Below are positions 1 to 64,000 of a stretch of DNA of 64,000 nt, one piece after another. Location: the NCBI GenBank assembly GCA_937922805.1, contig CALAJV010000011.1, forward strand, positions 62,001 to 126,000, written 5' to 3'. A program made the translations under genes and the position numbers. The DNA comes from an uncultured Acidimicrobiales bacterium (GTDB taxonomy: Bacteria; Actinomycetota; Acidimicrobiia; Acidimicrobiales; SZUA-35). The notes below the pieces were generated by a model that had not been told where the DNA came from, did not search any database, and saw nothing but the letters and a program-made list of their open reading frames with translations. The first letter of the stretch is position 1. Every line of letters starts with the position of its first letter.

Positions 1-635
1 ACTTGCTGGAACGAGCAAACCAGGCTTTGAAGACGCTAGAGCGCTATCGGGCCCGGCTGGATGTCGTTGCTCGAAAACTGTCAGCATTGGAAATCCAAGA
101 CCTCGTGACGACCCGACATGCAACCGAGGTTCTGCAGCGAGCCGAAATAGTGGTCCGAATCTCAGGCGAGATTGAACAAAATCTTGTCGAGCTTGGAACC
201 GATGGTCGGCTTGTCGGACTACAGCTTGAAGAGCTCATGGGTGGGGTAGAAGATGACCGACGGTTGTTGATTCTCGACTACATTCGACCCTGGTCGACGA
301 TGTCGGTGAAAGAAGCAATGGCAGCGCTCGGGGCTCTCGATGACAACGCATTGTTTGATGATCAACGCTTGGCCGAAGCGCTCGACTTTGTGGAGCGAGA
401 TACCGACGTTGATGATCCCACTGAAGCTCGTGGCTTTCGCCTTCTGTCGAAACTGCCAGGGGTCAACGATGACCACGTAATTCGCGTGGTAGAACATTTC
501 GGCAGCCTTCGAAAAGTTTTCAACGCGTCAACGTCTGAGCTCGAAGCGGTTGACGGAATCGCTCCGAGTCGAGCCAAGGCGCTTAAGCAAGGAACTGTTC
601 GGTTGGCGGAAGAGTCGGTTATCGACCGATACTAG
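1..635 (+). CDS. disA: DNA integrity scanning protein DisA, C-terminal part (partial)
   Basis: DisA makes cyclic di-AMP from two ATP and scans DNA for branched structures. Only the last 210 residues or so lie in the window. They begin in the helical linker (NQALKTLERYRARLD) and end in the helix-hairpin-helix DNA-binding domain, seen as the hairpin-like stretches LSKLPGVNDDHV and VDGIAPSRAKALKQG. The diadenylate cyclase domain must lie to the left of base 1. The frame is open to the window edge, so the TTG at base 3 is an internal leucine codon and not a start. In many actinobacteria disA follows radA; that cannot be checked here. The family assignment is firm for the linker plus HhH layout. 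Confidence 0.86.
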   Translation, partial: LLERANQALKTLERYRARLDVVARKLSALEIQDLVTTRHATEVLQRAEIVVRISGEIEQNLVELGTDGRLVGLQLEELMGGVEDDRRLLILDYIRPWSTMSVKEAMAALGALDDNALFDDQRLAEALDFVERDTDVDDPTEARGFRLLSKLPGVNDDHVIRVVEHFGSLRKVFNASTSELEAVDGIAPSRAKALKQGTVRLAEESVIDRY

Positions 636-736
636 AGCGCACAGCCCTTTATGGCTGCGCTTCCTAGCAGTTGACCAGACAACGTCAGGTGTCTCGAATG
701 TAGCTTCGAGACGACTGGGTCTAGAGGTATCGGAAA

Positions 737-1399
737 ATGGAAATTGAGCTAGCGTCGGGCGCTCCCGCCGACCTGTATCCCTGCATTGGTGCCACCCGCG
801 GACTTGTAATCGTGCCCGACATGTTGGGCAGGAGGCCGCTCTACAACGAGATGGCAGAATCGATGGCAACCACTAGGGCATGGAACGTCATCGTTATAGA
901 ACCGTTTCGTCGTCGGGAATTTGCCACCTCTGGTACAGAGGAACGGCACGCCTTGATGCCAGAGATGAACGACGACGATGTCGTCGGCGACATGGTCGAT
1001 GCAGCTAACCGGCTCGAAGTAGAGCCAGTTGGACTCGTTGGGTTTTGCATGGGTGGCATGTATTCGTTTAAAGCGTCGGCATCCCATCGATTCGACAGAA
1101 TTGTCAGTTTCTACGGGATGATTCGACTTCCAGAACATTGGAAGGGGCCGAATCAGCGAGAGCCTTTGGCTTTGCTAAAGCACTCCGACAACCACCAGTC
1201 GATTTTGGCGATTGTAGGAACTGAAGATCATTACACCCCACCTAATGATGTCGACGATCTAGAAAAAACAGGAGTTCAGGTAGTCCGATATGAAGGAGCC
1301 GACCATGGGTTCGTCCATGATCCATCCCGGCCGGCCTACCGGCCCGGTGACGCGGCTGACGCATGGTCTCGAGCATATGCTCATCTCGTTGCTCGATAG
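737..1399 (+). CDS. Dienelactone hydrolase family protein
   Basis: A 220-residue alpha/beta hydrolase of the dienelactone hydrolase type. The nucleophile elbow is GFCMGG with cysteine 104, as in true dienelactone hydrolases, rather than the serine of most hydrolases. The acid and base of the triad are visible as the Asp in EDHYTP and the His in DHGF near the end. Family members open lactone rings, for example in chlorocatechol breakdown, but many act on unknown esters, so the substrate is not known. The gene stands alone 101 bases after disA and converges with the Crp-family gene; the two stop codons sit in a short inverted repeat. Cytoplasmic; no signal peptide is seen. Confidence 0.8.
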   Translation: MEIELASGAPADLYPCIGATRGLVIVPDMLGRRPLYNEMAESMATTRAWNVIVIEPFRRREFATSGTEERHALMPEMNDDDVVGDMVDAANRLEVEPVGLVGFCMGGMYSFKASASHRFDRIVSFYGMIRLPEHWKGPNQREPLALLKHSDNHQSILAIVGTEDHYTPPNDVDDLEKTGVQVVRYEGADHGFVHDPSRPAYRPGDAADAWSRAYAHLVAR

Positions 1400-1409
1400 T
1401 CGGGCGTAG

Positions 1410-2069
1410 CTATCGGGAGCGAAGTTCTAACTGGTCGCGGTTGAGAATGAAGTATCTGCGATCTCGTTGTTCAATCCAGCCTAGTTTTACGAACGAAGCG
1501 ATGGCCTTATTAACTCGCTCTCGGCTGGCTCCTATCATTCCGGCTAATTCTTCCTGTGTGACTGGCAAAGAAAAGTCGTTGGCGTCGCCGGCCACTTCCA
1601 GCAATCGCTTCGCGGTCCGTCCTGTCACATCTAGGAAAACGGAGTCGGCCAGAATGCTGTCCGCCTTGCGTAGCCTTGTTGTTAGGAGTTCAACTGCTCG
1701 CCACAGCATCGCTGGTCGCTCGGAGTAGATCTTCATAACTGCTTCATAGGGAATCGCTACGAGTTCTGATGGTTCGAGGCACCGTCCATCAGTTGAACGA
1801 TTTTGGCCATCGAACATTGGCATTTCGCCGAACAGGTCGCCCGGTTGCATTAACGCCACCACCGACTCTCGTCCATCAAACGAGCGGTTTACCATCGCTA
1901 GTCGACCGTGGACTACTACAAATAGTTCCCTTGATTCGTCGTTTTCCTTGAAGACGAAATCACCGCGTCGAAGTTCAATGGATCGAGTTTTAGCCTCGAG
2001 TTCAAGCAAGCTAGCTTCGTCGAGATCCTTAAAAAGAGTTACGGTCCTCAGTTCATCAATGCGGGGCAT
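1410..2069 (-). CDS. Crp/Fnr-family transcriptional regulator
   Basis: A 219-residue regulator with an N-terminal cyclic-nucleotide-binding beta-barrel (about residues 10-125, with the phosphate-binding-cassette-like motif GDLFGEMPMF) and a C-terminal winged helix (about 145-215, recognition helix around TQEELAGMIGASRERVNKAI). This layout matches the actinobacterial Crp/GlxR group, which controls carbon and respiratory genes on binding cAMP. There is no iron-sulfur cysteine cluster of the Fnr type. No clear Shine-Dalgarno lies before the ATG; a TAGCGT hexamer ends 7 bases upstream, which would suit a leaderless transcript. It is divergent from ispDF across a 278-base region with a 27-base dyad that could be an autoregulatory operator; the last point is inference. 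Confidence 0.86.
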   Translation of the reverse strand: MPRIDELRTVTLFKDLDEASLLELEAKTRSIELRRGDFVFKENDESRELFVVVHGRLAMVNRSFDGRESVVALMQPGDLFGEMPMFDGQNRSTDGRCLEPSELVAIPYEAVMKIYSERPAMLWRAVELLTTRLRKADSILADSVFLDVTGRTAKRLLEVAGDANDFSLPVTQEELAGMIGASRERVNKAIASFVKLGWIEQRDRRYFILNRDQLELRSR

Positions 2070-2121
2070 ATAAAGAACGCTAGACCATTACAGGGCCCAG
2101 TGGAGACACAGGCCACACTTG

Positions 2122-2148
2122 TGATCCCGATACTTGGTATCAGGATCA
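2122..2148. promoter_or_regulatory. 27-base dyad in the crp/ispDF divergent region
   Basis: TGATCC and GGATCA form the outer arms, GATAC and GTATC the inner arms, with one C/A mismatch between them and a TTG centre. The dyad lies between two divergent genes, 53 bases upstream of the Crp-family start and about 200 bases upstream of ispDF. It does not match the classical Crp half site TGTGA-N6-TCACA. It could be an operator for another dimeric regulator, or an RNA hairpin. Confidence 0.4.
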
Positions 2149-2347
2149 ACGATGTGTCGATCAATTGCCGCAATATCCCTAGTTCGTTAGACCCGAGTCT
2201 TACAGTCTATGGTCGATCGCGTGCTGGTAACGTCTCGTCGATCCGGCTGCTGGCTGAGCCAGATTTTGGCTTCCCAACCAAGTTCGGCTAGAGCCAGTCT
2301 GATCTGAGTTGTCCTCCAGCGCTTAGTAGACCAGGTATGGTCGGTCT

Positions 2348-3541
2348 ATGGAGCTCTGGGCTGTCGTTGTTGCGGGTGGCTCGGGGACTAGGTTCGGCCG
2401 ACCAAAGCAGCTAGAGCTCCTCGGTGGACGCAGAGTGATAGACCGCTCGATTGAGATGGTGAAGCCTCATGTCTCTGGCGTGGTTGTTGTTGGGTCCGAC
2501 CAGTTGGGGACGGCCCAAACCCTTGGAGCTGACGCCCTTGTGCCTGGCGGCGAAACCCGATCTGGCTCGGTTCGCGCTGGTCTCGATGCTTTGCCTGAGT
2601 CGGCAACCCATGTACTGGTTCACGATGCGGCCCGCCCGCTCGTGACCGCCGAGGTAGTGGCCCGAGTAGTTGCGTCGCTTGAATCTGGGTCGTCGGCGGT
2701 CGTGCCGGTCGTCCCGGTAGTCGATACCTTGCGTGGCCGTAACGGAGCGACCGTTAACCGAGATGACCTTGTAGCGGTACAGACGCCTCAGGGGTTCACT
2801 ATTGATCAGCTAGTCACCGCCCACCAAAGCGGCGAGACTGCTACTGACGACGCATCGTTGGTCGAACGTAGCGGCGCCACGGTTGTGCACGTTGAGGGGG
2901 TCAGCGAGAATATTAAGATTACGTATGAGGCTGATTTGGCCGTGGCAGAGACGATACTCGGGCTGCGAGAAACCACGACAATTCTGAACAGCGACAAAGC
3001 AAACGCGTCAGCTGAGTCGTCGAATGACAACGCAGTTAGATCAAGGAGCACTGGAGTAGGCACGATGAGGATCGGGCAAGGATTTGACGTTCACCCGTGG
3101 GCCGAGGACCAAGCAAAGAGACTTGTTCTTGGCGGCGTGACGTTCCCAGATCATGTTGGGTTAGCTGGCCACAGCGATGCTGACGCTATAGCCCACGCCT
3201 GCACTGATGCGATCCTAGGAGCGACCGGCATCGGTGATATCGGACAAATGTTCCCAGACACCGACGACCGATTGGCAGGGGCCAACAGCATCAAGCTTTT
3301 AGCGTTGGCCGCGGCAGAAGTCGTCCGGTCGGGTTGGGCAATAGTAAACATCGACTGCACTGTTGTGCTTGACGAGCCCAAGATTGCCCCGGTACGGGGC
3401 GAGATGGAGCAGAATCTTGCCGTAGCTGTCGGGGCCCCAGTTACGGTGAAGGGAAAGCGGACCGAGGGACTGTCTGACTTACAGCAGGGCGTGCGTTGTT
3501 ATGCTGTAGCTCTGCTGGAAAGCGTCACCCTCAGTAGCTAA
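2348..3541 (+). CDS. ispDF: Bifunctional IspD/IspF (MEP pathway) fusion
   Basis: A 397-residue fusion of two non-adjacent enzymes of the methylerythritol phosphate route to isoprenoids. Residues 1-210 are IspD, which joins CTP to methylerythritol 4-phosphate; the nucleotide-binding loop GGSGTRFGRPKQ and VHDAARPLV are visible. A linker of about 30 residues follows. IspF starts at residue 240 (RIGQGFDVHPW, metal ligands Asp247 and His249; GHSDADA; MFPDTD) and makes the cyclic diphosphate. The usual joining enzyme IspE is elsewhere. The IspF part still begins with a methionine codon, a sign of fusion from two adjoining genes. The ATG is preceded by TATGGT six bases upstream, which would fit a leaderless promoter. 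Confidence 0.93.
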   Translation: MELWAVVVAGGSGTRFGRPKQLELLGGRRVIDRSIEMVKPHVSGVVVVGSDQLGTAQTLGADALVPGGETRSGSVRAGLDALPESATHVLVHDAARPLVTAEVVARVVASLESGSSAVVPVVPVVDTLRGRNGATVNRDDLVAVQTPQGFTIDQLVTAHQSGETATDDASLVERSGATVVHVEGVSENIKITYEADLAVAETILGLRETTTILNSDKANASAESSNDNAVRSRSTGVGTMRIGQGFDVHPWAEDQAKRLVLGGVTFPDHVGLAGHSDADAIAHACTDAILGATGIGDIGQMFPDTDDRLAGANSIKLLALAAAEVVRSGWAIVNIDCTVVLDEPKIAPVRGEMEQNLAVAVGAPVTVKGKRTEGLSDLQQGVRCYAVALLESVTLSS

Positions 3542-3547
3542 ACAATA

Positions 3548-3574
3548 GTTGAGCCAGCGCAACGGCGGCTCAAC
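3548..3574 (+). terminator. Stem-loop after ispDF
   Basis: GTTGAGCC and GGCTCAAC form a perfect 8-base-pair stem with an 11-base loop, starting 7 bases after the ispDF stop. No direct U-run follows, which is common for actinobacterial terminators, so termination is probable but not certain. Confidence 0.5.
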
Positions 3575-3653
3575 TCTAAAGTAGAAGCATTTTTGCGTAG
3601 GCCTCGGCTCTAACTAACTAGAGGGTAGGCGTCAACTAGAGGAGCGAATATCG

Positions 3654-4670
3654 ATGGCAGGCCCGAGAAAGCGGTCAAACGCTGGCCCTAAAAAAGGTGG
3701 CGGTCGTCGGGGTGGCCCGGCCGCGGACTCAATTAGGGGTCGGGGAGGCGCGAAAAGCAACAGTGAGCGTGGCCGTAGCGAACGATCTCCGAGCGGTAGG
3801 GCAGGCAGCAGTGGGAAAGGTCGTAGTGGGGACGATTCGGGTCGATCACCGCGAGGTCCGGCCAAGCGGTCAGTATCAGATGGTCGAGGAGGGCGGAAAG
3901 GTGGATCCCGGGCCGGTAAAGGTCTCGGCGGAGATCAAGTGGAGGGCCGCCAGGCGGTAAGAGAGTTGTTGTTGGCTGGCCGTCGGTCAGTGCGAGAGAT
4001 TTTTATTGCCGAAGACTTGGCTGAGAGCGACATCATCGCCGATATCGAGGGGTTAAGTCGAGAGCTTGGTGTCCCGTGTCGAACAGTTTCGCGCCGCCGA
4101 CTATCTGCTGAGGCGCTCACCGAATCTCATCAAGGCGTGGTCGCACGAGCTCAAGCGGTGGAGCCAGCCGACTTTTCTGAGCTTTGTTCTGACCCAAAGG
4201 GATTTCTCGTCGTTCTCGATGGCGTTACCGACCCCGGAAACTTGGGAACAATCCTGCGAACGGCTGAATGCAGCGGCGTAACTGGCGTTGTTCTCGGTCG
4301 CCATCGTTCTGCCCGTCTTTCCCCGACTGTTACCAAAGCAGCAGCTGGTGCGGTTGAACACGTTCCGGTCGCAGCAGTAGGCGGTATTCCAACTGCGATA
4401 GCTGATCTAAAGAAGGCCGGGGTGCTGACGGTCGGATTGGACGGGGGCGGTGATCGGTCCGTTTTTGACCTGCCAGTTGCGGCCAGCGGCCCAATTGCGC
4501 TGGTTCTTGGGGCCGAAGGTCAGGGTTTAAGCCGATTGGTGAGGGAGCGAGTTGATATAATGGCGTCGATACCTCTCAGAGGTAACCTCAACAGTTTGAA
4601 CGTTGCGATGGCAACCGCCGTAGCATGTTTTGAAGTGGTGCGATTACGGCACCAAAGCGATTCGAAGTAA
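3654..4670 (+). CDS. rlmB: TrmH/SpoU-family rRNA 2'-O-methyltransferase (RlmB-like) with basic tail
   Basis: A SPOUT methyltransferase of 338 residues. The first 100 residues are a disordered Arg/Gly/Ser-rich tail (for example GGGRRGG, RGRGG), which RlmB from model bacteria lacks. Residues about 102-170 form the SpoU substrate-binding domain (EGRQAVRELLLAGRRSV), and about 185-330 the knotted catalytic domain with the three SpoU motifs DPGNLGTILRTAE, LVLGAEGQGLS and SLNVAMATAVACFE. The family methylates a 2'-hydroxyl using SAM; RlmB targets G2251 of 23S rRNA. In actinobacteria this gene often follows cysS, whereas here it follows ispDF by 112 bases. A good ribosome site (AGAGGAG) precedes the ATG. 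Confidence 0.85.
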   Translation: MAGPRKRSNAGPKKGGGRRGGPAADSIRGRGGAKSNSERGRSERSPSGRAGSSGKGRSGDDSGRSPRGPAKRSVSDGRGGRKGGSRAGKGLGGDQVEGRQAVRELLLAGRRSVREIFIAEDLAESDIIADIEGLSRELGVPCRTVSRRRLSAEALTESHQGVVARAQAVEPADFSELCSDPKGFLVVLDGVTDPGNLGTILRTAECSGVTGVVLGRHRSARLSPTVTKAAAGAVEHVPVAAVGGIPTAIADLKKAGVLTVGLDGGGDRSVFDLPVAASGPIALVLGAEGQGLSRLVRERVDIMASIPLRGNLNSLNVAMATAVACFEVVRLRHQSDSK

Positions 4671-4772
4671 AAACGCTAGTCGGACCGGCGGACCTACCAC
4701 CGCCTGCGGCTCAGTACCTAACTGGGCCCCCGACTAAGCTGATGTCAGATACGTGACTAGGGAGGCGTTACC

Positions 4773-6743
4773 GTGACACAGGCGAGTTACACCGCGTGGG
4801 ATGGGGAATCATACGAATGGCCTCCGCCAGTTGGGTGGTACGAAGCATCCGATCAACGATGGTGGCCAGAGGGATACGGTCCACCTCCACCGGCGGCTCC
4901 AGAGCCAGTCGTGGCTCAAACAGCCGACCCTGCGCCCGCCCCGGTGGCCGAGCAGACTGATCCGAGCCCGCAGCCAGCGATGGATCAGAGTCCGACGCCA
5001 GCGCCAGACTCAGGGGTCCACAGCGACCCGTACGCAACAATGCCGCCTCAGTCTGTTGGAGCAGCTCCGAGTTCGCAGAAGTCGACGCCGACTGTCCGTG
5101 ACGTCGAGGCTCCCGGCCCACTCAGCGCCGACAACGACAATAGCAACGACGGCCCGAGCCTCGGACAACCTGGTGTAGCCGGGGCTGGCGTTTTGGGCGC
5201 CGCTGCGGCTACTGCTGGTGGTCTTGCTGCTTCTGGTAAGGATGCGTTGGGTGATGTAGCCGGTGATGTTGCTGGTCTTGGCGGTTCTGGTAAGGATGTG
5301 TTGGGCGATGTTGCTGGTCTTGGCGGTTCTGGTAAGGATGCGTTGGGTGATGTTGCTGGTGATGTAGCCGGTGGTCTTGGCGGTTCTGGTAAGGATGCGT
5401 TGGGTGATGTAGCTGGTGATGTAGCCGGTGGTCTTGGCGGTTCTGGTAAGGATGCGGTTGACGATGCCGGGGATTCGGTTCAAAATGCGGTGCCTCAATC
5501 GAGTGAGAGGTCTTTCGATCCTGGTGTCGACAGCGCACAAACACAGATCGTGCCGCCACCGTCGTCGCCTCCTCCTGGCGTATCGGTGTCGCCGGACTTA
5601 ACTGCTGAGCAGCCAAGCTACGGCGGTGCTCTCGAGGGAAGTCAGGTCGGCGTTAACGGCCCAAATGGCGACGCTCAGTTCCCGGCTCCAAGCCAAGGTC
5701 CGCCTGACGTGGCACCCCCAAGAACTGGATATGCCCCGACTCAGCACATGCCGCCTCCGGGCTCAAACGCTCAACCGACAACCGGCGCTGGTGAGTTTGC
5801 TCCTCCGGGACAACAGGTAGGGCACATGCCGCCTCCGGGACAACCGCAGTCGCCAGATCAGATGCCACCTCCCAACCAGATGCCACCTCCCAACCAAATG
5901 CCGCCGATCGGCCAGGCAGCGCCCGTTGGACAGGCCCCTTCTCCGGGCTTTGCGCCTCCCCAAAACCAAATGCCGCCCGAAGGGCAAATGCCAGTTGATG
6001 GACAGGCCACCCATCCGGGACAGATGTCTCCTCCTGGTCAAATGCCGGGTCCGGCTGGAGGTCAGTTTTCTGCTCCGAATCCGCAAGGGTCGTTCTCGCC
6101 ACCGCAGTACACACCGCACACTCCGCCAGGGGCGATTCCGGGTAGCGGTCCACAGATGAACGCGCCGGCGCCGCAGATGAACGCGCCGCAAGGTCAGTCT
6201 CCGATCTTGGCCCCACCGGTAGAGGAAAAGTCCGGCGGATCGATGATGAAGTTCTTACTCATCGGTCTTGGCGTATTGTTGCTCGCTGGATTGTCGTATG
6301 GCGCTTGGGCGCTATTCGGCGGTGGCGAAGTTGAATTGACAGGTCCTGGCAGCCTCGGCGATCCTCATCCAAGCTCACCTGGTGTCGATATCTTCTGGGC
6401 TGAACAGACCTGGTATATCGAAGTTGTTGAACCGGCCGCTATCGACGTTGAAACTGGGTTCGCAGACTCGGTCTCGACTCGGGTTCGCGTCACCAACAAG
6501 GCAAGCGCCGGATCGGCCTCACCGCTATCGGAGCTGACGTTCACCATGGTCACCCCCGACGGGGAAGTAATCACCGAGGAATGCCCGTTTAGCGATGATC
6601 CTCTGAATCTAGACATGTCAGTTGATGTGAACGGCCAGACAGAAGGCGACGTTTGCTTTATCGTGCCGGGAGGATCTACCGATGTCTTGCTCGGCATTGA
6701 ATCGAGCGAGGTTAAGGGCCGAGCTCACATGAGGACGAACTAG
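4773..6743 (+). CDS. Repeat-rich proline/glutamine membrane protein with N-terminal WW-like motif
   Basis: A 656-residue protein of unknown function. The N-terminus (PPVGWYEASDQRWWPEGYGPPPP) resembles the short DUF2510 tryptophan motif common in actinobacterial membrane proteins. Next come a Pro/Ala region, five tandem copies of GSGKD(A/V)LGDVAG (residues about 152-232), and a long Pro/Gln/Met-rich stretch with many MPPPGQ-like copies. One membrane segment (about 491-517, MKFLLIGLGVLLLAGLSYGAWALF) follows. The final 130 residues look like an extracytoplasmic Ig-like domain with two cysteines (TEECPF, GDVCF). The layout suggests a cytoplasmic low-complexity arm, one anchor and an outside sensor or binding domain. 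It starts at a GTG after GGGAGG. Function cannot be told from sequence. Confidence 0.75.
   Translation: MTQASYTAWDGESYEWPPPVGWYEASDQRWWPEGYGPPPPAAPEPVVAQTADPAPAPVAEQTDPSPQPAMDQSPTPAPDSGVHSDPYATMPPQSVGAAPSSQKSTPTVRDVEAPGPLSADNDNSNDGPSLGQPGVAGAGVLGAAAATAGGLAASGKDALGDVAGDVAGLGGSGKDVLGDVAGLGGSGKDALGDVAGDVAGGLGGSGKDALGDVAGDVAGGLGGSGKDAVDDAGDSVQNAVPQSSERSFDPGVDSAQTQIVPPPSSPPPGVSVSPDLTAEQPSYGGALEGSQVGVNGPNGDAQFPAPSQGPPDVAPPRTGYAPTQHMPPPGSNAQPTTGAGEFAPPGQQVGHMPPPGQPQSPDQMPPPNQMPPPNQMPPIGQAAPVGQAPSPGFAPPQNQMPPEGQMPVDGQATHPGQMSPPGQMPGPAGGQFSAPNPQGSFSPPQYTPHTPPGAIPGSGPQMNAPAPQMNAPQGQSPILAPPVEEKSGGSMMKFLLIGLGVLLLAGLSYGAWALFGGGEVELTGPGSLGDPHPSSPGVDIFWAEQTWYIEVVEPAAIDVETGFADSVSTRVRVTNKASAGSASPLSELTFTMVTPDGEVITEECPFSDDPLNLDMSVDVNGQTEGDVCFIVPGGSTDVLLGIESSEVKGRAHMRTN
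5231..5454 (+). repeat. In-frame tandem repeats, five copies, inside the proline-rich membrane protein
   Basis: The 14-mer TTCTGGTAAGGATG recurs at 5231, 5285, 5327, 5384 and 5441, spaced 54, 42, 57 and 57 bases, all multiples of three. The last units are almost identical at DNA level over 57 bases, with GGT/GTT/GCT codons reused each time. This points to recent expansion by slippage or unequal recombination. Confidence 0.9.
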
Positions 6744-6766
6744 CACAATCTCTCCTGATCTTTGCT

Positions 6767-6794
6767 GAGTCTGGCTCGTAATCGAGTCAGACTC
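6767..6794 (+). terminator. Strong hairpin between the membrane-protein gene and tRNA-Thr
   Basis: GAGTCTGGCTCG and CGAGTCAGACTC pair over 12 positions (one G-U) with a TAAT tetraloop. It lies 24 bases after the stop codon and 29 bases before the tRNA. No U-run follows. It probably ends the upstream transcript or marks a processing site before the tRNA. Confidence 0.55.
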
Positions 6795-6823
6795 CGCAAA
6801 TTGGGATTAGGATTGATGAATAC

Positions 6824-6896
6824 GCCCGGGTAGCTCAGCTGGCAGAGCGCCGCTCTTGTAAAGCGAAGGTCACGAGTTCGATTCTCGTCCCGGGCT
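6824..6896 (+). tRNA. tRNA-Thr (anticodon TGT)
   Basis: A full cloverleaf can be drawn. The acceptor stem GCCCGGG pairs with CCCGGGC, the D-stem is GCTC/GAGC, the anticodon loop CTTGTAA carries TGT at 6857-6859, and the T-arm ACGAG-TTCGATT-CTCGT is perfect. The first anticodon-stem pair is a C-A mismatch (6850/6866). The discriminator base is T and no CCA is encoded, so the tail must be added by the CCA enzyme. It reads ACA codons and other ACN codons by wobble. Confidence 0.95.
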
Positions 6897-6994
6897 CAAC
6901 TTCTTTCGGAACCACGGGTTAGATGGATTCGCCTCAGCCCAGTGGTCGTCGGCTGAATCTGACGCTCGCTGTCTGGCCGTCGGTCTTTGCGCGG

Positions 6995-7097
6995 GATTGC
7001 CTCGATCGAAGTCTTCACTACGGCTACGCTCTCGGTATTGGTTGTGGCCATGCTATGGCGCTGAACCGAGGCAATCGTTCGCCTATTCTTAGCCGTA
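6995..7097 (+). promoter_or_regulatory. Two crossing inverted repeats in the leader of the LytR_C gene
   Basis: Pair A is GATTGCCTCG (6995-7004) with CGAGGCAATC (7067-7076), ten perfect base pairs. Pair B is TACGGCTA (7019-7026) with TAGCCGTA (7090-7097), eight perfect base pairs. The right arm of B ends on the first A of the AGGAG ribosome site (7097-7101) of the gene starting at 7108. The pairs cross, so they can form a pseudoknot or exclude each other. A role in translation control is inference. Confidence 0.4.
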
Positions 7098-7107
7098 GGA
7101 GCTGATC

Positions 7108-7893
7108 GTGACCGTCAATTTGGAGGATCGTTCGAGTTCGCAACTAGGAACGACGGCAGAAGAGGAAGAAGTGGAAGAGCCAAGGCTAGGTGGAACCGAC
7201 ATCTTTAGAGGTGGGCTTGTTATTGGTCTAGCCATGCTCATCGGAGGCTTCGTGATGCTTCGCGGCCTCACCCAGGACTCGGCTGAATCTGATTCGGTGG
7301 CTACCGAGCTTGCTCCCGCGGCTGATTCTGCTGTTGCGGGCGCTGAAGATTCAGCCGCCACCACGACCGATGAAGTCGGAGAATCATCGACCACCGCCGG
7401 CATTACTCGAGCAGATGAATCAACCCCTCTACCTGGCGATGACGCTGCCGCCGATGGTACCGCGAGCGACGACACTGTCGCCGATAGCGATGCGATGGCT
7501 GAAAGCGATGAGGCAGCCGAAGGCGAAGCTATGGAAGAAAGTAGCGATAACGCGGCCGCTGATCCGAATTTGCGGTCGCCGGCTGAGGTACGGGTTCTGG
7601 TTTTGAACGGTGCAGCTCAGCGACAAGGAGTAGCGGCCAGCGGAACCGAAGTGCTCAAAGCGGCGAGCTACAACACTGCGGCACCAAAGAACGCCACCAA
7701 AACGACAGCCCAGTCACTAATTCTCTACCTCGACGGTTATCAAGCTGAGGCCCAAGCTGTTGCGAACACCTTCGGTCCTGACCTGACTGGAATCGTGCAG
7801 CCCTACGATGCGGCCAATCCGCCAATTGATGACATTCAAAGCGCCAACGTGATCGTAATTATCGGCGAAGACGACATCATCCCGATTTCATAG
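7108..7893 (+). CDS. Membrane-anchored LytR_C domain protein
   Basis: A 261-residue protein with a short cytoplasmic head, one membrane segment (about residues 36-54, LVIGLAMLIGGFVMLRGL) and an acidic Ala/Glu/Ser/Thr-rich linker to about residue 150. A C-terminal LytR_C domain follows (about 154-255, starting EVRVLVLNGAAQRQGVA). LytR_C is found behind LytR-CpsA-Psr catalytic domains or alone in actinobacteria, and is thought to act outside the membrane near the cell wall. No LCP catalytic domain is present here, so it is probably a binding or accessory protein. The GTG start follows AGGAG at a good distance. The leader holds the crossing repeats described separately. The next gene starts 15 bases after the stop, so co-transcription with glycerate kinase is likely. 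Confidence 0.78.
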   Translation: MTVNLEDRSSSQLGTTAEEEEVEEPRLGGTDIFRGGLVIGLAMLIGGFVMLRGLTQDSAESDSVATELAPAADSAVAGAEDSAATTTDEVGESSTTAGITRADESTPLPGDDAAADGTASDDTVADSDAMAESDEAAEGEAMEESSDNAAADPNLRSPAEVRVLVLNGAAQRQGVAASGTEVLKAASYNTAAPKNATKTTAQSLILYLDGYQAEAQAVANTFGPDLTGIVQPYDAANPPIDDIQSANVIVIIGEDDIIPIS

Positions 7894-7908
7894 TCAGGGC
7901 TTTTGGCT

Positions 7909-8907
7909 ATGGATAAGACCGTAGTCTTTGCCTTCGACAAATTTCGAGGAACAGCAACGGCTCAAGAGCTAACAGAGGTCGGTCTACGGGCGGCAAAGTC
8001 GGCTGGCTGGAACGCTGTCGGGCTTCCGTTAGCCGACGGGGGCGAAGGCTCCATCGATGTGTTGGGTGGCGCAAACAAGACGCTGACGGTGTCCGGTCCA
8101 TTAGGCGCTCCGGTGAAGGCCGGATGGCGTCTCGAAGGTGATGTGGCCTTCATCGAGATAGCCTCGGCGTCTGGACTGTCGCTCGTCGGAGGCAAAGACG
8201 AAAACGACCCGGTCCAAGCTGATACCACCGGCACCGGTCAGATTATTGCTAAGGCAATCGAGCTAGGGGCGCGAACTGTCTACGTATTATTAGGGGGCTC
8301 AGCTAGCACCGACGGAGGACTAGGAGCTCTTACTGCACTGCCAGGAGCAGCTCGGCTAAAGGAGATCGATCTGGTAGTCGCAGCTGACGTCACCACCCGA
8401 TTCACTGCGGCCGCTGAAGTATTTGGGCCGCAGAAGGGTGCCAGCAAAGCCCAAGTCTCGCTGCTCACTCGTCGTCTTGAACGTCTCGTCCAGATGTATA
8501 CCGAGAAATACGGCGTCGACGTGGCTGAGATCGACGGGGCCGGAGCAGCCGGCGGATTGGCTGGCGGGCTGGTGGCTGCTGGGGGCAGGATCGAGTCTGG
8601 ATTCGAAATTTTAGCTGAGCATGTGCAGCTTGACCGCTACCTCGAATCGGCGTCGCTTGTAATAACGGGCGAAGGGTTTCTCGACCGCGGTTCATTCGAA
8701 GGCAAAGTAGTCGGCGGTGTCCACCGGTGGGCTACGTCATTTGGCGTCGCCACCGCAGCAGTCGTTGGTGACTGCGAAGTCGACAGCAAGGTTCCCACCG
8801 GATTGGAAGTCCGTTCACTAACTGATCGTTATGGAATAGAACGAGCCAAACGCGAAACTCTCACCCTGGTCGAAGACCAGATCATTGAACTGCTGGCCAC
8901 CAACTAA
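7909..8907 (+). CDS. glxK: Glycerate kinase (type I, GarK/GlxK family)
   Basis: Phosphorylates glycerate, normally to 2-phosphoglycerate in the GarK family, feeding glycolysis. The 332-residue protein shows the family landmarks DKFRGT(A)TAQE near the start, PLADGGEGS, TTGTGQIIAKAIELGAR, VLLGGSASTDGG and, near the end, GEGFLDRGSFEGKVV. It is somewhat shorter than the usual 370-380 residues. I chose the ATG at 7909; a TTG two codons upstream is possible but adds nothing conserved. It lies 15 bases after the LytR_C gene, probably in one transcript, with no clear functional link. Soluble and cytoplasmic. Confidence 0.88.
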   Translation: MDKTVVFAFDKFRGTATAQELTEVGLRAAKSAGWNAVGLPLADGGEGSIDVLGGANKTLTVSGPLGAPVKAGWRLEGDVAFIEIASASGLSLVGGKDENDPVQADTTGTGQIIAKAIELGARTVYVLLGGSASTDGGLGALTALPGAARLKEIDLVVAADVTTRFTAAAEVFGPQKGASKAQVSLLTRRLERLVQMYTEKYGVDVAEIDGAGAAGGLAGGLVAAGGRIESGFEILAEHVQLDRYLESASLVITGEGFLDRGSFEGKVVGGVHRWATSFGVATAAVVGDCEVDSKVPTGLEVRSLTDRYGIERAKRETLTLVEDQIIELLATN

Positions 8908-8941
8908 TTCGCCCGACCCTGCAGATGGGGAGCGGCGTAGA

Positions 8942-8957
8942 TAGGGCCCGGACCCTA
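8942..8957 (+). terminator. Short stem-loop after glycerate kinase
   Basis: TAGGG and CCCTA pair around a 6-base loop; an alternative stem uses CGTAG (8936-8940) and CTACG (8955-8959). It lies about 35 bases after the stop codon, without a U-run. Weak evidence. Confidence 0.3.
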
Positions 8958-9004
8958 CGACCTTGCGTTCCTATTTGTTCGACGGTTGTTCTACAATCAG
9001 ATAC

Positions 9005-9214
9005 ATGGCCTCTGACTCGCTTGTAAAGCAGCCGCCAATTGGAGTTGCCCTGCTCGTGCTTGGCGCCATCATTGTGCTGGGCATCTTGATCAGCCAGTGG
9101 GTTACCACCCTGGTCGTGACAATTGTTCAGATCGCTATGGTTCTTGTTGCTCTCATCGTAATGGCTTGGGTCGCCAAGTATCTGCTTCGCAAAGGGCGAC
9201 CAGCAGGGTCTTGA
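9005..9214 (+). CDS. Small two-helix membrane protein, unknown function
   Basis: A 69-residue protein that is nearly all hydrophobic. Two membrane helices can be drawn (about residues 12-30, GVALLVLGAIIVLGILI, and 36-60, VVTIVQIAMVLVALIVMAWVA), followed by a basic tail YLLRKGRPAGS. The ATG at 9005 is preferred over a TTG fourteen codons upstream, because the extra residues are not hydrophobic and no ribosome site precedes them. I do not recognise the family. The gene lies between glycerate kinase and a convergent hypothetical gene. It is probably real, given the strong membrane pattern in a frame with normal codon use. Confidence 0.6.
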   Translation: MASDSLVKQPPIGVALLVLGAIIVLGILISQWVTTLVVTIVQIAMVLVALIVMAWVAKYLLRKGRPAGS

Positions 9215-9237
9215 CAGCTGATGGCGTTACTAGGGAG

Positions 9238-9549
9238 CTAGCCCGGACGGGAAACGACAGCGTCGGCCACCAAGTCGACAACTTCGGCCAAATGCTTCTC
9301 AATCAGTTCCGGATCGCTAAGCCTGCGACTAGACGCATCGATAGTAATAGCTAGCGTGCGTTTGTCTAGCGCGACTTTAGCCGCTCGGGTTGACTCGGGG
9401 ACCGTGAGATCGGTTATCAAGTAGATCAATGCTGCCAACCTTGATTGAGCGGCATTGGGCCATGTCGTCTCAGCCTCGATTGGGTTCGAACGATCGGCAA
9501 CAACATCACGGGCTGATTGCTGAGCTTGGGAATTAAGGATCATGGACAT
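9238..9549 (-). CDS. Conserved-looking hypothetical protein, 103 residues
   Basis: A small soluble protein with no recognised domain. It is mostly helical, with Ala-, Leu- and Asp-rich stretches (LAALIYLITDLTV, LAEVVDLVADAVV) and no signal peptide. The first ATG has a strong ribosome site AGGAGG nine bases upstream, which supports it as a real gene; a second ATG two codons later is also possible. It runs divergently from groEL with about 160 bases between, so it may share the control region, but the CIRCE operator lies closer to groEL. No function can be assigned. Confidence 0.6.
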   Translation of the reverse strand: MSMILNSQAQQSARDVVADRSNPIEAETTWPNAAQSRLAALIYLITDLTVPESTRAAKVALDKRTLAITIDASSRRLSDPELIEKHLAEVVDLVADAVVSRPG

Positions 9550-9711
9550 CGTGTCGTCCTCCTGTGCTCATCCATTCGGTCTCGCGAACCTGAGAGTTCA
9601 GCTTTCAATCCACCCGTTTTGGATCTGTAATTGTCCAACAACCATCAACAAACTCTGCCATCAACTCAATCCGCGACCGTAGCCGCAGAACCTGGGGTTC
9701 GAGGGTGTCAA

Positions 9712-9738
9712 TTAGCACTCTCAGGGGTAGAGTGCTAA
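9712..9738. promoter_or_regulatory. CIRCE operator (HrcA binding site)
   Basis: TTAGCACTC-N9-GAGTGCTAA is present without a single mismatch, 40 bases before the groEL start. This is the known binding site of the heat-shock repressor HrcA, so groEL is predicted to be released on heat shock. hrcA itself is not in the window. Confidence 0.96.
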
Positions 9739-9751
9739 ATCGTAAAAGTAA

Positions 9752-11371
<1,620 letters not shown>

Positions 11372-11391
11372 CCACGTCCTCCGCAGCTTCT

Positions 11392-11874
11392 CTGCACGAA
11401 GCGATCGCCCCCGTCGGGTTCCTTTTGGGAACCTGGCGGGGCGAAGGTCAAGGTTCGTATCCAACGATTTCGTCGTTTGGCTACGTTGAAGAGATCACGT
11501 TCAGCCACGTCGGTAAACCGTTTCTGAGCTACACCCAAAAGACGCGAGACCGAAAAACTGATTTGCCCCTGCACGCTGAGTCTGGCTATCTGCGTTTGGT
11601 CAGCCCAGCCAAGGTAGAGGTAGTCCTCGCTCACCCAACTGGCATTCTGGAAGCGCTCGCCGGCTCGTTCCAAGCCAACTCTGCTGACGGTCACGAGGGC
11701 GGCCTATTCGATCTGGCATCAACTGAGGTAGTCGGAACAGCGACTTCGGTTCCAGTCGATTCGACCAGCCGAGTTATCACCGTTGCCGGTGACATTTTGA
11801 GCTACGACTTTGCGATGGCGGCGGCAGGCCAGCCTCACACCCATCATCTGTCAGCCGAGCTCAGACGTGTCTGA
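11392..11874 (+). CDS. Nitrobindin-like (FABP-type) haem-binding beta-barrel protein
   Basis: A protein of about 160 residues of the nitrobindin/THAP4-like family, whose ten-stranded barrel binds ferric haem and nitrogen oxides. The opening signature PVGFLLGTWRGEGQGSYPTI and the closing part with PHTHHLSAELRRV, which holds the presumed haem-ligand histidine, are both present. The start is a problem. The first ATG/GTG/TTG in frame is a TTG at 11425, which would cut the conserved P-x-x-FLLGTW opening. The frame is open further left but has no standard start codon. I place the start at CTG 11392 as the most likely choice, just after groEL ends at 11371. The family call is firm, the start is not. 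Confidence 0.78.
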   Translation: MHEAIAPVGFLLGTWRGEGQGSYPTISSFGYVEEITFSHVGKPFLSYTQKTRDRKTDLPLHAESGYLRLVSPAKVEVVLAHPTGILEALAGSFQANSADGHEGGLFDLASTEVVGTATSVPVDSTSRVITVAGDILSYDFAMAAAGQPHTHHLSAELRRV

Positions 11875-11924
11875 TCTGCGAGCCGGGCTCGCTGATCTTA
11901 AACCGTTGCTGATGAGTCCGTGCG

Positions 11925-12740
11925 ATGGCTAGATCCCGCACTGACTCGGTTTTCACCCGTCAATACGGTTCAAAGACCGGACCGTCAGGTCTCGGTGGTC
12001 GCGTTCCGGACGACCTGGTTGTCGAAGAGCCACTAACTATTCGCCTCGACGATGCTGTCGTGTCGTCGACTATGCGGACACCAGGGCATGACTTTGAACT
12101 GGCCGCCGGTTTTCTTCACACCGAAGGCGTACTAGAGCCTGAGTGGGTATCTGGGATTCGTTACTGCGGAACCGGCGCACCCGTTGAGAGCGAGTTCAAT
12201 GTTGTTTCAGTTGAAACTGGAGGACAAGCCCCGGAGCCTAAAGCTCGACTCGGGTCAATCTCATCGGCTTGTGGAATATGTGGCACTGAAGCAATAGAGG
12301 AGCTAACTGCTCGGCTACAGGTGCTTCCGAAATATGAGCCGTGGGATCATGATCTTTTAGTCGAACTGCCCGACAAACTTCGGTCCAACCAGCCGTTGTT
12401 TGATCAAACCGGAGCAGTGCATGCCGCCGGAGCAGTCGATCGATCAGGCAAGATGCAAGTGATTCGCGAAGATATCGGTCGACACAACGCAGTTGACAAG
12501 GTCATCGGCCGGCTCCTACTCGACGGCAGACTGCCAGCACATGAGTTGGCGTTAGTCGTCAGCGGTCGTTCGTCGTTCGAGATGGTTCAAAAAGCGTGGG
12601 CGGCCGGTTTCACCGCTCTGGTAGCAGTTTCGGCCCCGTCGGCCTTGGCGGTTGCGACTGCTCGTCAGGCTGGCTTGACCGTGGTCGGCTTTGCTCGAGC
12701 CAACCAAGCCAACTTCTACAGTCCAGACTGGATTGTCTAA
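11925..12740 (+). CDS. fdhD: Formate dehydrogenase accessory sulfurtransferase FdhD
   Basis: FdhD moves sulfur from the IscS desulfurase to the molybdenum cofactor of formate dehydrogenase, which is needed for activity. The 271-residue protein has the conserved loop SSACGICG with Cys116 and Cys119 (counterparts of the catalytic pair in Escherichia coli), VVEEPLTIRLD near the start, GAVHAAGAV, REDIGRHNAVDKVIG and SGRSSFEMVQKA. It follows the nitrobindin gene by 50 bases on the same strand. No formate dehydrogenase or cofactor genes are in the window, so its client enzyme is elsewhere. Confidence 0.94.
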   Translation: MARSRTDSVFTRQYGSKTGPSGLGGRVPDDLVVEEPLTIRLDDAVVSSTMRTPGHDFELAAGFLHTEGVLEPEWVSGIRYCGTGAPVESEFNVVSVETGGQAPEPKARLGSISSACGICGTEAIEELTARLQVLPKYEPWDHDLLVELPDKLRSNQPLFDQTGAVHAAGAVDRSGKMQVIREDIGRHNAVDKVIGRLLLDGRLPAHELALVVSGRSSFEMVQKAWAAGFTALVAVSAPSALAVATARQAGLTVVGFARANQANFYSPDWIV

Positions 12741-12819
12741 GTTCAGCGAGTCCGGCTCTGTAACACAGTTAACGAGTTTGTGGTGAGCCAAATCGGTGGA
12801 TCCTACTTAGACTCAGCTT

Positions 12820-13536
12820 GTGACTAACCCAGTAGCCCCAAGCGAAGGCCTAGGTGTTCTGCACCTTTTCTTCAAGCTCTCTGACTCGTCAACTGGTGAG
12901 GTTGACCGAGATCGGATTTTGGCGGCATTGACTCCGAGCGATTCGTCCCAACCGGGCTCAGGGCATCGCCTCTCGATTATTTCCGTCGCTATGTTGGGAC
13001 ACAAAGCGGAACTGGCTGTGATGGCGCTGAGTTCAGATCTTTGGGAGCTTCGTGCGCTGCAAACCGAGCTAGTAAGTGCTGGCCTTCGACTTGTGGACAG
13101 CTACTTGTCTTTGACCGAGCTGAGTGAATATGCGGCCGGCCTTCCAGAAGAAATGAAGCAGAACAAGTTGTACCCGCAGCTTCCGCCGGAAGGTAAACCG
13201 GCTTGGTGCTTCTATCCAATGAGTAAGCGGCGTCAGCCAGGACAGAACTGGTTTACAACATCGTTCGATGAACGCAAGCAGCTGATGTCAGAACATGGCG
13301 TTTCCGGTCGAAAATTTGCCGGACGAATAGTTCAGCTAATCACCGGATCAACAGGACTAGACGACTACGAATGGGGCGTCACACTATTCGGTCGGACCCC
13401 AGACGATTTGAAAGAAGTTGTGTACACCATGCGATTTGACGCTGCATCAGCCGACTTTGCCGAGTTCGGTCGCTTTTATTCTGGCGTTGTGGCTGAACCT
13501 GCTGACGTCCTCGATCGAATCGGTCTGGTCTCGTAG
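12820..13536 (+). CDS. hemQ: Coproheme decarboxylase HemQ (chlorite dismutase family)
   Basis: HemQ turns coproheme into haem b using peroxide, the last step of the coproporphyrin-dependent route of Gram-positive bacteria. The 238-residue protein shows the YPMSKRR motif with the essential tyrosine at 132, the haem-ligand region EHGVSGRKFAGRI with His159, and the closing DDYEWGVTLFGRTPDDLKEVVYTMRFD. It lacks the chlorite dismutase arginine context, and the actinobacterial context favours HemQ. The GTG start has no clear ribosome site and a TACTTA hexamer shortly upstream, so it may be leaderless. hemE and hemG lie about 18-20 kb away in this same window. Confidence 0.92.
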   Translation: MTNPVAPSEGLGVLHLFFKLSDSSTGEVDRDRILAALTPSDSSQPGSGHRLSIISVAMLGHKAELAVMALSSDLWELRALQTELVSAGLRLVDSYLSLTELSEYAAGLPEEMKQNKLYPQLPPEGKPAWCFYPMSKRRQPGQNWFTTSFDERKQLMSEHGVSGRKFAGRIVQLITGSTGLDDYEWGVTLFGRTPDDLKEVVYTMRFDAASADFAEFGRFYSGVVAEPADVLDRIGLVS

Positions 13537-13638
13537 TTCTGCTTCGCGTTGGTGCGGGCACCGTCGAGCGCTTCACTTTTTGCCGGATTCGTAAGAAAAG
13601 TTCGACGCGTGCGGGTTTCGAGCGCCTAATGTAGTGAG

Positions 13639-15510
13639 ATGGGTGGTCTAGGTGATGCCAGTAACTCTGCAGAGGATCCACATCCGACTGATAGCGCCGC
13701 GACGCATGATCACGAAAAGGAGTTGCCGGCTGACTCAGTCGATGACGTAGCCGCTGGAGCCACAACAGAACCTCCGGTCGAATCGTCAAAAACAGAGGCT
13801 GTTCCGCCTTTCGATTCGGTTGAACCTGCCGATCAAGAGGTCATGGTCGTTACAGAGCCCGAATCATCCGAAGTTTTAGCCGACGAATTAGTCATCGATG
13901 AAAAAGCAACTACGACTGTCGACGCCTCCGATCTCGACCTTCAGTCGGATGAACCAATGGCAATTGCTGATGCGCCACCAAACAACGAGCCGACGGTAAT
14001 TGCCGAGTCCGAAGCTCCTAACGCATCGTTGGCTACAGCCGAGACACAATCGGCTAGTACCCCAATGGTGATCGCTGAACCAACTGAACCGACCACTGAC
14101 TCTGGCGATGGCGCACCGGCTGACGGTGGCGATGAACCTGAATCAGCCAGCAACGCGATCTCAAGCGAGCCGTTGGTTATCGCCCAAGCCACTACTGATG
14201 CCGAATCGACCGTTGTGGCGGAAAGCGTTATCGATCAGCAAGAATTGTCAGAACCACTGGTAGTCGCAGAGCCAGCACCTGCGGTTGAGCCTATGGTTGT
14301 GGCTGAGGGTTCGGGTGAGCCTGGTGTTGGGGCTGAGGCGTCTTCGTCTGAGGCCGCGGTCGAGCCAGCACCTGCGGTTGAGCCTATGGTTGTGGCTGAG
14401 GGTTCTTTGGCGGAGGGTTCGAGTGAGCCTAGTGCTGATGCCACTTTGCCTTCTCCGGGGGATGTCGCAAGTGGTGAGTTACCTCCTCAGCCAGTGTCTT
14501 CCAGAGCGCCTGGCGATCCGGGCAAGATTGTCGAAGGTGTTGTCACCGCTGTAACCGGCGATGGAGTCGAATTAACTCTTGACGACGGGCGGCCAGCATT
14601 CATCTCTCGACGTAACTTTGGACTAAACGATGAGGCTCCAGACTCGGTGCTTTCAATCGGAGATCGAGCCCACGGCGCTGAACTAAGCCGTGAGGATCCA
14701 AAATCTAGAGTTGTGCTGTCTCGATCGTGGGCTTTGAAAAAACAAGCTTGGGACAAAATCGTGCTCGCTTCCACCGAAGGTAAACCATTGACTGGCCGGG
14801 TTGTCTCCGGTAGCAAAAAAGGCGTTGTAGTCGACGTTGGCGTGCGAGGATTCGTTCCAATGTCACACCTAGAGCTGGACCCGGTTACTGATCTGGCTCC
14901 CTACATCGACCAGTCGTTCGAGCTGAAGGTACTCGAAGTCGACGCCCAGAAAGAAAAGCTAGTCCTCAGCCGACGGTCGGCTCTACTTAAGGAGCAACGC
15001 AAACAGATCCAAGAGTTCATTAGCGGGATCAAGCCGGGAGAAATACGTACCGGTAAAGTTAGCTCGTTCGCTGACTACGGTGCCTTTATCGACCTTGGAG
15101 GCGTAAATGGCTTAGCTCATATTTCCGAACTCAGCTGGGACCGCGTCGGCAAACCCTCGGACGTGTTAAGCCTCGGGCAAGAGGTCGAGGTCAAGGTGCT
15201 TGATGTCAAAGCAAAAAAGAAGCGGATCAGCTTGTCGTTGCGACAGACATCCGACGATCCGCTTTCAAGCTTTGAGGTTGGCTCGATCTTGAATGGGCCG
15301 GTCACACGGTTGGTTGACTTTGGAGCCTTCGTCCTTGTTCAAGGTTTTGAAGGTCTGGTTCACTTGTCCGAGCTGGCCGAGTATCGAGTTTCGGCCCCCG
15401 AGGAAATTGTTACTCCGGGCGATGTTGTTGGCGTAAAAGTACTGTCGATCGATACCAAGCGTCGTCGACTGGAACTCTCGATACGGCGCGCCGCCGAATA
15501 TCAAGGGTAG
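13639..15510 (+). CDS. S1 RNA-binding-domain protein with long acidic repeat tail
   Basis: A 623-residue protein in two halves. Residues 1-290 are an acidic, disordered stretch with repeated (V/P)M(V/A)(V/I)(A)E-type units such as PMVIAE, PLVIAQ, PLVVAE and PMVVAE. Residues 295-620 hold four S1 OB-fold repeats beginning near 297, 382, 468 and 550 (for example ADYGAFIDLGGVNGLAHISELSWDRVG and VDFGAFVLVQGFEGLVHLSELAEY). The four-repeat part resembles ribosomal protein S1, so it may be the main S1 or a second S1-like RNA binder. The acidic leader of almost 300 residues is unusual for S1. Monocistronic between hemQ and the next operon, with an ATG start. Confidence 0.85.
   Translation: MGGLGDASNSAEDPHPTDSAATHDHEKELPADSVDDVAAGATTEPPVESSKTEAVPPFDSVEPADQEVMVVTEPESSEVLADELVIDEKATTTVDASDLDLQSDEPMAIADAPPNNEPTVIAESEAPNASLATAETQSASTPMVIAEPTEPTTDSGDGAPADGGDEPESASNAISSEPLVIAQATTDAESTVVAESVIDQQELSEPLVVAEPAPAVEPMVVAEGSGEPGVGAEASSSEAAVEPAPAVEPMVVAEGSLAEGSSEPSADATLPSPGDVASGELPPQPVSSRAPGDPGKIVEGVVTAVTGDGVELTLDDGRPAFISRRNFGLNDEAPDSVLSIGDRAHGAELSREDPKSRVVLSRSWALKKQAWDKIVLASTEGKPLTGRVVSGSKKGVVVDVGVRGFVPMSHLELDPVTDLAPYIDQSFELKVLEVDAQKEKLVLSRRSALLKEQRKQIQEFISGIKPGEIRTGKVSSFADYGAFIDLGGVNGLAHISELSWDRVGKPSDVLSLGQEVEVKVLDVKAKKKRISLSLRQTSDDPLSSFEVGSILNGPVTRLVDFGAFVLVQGFEGLVHLSELAEYRVSAPEEIVTPGDVVGVKVLSIDTKRRRLELSIRRAAEYQG
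14269..14405 (+). repeat. 44-base in-frame direct repeat in the acidic tail of the S1 protein
   Basis: The same 44 bases occur at 14269-14312 and 14362-14405, 93 bases apart (31 codons). They code for a unit of the form EPAPAVEPMVVAEGS. The DNA identity marks a recent local duplication inside the disordered region. Confidence 0.9.
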
Positions 15511-15651
15511 GCAAATCAACTTACGGCCCTTATCACTCCGAAAGTCAGATCGGCTCAAATGGTGGGTTTCTGCCATGGTCTGGCGGCCTAACTATCTTGG
15601 TTCTAAACAAGATCCGGCTGCCTGGCGCTGAAAAGTGGCACTCTGATAGAT

Positions 15652-16164
15652 GTGTGTTCTACAAGTCAGGGCGACTCGGGATCAGACCAACTGACCGATC
15701 TGCAAGCCATCGCCAGCCACGCGTCAGCGTTAGCTGACGGGGTCCGTTCGGCCATGCCCTCGTGGGTGGCGAGAGCAGTAGAGGTTAGGTGCCAGCAAAA
15801 CCGGATTAGCATTGCCGACAATCAAGAACTGGCCGACCGTGTGGCTCAAGCGGGAGTTGCCGCCGCGGACGACATCGGCACTCGTCTTTGGGATCTCCTC
15901 AAACTCGATATCGACGATCAGTGGACGAATCCGCTGGCAATTATCCGAACCGGAACCAAGTATCCAACCGAAATCCTTAGGTCGCTTGATTGTCCACCGG
16001 TCGAACGAGATGACTACTCCAAGCGTGCCAACCCTGATGACATCTACGGATTGACTCCCGCTTCGTTCGCTGATCTCGGACCAGGACTACAAGATCTCGG
16101 CATCAGCTGGGGTGCAGCCAAAGCCCACATTCATCTCCGCCGCCGGAAAGAAGCCGGCCAATGA
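15652..16164 (+). CDS. Conserved actinobacterial protein of unknown function (glnD operon)
   Basis: A 170-residue soluble protein I cannot assign to a named family. The first two thirds are helical (SALADGVRSAMPSWVARAVEVRC; ADRVAQAGVAAADDIGTRLWDLLKLDIDDQ). The end carries YGLTPASFADLGPGLQDL and GAAKAHIHLRRRK, a pattern I associate with a widespread actinobacterial hypothetical family. The GTG at 15652 is the first start in frame. The stop overlaps the next start (ATGA), and that gene in turn overlaps glnD, so the three are translated from one message. The link suggests a role near nitrogen signalling, but that rests on context only. Confidence 0.72.
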   Translation: MCSTSQGDSGSDQLTDLQAIASHASALADGVRSAMPSWVARAVEVRCQQNRISIADNQELADRVAQAGVAAADDIGTRLWDLLKLDIDDQWTNPLAIIRTGTKYPTEILRSLDCPPVERDDYSKRANPDDIYGLTPASFADLGPGLQDLGISWGAAKAHIHLRRRKEAGQ

Positions 16165-16457
16165 CAATTGTTGCCCACGTTCCCAATTTGTTCGACCGTT
16201 CCCGATTTCGAGGTCAAGTCACCTTCGTCGAGACTGCAGATGAAGCGAAAGATCTCAAGCCTTCGTTGCTGATTGTCGACCTTGATCGATGCGAAGACGT
16301 TCCAGGATTCAACGTCGAAGGGGCAATAGTAGTTGGATTCGGGCCCCACGTTGACACGTCGCTCTACCAATTGGCCGAAGAAAGTGGCTATACAGAAGTG
16401 CTCTCTCGATCTGTGTTCTTCAAACGGCTTCCGGAGTTACTAAGCTCGGTGGAGTGA
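16161..16457 (+). CDS. Receiver-like small protein coupled to glnD
   Basis: A 98-residue protein with an alternating beta/alpha pattern like a response-regulator receiver domain standing alone. A strand ends in LLIVDLDR, where the Asp would take the place of the phospho-acceptor. A second strand IVVGFGPHVDT stands where the switch Thr/Ser strand lies, and the end VLSRSVFFKRLPELLSS matches the last strand and helix. The first acidic pocket residues of true receivers are not seen (strand 1 reads TIVAHVPN), so it is probably a non-phosphorylated, degenerate receiver. It overlaps the upstream gene by 4 bases and glnD by 4 bases, which implies matched expression with glnD. Confidence 0.7.
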   Translation: MTIVAHVPNLFDRSRFRGQVTFVETADEAKDLKPSLLIVDLDRCEDVPGFNVEGAIVVGFGPHVDTSLYQLAEESGYTEVLSRSVFFKRLPELLSSVE

Positions 16458-18844
16458 CGCCATCTCGCCAACCGCTTCTTGTCGCCCCTGATCTCAAAGG
16501 GCGAGCCTACGCCGAGGCTCATAGCGAAGTAACCGACGAATGGTTCCGAAACGTCGTCGTCGACGCTGGACTACAAGATGGTGGCATAGCGCTGCTGGCA
16601 GTCGGTGGCTACGGGCGCCGTGAACTCTGCCCTTTCAGCGACGTCGACGTTGTTTTGGTTCATGGTGAAAATGTCGACGGAGCGACCGCGGCGGAGGCGA
16701 TCTGGTATCCGGCTTGGGATCGAGGACTAAAACTCGGTTATGCCGTGGTCACCATCGACCAGGCTCGAACGTTGCTGAAAGAAGAGTTTGAATGGTCCAC
16801 CTCGTTCCTTGACGCTCGACTCATCGCCGGAGCTGAACATCTCTACCAATCGGTTCAAGAGCTCACCAAGGAGCGCTGGCAAGCTGGTAAATCTGAACTA
16901 ATGCAGCAGCTGGCGCAGGTAGTACGATCTCGACATGTCAACCGGGGAGATGTGGCGTTCAATCTTGAGCCACACCTGAAAGAGGGCAGGGGAGGGTTAC
17001 GCGACGTACACGCCATGGGTTGGGCCACCGTAGCCAGGCCGGGATTCGCCGATGATGGCTTGGATGCGTTAGAGACTGACATCGAAACTCTGTTGGAGGC
17101 CCGAGTAGAGCTGCATCGATTGGCCGGTCGGGCCGGTGATGTGCTTCGTCTCGATGATCAAGATGACGTTGCCGAAGCTCTCCAAGATAAGAACGGACAG
17201 GCGCTAATGTTCCGGCTTGCGAACGCTGGCCGTCGGATTGGATGGTACAGCGATGAGGTATGGCGCCGTTGGAATCACCAGAGCCTCTCCGTCTCGCATG
17301 CGACTTCCGATGACACCCGGAATCGAGTCAATACCTCTCGACAAGATGTTGAGATCGAAGGCTTCCGAATCGATGGAGAACTGCTCTGTGTGTCAGAGTC
17401 CCACCGTGCCAACCTTGGTCAAGATCCAATGTTGTTGCTCCGCTTGGCCGCAGCAGCGGCGAAACACGACCTAGTAATGAGCAGGCAAGATCTGGCCGCT
17501 CTGCAAGAAGCCGCAGTCGAGATGCCTAATCCATGGTCTCAGGAGGCCAGAGATCTTTTCGCCGAGTTGCTGCTTTCTGGGCGACCCGCAATTCGAGTAG
17601 TGGAAGATCTTGGTCAGTTTGGACTTATGTCGCGTCTCGTCCCAGAGTGGGAAGCCGTTGAGTGTCGCCCGCAGCGAAACGTCATGCATACTTTTACTGT
17701 CGATCGTCATTTGTGCGAGGCAGCAGTCAATGCTTCGGCGCTAGCTGATCGAGTGGAGCGCTCCGACTTATTGGTTGTGGGCGCCTTGCTTCACGATATT
17801 GGCAAAGGGTATCCCGGGGATCACACTGAAGTAGGGATGAAAATTATCGTCGATATTGGGGAACGAATGGGTTACCCACAAGACGACATCGCCACGCTCG
17901 TCGACTTATGTCGCCACCACTTACTCTTGCCAGACGCCGCTACTAGGCGCGACCTTTCAGACCCTGGCACTATCGCTGCCGTGGCGGCCGCTGTTGATTC
18001 GGTTGAGTTTTTGGACCTGTTAGCCGCTTTGACTGAAGCTGACTCCCTCGCCACTGGGCCGTCAGCTTGGGGGTCTTGGAAAGAACGGTTGTTGAGGGAA
18101 CTGGTTGATCGGACCACTCACGTGCTGCAAGGGGGAAGTCCCGAAGAGCTATCGACGATGGAGTTTCCAGATGATGAGGTCAAGCACTTGATCGCTCTCG
18201 GACAACGGTCGATCAAAGGCAAGGGCGACACGTTCACTGTTGTCGTGCCAGAAAAACTCGGCACCTTCTCGACAATGGCCGGTGTCTTAGCTATCAGCGG
18301 GTTGGAAGTAATCGATGCATCGGCCTACTCCGAAGAAATCGATGATGCTCAGCTACGGGAATCGGAACGAACCGCTTTGTCTTCGCCGATGGCTGCTAGC
18401 CGGTTTACGATTCAGCGCCCCCAATCAGGTCCAGCCGACTGGGACAAGGTCGAAGAGTTGGCGCACCAGGCTCTTGATGGGCGAGTGGCGCTTCAAGCCC
18501 GCCTCAATGGCCGAGCGAATGAGTACGCCCGCTACCGGCGGCGACTGTCGGCCGACCCGCCGAAGAAAGAGGTTTTTGTCGACAACGACATCTCTGACGA
18601 CGCAACGGTGGTTGAAGTGCATGGTCCCGACGATGTCGGCCTGCTTTACCGACTGACCGACGTGCTACGTGAATTGCGTCTTGATATTCGAACAGCGAAG
18701 ATTCAGACCTTTGGACCCCAAGCGGTTGATAGCTTTTATGTCCGAGATTCGTCTGGAGAAAAAGTTACCGACAGCGACCTTGTCCATGAACTGGAATCGG
18801 CGCTGAGAGATGTGCTCCGGTCGATAGACAGCGCGACTGAATGA
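16454..18844 (+). CDS. glnD: [Protein-PII] uridylyltransferase GlnD
   Basis: A 796-residue nitrogen sensor that modifies PII signal proteins and reverses this according to glutamine. In order: nucleotidyltransferase domain with GGYGRRELCPFSDVD (residues 51-65, the two metal Asp at 63 and 65), linker helices (RGDVAFNLEPHLKEGRGGLRDVH), an HD hydrolase domain with His447-Asp448 in LLHDIGKG, and two ACT domains near the end (VVVPEKLGTFSTMAGVLA and VEVHGPDDVGLLYRLTDVL) that bind glutamine. In actinobacteria the target GlnK is often adenylylated rather than uridylylated. No glnK or amtB lies next to it here, unlike the usual amtB-glnK-glnD order. The GTG start overlaps the receiver-like gene. Confidence 0.94.
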   Translation: MTPSRQPLLVAPDLKGRAYAEAHSEVTDEWFRNVVVDAGLQDGGIALLAVGGYGRRELCPFSDVDVVLVHGENVDGATAAEAIWYPAWDRGLKLGYAVVTIDQARTLLKEEFEWSTSFLDARLIAGAEHLYQSVQELTKERWQAGKSELMQQLAQVVRSRHVNRGDVAFNLEPHLKEGRGGLRDVHAMGWATVARPGFADDGLDALETDIETLLEARVELHRLAGRAGDVLRLDDQDDVAEALQDKNGQALMFRLANAGRRIGWYSDEVWRRWNHQSLSVSHATSDDTRNRVNTSRQDVEIEGFRIDGELLCVSESHRANLGQDPMLLLRLAAAAAKHDLVMSRQDLAALQEAAVEMPNPWSQEARDLFAELLLSGRPAIRVVEDLGQFGLMSRLVPEWEAVECRPQRNVMHTFTVDRHLCEAAVNASALADRVERSDLLVVGALLHDIGKGYPGDHTEVGMKIIVDIGERMGYPQDDIATLVDLCRHHLLLPDAATRRDLSDPGTIAAVAAAVDSVEFLDLLAALTEADSLATGPSAWGSWKERLLRELVDRTTHVLQGGSPEELSTMEFPDDEVKHLIALGQRSIKGKGDTFTVVVPEKLGTFSTMAGVLAISGLEVIDASAYSEEIDDAQLRESERTALSSPMAASRFTIQRPQSGPADWDKVEELAHQALDGRVALQARLNGRANEYARYRRRLSADPPKKEVFVDNDISDDATVVEVHGPDDVGLLYRLTDVLRELRLDIRTAKIQTFGPQAVDSFYVRDSSGEKVTDSDLVHELESALRDVLRSIDSATE

Positions 18845-18856
18845 TGGAGATTGTTG

Positions 18857-19561
18857 ATGGCTTCTGATCCGAGTTCTCCGAATGCGACCGAGCTAACCCG
18901 CTGGGCCGAGGCACTCGCTGGTATCGCTCGAACTGGTCTTGGGTTTACTGAAAGCTCTTACGAGGCTGAACGGTACGAAGAAATATTGGGCATCGCTGCT
19001 GACATTAAGGCGAGTGCATCGGATTCAACCGGTGAGTCGGTTGCCGCCGCTCCCGACGTCTTTCATGCCGAGTGGTTGCGATCAGTGGGCTCTGGCGTTC
19101 CTGGCTACGTTACGCCCAAAGTCGCTATCGGTGCAGTGGTAGGCGACGACGCTGGCCGACTGCTGTTAATCCAACGGGCTGATTCAGGAGTTTGGCTCTA
19201 TCCAACTGGTTGGGCCGACGTGGGCTATTCACCATCGGAAGTAGCGATAAAGGAAGTTCACGAAGAAACAGGAATTCGTTGCGAGGTCATCCGCCCGCTG
19301 GCTATCTTGGACGGGCTGCGCGCTGGGTTCAGTCGAGTGCCTCTCTATAGCCTCGTGTTCCTCTGTCGAGCGGTAGGCGGGGAGTTGGCCAGCCATCCGC
19401 AAGAATGCCTGGACGTAGGATGGTTCGGTCCTGACGACTTGCCTTCGCCGCTGGCCAACTACGAGCGTTGGGGGGAAACTGCATTTGCAGCTATTGAAGG
19501 TGATTTCTCCGGGGTCGACTATGACCGACCGCGGGAACCGGTCTGGCGAGGCCAGAACTAG
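18857..19561 (+). CDS. Nudix hydrolase with N-terminal Nudix-associated domain
   Basis: A 234-residue protein. The first 65 residues resemble the helical domain often found before ADP-ribose-pyrophosphatase-like Nudix enzymes (LTRWAEALAGIARTGLGFTESSYEAERYEEIL), and residues 85-215 are the Nudix fold. The Nudix box reads GWADVGYSPSEVAIKEVHEETGI. The catalytic EVHEE part is intact with Lys in place of the usual Arg, but the first conserved Glu is replaced by Tyr124. It should cleave a nucleoside diphosphate linked to another group, and the substrate cannot be read from sequence. The ATG at 18857 follows GGAGA, and the gene comes 12 bases after glnD, so it may be the last gene of that operon. 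Confidence 0.85.
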   Translation: MASDPSSPNATELTRWAEALAGIARTGLGFTESSYEAERYEEILGIAADIKASASDSTGESVAAAPDVFHAEWLRSVGSGVPGYVTPKVAIGAVVGDDAGRLLLIQRADSGVWLYPTGWADVGYSPSEVAIKEVHEETGIRCEVIRPLAILDGLRAGFSRVPLYSLVFLCRAVGGELASHPQECLDVGWFGPDDLPSPLANYERWGETAFAAIEGDFSGVDYDRPREPVWRGQN

Positions 19562-19612
19562 TCAGAGGTACAAACAAACTAGGCGCAGGGTAAGCGGCCG
19601 AGGCAACCGAGA

Positions 19613-20455
19613 TTAGTCCCGATCGCGGAGAAACTGTTCTAGCTCTTGAATCAGTTTGTCTCCTGATTCAGGTCTCATTGAGTTGTCGTATTCATTTTCC
19701 AAGTTGGCTACGTACTCGAGTGTTTCCTGATCGTCGTTGATCAGTTCACTAATTTGCCGTTCGTAGGCTGACGACGCAATTTCCAGAGCAGTAGTCGGTA
19801 TCGGGATACCGAGTAGTTGTTGCACCCGATTGACTAGTGCTAATGCTGCCTTAGGCGAAGTGGCGTGCGGGACATAGCTTGGCACGGTGCCCCACAGCGA
19901 AACAGATCCGAAACCTGAAGACTGAAGCCCATCGTGAATAACCCCAACGATGCCCGTTGGACCCTCATAGCTCGAAGGTTCGAGGTCGAGTTCTTCGATT
20001 AGTCCAGCGTCATAGCCAGCAGAGTAAATTGTGGCTGGCCTGGAATGGACTACATCGGCGATAAGAGCGCCTAGCGAAACGACCATTTCAACATCGTATT
20101 CTTCTGCCATAGCCAAGATCTGATCGGTATAGGTTCTCCACCGGAGTTGAGGCTCCACCCCAACCATCACGATCAGGTCGCGCCCGATGTCTGGGTTCGA
20201 GACAGCGGCGAAGGTATTGGCAGGCCAAGAGATCTTTCGACCGTCTCCGTCGAGTGAAACTATGGGCCGAGTAGTGTTGAAGTCGTAAAATAGTTCCGGA
20301 TCGATCGTGGCAAACTCCTCGCCGGCGAACTGATCGCGAATGTGGCGACTAGCAGTCGACGCTGACTCACCCGCGTCGTTCCAACCCTCGAAAGCGAGGA
20401 TCATTACCGGCCGCTGGAGTTCTGGGCGATCGTCCGTCCAACGAACATGTTCCAT
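19613..20455 (-). CDS. PAC2-family protein
   Basis: A 280-residue member of the PAC2 family, named after a proteasome assembly chaperone and common in actinobacteria. Visible family marks are PVMILAFEGWNDAGESAS near the start, LVSLGALIADVVHSRP-like stretches in the middle, GPTGIVGVIHDGL, and SVSLWGTVPSYVPHATSPKAALAL. The tail is rich in Glu and Asp (DDQETLEYVANLENEYD). The role in bacteria is not firmly known, though a link to the actinobacterial proteasome has been proposed; no proteasome gene lies nearby. It is convergent with the Nudix gene and divergent from the acetyltransferase gene. Confidence 0.85.
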   Translation of the reverse strand: MEHVRWTDDRPELQRPVMILAFEGWNDAGESASTASRHIRDQFAGEEFATIDPELFYDFNTTRPIVSLDGDGRKISWPANTFAAVSNPDIGRDLIVMVGVEPQLRWRTYTDQILAMAEEYDVEMVVSLGALIADVVHSRPATIYSAGYDAGLIEELDLEPSSYEGPTGIVGVIHDGLQSSGFGSVSLWGTVPSYVPHATSPKAALALVNRVQQLLGIPIPTTALEIASSAYERQISELINDDQETLEYVANLENEYDNSMRPESGDKLIQELEQFLRDRD

Positions 20456-20656
20456 TGGTTCTACGTTACACCCGGAAGAGCCTTAGGAGATCATTGAATC
20501 CTGGCGTTGCGAGGTCAAATAGATCGTAATTCTCGATTTTCGTAGTGACGATGCCGATATTAGCCATGGGCTACAACATTGGAGTTTTGAGTCGACATGT
20601 TTCGACTTTGCGTTCAGGTGCATCCGGGTTGGTGCTGATTCCGCCATACTGGGGCG

Positions 20657-21091
20657 GTGGAAATCATTGAAGTAAGCGAAGTCACAGACGAATTGATCGA
20701 CGCTTTTGATCGGTTAACTCCCCAACTATCATCGTCGAACCCGCCTCCGACCGGCGACGAGTTACAAGCAATTGTGTCATCTGACTCGTCAATCTTGTTG
20801 ATTGCTTCCGAAGAGGGCATGATCCTCGGCAGTTTAACGTTGGTGGTCTTTCCGATTCCGACTGGAATTAGGGCCTGGATCGAAGATGTCGTCGTCGATG
20901 GTGATGCTCGAGGCAAAGGCGTTGGCGCATTGCTGAACGAAACTGCGCTAACTATGGCTAAGGCTCGCGGGGCTAAAACTGTCGACCTAACATCACGACC
21001 TAGCCGCGAGGCAGCAAATCGGTTGTACCAGCGACTCGGCTTTGTAGAACGGGAAACGAACGTCTATCGATTCAACTTGGCCGATAGTTGA
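20657..21091 (+). CDS. GNAT-family N-acetyltransferase
   Basis: A 144-residue single-domain acetyltransferase. The acetyl-CoA loop is seen as VVVDGDARGKGVGALL (the R/Q-x-x-G-x-G/A motif), followed by the usual helix and by AANRLYQRLGFVERETNVYRF, the motif B region. The substrate is unknown, since the family acts on amines from antibiotics to protein N-termini. The GTG at 20657 is the first start in the frame. It ends 15 bases before the convergent sugar dehydrogenase gene, and a UUCG-capped hairpin separates the two. Confidence 0.85.
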   Translation: MEIIEVSEVTDELIDAFDRLTPQLSSSNPPPTGDELQAIVSSDSSILLIASEEGMILGSLTLVVFPIPTGIRAWIEDVVVDGDARGKGVGALLNETALTMAKARGAKTVDLTSRPSREAANRLYQRLGFVERETNVYRFNLADS

Positions 21092-21093
21092 GG

Positions 21094-21117
21094 TAGCCCT
21101 TCGGGGCTAGCTGTTTT
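21094..21117. terminator. Terminator between convergent genes, UUCG tetraloop
   Basis: TAGCCC-TTCG-GGGCTA forms six perfect base pairs closed by a very stable cUUCGg loop, and GCTGTTTT follows on the plus strand. It lies right after the acetyltransferase stop and overlaps the end of the convergent gene, so it may serve both. Confidence 0.75.
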
Positions 21118-22573
21118 CGTCGTCGGCTTCTGCATCGGCCGTATCGTCAACTCGATTCCCATCGCTTATTCGCTCGGTGGTCGGTCTTCTCAATCCGGGT
21201 GGCTGAATGCGCCATACCATTCCGCTTCGCTCCATTACATAGATTTCGCCGTCAGCGGTTTGGCCAAACGAAACCAATTCTGAGAGTTGTTCATCGAAGG
21301 TCAGCTGACCTACGATCGCTCGACCATCTTCCAGTCTTTCTATGGCAAACACTTCGCCGGAACAGTAGTCGCCGAACAGATATACACCCTGCAGATTTGG
21401 GACGTAGTCTCCGCGGTACACATAACCACCGGTGACCGAGCAGCGTCCGCTCCCGTTGGGATACGTGAAGATTGGGGGAACGTAGTCTGCGGGCAAGGTG
21501 TCGCCGTCAAAGAACTCGTCGCCTTCTAAGATTCGCCAACCGAGGTTGGCGCCCCGCCCGGCGGGGAATTGTCGGCTGTTCTGAAGATAGTTGACTTCTT
21601 CAATTTCGTTTTGACCGACATCGGCGATCCAAAGGTCGCCTCCGTCAAGATCGAAAGAGAACCGCCAAGGATTACGAACCCCCCAAAGCCAGATTTCTGG
21701 AAGGTATGGTTCATCTTCGACAAAAGGGTTTCCAGCTGGGATCGTGTAAGGCAAATCTTCGCCAGGAATAGTCGGGTCGATTCGAAGAATAGAGCCGAGC
21801 AGCGTTGTTCTATCCTGACCGTTGCGTTCAGGATCGCCGCCGGAACCGCCATCTCCGAAAGCGACGTACAAGTAGCCATCTGGCCCGATGGTGATTTGGC
21901 CCCCGTTGTGATTAGTGAAGGGCTGATCTACTTCAAGCAAAATCCGCTTGCTACTCGGTTCGGTAACGGTCGGACCAATTCGGTATTCGGCGATGACCGA
22001 ATTTCCGTCAGTGTTGGTGTAGCTGACGTAGATGAGCTTCCCGTCGGTCGAGAAGTCGAAGCCGAGCAAACCGCCTTCACCTTGGGTACTGATCTCCGAC
22101 CGGATATCAAGAGCGACGGTGTTCATAAGCTCAATTGTTTCCAGGCGACCGTTGTTTTCTAGCCGTCGACGAACTCGACGAATGCGGCCTTCTCGCTCAG
22201 CTATCCAGATGTCGTCGTCGCCTGATCTATGAGCAATTGCGATTGGTTCGATCAACTCAACAATGGGCTGCAACACCAATGGCTCGTCAGCCCAAATCGG
22301 ATCTGGTAGCGGGCCGAGATCGATCGAGGTCGATGTAGTTGGTCGGGCGGTTGAGGTTGTCATCTCTTCAGGGATAGTGCGAGTTACATCTTCAGTAGTC
22401 GTAGGTCCCTCGGTGTTCGACACAGTTGTGGTGGTTGAACAACTAACAGCCAGCAGCGAGAGGGTCAACAAGAGTGAGAGAAGGCCCAATGGCCGAGGGG
22501 CGCGCCGTACTTCTGGCTCGATTCTATTCGCTGCCGAAGGGCCAGACCAGGTGCTCCGACTGAGGTTATTCAT
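21107..22573 (-). CDS. PQQ-dependent sugar dehydrogenase-type lipoprotein (YliI/GSDH family)
   Basis: A 488-residue exported protein. The signal peptide has a hydrophobic core (LLSLLLTLSLLAVSC) ending in a lipobox with Cys45, so the mature protein is lipid-anchored. A Thr/Ser-rich linker follows, then a six-bladed propeller of the soluble glucose dehydrogenase family with EGGLLGFDFSTDGKLIYVSYTN, TNHNGGQITIGPDGYLYVAFGDGG, and EIWLWGVRNPWRFSFDLDGGDLWIADVGQNEIEEVN. Members oxidise aldoses with PQQ on the outer face, but many actinobacterial copies have no known substrate and the organism's ability to make PQQ cannot be judged here. The tail after about residue 465 is acidic and disordered. Lipidation would need the Lnt/Lgt machinery, and lnt is in this window. 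Confidence 0.85.
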   Translation of the reverse strand: MNNLSRSTWSGPSAANRIEPEVRRAPRPLGLLSLLLTLSLLAVSCSTTTTVSNTEGPTTTEDVTRTIPEEMTTSTARPTTSTSIDLGPLPDPIWADEPLVLQPIVELIEPIAIAHRSGDDDIWIAEREGRIRRVRRRLENNGRLETIELMNTVALDIRSEISTQGEGGLLGFDFSTDGKLIYVSYTNTDGNSVIAEYRIGPTVTEPSSKRILLEVDQPFTNHNGGQITIGPDGYLYVAFGDGGSGGDPERNGQDRTTLLGSILRIDPTIPGEDLPYTIPAGNPFVEDEPYLPEIWLWGVRNPWRFSFDLDGGDLWIADVGQNEIEEVNYLQNSRQFPAGRGANLGWRILEGDEFFDGDTLPADYVPPIFTYPNGSGRCSVTGGYVYRGDYVPNLQGVYLFGDYCSGEVFAIERLEDGRAIVGQLTFDEQLSELVSFGQTADGEIYVMERSGMVWRIQPPGLRRPTTERISDGNRVDDTADAEADDENS

Positions 22574-22909
22574 TGCTTCGCGTGCTCACATCAAATGTTT
22601 CTAGTTTGAGCGAATTCGAGTCCAACCGCTAGTCGTCGAGTGGAGTGCGTAGTCCGCCTGTTGCTTGTTGTTGGTGCCAATTCTTGGCTTCAATTGGTTT
22701 TGTCAGTTGCTCTTCCAGTTTAGAGTCTCGCTCTGACAATTCTTAGGCTCTATCGCGTAGCCTCGAGCTCCTACAAGAGTATTCCTTCGGTCATTTGCTT
22801 CTGGTGGCCGAGTATGGACGGTTCTGCTTTGTTGATCCTATACCCTGAGCGACGCTGGCCTTAGGTGGCCGACTAATCGCCCGATCTAGGTATCGACACA
22901 TAAATCTCA
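22574..22909. other. 336-base gap without a gene
   Basis: This lies between two divergent genes (sugar dehydrogenase lipoprotein to the left, GtrA protein to the right) and must hold both promoters. I see no open frame with a ribosome site, no tRNA and no strong dyad; a weak GGCC-TTAGGT-GGCC repeat lies near 22859. Confidence 0.5.
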
Positions 22910-23359
22910 ATGGTGAACAAGATGATCAGTAATCTCGTCGATAACTTCAGTCTGCTCGGGCGCTACGTGGCCGTTTCTATTCTCAATGTCATCAATCACC
23001 AGATTTTGCTTCAAACTGCCCTTCGATGGTGGGGATGGGGCGGCGGTGTCTCGAATGGGTTCGCCGCTGTAATCGCCGTTATCCCGGCCTATTTCCTCAG
23101 CCGATATTGGGTATGGCGAGTTTCAGGGCCATCCAAGGTTAAAGCAGAGATCGTGCCGTTCTGGGTTATTGCCGCCGTGGGATTCGCAGTGTCGACGGTT
23201 ATGGCGGAATGGGCTGACCGGGCCAGCGACAGCGCCTTGGTTGTATCGGCGGCAAGTTTGCTCGGCTACCTGATCGTCTGGGTTCTCAAGTTCGTCGTTC
23301 TCAATTTTCTCTTTACCCGATCAAGCCAAGACACTCCTGAACCGCTGGTGGCCAAATGA
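22910..23359 (+). CDS. GtrA-family membrane protein
   Basis: A 149-residue membrane protein with four predicted helices, the GtrA family. The opening LLGRYVAVSILNVINHQILLQTALRWW and the central AAVIAVIPAYFLSRYWVWR are typical (the family ends its second helix with N/S-R-x-W-V-F/W). GtrA proteins are thought to flip lipid-linked sugars across the membrane for cell-surface glycan building. Its stop overlaps the next start by 4 bases (ATGA), so it is co-translated with a SAM methyltransferase. Nearby GT4 glycosyltransferase and methyltransferase genes on the other strand support a surface glycan theme, but this is inference. Confidence 0.82.
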   Translation: MVNKMISNLVDNFSLLGRYVAVSILNVINHQILLQTALRWWGWGGGVSNGFAAVIAVIPAYFLSRYWVWRVSGPSKVKAEIVPFWVIAAVGFAVSTVMAEWADRASDSALVVSAASLLGYLIVWVLKFVVLNFLFTRSSQDTPEPLVAK

Positions 23360-23994
23360 CGTTGACTCCTCAAGAAGTATCTGTTGCGGAACAAGCTCGA
23401 GGGTTCATGCCAGCCGATGAGGGACTGGCTTTGGCATCGGCCGCCGAGATGGCGGACGCTGACTTAGGTCCCTTCCTCGAAGTTGGAAGTTATTGCGGCA
23501 AGTCGGCGTGCTACCTCGGACCAATTGCAAAGCGGTCTGACACTGTCTTGTACTGCGTTGATCATCACCGAGGCTCGGAAGAGAATCAGCCAGGGTGGGA
23601 ATGGCATGAACCAGATCTCGTTGACCCAGCAGTCGACAAGATGGATACGTTGCCGCATTTTCGGCGAACGATCCACGATGCTGGGCTAGAGCAGAATGTC
23701 TTTGCGGTAGTAGGGATCTCGGCTTTAGTAGCTAAGCACTGGTGCACGCCGCTCTCGATGCTGTTCATCGATGGCGGCCACGGGGTTGAACCTGCGAGAC
23801 TTGACTATCAGTTGTGGACGCCTCACGTTGCCATCGGCGGGTTACTAGCTATCCACGACGTATTTCCTGATCCTGCCGACGGTGGTCGACCGCCGTTTGA
23901 ACAGATCTACCTTCCGGCTCTCGATTCAGGCCAATTTGTGGAGCTTTCACAAACCGGATCTCTGCGAATCCTGAAACGTCAGAGTTCGGATTAG
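23356..23994 (+). CDS. Class I SAM-dependent methyltransferase (Methyltransf_24 type)
   Basis: A 212-residue methyltransferase-like protein. The SAM site GPFLEVGSYCGKSACYLG, the acidic residue after strand 2 (LYCVDHHRGSE) and the later strand with SMLFIDGGHGVEPARLDYQLW fit the Methyltransf_24/cephalosporin hydroxylase-like group, often found in cell-surface polysaccharide clusters. GGLLAIHDVFPDPADGGRPP is the following conserved part. The target is unknown. It is translationally coupled to the GtrA gene, and its last 4 bases overlap the end of the convergent ABC ATPase gene. Confidence 0.82.
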   Translation: MTLTPQEVSVAEQARGFMPADEGLALASAAEMADADLGPFLEVGSYCGKSACYLGPIAKRSDTVLYCVDHHRGSEENQPGWEWHEPDLVDPAVDKMDTLPHFRRTIHDAGLEQNVFAVVGISALVAKHWCTPLSMLFIDGGHGVEPARLDYQLWTPHVAIGGLLAIHDVFPDPADGGRPPFEQIYLPALDSGQFVELSQTGSLRILKRQSSD

Positions 23995-24929
23995 GACTCA
24001 AACCAGGCTTGACCGTCAACCTGTTGTCGGATTTCGGCATCGCTCGGTGCTTCGGGTTTCTCATCGAAAGCTAACGAGAGGAATGCGTTCGTTCGATCGT
24101 GACGGGGCGACTCCAAAACAGCCGCAGCAGTGCCGTGTTCTATTAGTCGACCGTGCTCAAAAAATGCAACGCGGTCCGCCGTTGCTTTTACAAACCCAAG
24201 CTCGTGGCTGACCGCGACGATCGTTACCTCAGTCGTGGCCACGTCCCGGACGATCTCCATGATGCCCTTGGTCAGCTCGGGGTCGATCGATGCAGTTATC
24301 TCGTCAAGGAGTAGAATTTTTGGTTCCATGGCCAAGGTCCGGGCGATGGCGACCCGTTGCTGTTGGCCTCCCGACATCTGATGAGGCGGCTTGTTAATCT
24401 GATCGGCTATCCCAACCTGGGTTAACCGGTCGACCGCGACTGCCTCGGCTTCGGCTCGTGACCGACCAAGCACGAGTCGTTGCGGAAGCACCACATTAAG
24501 GAGAGCGCTGTAGTCGGGGAAGAGGTTGAACTCCTGAAATACCATTCCGGTTTGACGCCGGAGCCGGAGCAAGTCCTCTCGGGTTTGATGGTGAGTTTCG
24601 CCTAGAACCGAAAGATCACCAGCGTCGTAGCGCTCAAGCCCATTGATGCATCGAATCAGCGTTGACTTTCCAGCCCCGGAGGGACCGATGACGGCAAGGG
24701 TCTCACCGTTGTCGACGGTCAGGTCGACATTGTCCAGCACGCAGAACGAACCAAACCATTTAGAAACTCCGGAGAATTGCACGGCTGGGGGGTCTGGCGG
24801 CTCAGCCACATAAACCTGGTCGAACGAGAGTTCAGAAGGCGAGAGCAATTCCGGCTCACCAACGTCAGCAAATCCTGGTTCGGACCCTTCTTGATGTCCA
24901 GCCTGGGATTGCAATCGGCCCCTTGCCAT
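23991..24929 (-). CDS. Polar-amino-acid-type ABC transporter ATP-binding protein, orphan
   Basis: A 312-residue ATPase of the GlnQ/HisP group. Walker A is GPSGAGKST, the Q-loop MVFQEFNLFPDYSALLNV, the signature MSGGQQQRVAIARTLAM, Walker B ILLLDEITASIDPEL (the usual Pro is replaced by Ile) and the switch His lies in VSHELGF. The group normally drives import of polar amino acids together with one or two permeases and a binding protein. None of these lie nearby, so it is an orphan here. It also has a 45-residue N-terminal extension before the ATPase domain and a 30-residue acidic tail. If the start were later, at a methionine near the domain, the extension would vanish, but no such start is visible. 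Confidence 0.85.
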   Translation of the reverse strand: MARGRLQSQAGHQEGSEPGFADVGEPELLSPSELSFDQVYVAEPPDPPAVQFSGVSKWFGSFCVLDNVDLTVDNGETLAVIGPSGAGKSTLIRCINGLERYDAGDLSVLGETHHQTREDLLRLRRQTGMVFQEFNLFPDYSALLNVVLPQRLVLGRSRAEAEAVAVDRLTQVGIADQINKPPHQMSGGQQQRVAIARTLAMEPKILLLDEITASIDPELTKGIMEIVRDVATTEVTIVAVSHELGFVKATADRVAFFEHGRLIEHGTAAAVLESPRHDRTNAFLSLAFDEKPEAPSDAEIRQQVDGQAWFES

Positions 24930-24996
24930 AAATCGACACTACTACATAAGTAGTGGTGTGTCTTGGGGCACAGCTGGTGCGATGACTCGTCGAGTG

Positions 24997-26058
24997 CTAC
25001 GAATGATCGGTAAAAAGCGAACTAGTGGGATTTTGGCCGAACAACGCATCGGCGGCCAAAATAATAGCTGCCGCCGTGTAACTACTTCGCTCCTCGCCCG
25101 GATAGTTGACTAACTCGGGGAAAACAATTCCAGTGAAGTACGCGCCTCGCTCGTCACGTAAAGCGTTAGCCCAACGGAACAGATCATGGGCTTTTTCGGT
25201 TTCGTCTATTGCCGCCAACGCGATAGCACATTCGCATGTTTCCGCAGCGGTAACCCACGGACGGTCAGAGACGCACCGGACGCCCTTGCCGTCCATGACG
25301 AACGTGTCCCATTGAGACTGCATCCGTTTTTCGGCGTCACTACCGATCATGGCACCTGACAGCACTGGATAGTACCAGTCCATAGCCCATCGATCTTTCG
25401 GCTCAAAAACATCTGGTCGATTGACAATGGCATCGACCAAGCGATCTCGACTATCGACCCAACTAGGACGTTCATAACCCAAGCTCGTTGCTAGTAAGTC
25501 GGCGCATCGGAGGCTATGGCTGATCGATGATGAACCAGTCAGCAGAGCGTAGCTCCACGGCATACCGTCGGTCTTTTTAGCCCAGACTATTTCGCCTGAT
25601 TTCCGTTGAAGTTCGAGTACAAATTCAATCGCTTGTTCGACTACCGGCCACATCGTTTCGGCGAAGCCTTGATCACCAGTCGCCAACAGGTGATGAAACA
25701 CACCGGTAGCGATGTAGGCGATGCAGTTGGTGTCGAGCTTTGAATCTTCAATGCCGTCAGCCAAATAGTAGTTGTGCCAACTCCCGTCGCCTAACTGGAT
25801 ATCGGCAAGCCACTGGTAGCCAGCTTCAGCTTCGTCGATAAACCCGGCAGTAGCGAGAGCCATAGCGGTCTCGACGTGGTTCCAAGGGTCGGCATGGCCT
25901 CCCGGGAACCACTGGATCATCCCGGAGGCTAGTTGGAGTTCAGCGATGGTCTCGGCAGTAGCAACGATTTCGTCTTGGCTGATAACGCCGTCGACGAACG
26001 GAACAACAGGTTTTGATCCTTCGCTGGTGGTCGGAGCCTGCTCAACCATTCGCAACAT
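24997..26058 (-). CDS. Prenyltransferase/squalene-oxidase-like alpha/alpha-barrel protein
   Basis: A 353-residue protein of the six-hairpin (alpha/alpha) toroid type. It has QW-like repeats: QLASGMIQWFPGGHADPWNHVETAMALATAGF, WLADIQLGDGSWHNYYL, and DGKGVRCVSDRPWVTAAETCECAIALAAI. The DxDD and other prenyl-cation motifs of real cyclases are not evident, so it is more likely a glycan- or lipid-binding or hydrolysing barrel than a true prenyltransferase. It is third in a row after a GT4 glycosyltransferase and a methyltransferase, and its ATG overlaps the end of the methyltransferase gene by 17 bases (8 bases if the second ATG is used). This suggests a common pathway. The chemical role is unknown. 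Confidence 0.7.
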   Translation of the reverse strand: MLRMVEQAPTTSEGSKPVVPFVDGVISQDEIVATAETIAELQLASGMIQWFPGGHADPWNHVETAMALATAGFIDEAEAGYQWLADIQLGDGSWHNYYLADGIEDSKLDTNCIAYIATGVFHHLLATGDQGFAETMWPVVEQAIEFVLELQRKSGEIVWAKKTDGMPWSYALLTGSSSISHSLRCADLLATSLGYERPSWVDSRDRLVDAIVNRPDVFEPKDRWAMDWYYPVLSGAMIGSDAEKRMQSQWDTFVMDGKGVRCVSDRPWVTAAETCECAIALAAIDETEKAHDLFRWANALRDERGAYFTGIVFPELVNYPGEERSSYTAAAIILAADALFGQNPTSSLFTDHS

Positions 26059-26806
26059 CCGAATCGACGAGAGTCAGGGCAGGAAAATTGGCTGGACGAT
26101 CGGCGTAGATCACCAAGCTTTTCCCGAGGACAGGGTTCAGAACTCGATCAGCAGTTCTGGTTAGCGTAGGAGCATCGGTTATATCCCAGGTCAAAAACTT
26201 GAGGTAAGCCTTGACCATTGGGTTGGTATTGTTTTCAAGTCCGACGGCGCATTTGAGCCACCAATACGGGCTGTGCAGCGCATGGGCCCGATGGCTGTCT
26301 CCCGGTTCGAAACCAATCGAAGCGAGCTTCGTTCGTAGTTCTGGCAGGGCGTAGATCCTAACGTGTCCGCCGACGCTCTTTGGGGCGTGATAGGCGTCGT
26401 TCAACCACCAACAGATTTGTTCTGGTAGGGCTGCTGGAACTGTTGCCGCAATCCGACCACCTGGTTTCAGAACTCGAAACAGCTCTGCCATGACTCCAAG
26501 GTCATCGGGAACGTGTTCGAGAACCTCGGATGCGATAATTCGATCGAACGATTGATCGGCGAACGGCAATGAAAGCCCGTTGCCTTGAACACAAGTGGTG
26601 CTGACCGTCGGTTCGATCTCGTCATCGAGGTACATCGCAGCGAAGGTGTCTTTGGTGCTGGTCATCTCGTCAAGGGCCAGATCGGTGGCAACCACATCAG
26701 CCCCTAGCCGGGCGGTAGCGAAAGCGTGACGGCCAAATCCGGCGCCAAGATCTAAAACTCGCATGCCCGGTTGAACATGGAGGCGGTCGTAGTCAACAGT
26801 TAGCAC
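26042..26806 (-). CDS. SAM-dependent methyltransferase (Methyltransf_11 type), glycan-cluster gene
   Basis: A 254-residue methyltransferase. The SAM loop VLDLGAGFGRHAFATARLG, the acidic residue in VVATDLAL, and FDRIIASEVLEHVPDDLGVMAELFRVLKPGGRIAATVPA are textbook for the ubiE-like group. The rest (CWWLNDAYHAPKSVGGHVRIYALPEL) includes an aromatic substrate region. The start is a GTG at 26806, 24 bases after the GT4 stop, and the end overlaps the next gene. It probably methylates a lipid-linked or sugar product of the neighbouring GT4. The substrate is inference. Confidence 0.85.
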   Translation of the reverse strand: MLTVDYDRLHVQPGMRVLDLGAGFGRHAFATARLGADVVATDLALDEMTSTKDTFAAMYLDDEIEPTVSTTCVQGNGLSLPFADQSFDRIIASEVLEHVPDDLGVMAELFRVLKPGGRIAATVPAALPEQICWWLNDAYHAPKSVGGHVRIYALPELRTKLASIGFEPGDSHRAHALHSPYWWLKCAVGLENNTNPMVKAYLKFLTWDITDAPTLTRTADRVLNPVLGKSLVIYADRPANFPALTLVDSDVANG

Positions 26807-26830
26807 AGCTAAATCCAGCTTCTGGTAGTT

Positions 26831-28129
26831 CTATTGCTTGCGGTTAGTGTCGGACAGGCGAGCTTGTTCTTTCAAAGCTAGAACTTCTCGGTACTGATCC
26901 ACGGTCCGGACCGCGGTGTGGCGCCAGGTATAAAGCCTGCTCACTCGCTCGCGGCCAGCCGGTCCGAGTTTGGCTCGAAGTTCGGGATCATCGAGACCTC
27001 TCCGGAGCGCTGCGGCTAGGGAGTCGGCGTCGCCTGGTTCACATCGAAGAACTGTTTCACCATCGACTCCGGTTACTTCAGGAAGGGCGCCGCCACTTGT
27101 AGCGACAAGGGGGGTGGAACTTGCCATTGCCTCTACCGCTGGTAACGAGAAACCTTCGTACAACGAGGGCACAACGGCGAGCTCTGACTCTGCGTACAGT
27201 TCGACGATCCGCTCATCTGGTACGCCGGACACAAACTCGATGGCATCGGCGAGCCCGTTCCGTTCAATAATCTCCTCGGTTTTGCCGCCCTTCTTGGCTC
27301 GACCGATAACGGTCAGGGTTAGATCTCGCTCGGTTCGAAGCTTAGCCATCGCCTCCAACAAGAACCGTAGACCCTTCATCTCCACATCTGCACTGGCCGT
27401 GGTTATTAGGCGACCCGGGATTCGGGTTACTTCCGGCATCGGTTTGAACAGATCGGGATCGACGCCGACGTGAACCAGACGCATCCGGTCACGGTCAACG
27501 CCCATGTCGTTGTGAATGTCGTCAATCGAATTGTCGGAAACAACCACGATCCGCGGCATACGCTGAGCAACTCGGCCCTGCATTTTGACGAAGGAGTACC
27601 ATCGGCTGACACTCATCCGTTTGCGCCAGTTTGGTGCCGCTGCGATTTCTAGTCGACGGTCAACCGTGATTGGGTGATGCAGCGTTACCAGTGTCGGGAT
27701 GATTTTGTCGATCGCTAGCATCCCGTAACCGAGGCACTGGTTGTCGTGGACAATATCAAAATCGTTCGTGCGGTCTTTCAAGGCGTTGTATGCCCGGTAG
27801 CTGAAGGCCAGCGGTTCCGGAAAAGTACCGGTTGAGAAGGTGCCAATTTCGAGCAGATCGGCCACCGATTTGATCTCCCAATAGGCAGGAAATCGTCCTG
27901 GGTATTGGTCGTTAAAAATATCGAGGCTTGGTAGTTGATTTAGGGCAATACGTTCGTCGAGAACAGGGTATGGCTGACCGGAAAATACTTCGACCGAGTG
28001 ACCAAGATCGACCAGCGCTTTGGTGAGGTGGCGAGTGTAGATACCTTGACCACCTACCGTCGGCTTAGACCGGTAAGACAAGTACGCAAGACGCAACGGG
28101 CGATCACTTGCTGATAGTTCAGATGCCAT
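26831..28129 (-). CDS. GT4-family glycosyltransferase (GT-B fold)
   Basis: A 432-residue retaining glycosyltransferase. The N-terminal Rossmann half starts LRLAYLSYRSKPTVGGQGIYTRHLTKALVDLGHSVEVFSG, with the GGQG acceptor loop. The C-terminal half has LITTASADVEMKGLRFLLEAM, VPDERIVELYAESELAVVPSLYEGFSLPAVEAMASSTPLVAT with the E-x7-E pair, and GGALPEVTG. The donor sugar cannot be told. It is the first gene of a tight three-gene run with the methyltransferase and the alpha/alpha-barrel protein. The 159-base gap upstream has a CACCGT/ACGGTG dyad and is shared with dtd. Confidence 0.9.
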   Translation of the reverse strand: MASELSASDRPLRLAYLSYRSKPTVGGQGIYTRHLTKALVDLGHSVEVFSGQPYPVLDERIALNQLPSLDIFNDQYPGRFPAYWEIKSVADLLEIGTFSTGTFPEPLAFSYRAYNALKDRTNDFDIVHDNQCLGYGMLAIDKIIPTLVTLHHPITVDRRLEIAAAPNWRKRMSVSRWYSFVKMQGRVAQRMPRIVVVSDNSIDDIHNDMGVDRDRMRLVHVGVDPDLFKPMPEVTRIPGRLITTASADVEMKGLRFLLEAMAKLRTERDLTLTVIGRAKKGGKTEEIIERNGLADAIEFVSGVPDERIVELYAESELAVVPSLYEGFSLPAVEAMASSTPLVATSGGALPEVTGVDGETVLRCEPGDADSLAAALRRGLDDPELRAKLGPAGRERVSRLYTWRHTAVRTVDQYREVLALKEQARLSDTNRKQ

Positions 28130-28174
28130 TGTAAATTCCTAGCTACGGCTAGTGGATTGACCAGCCTCTATAGA

Positions 28175-28192
28175 CACCGTAAGGGCACGGTG
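28175..28192. promoter_or_regulatory. Dyad in the GT4/dtd divergent region
   Basis: CACCGT-AAGGGC-ACGGTG forms a perfect 6-base-pair dyad midway between two divergent starts. The 9-mer TTTAAGGGC is repeated at 28214 and 28276 and its AAGGGC part also forms the dyad's centre. It could be an operator or a leader hairpin. Confidence 0.35.
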
Positions 28193-28297
28193 CTGTCACA
28201 AGGATATGAGTGATTTAAGGGCCTACCACAATAATCGACCGTTCCAATTGCCTTTGTAGCTAAGGTAAACGGTGGTTTAAGGGCTCAGGTGGTCGGA

Positions 28298-28738
28298 ATG
28301 AAAGCGCTAGTGCAAAGAGTCGAGCGGGCATCGGTACACGTCGATGGTGAGGTAGTTGGCGCCATCGGGCCTGGTCTGTGCGTTCTTGTAGGCGTTACTC
28401 ATAGTGATACAGCTGCAATTGCTCAGCGGTTAGCTCAGAAACTGTGGAAGCTGCGGATCTTTGATGATGACGACGGTCGAATGAATCGGTCGGTCGCTGA
28501 TAGTGCCGGTGAGCTTCTAATTGTCAGCCAATTCACCTTGTACGCCGACACGAAAAAGGGTAATCGGCCGTCGTATGTCGACGCCGCAAACTCTGCAGTT
28601 GCAGAACCACTGGTAGGTGAAGTTGTCGATCATCTTCGTAGCCTCGGGGCGACAGTGGCGACCGGTTCCTTCGGAGCAATGATGCAGGTCGAGTTGGTAA
28701 ATAGTGGCCCGGCAACATTCTCTCTGGATCTGGCCTGA
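28298..28738 (+). CDS. dtd: D-aminoacyl-tRNA deacylase
   Basis: Dtd frees tRNA from wrongly attached D-amino acids and glycine. The 146-residue protein starts [33 protein letters not shown] and has the catalytic region [25 protein letters not shown] (the SQFTL motif) and the cross-subunit Gly-Pro motif NSGPATF near the end. Length is normal for the family. I prefer the ATG at 28298 to the GTG three codons before it, since the family begins with M-(K/R)-A/V-x-x-Q-R-V. It stands alone between two control regions. Confidence 0.95.
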
Positions 28739-28923
28739 AATCGATGCGAGCGCTACTGCGACGATCGCAATCGGCGCCTTGGCGACAAGAAACCATCGGG
28801 GTAAGTCGACTAAGCTCCAAAAGGCGGGAACCAGCTAGGCGTTCCTGGCGTTACTAGGCGGCAGAGAACGGGGCTCGAATCCAGCATTCGATCGTGCTCC
28901 GACTCGTTCGAGAGGGGCTAGGA

Positions 28924-30054
28924 ATGGTTAGTGCAGGTTGGTATCAGGATCCTTCAGACTCAAACCGGCAACGGTATTGGGATGGTGTGCAATGGACCGA
29001 ACAAGTTCAAGGTCCACCAGCGTCAGGCCTTCAGGAACAGCCGCCGGTCTCGTACGGCCAAAGCTATAGCCCCCAACCTGGCCAAGGTTATGCGCAGCCC
29101 CACGCAGCGCTAGAAAGTGGTAGCGGAAAGCCGGTCGGTTCTGGTTTCGGTGAATGGCTTGGAGCAACCTTCTCCGCTTACATAAAGGGCTTTATCGCCA
29201 CCGTCGGGATTATGGCATTGTACGGAGGCATTTTTTGGGCCCTCTTAGTCGGACTTGGCTACTCACTGCTCGATGGCGTGGTACTCCGAGAAGATGCATT
29301 CGGCGATTTGGACATCCAAGGCTTTGAGGTTGGCCCAGCCCTCTATGGCTTAGGAGCTGTCGTCGCCATCGGCACGATACTTCAGTACGCCGGTGTAATC
29401 AGTGGCCATCACTACATGTACAAGACTCATATGGGCGGGACCCGATCGTTCGTTGGTTCACTCGGTGCCGGACTGAAAGCAGTTCCAAAGTATCTGCTGT
29501 TCATGTTTGCGTTCTTAGTGGTATTTGGACTTGCATTCGCCGCCTTAGTTGCCATTGGAATCGCTAGCGATGGCAATGTCCCGATCGTTATTGCGGTCGG
29601 CCTCGCCGGAACGTTGTTGTTCTTCGCCATGACGTATGTAGCAATACGGCTGGTGTACGTCCCGTTAGTAGCCACTGTTGCTCCCGAGGGTGAAGGCTTT
29701 ATCGCCGCTTCGTGGCGAGCTTCCAAAGGCCGTTTCTGGCCTATTCTGGGACGAATCATCGTCATCTACTTTGCGGCGATGTTCGTGGGATTGATCGGGA
29801 ACTCGCTAGCAAACATTGTTCTAACCGCAGCCCTGCCGTTCGAGACAACGAATAGCGGCCAACTTCTTCTGAACGGCGTCGAACCAAACCTCAGCGACGG
29901 AATAAGAATAACCGACTTCTTCCCGTCAGCAGCAGGCCTCGGCATCTACTTATTGCTGACGATTTTCTTGCAAGCGGCGCAACTTGCACTGTTCGCATCC
30001 AGTAACTCGGCGATGTACATCCAGGATCAGATTGCGGACAAGCTGAAGCGATAG
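28924..30054 (+). CDS. DUF2510 plus DUF898-like polytopic membrane protein
   Basis: A 376-residue membrane protein. The N-terminus AGWYQDPSDSNRQRYWDGVQWTEQ is a clear DUF2510 motif, a cytoplasmic tag common in actinobacteria. A Gln/Pro/Tyr-rich linker follows. About six membrane helices make up the rest (for example FIATVGIMALYGGIFWALLVGL, YLLFMFAFLVVFGLAFAAL, IVIAVGLAGTLLFFAMTYVAIRLVYVPLVA), and the region GEGFIAASWRASKGRFWPILGR resembles the YjgN/DUF898 or DUF975-type membrane proteins. Function is not known. I chose the ATG at 28924, behind GAGAGGGGCTAGGA, over a TTG at 28894. It is convergent with lnt, 13 bases between the ends. Confidence 0.78.
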   Translation: MVSAGWYQDPSDSNRQRYWDGVQWTEQVQGPPASGLQEQPPVSYGQSYSPQPGQGYAQPHAALESGSGKPVGSGFGEWLGATFSAYIKGFIATVGIMALYGGIFWALLVGLGYSLLDGVVLREDAFGDLDIQGFEVGPALYGLGAVVAIGTILQYAGVISGHHYMYKTHMGGTRSFVGSLGAGLKAVPKYLLFMFAFLVVFGLAFAALVAIGIASDGNVPIVIAVGLAGTLLFFAMTYVAIRLVYVPLVATVAPEGEGFIAASWRASKGRFWPILGRIIVIYFAAMFVGLIGNSLANIVLTAALPFETTNSGQLLLNGVEPNLSDGIRITDFFPSAAGLGIYLLLTIFLQAAQLALFASSNSAMYIQDQIADKLKR

Positions 30055-30067
30055 AACGTGGATGCGG

Positions 30068-31573
30068 TTATCCGATTGCGCTCCGAAGCCGGCTGGCAAC
30101 CAAAGCGATCAGTCCATAGATAACTGCTGGCCACCAGCCAACTCGACTGGCTAGAGTTCGACCTTCGCGCATCTGGACCTTGGCTTGAAGCGTCTTGCGC
30201 TCTTCCGTGCCGGTTCGAGCCACAACGTCACCGTCAGGACTAATTACAGCAGTGAATCCGGTGGGGGCTGCCTGTAAAACCCATCGATCATTCTCAATAG
30301 CTCGGAGTTGGTTCGAAGCAACCTGTTGAGTTTGAACCTGTGTGAGCCAAAACGATGAGCCGTTTGTTGGATTGGTGAGGATCTGGGCCCCCTCGCGCAC
30401 AGCATGTCGAGCCCGATGTTCAAAGAAACCTTCCCATGAGATGGAAACTCCAACCGGACCGATCTCGGTGTCGAGAACCGGCTCCGCTGTTCCAACCAGT
30501 GAATCCCGAGCTGGTAGGGGCACATCATCGCCAGCTATCGACACGATGAAATCGCGCATTGGAATGTACTCGCCGAACGGTACCAGCCGAACTTTGTCGT
30601 ATCGGTCGACTTCATTGCCATCAGGCGTAATCACCGATTGGTAGTTCACATTGTGATCGTCCGATGCCTTCATAAACCAACCGGCCAATACCGGAGCATC
30701 GTGATCGGCTGCTACTTGAGAAACCAGTTGGTATGCGTTCTCTTGATCGAGATAGCGGCCTGGGTTGACCACATTTTCGGGCCACAGAATTAGATCTACT
30801 GGGTCAGTGATTTCGTTTGATGCTTCGATATGGCGAGCCAGCACCGTCGGTTCTTGGTCCGATGACGCTCGGGTTCGTTGGGCTCCACCGCCTTGAACGA
30901 GCGCCACGTCAATTTCTGAAACAACGTCGGATCGTGGGTGGGCATATCCACCAGCAACGAGGACTCCTACAACAGTTAGCCCGATCCCGGCCGCCATGAA
31001 CTGGCGTTCATAGAGAGATGACAGGGCTTGGCCGACAACGACGACGACGATCACCACGAGCAACGGTCCGGCCAGGCGAGCAGTCAATACCAGCGGGGTG
31101 TTCACCTGGCTCAAGGCCAGGTGAGCTAACGGCACACCTCCAAAGGGCCAGCTCCACCGGGCAATTTCGGCTACGGCAAAGGCTCCAGGCAGAACGAGCC
31201 GGCGGCTTGCGTCGTTTGGAGTTAGGGCGGCAGCGACCGCGAAGTACAACGCGTAGAAGCCAGCGGCGATCACAAACCCTGGTCCGGCCAAATCCCAGAC
31301 CCAAAAAACGGCTGGGGCTAACCAGGCGAACGCTACCAGCCAAGTTCGTCGAAATCGGCGTTTCCATGATTGTCCAGCTAGCAGTCGATCTAGTCCGAAA
31401 ACTCCGGCGAATGCTAGCGGCCACCACCCCCAGGGCGGAATGGACCCGGCTAGGGCGAACCCGCTGCCGATGCAGATGGGTAGGACCCGATACCACCGCC
31501 ACGATGGAGCGACGGTTTGTTCACCAGAATGGTTTTCGGCTAACTGGTTTTCCGGTTTTTGGATGTTAGTCAT
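30068..31573 (-). CDS. lnt: Apolipoprotein N-acyltransferase (Lnt) with Ser in place of catalytic Cys
   Basis: Lnt adds the third acyl chain to lipoproteins on the outer face of the membrane. The 501-residue protein has about eight membrane helices in the first 220 residues, then a nitrilase-like domain. Of the catalytic set, Glu266 (ILWPEN) and Lys327 (YDKVRLVPFGEY) are present, but the nucleophile position reads GVSISWEGFF with Ser379 (codon TCA at 30437-30439 on the minus strand) where Cys is expected. The rest of the domain (TNPTNGSSFWLTQVQTQQVASNQLRAIENDRW) is well kept, so the gene is not decaying. I have an unverified impression that related actinobacterial homologues share S-W/Y-E here. 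Its start overlaps hemG by 4 bases. Confidence 0.88.
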   Translation of the reverse strand: MTNIQKPENQLAENHSGEQTVAPSWRWYRVLPICIGSGFALAGSIPPWGWWPLAFAGVFGLDRLLAGQSWKRRFRRTWLVAFAWLAPAVFWVWDLAGPGFVIAAGFYALYFAVAAALTPNDASRRLVLPGAFAVAEIARWSWPFGGVPLAHLALSQVNTPLVLTARLAGPLLVVIVVVVVGQALSSLYERQFMAAGIGLTVVGVLVAGGYAHPRSDVVSEIDVALVQGGGAQRTRASSDQEPTVLARHIEASNEITDPVDLILWPENVVNPGRYLDQENAYQLVSQVAADHDAPVLAGWFMKASDDHNVNYQSVITPDGNEVDRYDKVRLVPFGEYIPMRDFIVSIAGDDVPLPARDSLVGTAEPVLDTEIGPVGVSISWEGFFEHRARHAVREGAQILTNPTNGSSFWLTQVQTQQVASNQLRAIENDRWVLQAAPTGFTAVISPDGDVVARTGTEERKTLQAKVQMREGRTLASRVGWWPAVIYGLIALVASRLRSAIG

Positions 31574-32967
31574 TGGTTGATCAGTAGTTGAGCGGCTGAG
31601 CGTCCGCTTTTAATGCAAGCGGGAATGCCAATGCCATCATATGCAGCCCCGACGAGAGCTACGGTTGGAATCTCAGAAGTCGACCCCGTCGACGAGCGTA
31701 GCGATTGGCGAATTCGGTCAACCCTTGACCGGTGACCTGGTTCGTACTGGGGGAACGCCCGAGGCCACCGCTGAACTCTAGTGGCGAGGGGTTGCCCATC
31801 GATCTCGATCACTTGGGACAGTTCCGCTAACAATGTTGACGTCAACGCTTCGTCGGAGAGTTCATTAGCTCGGTCGTCGCCGTAGCGGCCAGAAGTCATT
31901 CGTAGCAAGACTGCGTCGCTGCGATGATAGTGAGCCCACTTGGTGCTGAGCCAGGTGCATGCGGTCATGATCCCGCCATCGGCCCGGGGAAACAAGATCC
32001 CCGACGCATCGAGCACCGGGTGGACGGCGTCGGCTGGGAATTCGACCGTCACTTGAGAAACGCTGGCGTACCCAATTGCTGCCAGTTCGGTCGACGCCTG
32101 GGGGCTCAAAGTTGCTAGCAGTCCGGCTGAAACGAACGCCGGGGTTGCCAAGACAACACCATAGGTGTCGGCGGTGGCTGTGTCGACCAGGCTAGTAACG
32201 GGACTGTTGAGCCGAAGGTCAGCGTCAGCAAGTTCGTCGACCAGGCGATCGACTATGGTGGCAACGCCATCGGGATGACCATAGAAGACTGGGTTTGGTT
32301 CCGATGTCCCAAGAGTTTGGGCTGCCGCGCCGGCCGACGCCAACAGTTGGCCGAGGCCGGTTACTAACGATCCGTGGTTCTCCAGAGCGGCTTGGAGCTG
32401 AGGTGCGGCGGCGGCCAGGCTTAACCGGTCAATGTCGGACGCGTTAATCCCCCCGATGAGCGGATCGACTAGACGGGCCGTCACTTCGTCTCCCAGCCGT
32501 TGTCGACATATCGAGCCGACCGATGGGTCGGGAGAGGTTGCCGAAGGTCCGAGTTCTGGCTCTCGAGCGACGCACTCGACTCCGGAGGCGGAAATCAAGG
32601 TTGAGTTGGCTAGCTGCTCAATATCAGTCGGGACTCCAAGATAGGTCTTGGTCGGTAACGGGTGAAGCGAGCCCTCCGAGAAGATGTATGCCGGGACCGG
32701 GGCGATCGGGCTTGTGAGTTGGTCATCAATGCCAAGCTCTCGGCAAAGGTTGATGGCGTCAGGTACTCGAGCTAGAAACGCGTCGGGCCCGGCGTCGACC
32801 ATTCGGTCGCCAACTAGACTGGAATGGATCTTTCCGCCCCAACGGTTAGTCGACTCGTGAACCGTTACATGCCATCCGGCGCGATGCAAATCGAAAGCAG
32901 CGCACAGGCCAGAGATCCCGCCGCCGATAATAGTTACTTTCGGGCTAGAAGACCGGGCTTCGCTCAC
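31570..32967 (-). CDS. hemG: Protoporphyrinogen/coproporphyrinogen III oxidase (HemY/CgoX type)
   Basis: A 465-residue FAD enzyme that oxidises coproporphyrinogen III to coproporphyrin III in Gram-positive bacteria. The Rossmann FAD motif VTIIGGGISGLCAAFDLHRAG is near the start, then NRWGGKIHSS, DAGPDAFLARVPDAINLCRELGI, and the C-terminal FAD part QRWPRAFPQYEPGHRSRVDRIR with VALVGAAYDGIGIPACIKSGRSAA. Together with HemQ, which is present in this window, it points to the coproporphyrin-dependent haem route. Both ends overlap neighbours by 4 bases: hemE upstream and lnt downstream. hemH (cpfC) is not seen. Confidence 0.92.
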   Translation of the reverse strand: MSEARSSSPKVTIIGGGISGLCAAFDLHRAGWHVTVHESTNRWGGKIHSSLVGDRMVDAGPDAFLARVPDAINLCRELGIDDQLTSPIAPVPAYIFSEGSLHPLPTKTYLGVPTDIEQLANSTLISASGVECVAREPELGPSATSPDPSVGSICRQRLGDEVTARLVDPLIGGINASDIDRLSLAAAAPQLQAALENHGSLVTGLGQLLASAGAAAQTLGTSEPNPVFYGHPDGVATIVDRLVDELADADLRLNSPVTSLVDTATADTYGVVLATPAFVSAGLLATLSPQASTELAAIGYASVSQVTVEFPADAVHPVLDASGILFPRADGGIMTACTWLSTKWAHYHRSDAVLLRMTSGRYGDDRANELSDEALTSTLLAELSQVIEIDGQPLATRVQRWPRAFPQYEPGHRSRVDRIRQSLRSSTGSTSEIPTVALVGAAYDGIGIPACIKSGRSAAQLLINQ

Positions 32968-34109
32968 GCCGCAGTCGACCCACTGGCGGTTCCCTCTTCG
33001 TGGACCAACGCCACCACCCGTTCTAGGATTTCTGGATTAGTTTGGGGCAACACGCCATGGCCCAAATTGAAAATGTGACCGGGGTGTCCGTTGTTGTTCG
33101 CCAGAACCGCTCGAACTTCTCGCTCTACTGTCTCCCATGATCCTAAACAAAGCGCAGGGTCGAGGTTGCCTTGCAGGGCAACCTTGCCGCCAGTTCGCAT
33201 TCGGGCGTCCGAAATTGATGTTCGCCAATCAACGCCGACAACGTCAGCGCCAACACCGGCCATCTGATCGAGCAGCTCACCCGTCGATACCCCAAAGTGG
33301 AATCGGGGGACGCCAAGGTCGGCCAGTTCCGACATGATTCGCTCGCTATGAGGGGCAACGTAGCGCCGATAGTGGTCAGGGTGGAGTGCTCCAGCCCAGG
33401 AGTCGAACAGTTGGACTGCGGCCGCCCCAGCATCGACCTGAGACCGTAGAGTAGCGATGGCAATGTCGGCTAGGCGATCGCAAAGTTTGTGCCAGAGTTC
33501 GGTGTCGTTGGCCATCAACGACTTCACTTTGCCGTAGTCACGCGATGGCTTTCCCTCGATGAGGTATGCGGCCAACGTGAATGGTGCTCCAGCAAAACCG
33601 ATCAGGGGAACTGGGAGTTCAGAAACAAGGTTGGTAACTGTCTCAATCTGGAACGACAGGTCCTTGTCGGGATCGAGAGGGCGAAGTCGTTCAAGGTCAT
33701 CGGCCGAAGCAAACGGCTTTTCACATTCGGGGCCAACGCCAGGCGTTATGTCTATCCCGAAACCAACTGCCCAAATTGGAGTGACGATGTCGGAGAACAA
33801 AATCGCGGCATCGACGCCGTAGCGGCGCACCGGTTGCAGAGTGATTTCAGTCGCTCGATCAGCGTCCTGTATCGCATCGAGAATCGTCCCCTCGCCTCGA
33901 ACCGGAAAATACTCGGGTAGGGATCGACCGGCTTGGCGCATGAACCAAACCGGAACCCGATCGCCCGGCTGTTGCCGTGCTGCTCGCAACAATGCGGGGG
34001 TGGTAGCGGGTTGAGCTGGCGCTTGTTCTGATCGAGGCTTCGACGGGGAATTCACCATGGCAACGGTATCCGACTCAGCCACATTGGGGTTTAACCCACA
34101 TGGATCCAT
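32964..34109 (-). CDS. hemE: Uroporphyrinogen decarboxylase
   Basis: HemE removes four carboxyl groups from uroporphyrinogen III to give coproporphyrinogen III. The family signature PVWFMRQAGRSLPEYFPVR, the catalytic Asp in ILFSDIVTP, the GFAGAPFTLAAYLIEG region, QLFDSWAGAL and HFGVSTGELLDQMAGVGADVVGVDWR are all visible. The protein has 381 residues from the first ATG at 34109. A second ATG at 34058 (MVNSPSKPRSEQ) would remove 17 non-conserved residues and widen the 48-base gap to the divergent helD-like gene; neither has a clear ribosome site. It is the first gene of the hemE-hemG-lnt unit. Confidence 0.95.
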   Translation of the reverse strand: MDPCGLNPNVAESDTVAMVNSPSKPRSEQAPAQPATTPALLRAARQQPGDRVPVWFMRQAGRSLPEYFPVRGEGTILDAIQDADRATEITLQPVRRYGVDAAILFSDIVTPIWAVGFGIDITPGVGPECEKPFASADDLERLRPLDPDKDLSFQIETVTNLVSELPVPLIGFAGAPFTLAAYLIEGKPSRDYGKVKSLMANDTELWHKLCDRLADIAIATLRSQVDAGAAAVQLFDSWAGALHPDHYRRYVAPHSERIMSELADLGVPRFHFGVSTGELLDQMAGVGADVVGVDWRTSISDARMRTGGKVALQGNLDPALCLGSWETVEREVRAVLANNNGHPGHIFNLGHGVLPQTNPEILERVVALVHEEGTASGSTAA

Positions 34110-34156
34110 GACAAAAAAGCACTAGAATAGATATCCCCCAAAATCTGCGGAGTGCA

Positions 34157-36340
34157 GTGTCGAACACTAAACACAACAGTTCCAATAGCGCTGAGACAAA
34201 CAGCGAGAAACCAGCCAATGGTGTGACTCATAGCGCCTCGATCGCTGCCAAACACCCAGAGGTTGAGAGCGAACAAGCTCATCTCGATCTGGCCTATGAG
34301 CGCCTTGACGAGTCTCGCGACGAAGCAATTCGGCTGAAATCGATGGTCGAGGTGGGCAAAGGGGGCACCAACCAAGCCCGATGGGAGCGAGAAGTTTTCT
34401 ACGAAAACATCGCTAATCGCCTAACGGAACTGGATTTGGGTGATCGATCCTTGTGCTTTGGTCGGATAGATCAGACCGAAGAGATCGGCGGGGGTAGCTA
34501 CCACATCGGTCGAATAGCGATTGCTGGTAGAGATCAAGAACCATTGATCGTCGACTGGCGAGCTCCGGTAGCTGAAGCGTTCTATCGAGCGACAGGAGCG
34601 GTTTCGGAAGGCTTGGCCCGCCGACGACATTTCATCTCTCGGGGGCGGACGGTCCTTGACCTAGAAGACGAATTCTTCGGCGACGCCGCCACATCTAATC
34701 GAGTTGTCGTAAACGGACGAGAGCTTCGAGGAACTGGAGCCCTGGTCAGCGCGCTTGAGGAAAATCGAACTGGTCAGCTTGGCGACATCATCGGCACGAT
34801 CCAAGCCGAGCAAGATGAAATAATCCGATCCAAGATGAGCGGCGTGTTAGTTGTCCAGGGTGGACCGGGAACCGGCAAAACTGTTGTCGCCCTACACCGA
34901 GCCGCCTACCTGCTCTACACCCACCGGTTTCCGTTGGAAGGCCAAGGTGTACTTGTCGTTGGACCGAACCGACTTTTCCTTGGTTATATAGAACAGGTCC
35001 TACCTTCGTTGGGCGAAGCGGGGGTTGAGATGGCAGCGTTGCCTGACCTTATTGGCAAAGTCCGGGTGTCGGGCCGTGATGAGCCGGTTGCCGCTCGAAT
35101 CAAAGGTGATCTGCGGATGGCCAAGATGGTTAGACGGGCGCTCCGGGATCGTCAACGGCCGCTACGGGCCGACTTAGTGGTGCCAATGGGTATTCGAAAA
35201 GTTCGAGTTCCCGCCGCGGTGAGCGCAGAAATAATTGACGACGCCCGACGTCGGTATCGAACTCACAACCCTGGACGAAAATTCGTCATGTCGGCGCTTA
35301 TTAGTGCTATCGCCGAGCATCACCCTGATGAGGTGGACCCGGTTGTGGTTAAGGAGCAGGTCGGCGGCAGCGTCGAAGTCCGTGAAGCCATGCTGTGGAT
35401 GTGGCCAACGCTGAGCCCAGCTGATTTGTTGCACGACCTGTACGGCTCTAGGTCGCTGATCGAAGCCGCTGGCCATGGATTGTCGAATGATGAGAAGGAA
35501 TCGCTGTATCGGCCCTGGCAAGACGAAATGGATGCTAGCCGGGTCATGTGGACTGTTGATGACGTCCCTGTACTCGACGAAGCCTTCGAAATTCTAGGAC
35601 GCACATCCAAGCAGGGGCCGGAGTATGAACCTCGTACCTATGGCCATATCGTCGTCGATGAAGCTCAAGATCTTTCACCGATGCAGCTCCGAATGCTTAC
35701 CCGCCGATCGTTGAACGGATCGATGACAATTGTTGGTGACATTGCTCAATCCACTGGGGCATGGCCCCATTCTCACTGGGACGAGATTCTCGAACATCTG
35801 CCCGACCGAAAAGAGCCGCGCCGAGCCGAACTTACGGTCGGCTACCGAATCCCGGGTCCATCGATGGATCTAGCGGCCAAGGTTTTGGCCTACGCTGCTC
35901 CCGACTTGGCTCCGCCAGTATCAGTTCGGTCCGAGGGCGTGGAGCCACGGTTTGTTGACCTTGAGCAATTAGCTGGCGACTCGGGTTCAGCAATGGCCGA
36001 GCTGGTAGCAGTGATCAAAGCAGAAGCCGAGGTTAGGGGAACGGGAAACGTCGCCGTAGTTTGCCCCCGATCGAAATACGAAGCGGTAGTGTCGGCGTTC
36101 GAAGAAGCCGGAGTCGAGATCGGGCGAGCTCCTCGTGACGGGTTGCAGTATCAGATAACGGCGGTGCCAGTGAACCTAGTGAAGGGTCTCGAGGTTGATG
36201 TTGCAGTGGTGGTCGAGCCTCAAGCCGTCCTCGACGAGGAGCCTCAAGGGTACCGATCGCTGTACGTCGCCTGTACTAGGGCAACCAAACGGTTGGTGTT
36301 ACTTCACCAACAGCCCCTGCCGGCAGTAATTGCCGACTAG
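34157..36340 (+). CDS. HelD/HelR-like RNA polymerase recycling ATPase
   Basis: A 727-residue superfamily 1 helicase-like protein. The N-terminal coiled coil (EQAHLDLAYERLDESRDEAIRLK) fits the HelD arm that enters the RNA polymerase channel. Walker A is GGPGTGKTVV (Lys241), Walker B is VVDEAQDLSPMQLRM and motif III/IV is around GDIAQSTGAWPH and VGYRIPG. The last part (LVKGLEVDVAVVVEP, YVACTRATKRL) is motif V/VI. Actinobacterial relatives dissociate RNA polymerase from DNA, and HelR members give rifamycin tolerance. Whether this one does is not known. The GTG start follows GCGGAG. It is divergent from hemE and convergent with the hydantoinase-like gene. Confidence 0.87.
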   Translation: MSNTKHNSSNSAETNSEKPANGVTHSASIAAKHPEVESEQAHLDLAYERLDESRDEAIRLKSMVEVGKGGTNQARWEREVFYENIANRLTELDLGDRSLCFGRIDQTEEIGGGSYHIGRIAIAGRDQEPLIVDWRAPVAEAFYRATGAVSEGLARRRHFISRGRTVLDLEDEFFGDAATSNRVVVNGRELRGTGALVSALEENRTGQLGDIIGTIQAEQDEIIRSKMSGVLVVQGGPGTGKTVVALHRAAYLLYTHRFPLEGQGVLVVGPNRLFLGYIEQVLPSLGEAGVEMAALPDLIGKVRVSGRDEPVAARIKGDLRMAKMVRRALRDRQRPLRADLVVPMGIRKVRVPAAVSAEIIDDARRRYRTHNPGRKFVMSALISAIAEHHPDEVDPVVVKEQVGGSVEVREAMLWMWPTLSPADLLHDLYGSRSLIEAAGHGLSNDEKESLYRPWQDEMDASRVMWTVDDVPVLDEAFEILGRTSKQGPEYEPRTYGHIVVDEAQDLSPMQLRMLTRRSLNGSMTIVGDIAQSTGAWPHSHWDEILEHLPDRKEPRRAELTVGYRIPGPSMDLAAKVLAYAAPDLAPPVSVRSEGVEPRFVDLEQLAGDSGSAMAELVAVIKAEAEVRGTGNVAVVCPRSKYEAVVSAFEEAGVEIGRAPRDGLQYQITAVPVNLVKGLEVDVAVVVEPQAVLDEEPQGYRSLYVACTRATKRLVLLHQQPLPAVIAD

Positions 36341-36354
36341 GGCGGCCGCGCCTT
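36339..36354. terminator. Short hairpin between convergent genes
   Basis: AGGGCG-GCCG-CGCCTT gives six pairs including one G-T. It fills the whole 12-base gap between the two stop codons and may end both transcripts; no U-run is present. Confidence 0.4.
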
Positions 36355-38365
36355 AGCTGTGAAGTCGGGGGCGGCCCGAACCGGTTACCACAACTGTCGC
36401 CTCAACAAGCACTTCTTTTCCTTCGATCACTGCAGTCCGTTTATCGACACTGGTGGAGAAAACAACTTGATCGGCTCCAGCGTCGGCTGCCTGTTTCTCG
36501 ACCCGGTCTCGAAGTAGCGCTGTTGCATCGGCTAGAGCGTTGTCGAACTCGGCTCGATCTTCAGCCTCGGGTAAGTGGACCCGGTACTGCCCTTTCGATG
36601 GCTGGGTGATTGTGGCCTGGTTGGTGATTCTCACTTGGCCAACGACGGCGCCAACCGCATTGGCAACTTCGGCGTGGACCGGTATCACTCCGTCAACGCC
36701 GAGCAAGCTAGCTACCCAAGGGTAGTAGGTGGCGGCAGAGGCGCCGAGTCCAACGATGTCGAAGTTGGGGGCAATCGATACCGAGGTGGCCGGTCTGGAT
36801 TTCGGGCTTTCCGGTTGTGGCAGTGGCTCGGGGCCAGCTGAGCCCGTTGGTGTCGTGATCTGCCGTTCGTTGATCGATTGCTGTACTAGCGGAGATTTAA
36901 TGGCATCGATCGGGATGCCGTCATAGCTGAACGTGGCGCTCAAGACGACTTCGGCCGACAGGCGGATCACAGTGTCGATGATCCATTGGCTGAGCGCTAT
37001 TCCGTCAACTCGCACCGAGTTGCCGCTGCTATCGCTCATCGATGCCAATAGGTGGGCCGCCTTCTCGGCCGCTTGACGATCCCAGGCATCGTAGATGCCG
37101 AGCACGTGAGCAGCATCGGACGGCGTAAAACCGCTGACCTGAGCTAGTCCACGACTGATTAGTGCTTCAAGAGCCGACGTTTGGAGCCCGGTAGAGGCTA
37201 TTGCGTCGAGCGGTTGCCACCGGCCGCCCAGTTTGGCAATGATGTCTGTTTCCCGCTCGCTTGTCGCCCCAGCCCGGCCTGTGGAGCGAACAAACTTGCA
37301 GTGGAACGGGCGGACCGGAAACGATCGGCTGTCCAGTGTCTCATGAACGAGCGTCGGCTCGTCGACTGCTAACAAACTAAGAGGCACGACTCGCCGAGGC
37401 CCAAGGACCATTGCGGCCGGATGGGACCGAGTGTCGACAGCTATCTCTGAGTCGCCGCCTAGCCCGTAGGTGAACATTTCCACTGCTTCGACCATGGTCT
37501 GATAGCCACCTACGGTGGCTCCAGCTGCGGTGACTCGTGGCCTTCCGTTCTGGAGAATGCCGATGTCTGTTGTGGTCCCGCCGATGTCGCTAACGACAAC
37601 GTCTGAGGCACCAGTAAGATGTCCGGCCCCGATAAGGCTGGCTGCTGGTCCGGACAGAATGGTCTCTATTGGTCGGTGACGGGCGAACTCGGCGCTTACC
37701 AACGATCCGTCGCCTCGGACGATCATAAGCGGCGCCTTGATATTTCGCTCGGTTAGCATTGCTTGGGCCGCGTCGCAGAGTTCAGTAATCAACCCGATGA
37801 GCTTGGCATTCAGAACGCAAGTTAAGGCTCGCTTTGGTCCGTTCAACTTGGCCGAGAGTTGGTGTCCGCAGGCAATCGGTTTTCCTAGCGGGGTAAGCGC
37901 ACTGAGTAGAGCCTGTTCATGGGCTGGGTTGCGAACGCTGAAGCGACTGGTGATGGCGATGGCGTCGACGTCTAGGGCAGATGCCTCCTGGATTACCCGG
38001 TCGAGCTCAAGCGGCGCCGACTCGGTTCCCATGGAATCGTGCCCGCCCTGGGCCAAAATGACAGGCGCATCACCTAACGCTTGGCGAAGTCCAGCCCGAT
38101 CGAGATCTCCGTCTTCAAACCCGACGAAAATCAGCGCCACCCGACCGCCCACGCCTTGAACAAGAGCATTAGTGGCGAGCGTGGTCGACAACGAAACCAG
38201 TGCTACGTCGTTCGGGTCGGCTACCACTTGATCGAGTGCTGAACCAATACCGATAGTAAGGTCAAGCTCGGTTCTGGCCTTCGCTGTCGCTTCAACTCCG
38301 GCTTCTTCGCAGTAGCGGACAGCGTCGGTGTAGGTGCCGCCGGTATCGATCCCAATGAGCTTCAC
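36353..38365 (-). CDS. Hydantoinase/oxoprolinase-family protein (HyuA-like), orphan
   Basis: A 670-residue protein of the ATP-using hydantoinase A/oxoprolinase group. The N-terminal ASKHA-type loop IGIDTGGTYTDAV, the later phosphate loop VVSDIGGTTTDIGIL and GLGGDSEI mark the family. Such enzymes open cyclic amides (hydantoin, oxoproline) or carboxylate ketones such as acetone, usually with a HyuB partner. No HyuB lies next to it. The C-terminal part departs from standard HyuA (a Ser/Thr/Pro-rich insert RPATSVSIAPNF near residue 540, then a KEVLVEATVVVTGSGRPR end). The substrate is unknown. It is convergent with the helD-like gene. Confidence 0.83.
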   Translation of the reverse strand: MKLIGIDTGGTYTDAVRYCEEAGVEATAKARTELDLTIGIGSALDQVVADPNDVALVSLSTTLATNALVQGVGGRVALIFVGFEDGDLDRAGLRQALGDAPVILAQGGHDSMGTESAPLELDRVIQEASALDVDAIAITSRFSVRNPAHEQALLSALTPLGKPIACGHQLSAKLNGPKRALTCVLNAKLIGLITELCDAAQAMLTERNIKAPLMIVRGDGSLVSAEFARHRPIETILSGPAASLIGAGHLTGASDVVVSDIGGTTTDIGILQNGRPRVTAAGATVGGYQTMVEAVEMFTYGLGGDSEIAVDTRSHPAAMVLGPRRVVPLSLLAVDEPTLVHETLDSRSFPVRPFHCKFVRSTGRAGATSERETDIIAKLGGRWQPLDAIASTGLQTSALEALISRGLAQVSGFTPSDAAHVLGIYDAWDRQAAEKAAHLLASMSDSSGNSVRVDGIALSQWIIDTVIRLSAEVVLSATFSYDGIPIDAIKSPLVQQSINERQITTPTGSAGPEPLPQPESPKSRPATSVSIAPNFDIVGLGASAATYYPWVASLLGVDGVIPVHAEVANAVGAVVGQVRITNQATITQPSKGQYRVHLPEAEDRAEFDNALADATALLRDRVEKQAADAGADQVVFSTSVDKRTAVIEGKEVLVEATVVVTGSGRPRLHS

Positions 38366-38455
38366 GAATTCTCGACCTCTTCTCGGCCTCTTCGTGACCG
38401 AACATTTTCTTGACCTGCTATTCCTTCACGCTAATGCTTCGTGCCTGTTGCGGTG

Positions 38456-38809
38456 TCAGATCCCAACAAGATCGCGGATCCATTGAGTTATTGCGGGCCC
38501 ATAAAGCAAACCGACGACGGTACCGGCAATTAGAAATCCGGCTCCGAGAGCCAAGTACTTTTTCGGGACCGCCCCTTCTTCTGGTATTCCAGGGATTTTG
38601 CGTCGCATCCATCGAACGATCGCGTTGTCAGGTTTGATCAGATTTAGCCCAACCATAATTGCAACTAGCCCGGGCCCAGGCAAGACCAGCATGGCAATTC
38701 CGGCCGCAATTAGTAAGAGCCCAGATCCGATCTGGATTCCCCGTTTTAGCCCCGACGCTTGCTCAGACTCGGATATTCCTGCCTCAAGGTCGTCGTAGTT
38801 TAGTTCCAT
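38456..38809 (-). CDS. PGPGW/TIGR02611-type small membrane protein
   Basis: A 117-residue protein with two hydrophobic stretches. The first, GSGLLLIAAGIAMLVLPGPGLVAIMVGL, carries the PGPG motif of the putative transmembrane protein (PGPGW/TIGR02611) family. The second is YLALGAGFLIAGTVVGLLYGPAI. A basic loop WMRRKIPGIPE lies between. The N-terminus is acidic and soluble (DDLEAGISESEQASG). No function is known for the family. It is a monocistronic gene between the HyuA-like and LLM genes on the same strand. Confidence 0.75.
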   Translation of the reverse strand: MELNYDDLEAGISESEQASGLKRGIQIGSGLLLIAAGIAMLVLPGPGLVAIMVGLNLIKPDNAIVRWMRRKIPGIPEEGAVPKKYLALGAGFLIAGTVVGLLYGPAITQWIRDLVGI

Positions 38810-38928
38810 GCTTTTTGGTTCATTCGATAGGTCCGGCCACTAGATCAGCGTTTCGGGTTGAGCTTCTGGGTGAGGGAGTGATCCCAGCGTACATGTTTCG
38901 CTGTCGTTGCTCTTGGCACCAACCGCAG

Positions 38929-39861
38929 TTAGGAGCCTTTGAGTTCGGCTACCACCGGAGCGAAGGCCTCGTATTGATCTTCACCGACCACGATGTAACT
39001 GAACCCGTATCGCTCTCGGCGTTCACGAATATCCTCAGCGATTTGGGCTGGTGTTCCCACGAGTGCCATTGGAGACTCGAGCCCTTGTTCAGCTGTCATG
39101 CCGAATCCAGCAGCTAGCGCTTCGGCTGCACCTTGGCGGTCGTCGGTGACGTTCAACATGAAAATCCGGATCTGTAGCTCGATTTGGTCGAACCGATCGC
39201 CAGCCCCTTCTTTTACCCAGCCGAGCTTTTCTTCGTAACGCTCGGCTGTCACGTCTAGGGCCAGGTTGGCGTCGATTACCCCGGCGGCAAGATTAGGGTT
39301 GACCCCGACTATGTCGGCCATGCCCGCCGCCAATCGCAGGAAGCGAGGTCCGCCTCCGCCGATGAGGAACGGAGGATGTGGTTTCTGGACTGGTTTTGGC
39401 GTGGCGTTCATAGATGCGATCGTGTAGTGATCGCCAACAAAGCTGTATGCCTCATCGCCGAATAGGCCCTTTATTACTTCAACGGCTTCAACCATTCGTT
39501 CGATTCGAATTCCGGGTCGGTCGTATGTCATCCCCGCTTCGTCATAGTCACTGCGCATCCAGCCAGCGCCAATACCAAACTCGAGTCGACCGTCCGACAA
39601 TAGGTCGAGCGTGGCTGCCTCTTTAGCCAGCATTACTGGATGTCGGTAATCGTTGCACCAGACCAACGTTCCGACCCTAAGCGTCTCGGTCGCGTCAGCT
39701 GCTGCCATTAGCGCCACTGACGGGGCTAACTGTTCATCGAAATGATCCGGCATTGTGACGGTGTCGTAGCCGAGCGTTTCGATATTTCGGACCAGGGCGA
39801 CCCAGTCTGATCGAGAAGCTGCGTTGCGGGTTTGGACGCCAAAACGGAATGGGTGAGTCAT
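38929..39861 (-). CDS. LLM-class F420-dependent oxidoreductase (TIGR03621-like)
   Basis: A 310-residue TIM-barrel oxidoreductase of the luciferase-like monooxygenase group. The start FRFGVQTRNAASRSDWVALVRNIETLGYDTVTMPDHF, the middle RVGTLVWCNDYRHPVMLAKEAATLDLLSDGRLEFGIGAGW, and PFLIGGGGPRFLRLAAGMADIVGVNPNL match the F420-dependent MSMEG_2516-type subfamily. The substrate is unknown. I prefer the ATG at 39861 over the TTG three codons upstream, since an AGG lies just before the ATG. It is divergent from the DMT exporter gene with only 59 bases between, so the promoters overlap. F420 use is family knowledge, not shown in sequence. Confidence 0.87.
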   Translation of the reverse strand: MTHPFRFGVQTRNAASRSDWVALVRNIETLGYDTVTMPDHFDEQLAPSVALMAAADATETLRVGTLVWCNDYRHPVMLAKEAATLDLLSDGRLEFGIGAGWMRSDYDEAGMTYDRPGIRIERMVEAVEVIKGLFGDEAYSFVGDHYTIASMNATPKPVQKPHPPFLIGGGGPRFLRLAAGMADIVGVNPNLAAGVIDANLALDVTAERYEEKLGWVKEGAGDRFDQIELQIRIFMLNVTDDRQGAAEALAAGFGMTAEQGLESPMALVGTPAQIAEDIRERRERYGFSYIVVGEDQYEAFAPVVAELKGS

Positions 39862-39920
39862 GGACCTCAAGCCTACGCATTCCGACAGCGAGCCACTATC
39901 GGCAGTACCCTCAACAGCGG

Positions 39921-40862
39921 ATGTGGGTACTTATCTCTTTAGCTGCGGGAACGCTCCAAACCGCCAGGAACGGTCTAGCCCGTAGCCTGTCCGGAGTCTT
40001 GCCAGCTTCGTTGTTGAGCTGGTCGAGGTTTGCTTTGAATTTGCCCTTCGCTGCCACCCTCGCTTTGGGTTTGTACGTGTTCGGCGCTGAAGGCTGGCCA
40101 TCGCTGTCCATCTGGTTCTTTGCTCTTTGTCTGATCGGTGGAATCGGTCAGCTGCTCGGCAATATCGTGTTGATCAAGTCGTTTGCTTTATCAACGTTCG
40201 CCCAATCGATTGTGATTCACAAAACTGAAGTTGCTTTGGCGGCGTTGACTGGTCTGGTGTTCTTCAGCCAACGGCCGTCGGCGGCGAGTTGGGTCGGAAT
40301 CTGTATTAGCGCGGTCGGTGTGGCCATGATTGGCTTCGCCACTGCCAGAAGCAGGGAGGCGAAGAACGGCAATAGGGGATCGGTGAACCTTCAATCGTTG
40401 GTGCAAGCGAACGGCGGTAGCGCTTTGGCTCTAGTCGCGGCTGCCTTGCTTGTTGTCGCCGGCTTTGGTATTTCCTTGGCTACTGATGAACTGCGCTCGG
40501 CTAACCCATCGATCGATGGGACGTTCATGTTGGCCGCCACCACGCTGTTGCATGTCACGTGGATCGAAGTGGTGATTCTCACTAGCTGGATTGGACTGTT
40601 CAGCCGGGGTGATTTTGGCTTAGTGAAGCCGAACATTAAGCGATTGACAGCAATTGGCTTCACCAGCTTCGCCGGAAGTTTGGGCTGGTTCTGGGGTTTC
40701 TCGCTGTCGTTCGTGGCCTATGTGAAAGCAGTTGGCCAAATCGAATCGGTCCTGTCGGTGCTTCTCGCCATTTACGTTTGGAAAGAGCAGTCAACTCGCA
40801 GTCAACTTCCGGGGATCGCGCTAACGGTAGTTGGAATCTTGTTTGTTGTTCTTGGGCAGTGA
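39921..40862 (+). CDS. EamA/DMT-superfamily transporter
   Basis: A 313-residue protein with about ten membrane helices in two EamA halves. Examples are WVLISLAAGTLQTARNGLARSL at the start, FALCLIGGIGQLLGNIVLIKSFAL in the middle, and the last helices KAVGQIESVLSVLLAIYVWKEQST and LPGIALTVVGILFVVLGQ, which carry the family's closing E-x-(Q/S)-x2-Q-x-x-G pattern. The group exports small metabolites such as amino acids or drugs. I start at the ATG at 39921, because the 24 residues before it are hydrophilic and not helical. It is the only transporter near the redox genes. The substrate is unknown. Confidence 0.82.
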   Translation: MWVLISLAAGTLQTARNGLARSLSGVLPASLLSWSRFALNLPFAATLALGLYVFGAEGWPSLSIWFFALCLIGGIGQLLGNIVLIKSFALSTFAQSIVIHKTEVALAALTGLVFFSQRPSAASWVGICISAVGVAMIGFATARSREAKNGNRGSVNLQSLVQANGGSALALVAAALLVVAGFGISLATDELRSANPSIDGTFMLAATTLLHVTWIEVVILTSWIGLFSRGDFGLVKPNIKRLTAIGFTSFAGSLGWFWGFSLSFVAYVKAVGQIESVLSVLLAIYVWKEQSTRSQLPGIALTVVGILFVVLGQ

Positions 40863-40937
40863 GAACTTCGATGCTGAAGCCGGCGAGATCTCGAACCCAG
40901 ACCTCCGGGCCGAGTTTGAAAAGGTCCTGTCCCAACT

Positions 40938-40966
40938 TGTTTGACATGATCTGACCCAGTCAAACA
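40938..40966. terminator. Hairpin between convergent exporter and monooxygenase genes
   Basis: TGTTTGAC and GTCAAACA form eight perfect base pairs with a 13-base loop, in the 160-base gap between two convergent genes. It could end both transcripts. No long U-run follows. Confidence 0.45.
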
Positions 40967-41021
40967 GTCATTGTCGAAGAGGAATTGGCAACAGTCCGCT
41001 GTCAGATCGGTGCAGGACTTA

Positions 41022-42641
41022 CTAAGAGCCGGAGGTTAGATCGATTCCCGGATACCCAGCGGCGGCTATTTCGTCCACTTTGGTGGAGTACCGGGGAGCT
41101 CCACCAAAGTAGGCATGATATCGAACAGTGCCCTCTTGGCGGTCAGCGACATTTGAGTTGTATCCGGTGAACCAACCCTTGCTGCGGCGAAACAGCATTC
41201 GCTCGTGGGCCTTGACTACTTCCTCATGCCATGCCTGCTCGGCTTCGATCTGCGCTTCGATGCGGTTGTAGCCAGTAGATCGAGCGTGCTCCAGCAGATC
41301 CGTAATCCAATCAACGCCGGTCTCGATCGCTCGAGGAAAGTTTGATGACCCGGAAACGCTTTGGGGGCCAGCAACCATGAGTAAGTTCGGAAAGCCGCTC
41401 GTGAGCAAACCAACGTAGGTCGACGAGGCCTCTTTCCATTTCTCCGCGAGTGAAACGTTGTTCACTCCTCGAATATCAATTTGGTCATAACCACCGGTAA
41501 TAGCGTTGAACCCGGTGGCCCAAACGAGCACATCTAACTCATAGTCGGCAGCGGTGGTTTGAACGCCAGACTCGGTAACCCGCCTGATTGGTGTTTCAAA
41601 CAGATCAACCAGCTCGACGTTTTCCCGGTTATAGACCTCGAAGTAATTCGTTTCTAACGGTAACCGCTGCAATCCGAACCCATGATCAGTCGGAATTAGT
41701 TTCTCCGCCACCTGAGGATCATCGACTCGCTGACGAATCCGGTTGGCAACGTACTCTGACATCTCCTGATTGGCTTTCTCATCGAAAAAAATCTCGCCAA
41801 AGTTGGATGCCAGAATAGCAAAACCGGGTTGGGTGTAGAGCTCATCCCAAACGGCGTGTCGTTCCTCGGTGGTCAGATCCCAAAAGCCCCACCGGGGCAT
41901 ATGTTCAAAACCACCGGGTGATAGTGAGCAGTTGGTAAAGATCTCGTCGTAGCGGTTCCGGATGTCGGCCATTTCATCATCCGAGATAGGAGAATTGTTA
42001 AGTGGGGTGCTCCAGTTCGGCCTTCGCTGAAATACTTTCAGCTCGCCAACTTTGTCTGCGATATCGGCAATTACTTGAATACCAGTTGCGCCAGTGCCGA
42101 CGACTCCAACTCTCAAGCCTTCGAGTTTCAGATTGCTGGGCCAATGGAATGTGTGGAATGACTGACCCTGGAAATCGTCCATTCCTTCATAGTCAGGCAC
42201 GGTCGGAATGGAGAGCGGGCCAAGGCTAGTGATCACGATTCGGCTGGTGCAACTATCGCCATCGGCAAAGTTGAGTTGCCAGCGCATCGCTTGTTCGTCC
42301 CACGTCATTTCATTGACTCGTGCGTCGAACCGCATGTGGCGTCGAAGGTCGAATTTGTCAGCGACGTAATTCAGGTAGCGGAGATTTTCAGGCTGAGCCG
42401 AGAACCGTTCCTTCCAATGCCATTCGTCCAGAAGTTCTTGAGAGAATGAGTACCCGTAGGTGTAGCTTTCGGAATCGAACCGACATCCGGGGTATCGGTT
42501 TCGATACCAGGTGCCACCAAGATCGCTTTCCGCTTCGAAAAGTTCGGCGTCGAAGCCAGCGTCAATCAAACGTTTGATCTGATAGATACCAGAAACGCCA
42601 GCGCCAATCACCACAACGTCTCGATGTCGCTGCTGGTCCAA
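41022..42641 (-). CDS. Flavin-containing monooxygenase, Baeyer-Villiger type
   Basis: A 539-residue NADPH and FAD enzyme. The FAD motif VVVIGAGVSGIYQIKRL, the GGTWYRNRYPGCRFDSESYTYGYSF patch, the class B fingerprint F-x-G-x3-H-x3-W-P (FQGQSFHTFHWP), and the second dinucleotide loop VGVVGTGATGIQV are all present. Together they identify a type I Baeyer-Villiger monooxygenase, which inserts oxygen next to a ketone to give an ester. The C-terminal sensor region with WFTGYNSNV fits as well. The substrate is not known. It is divergent from the enoyl-CoA hydratase gene by 178 bases. Confidence 0.9.
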   Translation of the reverse strand: MDQQRHRDVVVIGAGVSGIYQIKRLIDAGFDAELFEAESDLGGTWYRNRYPGCRFDSESYTYGYSFSQELLDEWHWKERFSAQPENLRYLNYVADKFDLRRHMRFDARVNEMTWDEQAMRWQLNFADGDSCTSRIVITSLGPLSIPTVPDYEGMDDFQGQSFHTFHWPSNLKLEGLRVGVVGTGATGIQVIADIADKVGELKVFQRRPNWSTPLNNSPISDDEMADIRNRYDEIFTNCSLSPGGFEHMPRWGFWDLTTEERHAVWDELYTQPGFAILASNFGEIFFDEKANQEMSEYVANRIRQRVDDPQVAEKLIPTDHGFGLQRLPLETNYFEVYNRENVELVDLFETPIRRVTESGVQTTAADYELDVLVWATGFNAITGGYDQIDIRGVNNVSLAEKWKEASSTYVGLLTSGFPNLLMVAGPQSVSGSSNFPRAIETGVDWITDLLEHARSTGYNRIEAQIEAEQAWHEEVVKAHERMLFRRSKGWFTGYNSNVADRQEGTVRYHAYFGGAPRYSTKVDEIAAAGYPGIDLTSGS

Positions 42642-42819
42642 TGTGAAGACTCCTCTTTAGGGGATGGGGTTTCAGGTACAGGGGTTGGATTCCAGAACAA
42701 GTATCGCTGGCCAAGCTACCTATTAGCAAAAACGGCAGGATGGAAGGCAGATGTTGCGACCCTAGGCCTTTCACCATGGCCAAAGTGACTGACGTGAACC
42801 CACCTGATATACCTAGCTC

Positions 42820-43659
42820 ATGGACACTAGTTGGGAGCGGATTAGATACGACGAACCACGGGAACGAGTCGCTCGGATTACCTTGGCTCGACCAGAAGCG
42901 GCAAACGCTCAGGATTACCAGATGTTGTCTGAGCTGAACGAAGCTTTTGATGTGGCCGCGCAAGATGACAGTATCCGGGTCATCGTGTTGGCAGCCGATG
43001 GAAAGCACTTCTCATCTGGTCACGACCTCAGGGACCACAATCCTGACATGTCGGAGATGGCGACCGTCGGAACACAATGCCACTTCGATGCTGACGGAGC
43101 CGAAGGGTATATGGCCCGTGAGGCGGAGATGTATCTAGGGCTTTGTTGGCGGTGGCGAAACATCGCTAAGCCAACCATCGCATCGGTCCAAGGCAAAGTC
43201 ATCGCCGGCGGTCTGATGTTGGTGTGGCCTATGGATTTGATAGTGGCCAGCGAAGACGCAACGTTCTCCGACCCTGTTGTGGCTCTCGGCGTAAACGGAA
43301 CCGAGTATTTTTCTCATGCTTATGAGGCTGGCGCTAGGTTGGCCAAAGACATGCTGTTTACAGGAAGAGCAGTTTCGGCCGCCGAAGCTAAACAACATGG
43401 CATGGTCAATCGCGTTGTGCCTCGCCACGACCTAGAACAAGAGACTCTAGATCTAGCCAGCCACATCGCCAAGCGCCCAATGTTTGGTCTAACTACGGCC
43501 AAGCAGTCCGTCAACAATTCAGTGGACGCTATGGGTCTTTACACTGCGCTGCAATCAGCGTTTGGATTGCACCATGTTGGTCACAGCCACAATCGGTTGA
43601 CCTACGACGGCTCGTTCGTTGATCCGGCCGGAATTCAGGTCATCCGAGACGAGGCGTAA
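42820..43659 (+). CDS. Enoyl-CoA hydratase/isomerase family protein
   Basis: A 279-residue crotonase-fold protein. The oxyanion-hole segments ADGKHFSSGHDLRD and IASVQGKVIAGGLMLVWPMDLIVASEDATFSDP are clear. In the second segment the usual catalytic Glu pair of true hydratases is not kept (a G-V-N-G stretch takes its place), so it could be an isomerase or another crotonase-fold enzyme. The start DTSWERIRYDEPRERVARITLARPEAANAQ is typical. It is followed after 78 bases by a nitroreductase on the same strand and then by an esterase, a possible catabolic set. Confidence 0.85.
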   Translation: MDTSWERIRYDEPRERVARITLARPEAANAQDYQMLSELNEAFDVAAQDDSIRVIVLAADGKHFSSGHDLRDHNPDMSEMATVGTQCHFDADGAEGYMAREAEMYLGLCWRWRNIAKPTIASVQGKVIAGGLMLVWPMDLIVASEDATFSDPVVALGVNGTEYFSHAYEAGARLAKDMLFTGRAVSAAEAKQHGMVNRVVPRHDLEQETLDLASHIAKRPMFGLTTAKQSVNNSVDAMGLYTALQSAFGLHHVGHSHNRLTYDGSFVDPAGIQVIRDEA

Positions 43660-43737
43660 CGCTGAGTTTCCAGTCGATAGTCGTTCATCGGCTGGCTGGT
43701 CTGGTTCGCCATAGTGGCAGTGCACTAGGGTCAAGCC

Positions 43738-44385
43738 ATGACTGAGAGCATTGGTTTAAGCGCGGAACAAGTTTTGATGACCACCCGATCGGTTCGGAAA
43801 CGACTCGATCTGGAAAAGCCAGTCAGCAGGGAGACGATCACCGAGTGTATCGAGATGGCATTGCAGGCCCCGACCGGTGGCAACGCCCAGGGCTGGCAGT
43901 GGATGGTCATCGACGATCCAGACAAGAAGGCGGCAATTGCCGATCACTATCGAGCGGTTTATTGGCCGTATCGAGACGAAGCAGCTACTCGACCAATGGA
44001 TCATCGGATCCGAGTTAGCGAGTCGGCCGACCACCTAGCAACCAACTTTGAACGGGTTCCGGCCATGGTTATTCCACTGCACGCCGGTCGGCTCGAGGGG
44101 GCCAACGTTGCTCAGCAAGCGGGGGCATGGGGTTCGATTCTGCCCGCAGCCTGGAGTTTCATGATGGCGCTGCGGTCGAAAGGTTTGGGGTCGGCGTGGA
44201 CAACGCTGCATCTGCCCCGCGAAAAAGAGGTGGCTGAACTACTCGGCATCGACTACGAAAACTGGACGCAAGCCGGACTATTCCCGGTGGCTTACACAGT
44301 CGGCACCGAATTTAGGCCCGCTAAGCGTCAGTCAGTGGAAAAGTTTCTTCACTTCAACCAGTGGACAGCGGCGAGCTCGGAGTAA
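43738..44385 (+). CDS. Nitroreductase-family FMN oxidoreductase
   Basis: A 215-residue nitroreductase. Family marks are the FMN loop TTRSVRKRLDLEKPVSRETITECIEMALQAPTGGNAQGWQWMVI, the central WGSILPAAWSFMMALRSKGLGSAWTTLHLPREKEVAELLGI and the closing VAYTVGTEFRPAKRQSVEKFLHF. It would use NAD(P)H and FMN, and the electron acceptor is unknown. The ATG is 78 bases after the enoyl-CoA hydratase gene. The esterase gene begins inside its last 25 bases. Confidence 0.88.
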   Translation: MTESIGLSAEQVLMTTRSVRKRLDLEKPVSRETITECIEMALQAPTGGNAQGWQWMVIDDPDKKAAIADHYRAVYWPYRDEAATRPMDHRIRVSESADHLATNFERVPAMVIPLHAGRLEGANVAQQAGAWGSILPAAWSFMMALRSKGLGSAWTTLHLPREKEVAELLGIDYENWTQAGLFPVAYTVGTEFRPAKRQSVEKFLHFNQWTAASSE

Positions 44386-45233
44386 GTTCTTTGTTCATTT
44401 CAACCGAGCCTGTGACCTGCCAGCACACAGGAACCGAGATGCTGGTGTCTACCGCTTTGCCGTTTCGCTATGACCAGAATCAACCCATGCCGCTGATCGT
44501 GTGTATGGATGGATTGTGGACGCTCGGCACCATGGTTGACGCTATTCGGATTATGTCCATGTCTGGAGAAGCGCCAGAAGCGATCGTCGTCGGTGTTAGC
44601 TTCGCCGAGCCGAGAATGAGTGAGTACATGAGGCAACGGGCCCGATGGTTCTCGCCGTCGCCGTGGGAACCCCCAGAAGCATCAGGGGTCAAAGGGGTGG
44701 CGGCGGAAGAATGTGGCCGGGCTGATCAACATATGCGGTTTGTCCAAGATCAGCTATTGGTAAGCCTTGGCAGTGAACACACGGTGGCCGACCGCTGGTA
44801 CTTCGGCCATAGCTTCTCAGCCTTGTTTGGACTGCGAATGCTTTTCGAAGACCCATCGCTGTTCGATAACTGGATTCTGGCTAGCCCATCGATTTGGTGG
44901 GATCAGCGAACTATCTTGGCCTACGAGCAACGCTACGCCGACGCCAACGAGGATTTGGCGGCTTCGGTCTTTATCTCTAGTGGAGAACGCGAAACTGGAG
45001 CGGGGCTGGTGGCCGACCTTGTCGAACAACAGCCTGGGGTGTACCAACCAGATCAGTTGACCCAGCTAGAAGCGATGTTCAACATGATCGGCAATAGCGC
45101 TGATTTGGCCCAGACCCTATCGAGTCGTAACTACCCCAACTTGACGGTAACGAATCAAGTGTTAGCCGGCGAGTCCCACACATCAACAATCGGTTCAGCC
45201 ATAAGCGCGGGGCTTCGAGCGCTTCACCCATAG
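44361..45233 (+). CDS. Esterase-like alpha/beta hydrolase (Fes/YbbA type)
   Basis: A 290-residue hydrolase. Residues 25-60 (TALPFRYDQNQPMPLIVCMDGLW) begin the domain, and the nucleophile motif is GHSFS followed by ALFGLRMLFEDPSLFDNWILASPSIWW, which is typical of the esterase D and iron-siderophore-esterase-like group. The acid is probably the Asp/Glu after ASVFISSGERET and the base is His in AGESHTSTIG. No signal peptide is seen. The GTG at 44361 overlaps the nitroreductase gene by 25 bases; a TTG at 44391 is an alternative start. The substrate is unknown. Confidence 0.8.
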   Translation: MDSGELGVSSLFISTEPVTCQHTGTEMLVSTALPFRYDQNQPMPLIVCMDGLWTLGTMVDAIRIMSMSGEAPEAIVVGVSFAEPRMSEYMRQRARWFSPSPWEPPEASGVKGVAAEECGRADQHMRFVQDQLLVSLGSEHTVADRWYFGHSFSALFGLRMLFEDPSLFDNWILASPSIWWDQRTILAYEQRYADANEDLAASVFISSGERETGAGLVADLVEQQPGVYQPDQLTQLEAMFNMIGNSADLAQTLSSRNYPNLTVTNQVLAGESHTSTIGSAISAGLRALHP

Positions 45234-45659
45234 CTATTCGCCTTTGCCAGCCCAACCGCTGACGTTGAGCACTCGAAACACCAGTAGCCGATGGAACGGC
45301 TTATCACTGTACTGGGCGAACCGTTTCGATAACCGGTCCGCTAGCCGAACCGCCACGTCATCGTCTACATCGGTTTCCCAGCGCAGCTCAACTCGAACCC
45401 ACCAAAGCTGCGACCAGTCATCAGGGTCCCAGTGATCAATCAGAAGCGTTGCTCTTGGATCGGCTTCGAGGTTTCGCTCTCGCTGAAGTTTCGAAGACGA
45501 CTTGGGCTTCACCCGGTCAATCGGAACAGCAACGAATCCATCATCGACTGAAAACACCACTGGCACCGCGTCGACGCCACGTTCAGAATGAATCGTTGCT
45601 AGGACCCCGTGATTCCGTTCCGCTAACCGAGCCAAGGATTCCGATTCGACTAGCTTCAT
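45234..45659 (-). CDS. PPOX-class F420-dependent oxidoreductase (TIGR03668-like)
   Basis: A 141-residue split-barrel protein of the pyridoxamine-phosphate-oxidase fold. The core PVVFSVDDGFVAVPIDRVKPK, ERNLEADPRATLLIDHWDPDDWSQLWWVRVELRW matches the actinobacterial Rv0121-type family, which is predicted to use F420. The ATG at 45659 starts MKLVESESLARL; a GTG two codons upstream is less likely. Its stop codon directly abuts that of the esterase gene on the other strand, with no terminator between. Confidence 0.85.
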   Translation of the reverse strand: MKLVESESLARLAERNHGVLATIHSERGVDAVPVVFSVDDGFVAVPIDRVKPKSSSKLQRERNLEADPRATLLIDHWDPDDWSQLWWVRVELRWETDVDDDVAVRLADRLSKRFAQYSDKPFHRLLVFRVLNVSGWAGKGE

Positions 45660-45722
45660 TGCCACACCTTAGTTGGTAGAGTCTTCGCGATCCGAGTCGA
45701 CGTTTCCGCTAGCTGTGCGAAT

Positions 45723-48700
45723 CTACCGCTTGAACGTTGGCCCGCGGTACCCCGGTCTGAATCCGTGTTCGAGTAGTAAATCTCGCAGCTCAGGACTTTC
45801 AACTGGTGGTTGGCCATTTATCTTGGTGATTTCCAAACCCTTTATTACCCGGGACCGTACGAGGTGGAGTAGTGGTTCTATCCAGCTGGCATCATCGTCA
45901 GCTCGCTCGAATAGGGTCAGGCTCCGACCCCCTCGTTCGAGGTAAGCCAGTGGGTGGCCGTCCCGCAAGACGACATAGGCTCCAGTCGACCGAGACGGAC
46001 GACCTTCAGTTTCGGGCCAGCCGATAGCGGCGCCGTATGGTTGAGCTGGGTCGGAAGCGGCGAGCAGAATCGGGGCTGGCAACTCGGTTGGTAGTTGATC
46101 TCGGCGCTCATCTCGTAGCCGGTCTACGGCCCCCGGAAGAGCAAATTGGGCTGCTCCTAAACCGGCAACAAAGTAGCCGCGCCGCACCTGACCACGCTCT
46201 TCCATCGCCTTCAATATGGGGTAGACCCCAGCGAAGCCACCTTCGGCTCCCTCGGCCAACGCCATCTCACGAGTTAACACTCCGTACCTCTCCAGCAGCT
46301 GCAGCGCCCGGGTGGTTGCGGCTTCAGTCGCTGAAATAGCCGGCAACCGCATGGGAGCGACCGGGGCCCACCGACCGGTACCCGAGGCCGGACCCAACCT
46401 AGACAAGGCTCGCAAGTTGGGACGTCCGGCGCGGCCGCCGCGGGGTCGGGCTTTCGGCTTTTTGGGCGTGACTCCGGCGATCAGGGCCCGGAGCGGGGTC
46501 AACGAGTCGTTGGTAATTTCTCCGGCCCATACTAGATCCCACAAACCGGTCAGCACCGCTTGATCGGTGTACTCACAACCAGCCTCTTGCGCCGCCGCTA
46601 CTAGTTCTGGCCAAAACGATGCACCGCGTTCGTTGAGGTGTTCTCGGAGAGCAAGATGGATTGGACCTTCTGGCAAGTCGTCCGGTTCGGGAAGAAGTCC
46701 GGCCACCTGATCTCGCCACAACAACCGAATGCGACCGTCGCCAGGACCGATAGGGGCCGCTCCGACCCAGATAAGTTCCCCCGCAGTCAGCAACGTATCA
46801 AGATCGCCTGGCTGGTAACCGGATATTCGACTCGGCAGAATGTCGGTCTCAAGCGCTGAGGCTGGAAGGGCCGCTCCTTGCATCGTGGTCAGAACTTCGG
46901 CCAAACCATCTACGCCACTGAGTTTTGACCCGACATGTTGCCAGGCTGGAACGAATCTCGCTAAAACGTCCTGGTCAACCGGCTCAACTTCTTTCCTGAG
47001 GGCTGCCAGCGAACGGCGACGTAATACGCGCAGTACATCAGCGTGACACCATTCGCGTTCGATGCCATCGGGCCTGAACTCGCCTCGGACGACTCGACCT
47101 TCACGCTCCAGCAGCTCAAGAGCGCCAAAAGCTCGCTCTGGCTCTAACCCCAAGTGGTTCGCAACTTGGGCGGTCAGGAATGGGCCGTTGGTTCGAGCGA
47201 ATCGAGAAACCAAATCGGTCAACGGATCCTCTACCGAGTCGGTGAAGGCTGCTGGCAAACCAGGTGGAAGGGCAACTCCTAAAGCATCACGGAGTCGTGA
47301 CGCATCCTCGGCCGAGGCCACCATTTGTTGTCCTGCTACCGAGACTGGAATGATGCGGCGTTCATCAAGAAGCTGATCTACGGCGGAGCCTGCGTCCAGA
47401 TCGTTCACCCGTTGGCTAATACTGTCTGTTGTTAATGGCCCAAGCCAACGCAGTAGATCTTCGACCTGATCGACGTTTTTCGCTCGCCACTTGGGAGCTA
47501 ACCGCTGAAGCTCGCTCTCCAAATCAGCCAAAACCTCAGGGTCGAGCAGCTCTCGTAGTTCTTCGGCTCCGAGTAAGTCTTGAAGTAGTTCTCGATCGAG
47601 CGAAAGGGCAGCCGCTCGGCGTTCTGCCAACGGGGCGTCGCCCTCGTACATGTACTGGGCGATCCATCCGAACAGAAGAGACTGGGCGAACGGTGATGCC
47701 GTTTGGGTGTCGACTGGGACGAGTTTGATCTTTCGGCTACGCAGTTCAGTCAAGACTTGGCGCAACGCGGGCACATCAAATACGTCGTTGACACATTCGC
47801 GACTAGCTTCGATCAGTATTGGAAATTTCGGGTATTTGGCTGCAACCGCGAGCAGGTCGGCGGCCTTCTGACGCTGTTGCCACAACGGGGTTCGACGGTC
47901 GGGCCTCCGCCGAGGTAACAACAATGCTCTGGCGGCACATTCTCGGAACCGAGAAGCGAACATCGCGGTTTGTGGAAGCTGAGAAATCAACAGCTCATCG
48001 AGCTCGTCAGGATCAATCAGGAGCTCATCAGTTGGCATCTGGTCGACCGCTTCCGGAAGCCGGATAACGATGCCATCGTCGCTCCACATGAGCTCCACAT
48101 CCCAGCCCCACTGCTCAGCTAGGCGGTGTTGCAAGGCCATGCCCCACGGGGCGTGGACCTGGGCTCCGAACGGGCTGAGCATGCAAATTCGCCAGTCGCC
48201 GATGTCGTCGCGGAATCGCTCAACGATGATGGTTCGATCATCAGGGACTCGGCCGGTAGCCTCAAGTTGCTCATCAAAAAACAGCAGCAAGTTCTCGGCT
48301 GCCAATTTGTCCAGCCCGTTTTCTTTCAGCCGCTTCAACCCAGCTGGTCGGTCGATTGAGGTGAGTTCTCGAGAGAAAGCCCCCATAGCCCGGCCAAGTT
48401 CCAGTGGACGGCCGGGGCCATCTCCGTGCCAGAACGGCATCTTGCCTGGTCGACCAGGAGCAGGGGTGACGATGACCCGCTCATGGGTTATGTCTTGAAT
48501 CTGCCAGGTGCTAGCGCCGAGCAGGAACGTTTCGCCCGGTCGTGATTCGTACACCATTTCTTCGTCGAGTTCGCCAACCCGAACCCCATCAGGCAGAAAG
48601 ACACCGTACAAACCTCGATCAGGGATGGTGCCGCCGCTAGTAACGGCTAGCCGTTGAGCTCCAGGACGGCCACGAATCATGCCGTCTACTCGGTCCCAGA

Positions 48701-50240
48701 TGATTCGGGGCCGAAGTTCGGCGAATTCGTCCGACGGGTAACGACCGGCCAAAAGGTCGAGTGTGGCGTTCAGCGCTTCATCGGAGAGGTCGGCGTAGTT
48801 TGCCGAACCGCGGATCATTGCTGCTAGATCATCGACGTGCCAATCATCTAGCGCGCACGAGGCCACGATTTGTTGGGCTAGAACATCGAGCGGGTTTCGA
48901 GGGTAGTGGGTCTCTTCTATCAGGCCCTTATGCATCCGATCGACAACAACCGCAGCTTCTAACAGGTCGGCCCGGTGCTTAGGGAAAAACTTCGCTCGAC
49001 TGGGGGCTCCAACTTGGTGACCAGCTCGGCCTACTCGCTGCAAACCTCGACTCACCGCGCCCGGCGACTCCACTTGGACAACGAGGTCAACGGCCCCCAT
49101 GTCGATACCGAGCTCCAGCGACGAGGTAGCGACCAGACCTTTCAAGGTGCCTTGCTTAAGCTGATCTTCAATTGCTAGCCGACGCTCACGGCTGAGTGAA
49201 CCATGATGGGCCAACACCAGTTCTTGGCCTGGTTCAGGCGGGCGACCTTCAGCTTCAGCTGATCTGTTCTCGCCTTCAACGGCCAACTCATTCAGTCTCG
49301 TAGCTAGCCGCTCGGCTAGACGGCGAGCGTTGACGAACACAATGGTCGAGCGATGCTGCTGCACCAGCTCAAGCAAGCGAGGATGCATTGATGGCCAAAT
49401 GCTGCGTCGAGCTGGTCCGGCGGCGGCAGGGCCCGAAACAGGTTCGTCGGTAATCACTTCGCCTAGCCGGCCCATATCTTCAACCGGAACAATGACTTCA
49501 ACGTCGAGTTCTTTACGAATGCCAGTATCGACAATGCTTACTTTGCGAGGCTTGGCTTTGTCGAAACCACCAAGGAAGCGGGCAATTTCTTCCAACGGTC
49601 GTTGGGTAGCTGACAGACCAATTCTCTGCGGCGCTTGATCGGCTATTCGTTCTAGACGTTCCAAGCTAAGCGCCATATGAGCCCCGCGCTTAGTGGCGGC
49701 TAGCGCATGGATTTCATCGATGATGACGGTCTCGACGCCAGCCAAGGTCTCTCGGACCTGAGACGTCAACATCAGATACAGCGACTCTGGGGTGGTGATC
49801 AACAAGTCGGGTGGCTCTTTAGCTAACTTGCGACGCTCATTGGATGGGGTGTCGCCGGTTCGTAGAGCCACATAAGGCTCATGAAACTCTTCGCCCAATC
49901 GCTCGGCCGCAAGTCTCACGCCTTGGAGCGGTGCGCGAAGATTCTTTTCGACGTCAACCGCTAGCGCCCGAAGCGGGCTGATGTACAAGATTCTGGTTCT
50001 GTGGTTCTTACTTTCCGGTGGAGGTTTTCTACTCAGCTGATCAAGACCCCAAAAGAACGCAGATAGCGTCTTGCCTGAACCGGTTGGAGCCAAAATCAGA
50101 GTGTTTTCGCCAGCCGCAATCCGAGGCCAACCTTCTCTTTGGGGCGGTGTTGGCTCGACGAAAGTAGTTGAAAACCACTCCGCAGCCGGGAGGCTGAAGC
50201 CTTCTAGGCCCGCTGGTGTTGGTTTGGCAGAATCAACCAT
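45723..50240 (-). CDS. lhr: Large Lhr-type DEAD/DEAH helicase
   Basis: A 1505-residue superfamily 2 helicase. In order: Q-like start LPAAEWFSTTFVEPTPPQREGWP, Walker A APTGSGKTLSA, DEVH-type box VIIDEIHAL, SAT motif IGLSATQRP, then the second RecA domain with VATSSLELGIDMGAVDLVVQVESPGAVSRGLQRVGRAGHQVG. A winged-helix/Lhr core follows, and then about 650 further residues of the Lhr C-terminal extension. Lhr unwinds RNA-DNA and DNA duplexes with 3'-5' polarity; the C-terminal region forms an oligomerising HTH_42-like module. The length matches the full-length actinobacterial type. It is divergent from the lipoprotein gene. Confidence 0.95.
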   Translation of the reverse strand: MVDSAKPTPAGLEGFSLPAAEWFSTTFVEPTPPQREGWPRIAAGENTLILAPTGSGKTLSAFFWGLDQLSRKPPPESKNHRTRILYISPLRALAVDVEKNLRAPLQGVRLAAERLGEEFHEPYVALRTGDTPSNERRKLAKEPPDLLITTPESLYLMLTSQVRETLAGVETVIIDEIHALAATKRGAHMALSLERLERIADQAPQRIGLSATQRPLEEIARFLGGFDKAKPRKVSIVDTGIRKELDVEVIVPVEDMGRLGEVITDEPVSGPAAAGPARRSIWPSMHPRLLELVQQHRSTIVFVNARRLAERLATRLNELAVEGENRSAEAEGRPPEPGQELVLAHHGSLSRERRLAIEDQLKQGTLKGLVATSSLELGIDMGAVDLVVQVESPGAVSRGLQRVGRAGHQVGAPSRAKFFPKHRADLLEAAVVVDRMHKGLIEETHYPRNPLDVLAQQIVASCALDDWHVDDLAAMIRGSANYADLSDEALNATLDLLAGRYPSDEFAELRPRIIWDRVDGMIRGRPGAQRLAVTSGGTIPDRGLYGVFLPDGVRVGELDEEMVYESRPGETFLLGASTWQIQDITHERVIVTPAPGRPGKMPFWHGDGPGRPLELGRAMGAFSRELTSIDRPAGLKRLKENGLDKLAAENLLLFFDEQLEATGRVPDDRTIIVERFRDDIGDWRICMLSPFGAQVHAPWGMALQHRLAEQWGWDVELMWSDDGIVIRLPEAVDQMPTDELLIDPDELDELLISQLPQTAMFASRFRECAARALLLPRRRPDRRTPLWQQRQKAADLLAVAAKYPKFPILIEASRECVNDVFDVPALRQVLTELRSRKIKLVPVDTQTASPFAQSLLFGWIAQYMYEGDAPLAERRAAALSLDRELLQDLLGAEELRELLDPEVLADLESELQRLAPKWRAKNVDQVEDLLRWLGPLTTDSISQRVNDLDAGSAVDQLLDERRIIPVSVAGQQMVASAEDASRLRDALGVALPPGLPAAFTDSVEDPLTDLVSRFARTNGPFLTAQVANHLGLEPERAFGALELLEREGRVVRGEFRPDGIEREWCHADVLRVLRRRSLAALRKEVEPVDQDVLARFVPAWQHVGSKLSGVDGLAEVLTTMQGAALPASALETDILPSRISGYQPGDLDTLLTAGELIWVGAAPIGPGDGRIRLLWRDQVAGLLPEPDDLPEGPIHLALREHLNERGASFWPELVAAAQEAGCEYTDQAVLTGLWDLVWAGEITNDSLTPLRALIAGVTPKKPKARPRGGRAGRPNLRALSRLGPASGTGRWAPVAPMRLPAISATEAATTRALQLLERYGVLTREMALAEGAEGGFAGVYPILKAMEERGQVRRGYFVAGLGAAQFALPGAVDRLRDERRDQLPTELPAPILLAASDPAQPYGAAIGWPETEGRPSRSTGAYVVLRDGHPLAYLERGGRSLTLFERADDDASWIEPLLHLVRSRVIKGLEITKINGQPPVESPELRDLLLEHGFRPGYRGPTFKR

Positions 50241-50316
50241 TGGGTTCAGGATAGACCTCTACTGTGACCGTAGTATCTAAACTTTGGCGGCCTGATCCTA
50301 GGGATTAGCCGCTCTT

Positions 50317-51078
50317 ATGACTAGTTTGATGCTCATGGCGACACCGAAATTCTGGATAACCGTTCTCGTATCTTTGACCGTAGTAGCAGCAGGGTGCTCT
50401 TCGGGTACTGATGAAGGCACAACCACCGACGACGGCATTGCGACCCTGGCCGATGAGGAAACAGATAGTACGGTTCCCTCGAGCGATGACGATGAAACGG
50501 TCGACGACGAGACCATCGACGAATCGGAACCTGACGATGGCAGCGTCAGCACCACAACAACCGTAGAACTGGAGCCAGAAGAAGCTGCTCTTCAATTCTC
50601 GCAATGCATGCGAGACGAAGGAATCGCCGATTTCCCCGACCTAGGTATTGACGGCAGCGGCAACATTGATATCACCGATCTTCCAACCGACTTGGGCGAC
50701 GACCCTGACGTGCAGGATGCGCTCGAGGTGTGTCAACCACTAATCGAAGCTGGAGGGTTCGGCGAACGGATCCGAGAGGTAGTTGAAAGCCCGGAGTTTA
50801 ACGATGCGCTGATCGAATTCTCTGATTGCATTCGTGACGAAGGCTTTGACGTCGGAGACCTAACCTTAGTTGGCTTAGCTGGCGCTGCTTTCGCCGCTCC
50901 AGATGCTGGCGAGGCGAACCCTCAAGGTGGCGACCGGGAAGACGGGTTCGGCGATAGAGATGGGATATTCGCTGAGGCTCTCGGGCTTGACCCCGACGAT
51001 CCTGAAGTGCAAGCAGCGGTTAACACCTGCCTGCCCAAGATCGAAGGAGCGATGGCCGATCTTGGCTTTGGTGAATGA
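50317..51078 (+). CDS. Acidic lipoprotein with an internally duplicated cysteine domain
   Basis: A 253-residue lipoprotein. The signal ends in a VAAGC lipobox with Cys27, followed by a 65-residue Asp/Glu/Thr-rich linker. The mature domain contains two related units. Unit one has F-S-Q-C97-M-R-D-E-G and ends at C139-Q-P-L-I-E. Unit two has F-S-D-C171-I-R-D-E-G and ends at C238-L-P-K-I-E. Each unit thus has a CxRDEG motif and a C-x-P-x-I-E motif, so two disulfide bonds are likely outside the cell. I know no function for this pattern. Start choice is open among ATG codons at 50317, 50329 and 50335. Converges on the PPOX gene. Confidence 0.78.
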   Translation: MTSLMLMATPKFWITVLVSLTVVAAGCSSGTDEGTTTDDGIATLADEETDSTVPSSDDDETVDDETIDESEPDDGSVSTTTTVELEPEEAALQFSQCMRDEGIADFPDLGIDGSGNIDITDLPTDLGDDPDVQDALEVCQPLIEAGGFGERIREVVESPEFNDALIEFSDCIRDEGFDVGDLTLVGLAGAAFAAPDAGEANPQGGDREDGFGDRDGIFAEALGLDPDDPEVQAAVNTCLPKIEGAMADLGFGE

Positions 51079-51164
51079 TTGGTCTCGCCACGTAGCGTCG
51101 ATATGAGCCCGGCCTTTGTAGACGGCCGAGCCTTTCGGCTGACGATGCGAAAGGTTCAGAATCC

Positions 51165-51187
51165 TAGCCACACCAATCGGTGGGCTA
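51165..51187. terminator. Bulged hairpin between convergent lipoprotein and PPOX genes
   Basis: TAGCC-A-CACC and GGTG-GGCTA form nine pairs around a bulged A with an AATC loop. A second stem (CCTTTCG at 51131 with CGAAAGG at 51148) lies just upstream. Either may serve as the shared terminator of the two convergent genes. Confidence 0.5.
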
Positions 51188-51194
51188 CGAACGG

Positions 51195-51614
51195 TTAGCC
51201 TTGTATTTGTCCGGTTGCCGATCCCGGTTGGAACCGTATGATAAGCCGACCTTCGTCGACCATGGCCTGACGATACTCGTCCCAATTCGAGTGGTCGCCG
51301 GACAAGGCTCGGTAGTAGTCAACTAACGCTTCAACTGTGGTGTCATCGGGTGATGCTGCCGGTGGTGACAGCTGCGCTACTCCATCGAGAGACACGTAGC
51401 TCCACGAGCTGGGGTCAGTTATATGAAGCACGGCTCGATTGTCGCGTCGAAGGTTTTTCGTTTTCGCTCTAGTCTCGGTTACCGAAATTACAAGCTCGTC
51501 GCCATCAACGAAGTACGTGATGTCCGATGACTGGGGACGTCCATCAGCGCGAATTGTAATTAGCACAGCGTTTTGTCGGCCGGACGCCCAAGTCAATGCC
51601 TGTTTTAGCTCCAT
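51195..51614 (-). CDS. PPOX-class F420-dependent oxidoreductase (TIGR03618-like)
   Basis: A 139-residue split-barrel flavin/F420-binding protein. The start LKQALTWASGRQNAVLITIRADGRPQSSDITYFVDGDELVISVTETRAKTKNLRRDNRAVLHITD matches the Rv1155-type family, which binds F420. The closing YYRALSGDHSNWDEYRQAMVDEGRLIIRFQP is also typical. Its start lies 13 bases after the stop of the nitroreductase gene, so the two are probably one transcript. Confidence 0.87.
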   Translation of the reverse strand: MELKQALTWASGRQNAVLITIRADGRPQSSDITYFVDGDELVISVTETRAKTKNLRRDNRAVLHITDPSSWSYVSLDGVAQLSPPAASPDDTTVEALVDYYRALSGDHSNWDEYRQAMVDEGRLIIRFQPGSATGQIQG

Positions 51615-51627
51615 CAGCTGATCCTAT

Positions 51628-52128
51628 CTACGACCAACGGTCATAGCGGACAAGGTCGTCTAATGGAACTCTGGTTCGTTTCAGCGGACTGTCAGGAACC
51701 TCGGCAATAGGCCATCCCATCGTGATGATCATGGTCATGTCCCAATCAGCGGGCAAGCCCACCGCAGATCGAGCCTTATCCTGGTGGTGGAGCGTTACCG
51801 GGCAGGTAGCTAGTCCTTCGGCGTGCGCAGCGATCATCATGTTTTGGGCTTGTCGGCCAACATCGAATAGTCGAGTGTCTTTTTGTGGTGATGCGAAACC
51901 AACGATTGCTGCCGACGACCCAATCCACGACGAGAAGTCGCCAGCCTCCGCTAACGCGTCTTGCCCGGCTTGGTCTTGCACTACGATCAGCCGATTGACC
52001 TCAAGGTTCTTGGCACTTCCGGCCATCCGGCCCGCTTGCAGCACCCGCCCCATCACGTCGTCGGCAATGGGCTGATCGGTGTAGTGCCGAATATCGCGCT
52101 TGGAAATGATGGCTTCGTACGTGTCCAT
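51628..52128 (-). CDS. Nitroreductase-family protein
   Basis: A 166-residue nitroreductase starting MDTYEAIISKRDIRHYTDQPI. The FMN contacts in KRDIRHY and GRMAGSAKNLEVNRLIVV, the domain core VGRQAQNMMIAAHAEGLATCPVTLHHQDKARSAVGL, and MGWP near the end fit the family. I chose the ATG at 52128, behind a GGGG run, as it begins with the family's usual sequence; an upstream ATG at 52146 and a TTG at 52161 add only short unconserved residues. It sits between pgi and the PPOX gene on the same strand. Confidence 0.85.
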   Translation of the reverse strand: MDTYEAIISKRDIRHYTDQPIADDVMGRVLQAGRMAGSAKNLEVNRLIVVQDQAGQDALAEAGDFSSWIGSSAAIVGFASPQKDTRLFDVGRQAQNMMIAAHAEGLATCPVTLHHQDKARSAVGLPADWDMTMIITMGWPIAEVPDSPLKRTRVPLDDLVRYDRWS

Positions 52129-52183
52129 TGCCCCAGTATCGCTCATCTGCGACACAAACAAAAAGCCTCAACTGAGAAGACTC

Positions 52184-53812
52184 CTACAACCTTTGATTCC
52201 GGTACCGATCCAGCAGCACGTTGGTCGATTGGTCATGAGCTAACGGTCGATCGGCGTCGGTGATCTCCTGGCCTATGGCGGTGGCCAGTACCTTGCCGAG
52301 TTCGACACCGAATTGGTCAAACGAATTGATTCCCCAGATCGCACCCATGGTAAATACCTTATGTTCGTACAGGGCGATGAGTGCCCCCAAAGTGCGAGGA
52401 GTTAGCTGATCGGCCAAGATCGTGGTCGTTGGCCGATCGCCAGTGAATTGTCGTTGTGGATCGTCATGGCTTTGACCGAAGGCTAAGGCCTCGGTCTGAG
52501 CGAAAAAGTTGGCCATCAAGAGGTCGTGATGGTTGCGTAGATGATGGGACCAAAGCGGATCGCTGGTCTCGCCAGTGGGTCGCATAAAGCCAATGAAGTC
52601 GGCGGGGATCCGATGGGTTCCCTGATGGATTAGCTGATAGAACGCGTGTTGACCGTTAGTCGCTGGTTCGCCCCATACCACTGGACCGGTAGCATACGAC
52701 ACCGTTCGACCGCCTTTGTCTACTCCTTTGCCGTTGCTCTCCATATCAAGCTGTTGTAAGTAGGCCGGGAATCGAGCCAAGTGGTCTGAGTAGGGTAGGA
52801 CCGCATGAGTTTGGGCGTTCCCAAAGTTGGTGTACCAAATAGACAACAACCCGAGTACCACCGGAAGGTTCTGAGCCAACGGAGCGGTCCGGAAGTGCTG
52901 GTCCATGTCGTGCATTCCAGCCAAGAAATCTCGGAAGCCGTCGTTGCCGATGGCAAGCATTAGCGAAAGACCGACAGCGGAACCGACGGAATACCGGCCA
53001 CCAACCCAATCCCAGAACCCAAACATATTGTCTGTATCAATGCCAAACTCGGCAACCCGTTGCTTGTTGGTTGACACTGCCACGAAGTGTTTGGCCACTG
53101 CCGGTTGTCCTAGCGCGGCGGCGAGCCAGGCCCGGGCCGTTGCTGCGTTGGTGAGCGTCTCAACTGTTCCGAACGTTTTCGACACGACGATGAACATCGT
53201 TGTCTCCGGGTCGAGCCCGATTAAGGCTTCGCTAAGCGCTGTTGGATCAATATTGGAGACGAACCGAAACTCGAGGTTTCGCTGAGAAAATGGGCGAAGG
53301 GCGTGATACGCCATGGCCGGACCCAGATCAGAGCCACCGATTCCAATGTTGACGATCGAAGTTATTGGCTTGCCGGTCGAACCAAGCCAAGAACCGCTGC
53401 GCACCTGGTGAGCGAACACTGCCATCTGGTCGAGCACTCGATGAACCTCTGGTACTACATCTTCGCCATCGACGATGACGGCCTCAGCGGCGGGACGCCT
53501 GAGAGCGGTATGAAGCACTTGACGACCTTCGGTGGTGTTGAGAACAGCTCCGTCAAACATGGCTTCGCGTTGGCCGACCACGTCCGCCCGGTCGGCCAAC
53601 GCAACCAACTGGTCGAGGACTTCCCCGGTTACAAGGTGCTTCGAATAGTCAACGTAGAACCCGGCCGCTTCGATGGCCATTGCTGCTGCTCGATCTGGGT
53701 CGGCTTCGAACAAGGCTCGGATAGATGTTTCGTCTATGGCTGAGCTCAGACGACTGAGCTCAGCCCATTCGGACGACTTGTCTATAGAGAAACCATTCTG
53801 TTGTGAAGCCAT
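52184..53812 (-). CDS. pgi: Glucose-6-phosphate isomerase
   Basis: Interconverts glucose 6-phosphate and fructose 6-phosphate. The 542-residue protein has the SIS-domain signatures [19 protein letters not shown] and [14 protein letters not shown], the active-site region [19 protein letters not shown], and the family pattern with [33 protein letters not shown] and the final [25 protein letters not shown]. Length is normal. It is followed at 55 bases by the nitroreductase gene and preceded by the ABC exporter genes on the same strand. Confidence 0.97.
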
Positions 53813-53892
53813 TCCAAGAGACTACGCAAAAACGGAACAGAAGTTTGTGATCGGATGCCGAACCGAATCCGAGCTATTGGAACAGCGAAGCC

Positions 53893-56748
53893 TTACCCCG
53901 AGATTGCTTCCAGAACGTTCTTTCGACCAGCGAAGAAAGCAGGAAGAACTGCAGCTAGGACCCCGGCGAAGGCCGCAATCAAGATGGTGAAGAGAATCGA
54001 CTCATACGGAATTGCCAACTTTATGAAGCCTTCAGGGACAGCTGAGATGCCAGCCCAAGCGAACAACACCCCCATGCCAATCCCGAGAACCGAGCCAAAG
54101 ACGCAGACGATCACCGCTTCCCATCGGATCATCGATCGGATCTGACGTCGGGTTGTGCCGACCGCTCGAAGCAGCCCGATTTCTCGAGTTCGTTCAACTA
54201 CCGATAGCACGATTGTGTTGATCACCCCAACGAAAGCAACCAACAGCGTGAACCCGAGCAGATAATTGATGAGGGTGGTAAGGCCATCGATTTGTCCCGA
54301 AACGGTGTCGACGAACTCTTGTCGATCTTCGACAGCCAAATCAGCACTAACTTCTCGCACGACTGTTGAGACCTCTGCTTTGACCGATTCGACATCGACA
54401 TCTTCTTGCAAAAGCACGCCGGTGTCGTCGACGTCGTCTTTGCCATACGTAACCAACGTTGATCGGTCGACAATTATCGAACTGCCGTTGACCGAACCGT
54501 TGTCAGAGAACAGGGCGACAATCGAGAAAGCTTCCGAAGAACCATCACCGTCAAAGGCGATATCCAAAGAGTCGCCAACTCCTAGGTTGCGATCCTCTGC
54601 CTCGGCTTCAAACAACATTACTTCGCCGGCACCAAGGACGCCATCGAAATCGCCGACTATTGATGGGTTGATTATTGACGTTCCAGTAGCTGCGTTGAAA
54701 CCGTAGATGCCAACTAGGTCGTCTTCGCCTTCCTCGTCGACCCCAAGCTTGACCGTGCTGTTGCGACCAGCGCTTACCGCCGCCACACCGTCGATTCGTT
54801 CAATTTCGGCCGCAATGTCAGCGGAGAAGCTCTCGAACGTTTCCGGGTTGTAGACATACAGGTCGGCCTTAAGCGTGACCTCAAGGCTGTCGGCGAACGT
54901 TTTCTTAAGCGATTCGCCCATCACCGCTACGGTAGCGATCAGGGCTATGCCGATAGCGAGCGCCCCGGCGGTAGCTGCGGTACGACGAGGGGAGCGGGCC
55001 GCGTTCTGACGAGCCAAGCTGCCTTCGAGCGCGCCCGCCGATCCACCGATGCCAGTAGCTTTCCCTCCTCGGGCTTTCGATATCAGAATCGACAACCCAA
55101 CGACAATGGCGACTGTGGCCACGAACAGTTTGACAAAGAAGCTGATCCACTTAACTACGGCGAAGAATGCTTGATCGGCTTCGCCTACTGACTGAGGGAC
55201 CCCGTCACCTATTGAGAACATTAGGGCGAGCAGTCCGACTCCGAGCCCAAGCATGACTGCACCCAAGACCGAGGACCGGCCGAGGGTATCCACGAACGGT
55301 CCGGCGAATAGAACGCTCAGCATGATCACGCCAAGGAAAATGAGTATTGCTCCAATTGCAAGTTGGATGATCACAACCCAAACCTCGGAAAGCGAAATTC
55401 CTAAGGCGTCGAACTCGCCGCCAGTACCGGTCAATCCGAGAGCGAGCGCAATCGCACCTAGTATGAATACGCCGCCGCCAATGGCTGCACGACGAGAAAC
55501 ACTCGATTGGCTTGGCGGCTCGTTACGCATGGCTGCGATTGGGGTAACCCGAGCCGCAACTGTTGCTGGTAACAGTGCCGAGAAAACGCTGGCCAATATC
55601 CCTACACCAAACGCCACCACAATTGTTCGCGTCTCGACGACGGTACCGGTCTCGGGAAATCCACCAGTGGCCTGGAACGCTGCTTTGATCATGAAAGCAA
55701 AACCGAACCCGGCTAGAAAACCTAGTAGCGACCCGATGATGCCGACAAAGAAGCCTTCGATCACGACCGACCACCTGATCTGAGATTGGGTGGCGCCGAT
55801 GGCTCGTAGCATCCCGATTTGGCGGAGACGCTGAGTGACGAGAATAGCGAACGTGTTGTAGATGATGAACAAGCTCACGAACAACGCAACTCCAGCAAAG
55901 CCGAGGAGGATGTTTCGGATGATGCCAATGACTTGATCGAATGCTGCTAGTTGGTCAGCTAAAACGTCGGCCTGGTTTAAGACTTCGGCCCCTTCGGGAA
56001 CGACTTGCTGCACTGCCGCGATTAGGTCGTCGACCTCTACTCCAGGAGCGGCGGCGAGGTCAATGGCGTCGATCTTGCCTTCTTTTTCGAACAGCTGTTG
56101 GGCGGTGTCGATGTCAACTAATAAGTAGAACTCGCCAATGGTGACATTGAAGGTCACGATGGCGCTGAGGGTGTACTCGACCTTGCCGTCGTTTGGTGTT
56201 GTAATCACCAGCGTGTCACCGATGGCGACATCGGACCCGTTGGCCAGGTTGATGGCGTCGACATATTCGGCGCTTAGCGCCACTTCATTGCTGCCGGGTG
56301 CAGTTCCTTCGAAACTGTCGATGCCGCCGAGGGTTTCACCATCCCACGAAAAAGCCAAGATAGGCGGACCAGCCGGCCGAACTGGTTCGTCGTTGATATC
56401 TAGTACTGCCATCTGATTGAATGAGTCGGGATCGTTTAGCGCGACCGTTGGTGTTGCCCGTCCCACCTCCGGAAGCGCTGCGATCTCGGCTGTTAGGGAG
56501 TCGGGCAGCGTCGAGTTGCCTTGAGGGCCACCTTGAGAATCACCGAAGCCAGCCGAAGGTTGGATGACTTGGGCGTCGGTGTCAGCAAAACCCTCTTCGA
56601 ACACGGTGGTGAAGCTGTTGCTGAGACTGTCAGCGAGAATAAACGCACCGCTGACAAAGCCAACGCCGGTAACGATGGCGATGATGGTCAGTAGCAGACG
56701 GCCGAATGCGGACCGGATACCACGTATAGCAAGTTTCAAAATGGTCAC
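53893..56748 (-). CDS. FtsX/MacB-type ABC exporter permease
   Basis: A 951-residue permease with two FtsX-type cores. After the first helix (LLLTIIAIVTGVGFVSGAFILADS) comes a large extracytoplasmic domain, then three helices with the FtsX core (NTFAILVTQRLRQIGMLRAIGATQSQIRWSVVIEGFFVG), a central group of helices, a second outside domain, and a second FtsX core (VERTREIGLLRAVGTTRRQIRSMIRWEAVIVCVFG). This is the usual long, duplicated type paired with an MacB-like ATPase. It may remove lipoproteins or toxic substrates. The GTG start follows GGAG. Its ATPase gene lies 132 bases upstream on the same strand. Confidence 0.9.
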   Translation of the reverse strand: MTILKLAIRGIRSAFGRLLLTIIAIVTGVGFVSGAFILADSLSNSFTTVFEEGFADTDAQVIQPSAGFGDSQGGPQGNSTLPDSLTAEIAALPEVGRATPTVALNDPDSFNQMAVLDINDEPVRPAGPPILAFSWDGETLGGIDSFEGTAPGSNEVALSAEYVDAINLANGSDVAIGDTLVITTPNDGKVEYTLSAIVTFNVTIGEFYLLVDIDTAQQLFEKEGKIDAIDLAAAPGVEVDDLIAAVQQVVPEGAEVLNQADVLADQLAAFDQVIGIIRNILLGFAGVALFVSLFIIYNTFAILVTQRLRQIGMLRAIGATQSQIRWSVVIEGFFVGIIGSLLGFLAGFGFAFMIKAAFQATGGFPETGTVVETRTIVVAFGVGILASVFSALLPATVAARVTPIAAMRNEPPSQSSVSRRAAIGGGVFILGAIALALGLTGTGGEFDALGISLSEVWVVIIQLAIGAILIFLGVIMLSVLFAGPFVDTLGRSSVLGAVMLGLGVGLLALMFSIGDGVPQSVGEADQAFFAVVKWISFFVKLFVATVAIVVGLSILISKARGGKATGIGGSAGALEGSLARQNAARSPRRTAATAGALAIGIALIATVAVMGESLKKTFADSLEVTLKADLYVYNPETFESFSADIAAEIERIDGVAAVSAGRNSTVKLGVDEEGEDDLVGIYGFNAATGTSIINPSIVGDFDGVLGAGEVMLFEAEAEDRNLGVGDSLDIAFDGDGSSEAFSIVALFSDNGSVNGSSIIVDRSTLVTYGKDDVDDTGVLLQEDVDVESVKAEVSTVVREVSADLAVEDRQEFVDTVSGQIDGLTTLINYLLGFTLLVAFVGVINTIVLSVVERTREIGLLRAVGTTRRQIRSMIRWEAVIVCVFGSVLGIGMGVLFAWAGISAVPEGFIKLAIPYESILFTILIAAFAGVLAAVLPAFFAGRKNVLEAISG

Positions 56749-56880
56749 AGGAGTGCTCCGAAAACAAGTAACTAGTTTGGGCGATCGGACAGAGTGGGTC
56801 TACCAAAAGGTGCTTGGAAGAGACTTTTAAAGACAGGGCCTGAGGACAGAGCCTGCGGGCAGGGCAAACAGTTCTATGGA

Positions 56881-57654
56881 CTAATCGCCCATAGAACGAA
56901 CGCGGTCGTAAACCGCGTCAGTTGTTGGCTCCATCATTTGATCGACGATTTGGCCATCAGCCAAGAACAGGACTTGGTCTGAGTATGAAGCCGACACCGG
57001 ATCGTGAGTGACCATAACGATCGTTTGACCGAGATCGTCTACTGCTTTGCGCATGAATTCAAGAATCTCGGCGCCTGTCTTGGAATCGAGGTTTCCGGTT
57101 GGTTCATCACCGAAGATGATGTCGGGCTGGCTAGCCAAGGCCCGGGCGACTGCCACTCGCTGTTGCTGGCCACCGGATAGTTCGTTCGGTCGGTGGTCCA
57201 TGCGATCGCCGAGACCGACAGCGGTTATTACTTGCTGCATCCAAGCATCGTCCGGCTTCGCCCCAGCTAAATCCATTGGCAACGTGATGTTCTCTTGAGC
57301 GTTGAGAGTCGGAATTAGGTTGTACGCCTGAAAGATGAAGCCGATCCGATCACGACGAAGTTGGGTTAGCGCCTTGTCGTCCAAGGTCGAAAGCGGCACG
57401 CCGCCGACGTATGTTTCGCCGCCAGTCAGGCGGTCAAGGCCAGCCATGCACTGCATTAACGTTGATTTGCCAGAACCGGACGGACCCATGATCGAGGTAA
57501 AGCGGCCCTTTTCGAACACTACGTCGACGCCTCGAAGAGCGTGAACCGCAGTGTCGCCGCTGCCGTACACTTTTTGGGCTGCGACGGCGTTGGCCGCGGC
57601 GTTACTTGAGTCGGCTGGTGGTCCTGGTGGCGGTGCCATTGACGTTTCAGTCAT
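56881..57654 (-). CDS. MacB/LolD-type ABC exporter ATPase
   Basis: A 257-residue ATPase that pairs with the FtsX-type permease downstream. Walker A is GPSGSGKST, the Q-loop FIFQAYNLIPTLNAQENI, the signature LSGGQQQRVAVARAL and Walker B DIIFGDEPTGNLDSKTG, followed by the switch in VTHD. The GDEPTGNLD form is the mark of the MacB/LolD export group. The 132-base gap to the permease holds no terminator I can support. It is divergent from nei2 across a 194-base region with no clear promoter motif. Confidence 0.93.
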   Translation of the reverse strand: MTETSMAPPPGPPADSSNAAANAVAAQKVYGSGDTAVHALRGVDVVFEKGRFTSIMGPSGSGKSTLMQCMAGLDRLTGGETYVGGVPLSTLDDKALTQLRRDRIGFIFQAYNLIPTLNAQENITLPMDLAGAKPDDAWMQQVITAVGLGDRMDHRPNELSGGQQQRVAVARALASQPDIIFGDEPTGNLDSKTGAEILEFMRKAVDDLGQTIVMVTHDPVSASYSDQVLFLADGQIVDQMMEPTTDAVYDRVRSMGD

Positions 57655-57848
57655 TTCTTTTTCGTCCCTCCATATTGAGCTGGCCTAGCTCGTAGATTGA
57701 CCCTCTCAAGTGACCATAGCGTCCGAGCCAGACAGAAAGTTCCACATTCATTACGCCGTAACCCGTCAAAGTACTGAAGGGGCCAATCCAAACTCCGAGT
57801 GATAGCTCCGATTCGGCTGATTGGACGCCGTGGGGCGATACTGCACGT

Positions 57849-58610
57849 ATGCCTGAGGGAGACACAATTCATAAAACTGCGGCCCGACTCGCTCCGGTTT
57901 TAAACGACAAGGTCGTGGCAGAATTTCGGGCTACGCGGTTGGCGATTCGCGGTCCGGTGGCGGGCACAGCTATTGAGCTAGTGGAAGCGGTCGGCAAGTA
58001 CCTACTCGTTCACTTCGGTGACGGAACGACGCTAGAGACTCATATGAAGATGAGCGGAAGCTGGCATATCTACAAATCAGGAGAGCGTTGGCGCCGCTCA
58101 CCCCAGTCTGCTCGGGTCGTAATCGAAACTACTGAGGGCTGGACGGCTGTATGTTTCTCGGCCAACCATGTGAAGTTGTCTGCCCGAACCACTGGCCCTG
58201 TTCACCTCGGTCCAGATCTTTGTTCTGAAAATCCGGATCTGGCCAAGGCCGCTCAGTTATTCGCAACGAGCAACGCAGCAACACCGATTGCGGTCGCCCT
58301 GCTCGATCAGCGTATTTGCTGCGGTGTCGGCAATGTCTACAAAAGCGAGGTGCTATTTGCTTGCCGAATCCACCCCGAACGTCCAGTCGAGTCGGTGTCG
58401 ATGAAGCAACGGACGATGCTGGTCGAGACCGCCCACCGAATGCTCCGAGCAAATTTGGACGCCGGGCCTCGAACCACCGTTCCAGAAGGTCTCGCCGTAT
58501 ACGGTCGCAAGGGTCTGCGGTGTCGACAATGCGAAGACCATGTCCGGTCTGGCTATCATGGTGACCATGCCCGCAGTACCTACTGGTGCCCTAGCTGTCA
58601 GCAAATGTAG
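57849..58610 (+). CDS. Formamidopyrimidine-DNA glycosylase family, Nei2 type
   Basis: A 253-residue base-excision repair enzyme. The mature N-terminus PEGDTIHKTAARL holds the catalytic Pro and Glu, and THMKMSGSWHIY is the minor-groove wedge region. The helix-two-turn-helix near LLDQRICCGVGNVYKSEVLF is intact, and the zinc finger is C-x2-C (CRQC) with a second C-x2-C (CPSC) at the end. The PEGDTIH opening is that of the actinobacterial endonuclease VIII group (Nei2), active on oxidised pyrimidines, more than of Fpg. The gene is alone and has an ATG start. Confidence 0.9.
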   Translation: MPEGDTIHKTAARLAPVLNDKVVAEFRATRLAIRGPVAGTAIELVEAVGKYLLVHFGDGTTLETHMKMSGSWHIYKSGERWRRSPQSARVVIETTEGWTAVCFSANHVKLSARTTGPVHLGPDLCSENPDLAKAAQLFATSNAATPIAVALLDQRICCGVGNVYKSEVLFACRIHPERPVESVSMKQRTMLVETAHRMLRANLDAGPRTTVPEGLAVYGRKGLRCRQCEDHVRSGYHGDHARSTYWCPSCQQM

Positions 58611-58670
58611 TTTGGGTGACGAACAAGCCATACAAACATAGTCGAAGCAAAGAGCCTAAACTTAGGGGTA

Positions 58671-61600
58671 ATGACGTGTCGTTCGTGCGGTCAACCGGTG
58701 GCAGACGATGCCCGTTTCTGTCCTAACTGTGGCGCCCTCCAAACCGTAGCTGAGGAAGAGCGGCGGGTCGTCACCGCGTTATTTGCCGACATCGTTGGGT
58801 TCACCGGTCTGGCCGAACACCGTGATCCGGAAGAAGTGAAGCATCTGGTAGATCGCTGCTTTGAGCAGCTAGCGAACGACATCACCGAATTTGGCGGCGT
58901 AGTCGACAAAGTAGTTGGCGATGCAATCGTTGCGCTATTCGGCGCTCCGGTTGCCCATGAAGACGACCCGGAGCGAGCCGTGCGGGCCGCGCTGAAAATG
59001 CAGGCCACGCTGCAATCGATGGCGGAGAGTTTGCAACCGGCGCAAACGTCGCTGGCCTCAGCCGAGTCTTTAGTCGCCTCCACCGTCATCGAAATGCGGA
59101 TCGGAATCAATACAGGCGAAGTATTAGTCGGGACTAGTCGTGCCGGCGGCGACTACACCGCAATGGGTGATGTGATGAACTCGGCGTCTCGGTTGCAGGG
59201 ACTAGCCCAACCTTCCGAAATTTTGGTCGGCCAGGCCACCTACAACGCGACGAACCTAGCCATTAGCTACGATTCGGCCGGAGAACATGAAGTGCGGGGC
59301 CGAGAAGAACTGCTTGCCGCATGGAGAGCCGTTGAGTCAATCCGTCTCCCGGGTGCCCACCGATCCGGCCCTGACATTTTTGTAGGTCGAGAACACGAAC
59401 GTCAGCTTCTTTCAACCCAATCAATAATGGCGGTTCGCCAACGCCGCACCCAGCTGAGTGTTGTGGTCGGCGAAGCGGGGATGGGGAAATCCCGACTAGT
59501 TGAAGAAGTGGCCCGAGACGCGGTAGAAAACTTGGACGCGGTAATACTGCGCGGTCGCTGCGTTCCCTACGGTGAAGCCAACGTTTGGTGGCCAGTAGCT
59601 GAAGTGCTACGCGGCTTGTTTGAACTACCGCTTGATCTCGATCGAGTAGAGGTGGAATCAAAACTGCGGGGCGAGTTAGCCAAGATGGATGGTGGCCGCC
59701 AACACGTTCGACTGGAGCGGCACCTGCAGGCCTTGCTCCACTCAATGGGCTTCAAGACTCCGCTTCGCGGCGGCGATAGAAACAGAAACCGGTCCGAGGT
59801 GTTCCTTGCGTTCACCAACGTTATGGAACACATCTTGGTCAACAACCCGGTTGTGTTGTTGATGTCCGACATGCACTGGGCCGCTGACGCGGTATGGGCC
59901 TTACTCGACCACACCCTGGGCGAACTCTCTCGATCGCCTCTAATGGTGTTGATGACCGCTCGCGAAGTTACCCACAACAGCCTGTTCGAAGGCCAATACG
60001 GAACCTCAGTGTTGCAGCTCGGGCCCTTAAGCGATGACGCAATGGAACATTTGGTTGATGAACTGGCCCCAGACCTACCAACCGAAACCGCCACTGATCT
60101 CGTCATCAGAAGCGGCGGCAATCCGTTCTTTCTGGAAGAGCTAATCGACTTAGTGCTAGCGAACAATCTACGGGCCAGCGAAAACCCCCAAGCTGACCCT
60201 AATCACGTCGCTTCAGACTCGGCTAGCTCTGTCGCCCTACTCGAACTTCCTGACACGCTTCGCGGTATCGTTTCTGCCCGACTTGATGCGCTTGAAGTTA
60301 GCGAGCGATCGTTGTTGGAAGACGCTGCGGTGTTGGGGCGCAACAGCACTGTTGCTGGCCTTGCCACCTTGGCGTCGGTAACCCGCGAAGTAACGTCGAT
60401 TGACGTAGATCTAAATCGTCTTGTAGCTGGAGATTTCTTAGTCGTCGACGGTCCTCGCTACGAGTTCAGATCCGACCTTGTTCGCGATGTGGCCTATTCG
60501 AGGCTCCCCAAGACTGCTCGAGCCCAACGGCATTACGGCATCGCCCGTTGGTTAGAAAGCGCCCAGACTGGCGAAGTTCGGAACTCGGTAGTGGTCGCTA
60601 TTGCCGATCACTACCGTTCAGCCGCCCAACTAGTTTCGGAGTTATCGGTAGTTCCCAACGTCGACCGGCTTGACGCGGTGACGAAGGCGCTTTACTGGCT
60701 TGATCAAGCGGGAGAGCGCGCTCTCAACGTTGGCGAGTCGAATGACGCTGAAAAATGGTTTACCTTCGGGGTCGAGTTAGCGGTCGATGATGAAACCCTG
60801 GCCAAGTTTTTGTATGGCCGGGCGAAAGCGCGGTGTGAAGTTCGCGATATCGCCGGGGCCAGAAACGACCTCGGCCGCCTCGACACCCTGGCCGGTCACG
60901 ATCCGGTTATGTCAGCTTCTTCGCTTCTTATTAGAGGTGACGTGGACCGAAAGGCCCGTGATCATCAGCGAGCATCGAGTCGGTTGCGGGAAGCAGCTGA
61001 TCGATTTGCCGCCCTTGGCATCGCTAATCAACAGGCATTAGCCCTACGGCTTCTTGGTCTGAACGAGATTTCAAGTGGCGATGATGCTCTAGCTCGACAA
61101 GCACTCGACTCATCTCGCCAAGTTGCTGCTCAGGCCAATGATCGCCGAAGCGAAGCCTGGGCTCTGCAGAGTATGTCGTGGCATGAGTTCACTAGGGGTC
61201 GCATCCAGCGCGCTAATCAGCTGGTATCTCAAGCCATCGAAATATTCGTCGAGATTGGCGATCAGAGCGGTTTGATTTGGGCCCAAGGGGTCCAAGCTTG
61301 GGTCGCATTCCACTCTGGGCAATGGCAGGTCGCCAGGAGCCTGGTCGAAGGAATCCTGCCGGAAGTTAAGCGTCAGGGTGACCCTTGGGGTGAGGCTTTG
61401 ATTCTTAACCTGGCCGGTTCTCTAGCTCTTTGGTCAGGCAAAGCGGCGGAAGCTATGCAACTAACGAAACAGGCGGAAGAGAAAGCTCTGCGGGCTGAGT
61501 CGCTCAACCTCTCCGTGCAAGCTCGGGCCTTTCAAGGCCGAGCTTTGGTTTCGTTGGGGCGAATAGCGGAGGGAACAGCGGCGTTGGAAGAGGCGTTCGT

Positions 61601-62246
61601 TGCCGCCGATCGTGCTGGCGATCGAGCCAGCCGCCGAATTGCGATAATTTCAAACTGTGCTTCGGCGGTTCGACTAGGAGAGCCAGAACGGGCCATTCGA
61701 TGGGCTGCTCGATTCGATGACATCCATGAAGAACCGAACGTAGTAGGCGAAGCTGACCTCGTCGTTTCCTTAGCACTGGCGATGCTGCAGCGGGGGTCGG
61801 TTGACGAAGCGGCGTCTCAACTTTCATGGAGCCAGCCAACATCAACTGACACCGTGGACTTTTACGGCATAGCAGTCGGGGCTATCGTCGCCGCTGTCCA
61901 AGGCCGACCCGAAGCGGTCGAACAAGCCGCTAGTAGCGTGTTGGCCGACGGTTCGACCTACCTGGACCGTGTCTTTGTGCTGATGGCAAAGGCCGGCGTG
62001 TCGGCTCGAGCCGACGATGAGGTCGGCGTCGCCCAGGCGCTTCAAGCGGCTAGTAGCGAACTACGACAGACCGATGATGAAACAACTCGACTCATCGTGG
62101 CTTTGGCGGCCGCCATTTTCACGTTAGGTGATGTGGAGGGCGCTGGGCAGAAAATGCGACGCGCTGGAATGGACCCAAAGAGTTGGAAAACGGTTTGGGA
62201 GCTTGTCGGGTCGAAACCAGGGCAACAGGTCACCGATAGTCTCTAG
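58671..62246 (+). CDS. Zinc ribbon, class III nucleotide cyclase, AAA-type ATPase and TPR regulator
   Basis: A 1191-residue multidomain protein. Residues 3-21 are a zinc ribbon (C3, C6, C17, C20). Residues 30-220 are a class III cyclase domain: metal-binding Asp40 in FADIVGFT, the second metal site GDAIVALFG, and the substrate/transition-state segment TAMGDVMNSASRLQGLA. An ATPase domain follows with Walker A VVVGEAGMGKSRL and a Walker B-like VVLLMSDMHWA, as in AfsR/LAL-type proteins. The last 600 residues are helical repeats that read as TPR. The layout is that of actinobacterial adenylate cyclase/ATPase fusions, whose signals are mostly unknown. No DNA-binding domain is seen. The product may be cAMP, matching the Crp-family gene at the far left, but this is inference. 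Confidence 0.85.
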   Translation: MTCRSCGQPVADDARFCPNCGALQTVAEEERRVVTALFADIVGFTGLAEHRDPEEVKHLVDRCFEQLANDITEFGGVVDKVVGDAIVALFGAPVAHEDDPERAVRAALKMQATLQSMAESLQPAQTSLASAESLVASTVIEMRIGINTGEVLVGTSRAGGDYTAMGDVMNSASRLQGLAQPSEILVGQATYNATNLAISYDSAGEHEVRGREELLAAWRAVESIRLPGAHRSGPDIFVGREHERQLLSTQSIMAVRQRRTQLSVVVGEAGMGKSRLVEEVARDAVENLDAVILRGRCVPYGEANVWWPVAEVLRGLFELPLDLDRVEVESKLRGELAKMDGGRQHVRLERHLQALLHSMGFKTPLRGGDRNRNRSEVFLAFTNVMEHILVNNPVVLLMSDMHWAADAVWALLDHTLGELSRSPLMVLMTAREVTHNSLFEGQYGTSVLQLGPLSDDAMEHLVDELAPDLPTETATDLVIRSGGNPFFLEELIDLVLANNLRASENPQADPNHVASDSASSVALLELPDTLRGIVSARLDALEVSERSLLEDAAVLGRNSTVAGLATLASVTREVTSIDVDLNRLVAGDFLVVDGPRYEFRSDLVRDVAYSRLPKTARAQRHYGIARWLESAQTGEVRNSVVVAIADHYRSAAQLVSELSVVPNVDRLDAVTKALYWLDQAGERALNVGESNDAEKWFTFGVELAVDDETLAKFLYGRAKARCEVRDIAGARNDLGRLDTLAGHDPVMSASSLLIRGDVDRKARDHQRASSRLREAADRFAALGIANQQALALRLLGLNEISSGDDALARQALDSSRQVAAQANDRRSEAWALQSMSWHEFTRGRIQRANQLVSQAIEIFVEIGDQSGLIWAQGVQAWVAFHSGQWQVARSLVEGILPEVKRQGDPWGEALILNLAGSLALWSGKAAEAMQLTKQAEEKALRAESLNLSVQARAFQGRALVSLGRIAEGTAALEEAFVAADRAGDRASRRIAIISNCASAVRLGEPERAIRWAARFDDIHEEPNVVGEADLVVSLALAMLQRGSVDEAASQLSWSQPTSTDTVDFYGIAVGAIVAAVQGRPEAVEQAASSVLADGSTYLDRVFVLMAKAGVSARADDEVGVAQALQAASSELRQTDDETTRLIVALAAAIFTLGDVEGAGQKMRRAGMDPKSWKTVWELVGSKPGQQVTDSL

Positions 62247-62259
62247 CCAATGGCAACGG

Positions 62260-62703
62260 CTATCCGACAGCTGGAATAACTAGTTCTTGCCCTGGCTTGA
62301 TGGTGTCGACATCGCCAATTCCGTTTGCGGCCGACAACTCAGACAACGGCACGCTGAACCTCTCGGCAATAACCGACAACGTGTCACCGGTTTGAACAAC
62401 GTAGGTGCTGGCCGCAGTCGTCGGTGCCTCAGTGGTAGAAGTAGTCTGGACTGCGGTTTGGGCCGTGGTGGCGGTTACTAGCTGGTCGTCGCTTATGACC
62501 CGAACCCCAGCCATCTGCTCGGTCGAGGGCACATCAGCAGTTTCGTTCAACTGGGTACCGGATCCATCTTCGACCACAGAACTGTCTGCCGGGACGCTCG
62601 TGGGGGCCGCAACCACGCCGTCGCTAGGAGCAGAACGACCGCAAGAACTCACGGCGAACGTGATTACGAGCGCAAACAGAATTGATTTGGCACCAACCGT
62701 CAC
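62260..62703 (-). CDS. LysM-domain lipoprotein
   Basis: A protein with a C-terminal LysM peptidoglycan-binding domain (TYVVQTGDTLSVIAERFSVPLSELSAANGIGDVDTIKPGQELVIP) behind a Thr/Ala/Ser-rich linker. A signal with lipobox VSSC precedes it (KSILFALVITFAVSSC). From the GTG at 62703 the protein has 147 residues and reads as a normal lipoprotein. The open frame goes on upstream to a TTG at 62838, which would add 45 basic residues before the signal and make it unusual; a GTG at 62775 is a third choice. No start has a good ribosome site. LysM binds cell-wall glycan, so it should sit outside the membrane. Convergent with the cyclase gene. Confidence 0.75.
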   Translation of the reverse strand: MTVGAKSILFALVITFAVSSCGRSAPSDGVVAAPTSVPADSSVVEDGSGTQLNETADVPSTEQMAGVRVISDDQLVTATTAQTAVQTTSTTEAPTTAASTYVVQTGDTLSVIAERFSVPLSELSAANGIGDVDTIKPGQELVIPAVG

Positions 62704-62867
62704 TGGAGATTGAGCTGCTATTCGCCTTTGAATTTTCCGACCGAAGGTAGCTTCGACCGCCGCAAGTAGATCCACCTTCGAGAGATTAACAGAACAACCG
62801 GGACGGTTTTTATGATGTTGGTGAAGTTTCTTCAACAAGTGGCTAGATCAGGTTGACAGATGCGTCA

Positions 62868-64000
62868 CTAACGGGACCGACGCTTGCCGGTAGTGTTATT
62901 CTTTTTGCTTCGACGCTCGCCTCGTTCTTTGCGCTCGGCGTCAGCCCGATCTCGTGATTCTGAACGGCGATCGAGGTCTTCGAGCTGCTCTTCTTGGAGG
63001 GTGAGATCGGCCATCAGATCGTTCCAATGCTCCAAACGACGAGGCTGAATCGAGTTTTCGGCTAAAGCCTGTTGGATGGCGCAGCCGGGCTCGCCGCCAT
63101 GCTGACAGTTGGCGAATCGGCAACGATCGACTTCTTCGCTGATCTCCGGGAAGGCCCGGGCCATTCCGTCATACGCTTGCCAGAGACCAATTTCACGGAT
63201 TCCTGGAGTATCGATTATGAAACTTACCGGTTCGTCTGCGGTTTGAATGTGCGAGTCATTCGTTGGTAGTGGGATCAGGTCACGGGTTACTGTGGTGTGG
63301 CGACCCCGACGGTCGGTGGCTCGAACCTCTCCGGTTCGTTGCACATGACCGCCCGACAACGCGTTGACCAGAGTTGATTTGCCAATACCGCTGAGACCCA
63401 TTAGCGCCACCGTGTTGCCGGGAGCAATTTTGTCTCTGAGTTCGTCAATTCCGGTGCCTTCGGTGCTGGATATAGCAATGGTGTCTACGCCGGGGGCAAT
63501 CGCAGCCACCTCGGCAACTCGCTGTTCGCTGTCGGTGACTTGGTCGGATTTGGTTAGCAGCACCGTTGGGAGCGCTCCGCTATCCCAGGCAACAACTAGC
63601 TGGCGCTCAATCCGGCGAAGGCTCACGTCTCTATCGAGTCCGTCCATTACGAATACGTGGTCGATGTTGGCGGCCAATACCTGAGCTTCCGGGTAGCGGC
63701 CGGCCGCTCGACGACTTAGCTGTGTTCGGCGATCGGCGATGGCGGCCAAACTAGGGCCGTCATCTGGGTCGTCTTCAACTACGACGTAGTCGCCAGTGGC
63801 CGGAGCGGTGCCGGTGTTGGACCGTATTGACGCCGAAGCAGCCAAGATGGCATCCCCTCCGGTGAATACAACACAGTAGCCTCGACTAACGCGGCCAATT
63901 CGACCTCGAGCGATTTGCCGATCTGATGCGACCGAGTCAGCCCATTGATCGTGGTCGCTAGTCCAACCTAGCGATGTCAGCGATGGTGTTAGGCGGCTTA
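62868..64000 (-). CDS. rsgA: Ribosome small subunit-dependent GTPase RsgA (partial, runs off the right edge)
   Basis: RsgA helps mature the 30S subunit. It is a circularly permuted GTPase: an N-terminal OB fold, then the GTPase motifs in the order G4 (LTKSD), G1 (GLSGIGKST), G3 (DTPG), and a zinc-binding C-terminus with CRFANCQHGGEPGC. The frame stays open from 63845 to the right edge. Translated, it gives LTSLGWTSDHDQ, RGRIGRVSRGYCVVFTGG and then ASASIRSN, which is the expected RsgA N-terminal OB region. The TTG at 63845 is therefore not the start, and the true start lies at or beyond the window edge. The tail is rich in Arg, Lys and Glu. Confidence 0.93.
   Translation of the reverse strand, partial: SRLTPSLTSLGWTSDHDQWADSVASDRQIARGRIGRVSRGYCVVFTGGDAILAASASIRSNTGTAPATGDYVVVEDDPDDGPSLAAIADRRTQLSRRAAGRYPEAQVLAANIDHVFVMDGLDRDVSLRRIERQLVVAWDSGALPTVLLTKSDQVTDSEQRVAEVAAIAPGVDTIAISSTEGTGIDELRDKIAPGNTVALMGLSGIGKSTLVNALSGGHVQRTGEVRATDRRGRHTTVTRDLIPLPTNDSHIQTADEPVSFIIDTPGIREIGLWQAYDGMARAFPEISEEVDRCRFANCQHGGEPGCAIQQALAENSIQPRRLEHWNDLMADLTLQEEQLEDLDRRSESRDRADAERKERGERRSKKNNTTGKRRSR

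Follow-up and report, generated by a model that had tools for sequence, protein, structure and literature searches.

The 3-O-methylmannose polysaccharide (MMP) has so far been treated as a mycobacterial oddity and as a proposed regulator of the giant fatty acid synthase FAS-I, and an M. smegmatis mutant is affected in growth in the cold. In M. hassiacum, the genes manT, pmeT3, mmpH, and meT1 lie in one row, MHAS_04402 to MHAS_04405, according to the available part of PMC9883506 (2023), which terms pMeT3 putative in mycobacteria too. The excerpts of PMC2674218 describe MMP as cytoplasmic, and ascribe acyl-CoA binding and FAS-I regulation in vitro to both polymethylated polysaccharides, with doubtful support in vivo.

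Here we describe a locus of an uncultured Acidimicrobiales bacterium whose four genes very probably form an MMP biogenesis set; judging from the sequences, we put the probability at about 0.85. The reading draws on observed homology, residues, gene order, co-occurrence, and absence of a FAS-I marker; the activities, the product, and its role are those that such genes would predict.

Genes and neighbors at the locus

The window (the whole 64,000-nucleotide stretch analyzed, positions 62,001 to 126,000 of contig CALAJV010000011.1, assembly GCA_937922805.1) has three minus-strand ORFs in its ORF list, at 24997-26058 (353 aa), 26042-26806 (254 aa), and 26831-28129 (432 aa). A 24-base gap separates the second from the third, and the first overlaps the second by 17 bases (26042-26058), assuming that the first ATG of the 353-aa gene is its start. 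The coordinates agree with the original prediction, which had described a one-strand trio with this spacing, encoding a sugar transferase, a methyltransferase, and a barrel protein lacking clear cyclase motifs. The Pfam matches agree as well, giving a GT4-type glycosyltransferase (432 aa) and a class-I methyltransferase (254 aa). The barrel protein (353 aa) reaches the cut-off of no Pfam family, and neither prenyltransferase nor squalene-cyclase domains match it at E ≤ 0.1. The neighbors that it named, a GtrA-like gene, a second methyltransferase, and a polar-amino-acid-type ABC ATPase, are present. For comparison across genomes, merging identical MmpH cores left 151 of 189 loci, of which the 127 that span 9 kb or more were used for neighborhood counts.

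The GT4 protein (26831-28129, minus strand) is a predicted homolog of ManT, the α-(1→4)-mannosyltransferase of MMP. Its best match in the PDB is 7qsg (E = 5.2e-121, residues 11-418), followed by 6kih (E = 1.8e-24). The 7qsg entry is labelled 'D-inositol 3-phosphate glycosyltransferase', and its residues fit the M. hassiacum ManT positions given in the available part of PMC9883506. Specifically, M. hassiacum ManT Gly15, His142, Lys240, Glu313, Glu321, and Asp293 correspond to window residues G26, H151, K252, E325, E333, and D305. Among the 132 of 151 loci with matches over 60% of the length, His142, Lys240, and Glu313 are kept in 132/132 and Glu321 in 131/132.

The barrel protein (24997-26058, minus strand) is a predicted homolog of MmpH, the (α/α)6-barrel endomannosidase of MMP. 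It has one strong relative in the PDB, 7qsj, 'Methylmannose polysaccharide hydrolase (MmpH)' (E = 1.8e-102, residues 18-349); as a yardstick, the MmpH of a FAS-I-bearing genome (G315) matches 7qsj with E = 2.9e-198. In a phmmer search the barrel protein also weakly matches ent-copalyl diphosphate synthase (E = 0.047), which would suit an enzyme of isoprenoid glycoside formation that is terpene-cyclase-like or of prenyltransferase type, but the E-value for MmpH is lower by about 100 orders of magnitude and the Pfam search gives no support at the threshold above; we regard this identity as next to impossible and dropped it.

The 254-aa protein (26042-26806, minus strand) matches Methyltransf_11 (E = 6.7e-20) and is a candidate homolog of pMeT3, a class-I SAM methyltransferase and putative MMP 3-O-methyltransferase. 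Beyond Pfam, the assignment draws on position, the gene sitting between MmpH and ManT in 125/127 neighborhoods, and on an identity of 46-54% to the genes that hold this position outside the class. A search against the PDB found no strong solved relative. The AlphaFold model (pLDDT 91.7) has the general class-I methyltransferase fold, with SpnF, TleD, RebM, AtmM, and MitM as top fold neighbors; the sugar O-methyltransferases RebM and AtmM stand among many others, and the neighbors of this predicted structure do not single out a sugar substrate.

A fourth protein (23356-23994, plus strand, 212 aa), encoded convergently with MmpH and matching Methyltransf_24, is a predicted homolog of MeT1, the MMP 1-O-methyltransferase. 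Its PDB matches are 6g7d/6g80/6h40 (E = 6.8e-64, residues 9-210), entries that we take to be MeT1. The gene is single copy in its own genome, and a distance of 1.0 kb, occupied by a single gene, separates it from MmpH; this intervening gene encodes the orphan polar-amino-acid-type ABC ATPase (23991-24929, minus strand; GlnQ-like match). In the near relative L110 the ATPase is absent and MeT1 directly adjoins MmpH. The ATPase is found at this position in 0/127 other neighborhoods and therefore lies outside the unit, as a local insertion; it was rejected as a fifth pathway member.

The gene for the GtrA/DPMS-type membrane protein (22910-23359, plus strand; GtrA_DPMS_TM, E = 1.1e-11) overlaps the start of MeT1 by 4 bases and lies directly upstream of MeT1 in 51/127 neighborhoods. 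Both observations favor the reading of the original prediction, a step toward a methylated surface glycan or glycolipid in which GtrA would flip a lipid-linked sugar, but the gene is missing there in more than half of the neighborhoods and in all of those outside the class (present in 0/18), and the closest characterized enzymes act on a cytoplasmic polysaccharide, as described in the excerpts of PMC9883506 and PMC2674218. We consider such a step very unlikely, and GtrA was set aside as a core member or conserved flippase of the unit in favor of a lineage-specific neighbor. What holds of the earlier reading is that the trio is one unit, which would make and methylate a glycan; the surface or lipid location falls away, and the second methyltransferase next to the trio is taken as the fourth pathway gene, the candidate MeT1.

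A TesB-type acyl-CoA thioesterase gene, which would suit an acyl-CoA-binding polymer, lies within 6 kb of the cluster in 32/127 neighborhoods. The block also holds the unrelated housekeeping genes Dtd, Lnt, and URO-D, and the window showed no TesB-type gene at the corresponding site; the proximity may therefore reflect nothing more than synteny.

Proposed pathway

The best solved relatives of three of the four proteins are MMP enzymes by a wide margin (7qsj, 7qsg, and 6g7d). The trio had been regarded as unassigned, with no named pathway having this set; the MMP biogenesis pathway, as laid out in the available part of PMC9883506, has exactly these genes, and the barrel protein aligns well to a known enzyme of another role, MmpH, a glycosidase of that pathway. 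In the proposed cycle, ManT would use GDP-mannose to add α-(1→4)-linked mannose onto short methylmannosides, pMeT3 would methylate O-3 of the newly added units, MmpH would cut finished chains internally, yielding short oligosaccharides as primers for another round, and MeT1 would cap O-1 of the free reducing end. The predicted product is a linear, methylated cytoplasmic mannan, about a dozen units long and able to hold fatty acyl chains.

Gene order and distribution

ManT, pMeT3, and MmpH are collinear and adjacent in 125 of the 127 de-duplicated neighborhoods, an arrangement that is not due to chance; the trio is thus one unit, as originally predicted, and not a set of genes found apart in most genomes. 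These counts were taken from tblastn and not from ORF clustering, in which long antisense ORFs took the place of real genes and so led to an undercount of the trio. The two exceptions are L186, at a contig end, and L084, real within the available stretch, a distant genome that has MmpH and MeT1 with the other two genes not nearby. The four genes stay together, with identities of roughly 40-60%, and in several genomes (e.g., G114, G181, and G071) MeT1 is on a separate contig.

MmpH is present in 120/247 sampled genomes of the class Acidimicrobiia. Among the genomes listed as the window's own or as members of its family or order, in a listing ordered by kinship in which same-class genomes come after G138, 70 have MmpH and one (G138) does not, with 107 further MmpH misses beyond those listed. 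MeT1 matches occur in 122/247 class genomes, one of them a weak 30% paralog (G228). The two genes occur together in 119/247, MmpH alone in one (G154), and MeT1 alone in two (G158, 80% complete, and G203, 74% complete). In the phylum sample, MmpH is found in 55/346 genomes, or 53 after setting aside two weak matches (G386, E = 1.9e-4, and G493, E = 2.9e-4). The named relatives are mostly MAGs of Acidimicrobiales or Acidimicrobiia, together with the isolate Desertimonas flava, in which the genes are present. The titles of some relatives name other phyla; these are possibly misnamed bins.

In an unrooted MmpH tree (61 rows, with a long-branch warning for L082, L083, L084, and L103), groups follow taxonomy with the minimum possible number of changes, three; since the tree is unrooted, gain and loss look alike in it, and inheritance is fitted rather than proven. 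Six pattern matches to MmpH in viral contigs yielded none that was confirmed, and a plasmid collection gave one matching record, an 11.85 Mb sequence of Nonomuraea that carries no annotated features there. We found no report of the MMP gene set in Acidimicrobiia in open-licence literature, where 'Acidimicrobi' occurs nowhere in the available text of PMC9883506; a report may exist elsewhere.

MmpH active site and GDP-mannose supply

The window MmpH keeps the equivalents of Asp47, Trp49, Asn101, Thr163, Met215, Tyr219, Glu262, and Glu265, with the catalytic base Glu262 at E273 and the putative acid Asp47 at D57. Across the 151 de-duplicated MmpH sequences, Glu262 and Glu265 are invariant (151/151), the Asp47 position is Asp in 150 and Asn in one (L106), and the Asp50 position holds Asn in 137 sequences and Asp in the other 14. 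In the available part of PMC9883506, Ala variants of Asp47 and Asp50 both lose most activity, one of the two should be the catalytic acid, and Asp47 is drawn as the putative one. Because Asn is unable to donate a proton in the usual way and the Asp50 position is mostly Asn, Asp47 appears to be the better candidate; the natural variation of MmpH thus separates two candidate acids that mutagenesis did not tell apart. A weak match of the window MmpH to TIGR01577 (oligosaccharide amylase) was also seen.

Relative to the mycobacterial enzyme, three subsite residues are changed in the window MmpH: Asp50 to Asn60, Phe102 to Cys112, and Trp315 to Tyr327. The changes are clade-wide. Asp50 is replaced by Asn, and Phe102 by Val, Cys, or Thr, in 133/133 class and named rows, and Trp315 is replaced by Tyr in 127/127 rows of the order and named sets (group labels follow kinship in the genome survey, and the 79 named rows were kept as one group). 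All three residues are kept in the 8 checked FAS-I-bearing genomes, as against Asn, Val/Cys/Thr, and Tyr in the order rows. Differences at three described subsite residues suggest that the substrate may differ.

A GDP-mannose pyrophosphorylase was not recognized in the genome of the window (best NF052502 score 97 bits, in G000, against a cut-off of 440) or in the one sampled relative of its family, and a search with TIGR01479 gave no match. A strong homolog of the mycobacterial-type pyrophosphorylase is present in 35/40 genomes of the order (E < 1e-65, though below the NF052502 cut-off), and the 5/40 without it include both genomes from the family of the window. Four NTP-transferases of the window's genome resemble RmlA, GalU, glucose-1-phosphate cytidylyltransferase, and GlmU. 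The same genome encodes a GDP-mannose dehydratase, so GDP-mannose is probably made in this bacterium by some route.

The clade-wide subsite changes and the pyrophosphorylase missing from recognition in the window's family would both be in keeping with a sister polymer in Acidimicrobiia, made by the same logic of elongating, methylating, cutting, and capping, with other methylation sites, lengths, or hexose. Against this, the catalytic pair of MmpH and the donor-site residues of ManT are unchanged, the four genes stay together at the identities given above, the dehydratase is present, and pyrophosphorylase-like genes occur across most of the order. We judge a sister polymer unlikely and keep MMP as the preferred reading.

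MMP genes and FAS-I

As a marker of FAS-I we used PF08354, which among 14 controls was positive in Corynebacterium glutamicum alone, and compared the FAS-I and MmpH genome lists by eye. PF08354 is present in 2/247 class genomes, both with MmpH, and FAS-I is thus undetected by this marker in 118/120 class genomes bearing MmpH. In the phylum sample, PF08354 is present in 12/346 genomes (8 with MmpH and 4 without) and undetected in 45/53 genomes with strong MmpH matches. The genome of the window has no PF08354 match and has a FabF-like gene (446 bits, below the family cut-off of 494). Genome incompleteness could hide single cases of FAS-I, but hardly the whole pattern.

Since nearly all MmpH hosts are without detectable FAS-I, regulation of FAS-I cannot be the general role of MMP. 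In FAS-II organisms, a role in acyl-CoA handling or membrane adaptation is more likely than FAS-I tuning. If nearly all Acidimicrobiales, along with other FAS-I-free lineages, retain the four genes as one cluster, a role tied to FAS-I is not general, and the question of MMP function moves to organisms in which FAS-I is no confounder. We suggest tentatively, as a view with somewhat less than an even chance of being right, that MMP is old, nearly universal in Acidimicrobiales, and widespread in Actinomycetota, that it may be an ancestral cytoplasmic acyl-chain binder of FAS-II bacteria unrelated to FAS-I, and that the Acidimicrobiales form may be chemically distinct, with an MmpH subsite of its own.

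Comparison with known systems

GH15 and GH125 glycosidases share with MmpH the (α/α)6 barrel and the inverting catalytic base, whereas MmpH cleaves in endo fashion and shares 8-13% identity with them, according to the available part of PMC9883506. Methylglucose lipopolysaccharide (MGLP) is likewise a cytoplasmic polymethylated polysaccharide, and the genome of the window has a GpgS homolog above the family cut-off; MGLP differs in its sugar and enzymes, and no MGLP genes were seen in the window cluster. The mycobacterial MMP cluster (M. hassiacum MHAS_04402-04405) is the closest counterpart. The window cluster differs from it in belonging to another class, in the ABC ATPase between meT1 and mmpH and the GtrA gene before meT1, in the three changed MmpH subsite residues, and in a genome without the FAS-I marker; it has the same four genes, in the same order, with the same catalytic residues in MmpH and ManT. 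The pathway is already known and the gene set as such is ordinary, its interest lying in what it indicates about MMP function and the MmpH mechanism; what the Acidimicrobiales locus represents is a large added part of its range.

MmpH neighbourhoods and variant copies

The GtrA–MeT1 end of the 3-O-methylmannose polysaccharide (MMP) block is adjoined by a gene for a TesB-type acyl-CoA thioesterase in 32 of the 127 de-duplicated MmpH neighbourhoods (for example, L051, L060, L063, L065, and L134). The thioesterase gene is possibly tied to acyl-CoA handling; alternatively, its position possibly reflects plain synteny. Bacterial FAS-I, in open frames of ~3,000 aa, is present in two genomes of family f9 of the window's order (G177 and G190), which are an exception to the remainder of the class sample.

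The MmpH copy at locus L106 (genome G409) has Asn at the position of the conserved candidate catalytic acid Asp47, together with an altered preceding motif, and is perhaps inactive or differently acting. A divergent MmpH copy (38%) at locus L084 (genome G214) adjoins MeT1, with MeT3 and ManT absent beside the pair within the sequence stretch examined.

Elsewhere in the window, a 1,191-aa protein (58671–62246, + strand) combines adenylate/guanylate cyclase and AAA ATPase domains with a TPR match, and a 656-aa ORF (4773–6743, + strand) gave no Pfam match at E ≤ 1e-6.

GDP-mannose supply and a possible second polymer

No mannose-1-phosphate guanylyltransferase was recognised in the window's own genome (G000) or in G223, of the same family (top NF052502 score, 97 bits, in G000); by comparison, the profile has matches at E < 1e-65, also below its 440-bit cut-off, in 35 of 40 genomes of the order. 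Even so, G000 has a GDP-mannose dehydratase. G000 contains a GpgS homologue scoring above the family cut-off (C17:130604–131404), and therefore glucosylglycerate or a polymer like methylglucose lipopolysaccharide (MGLP) may also be made.
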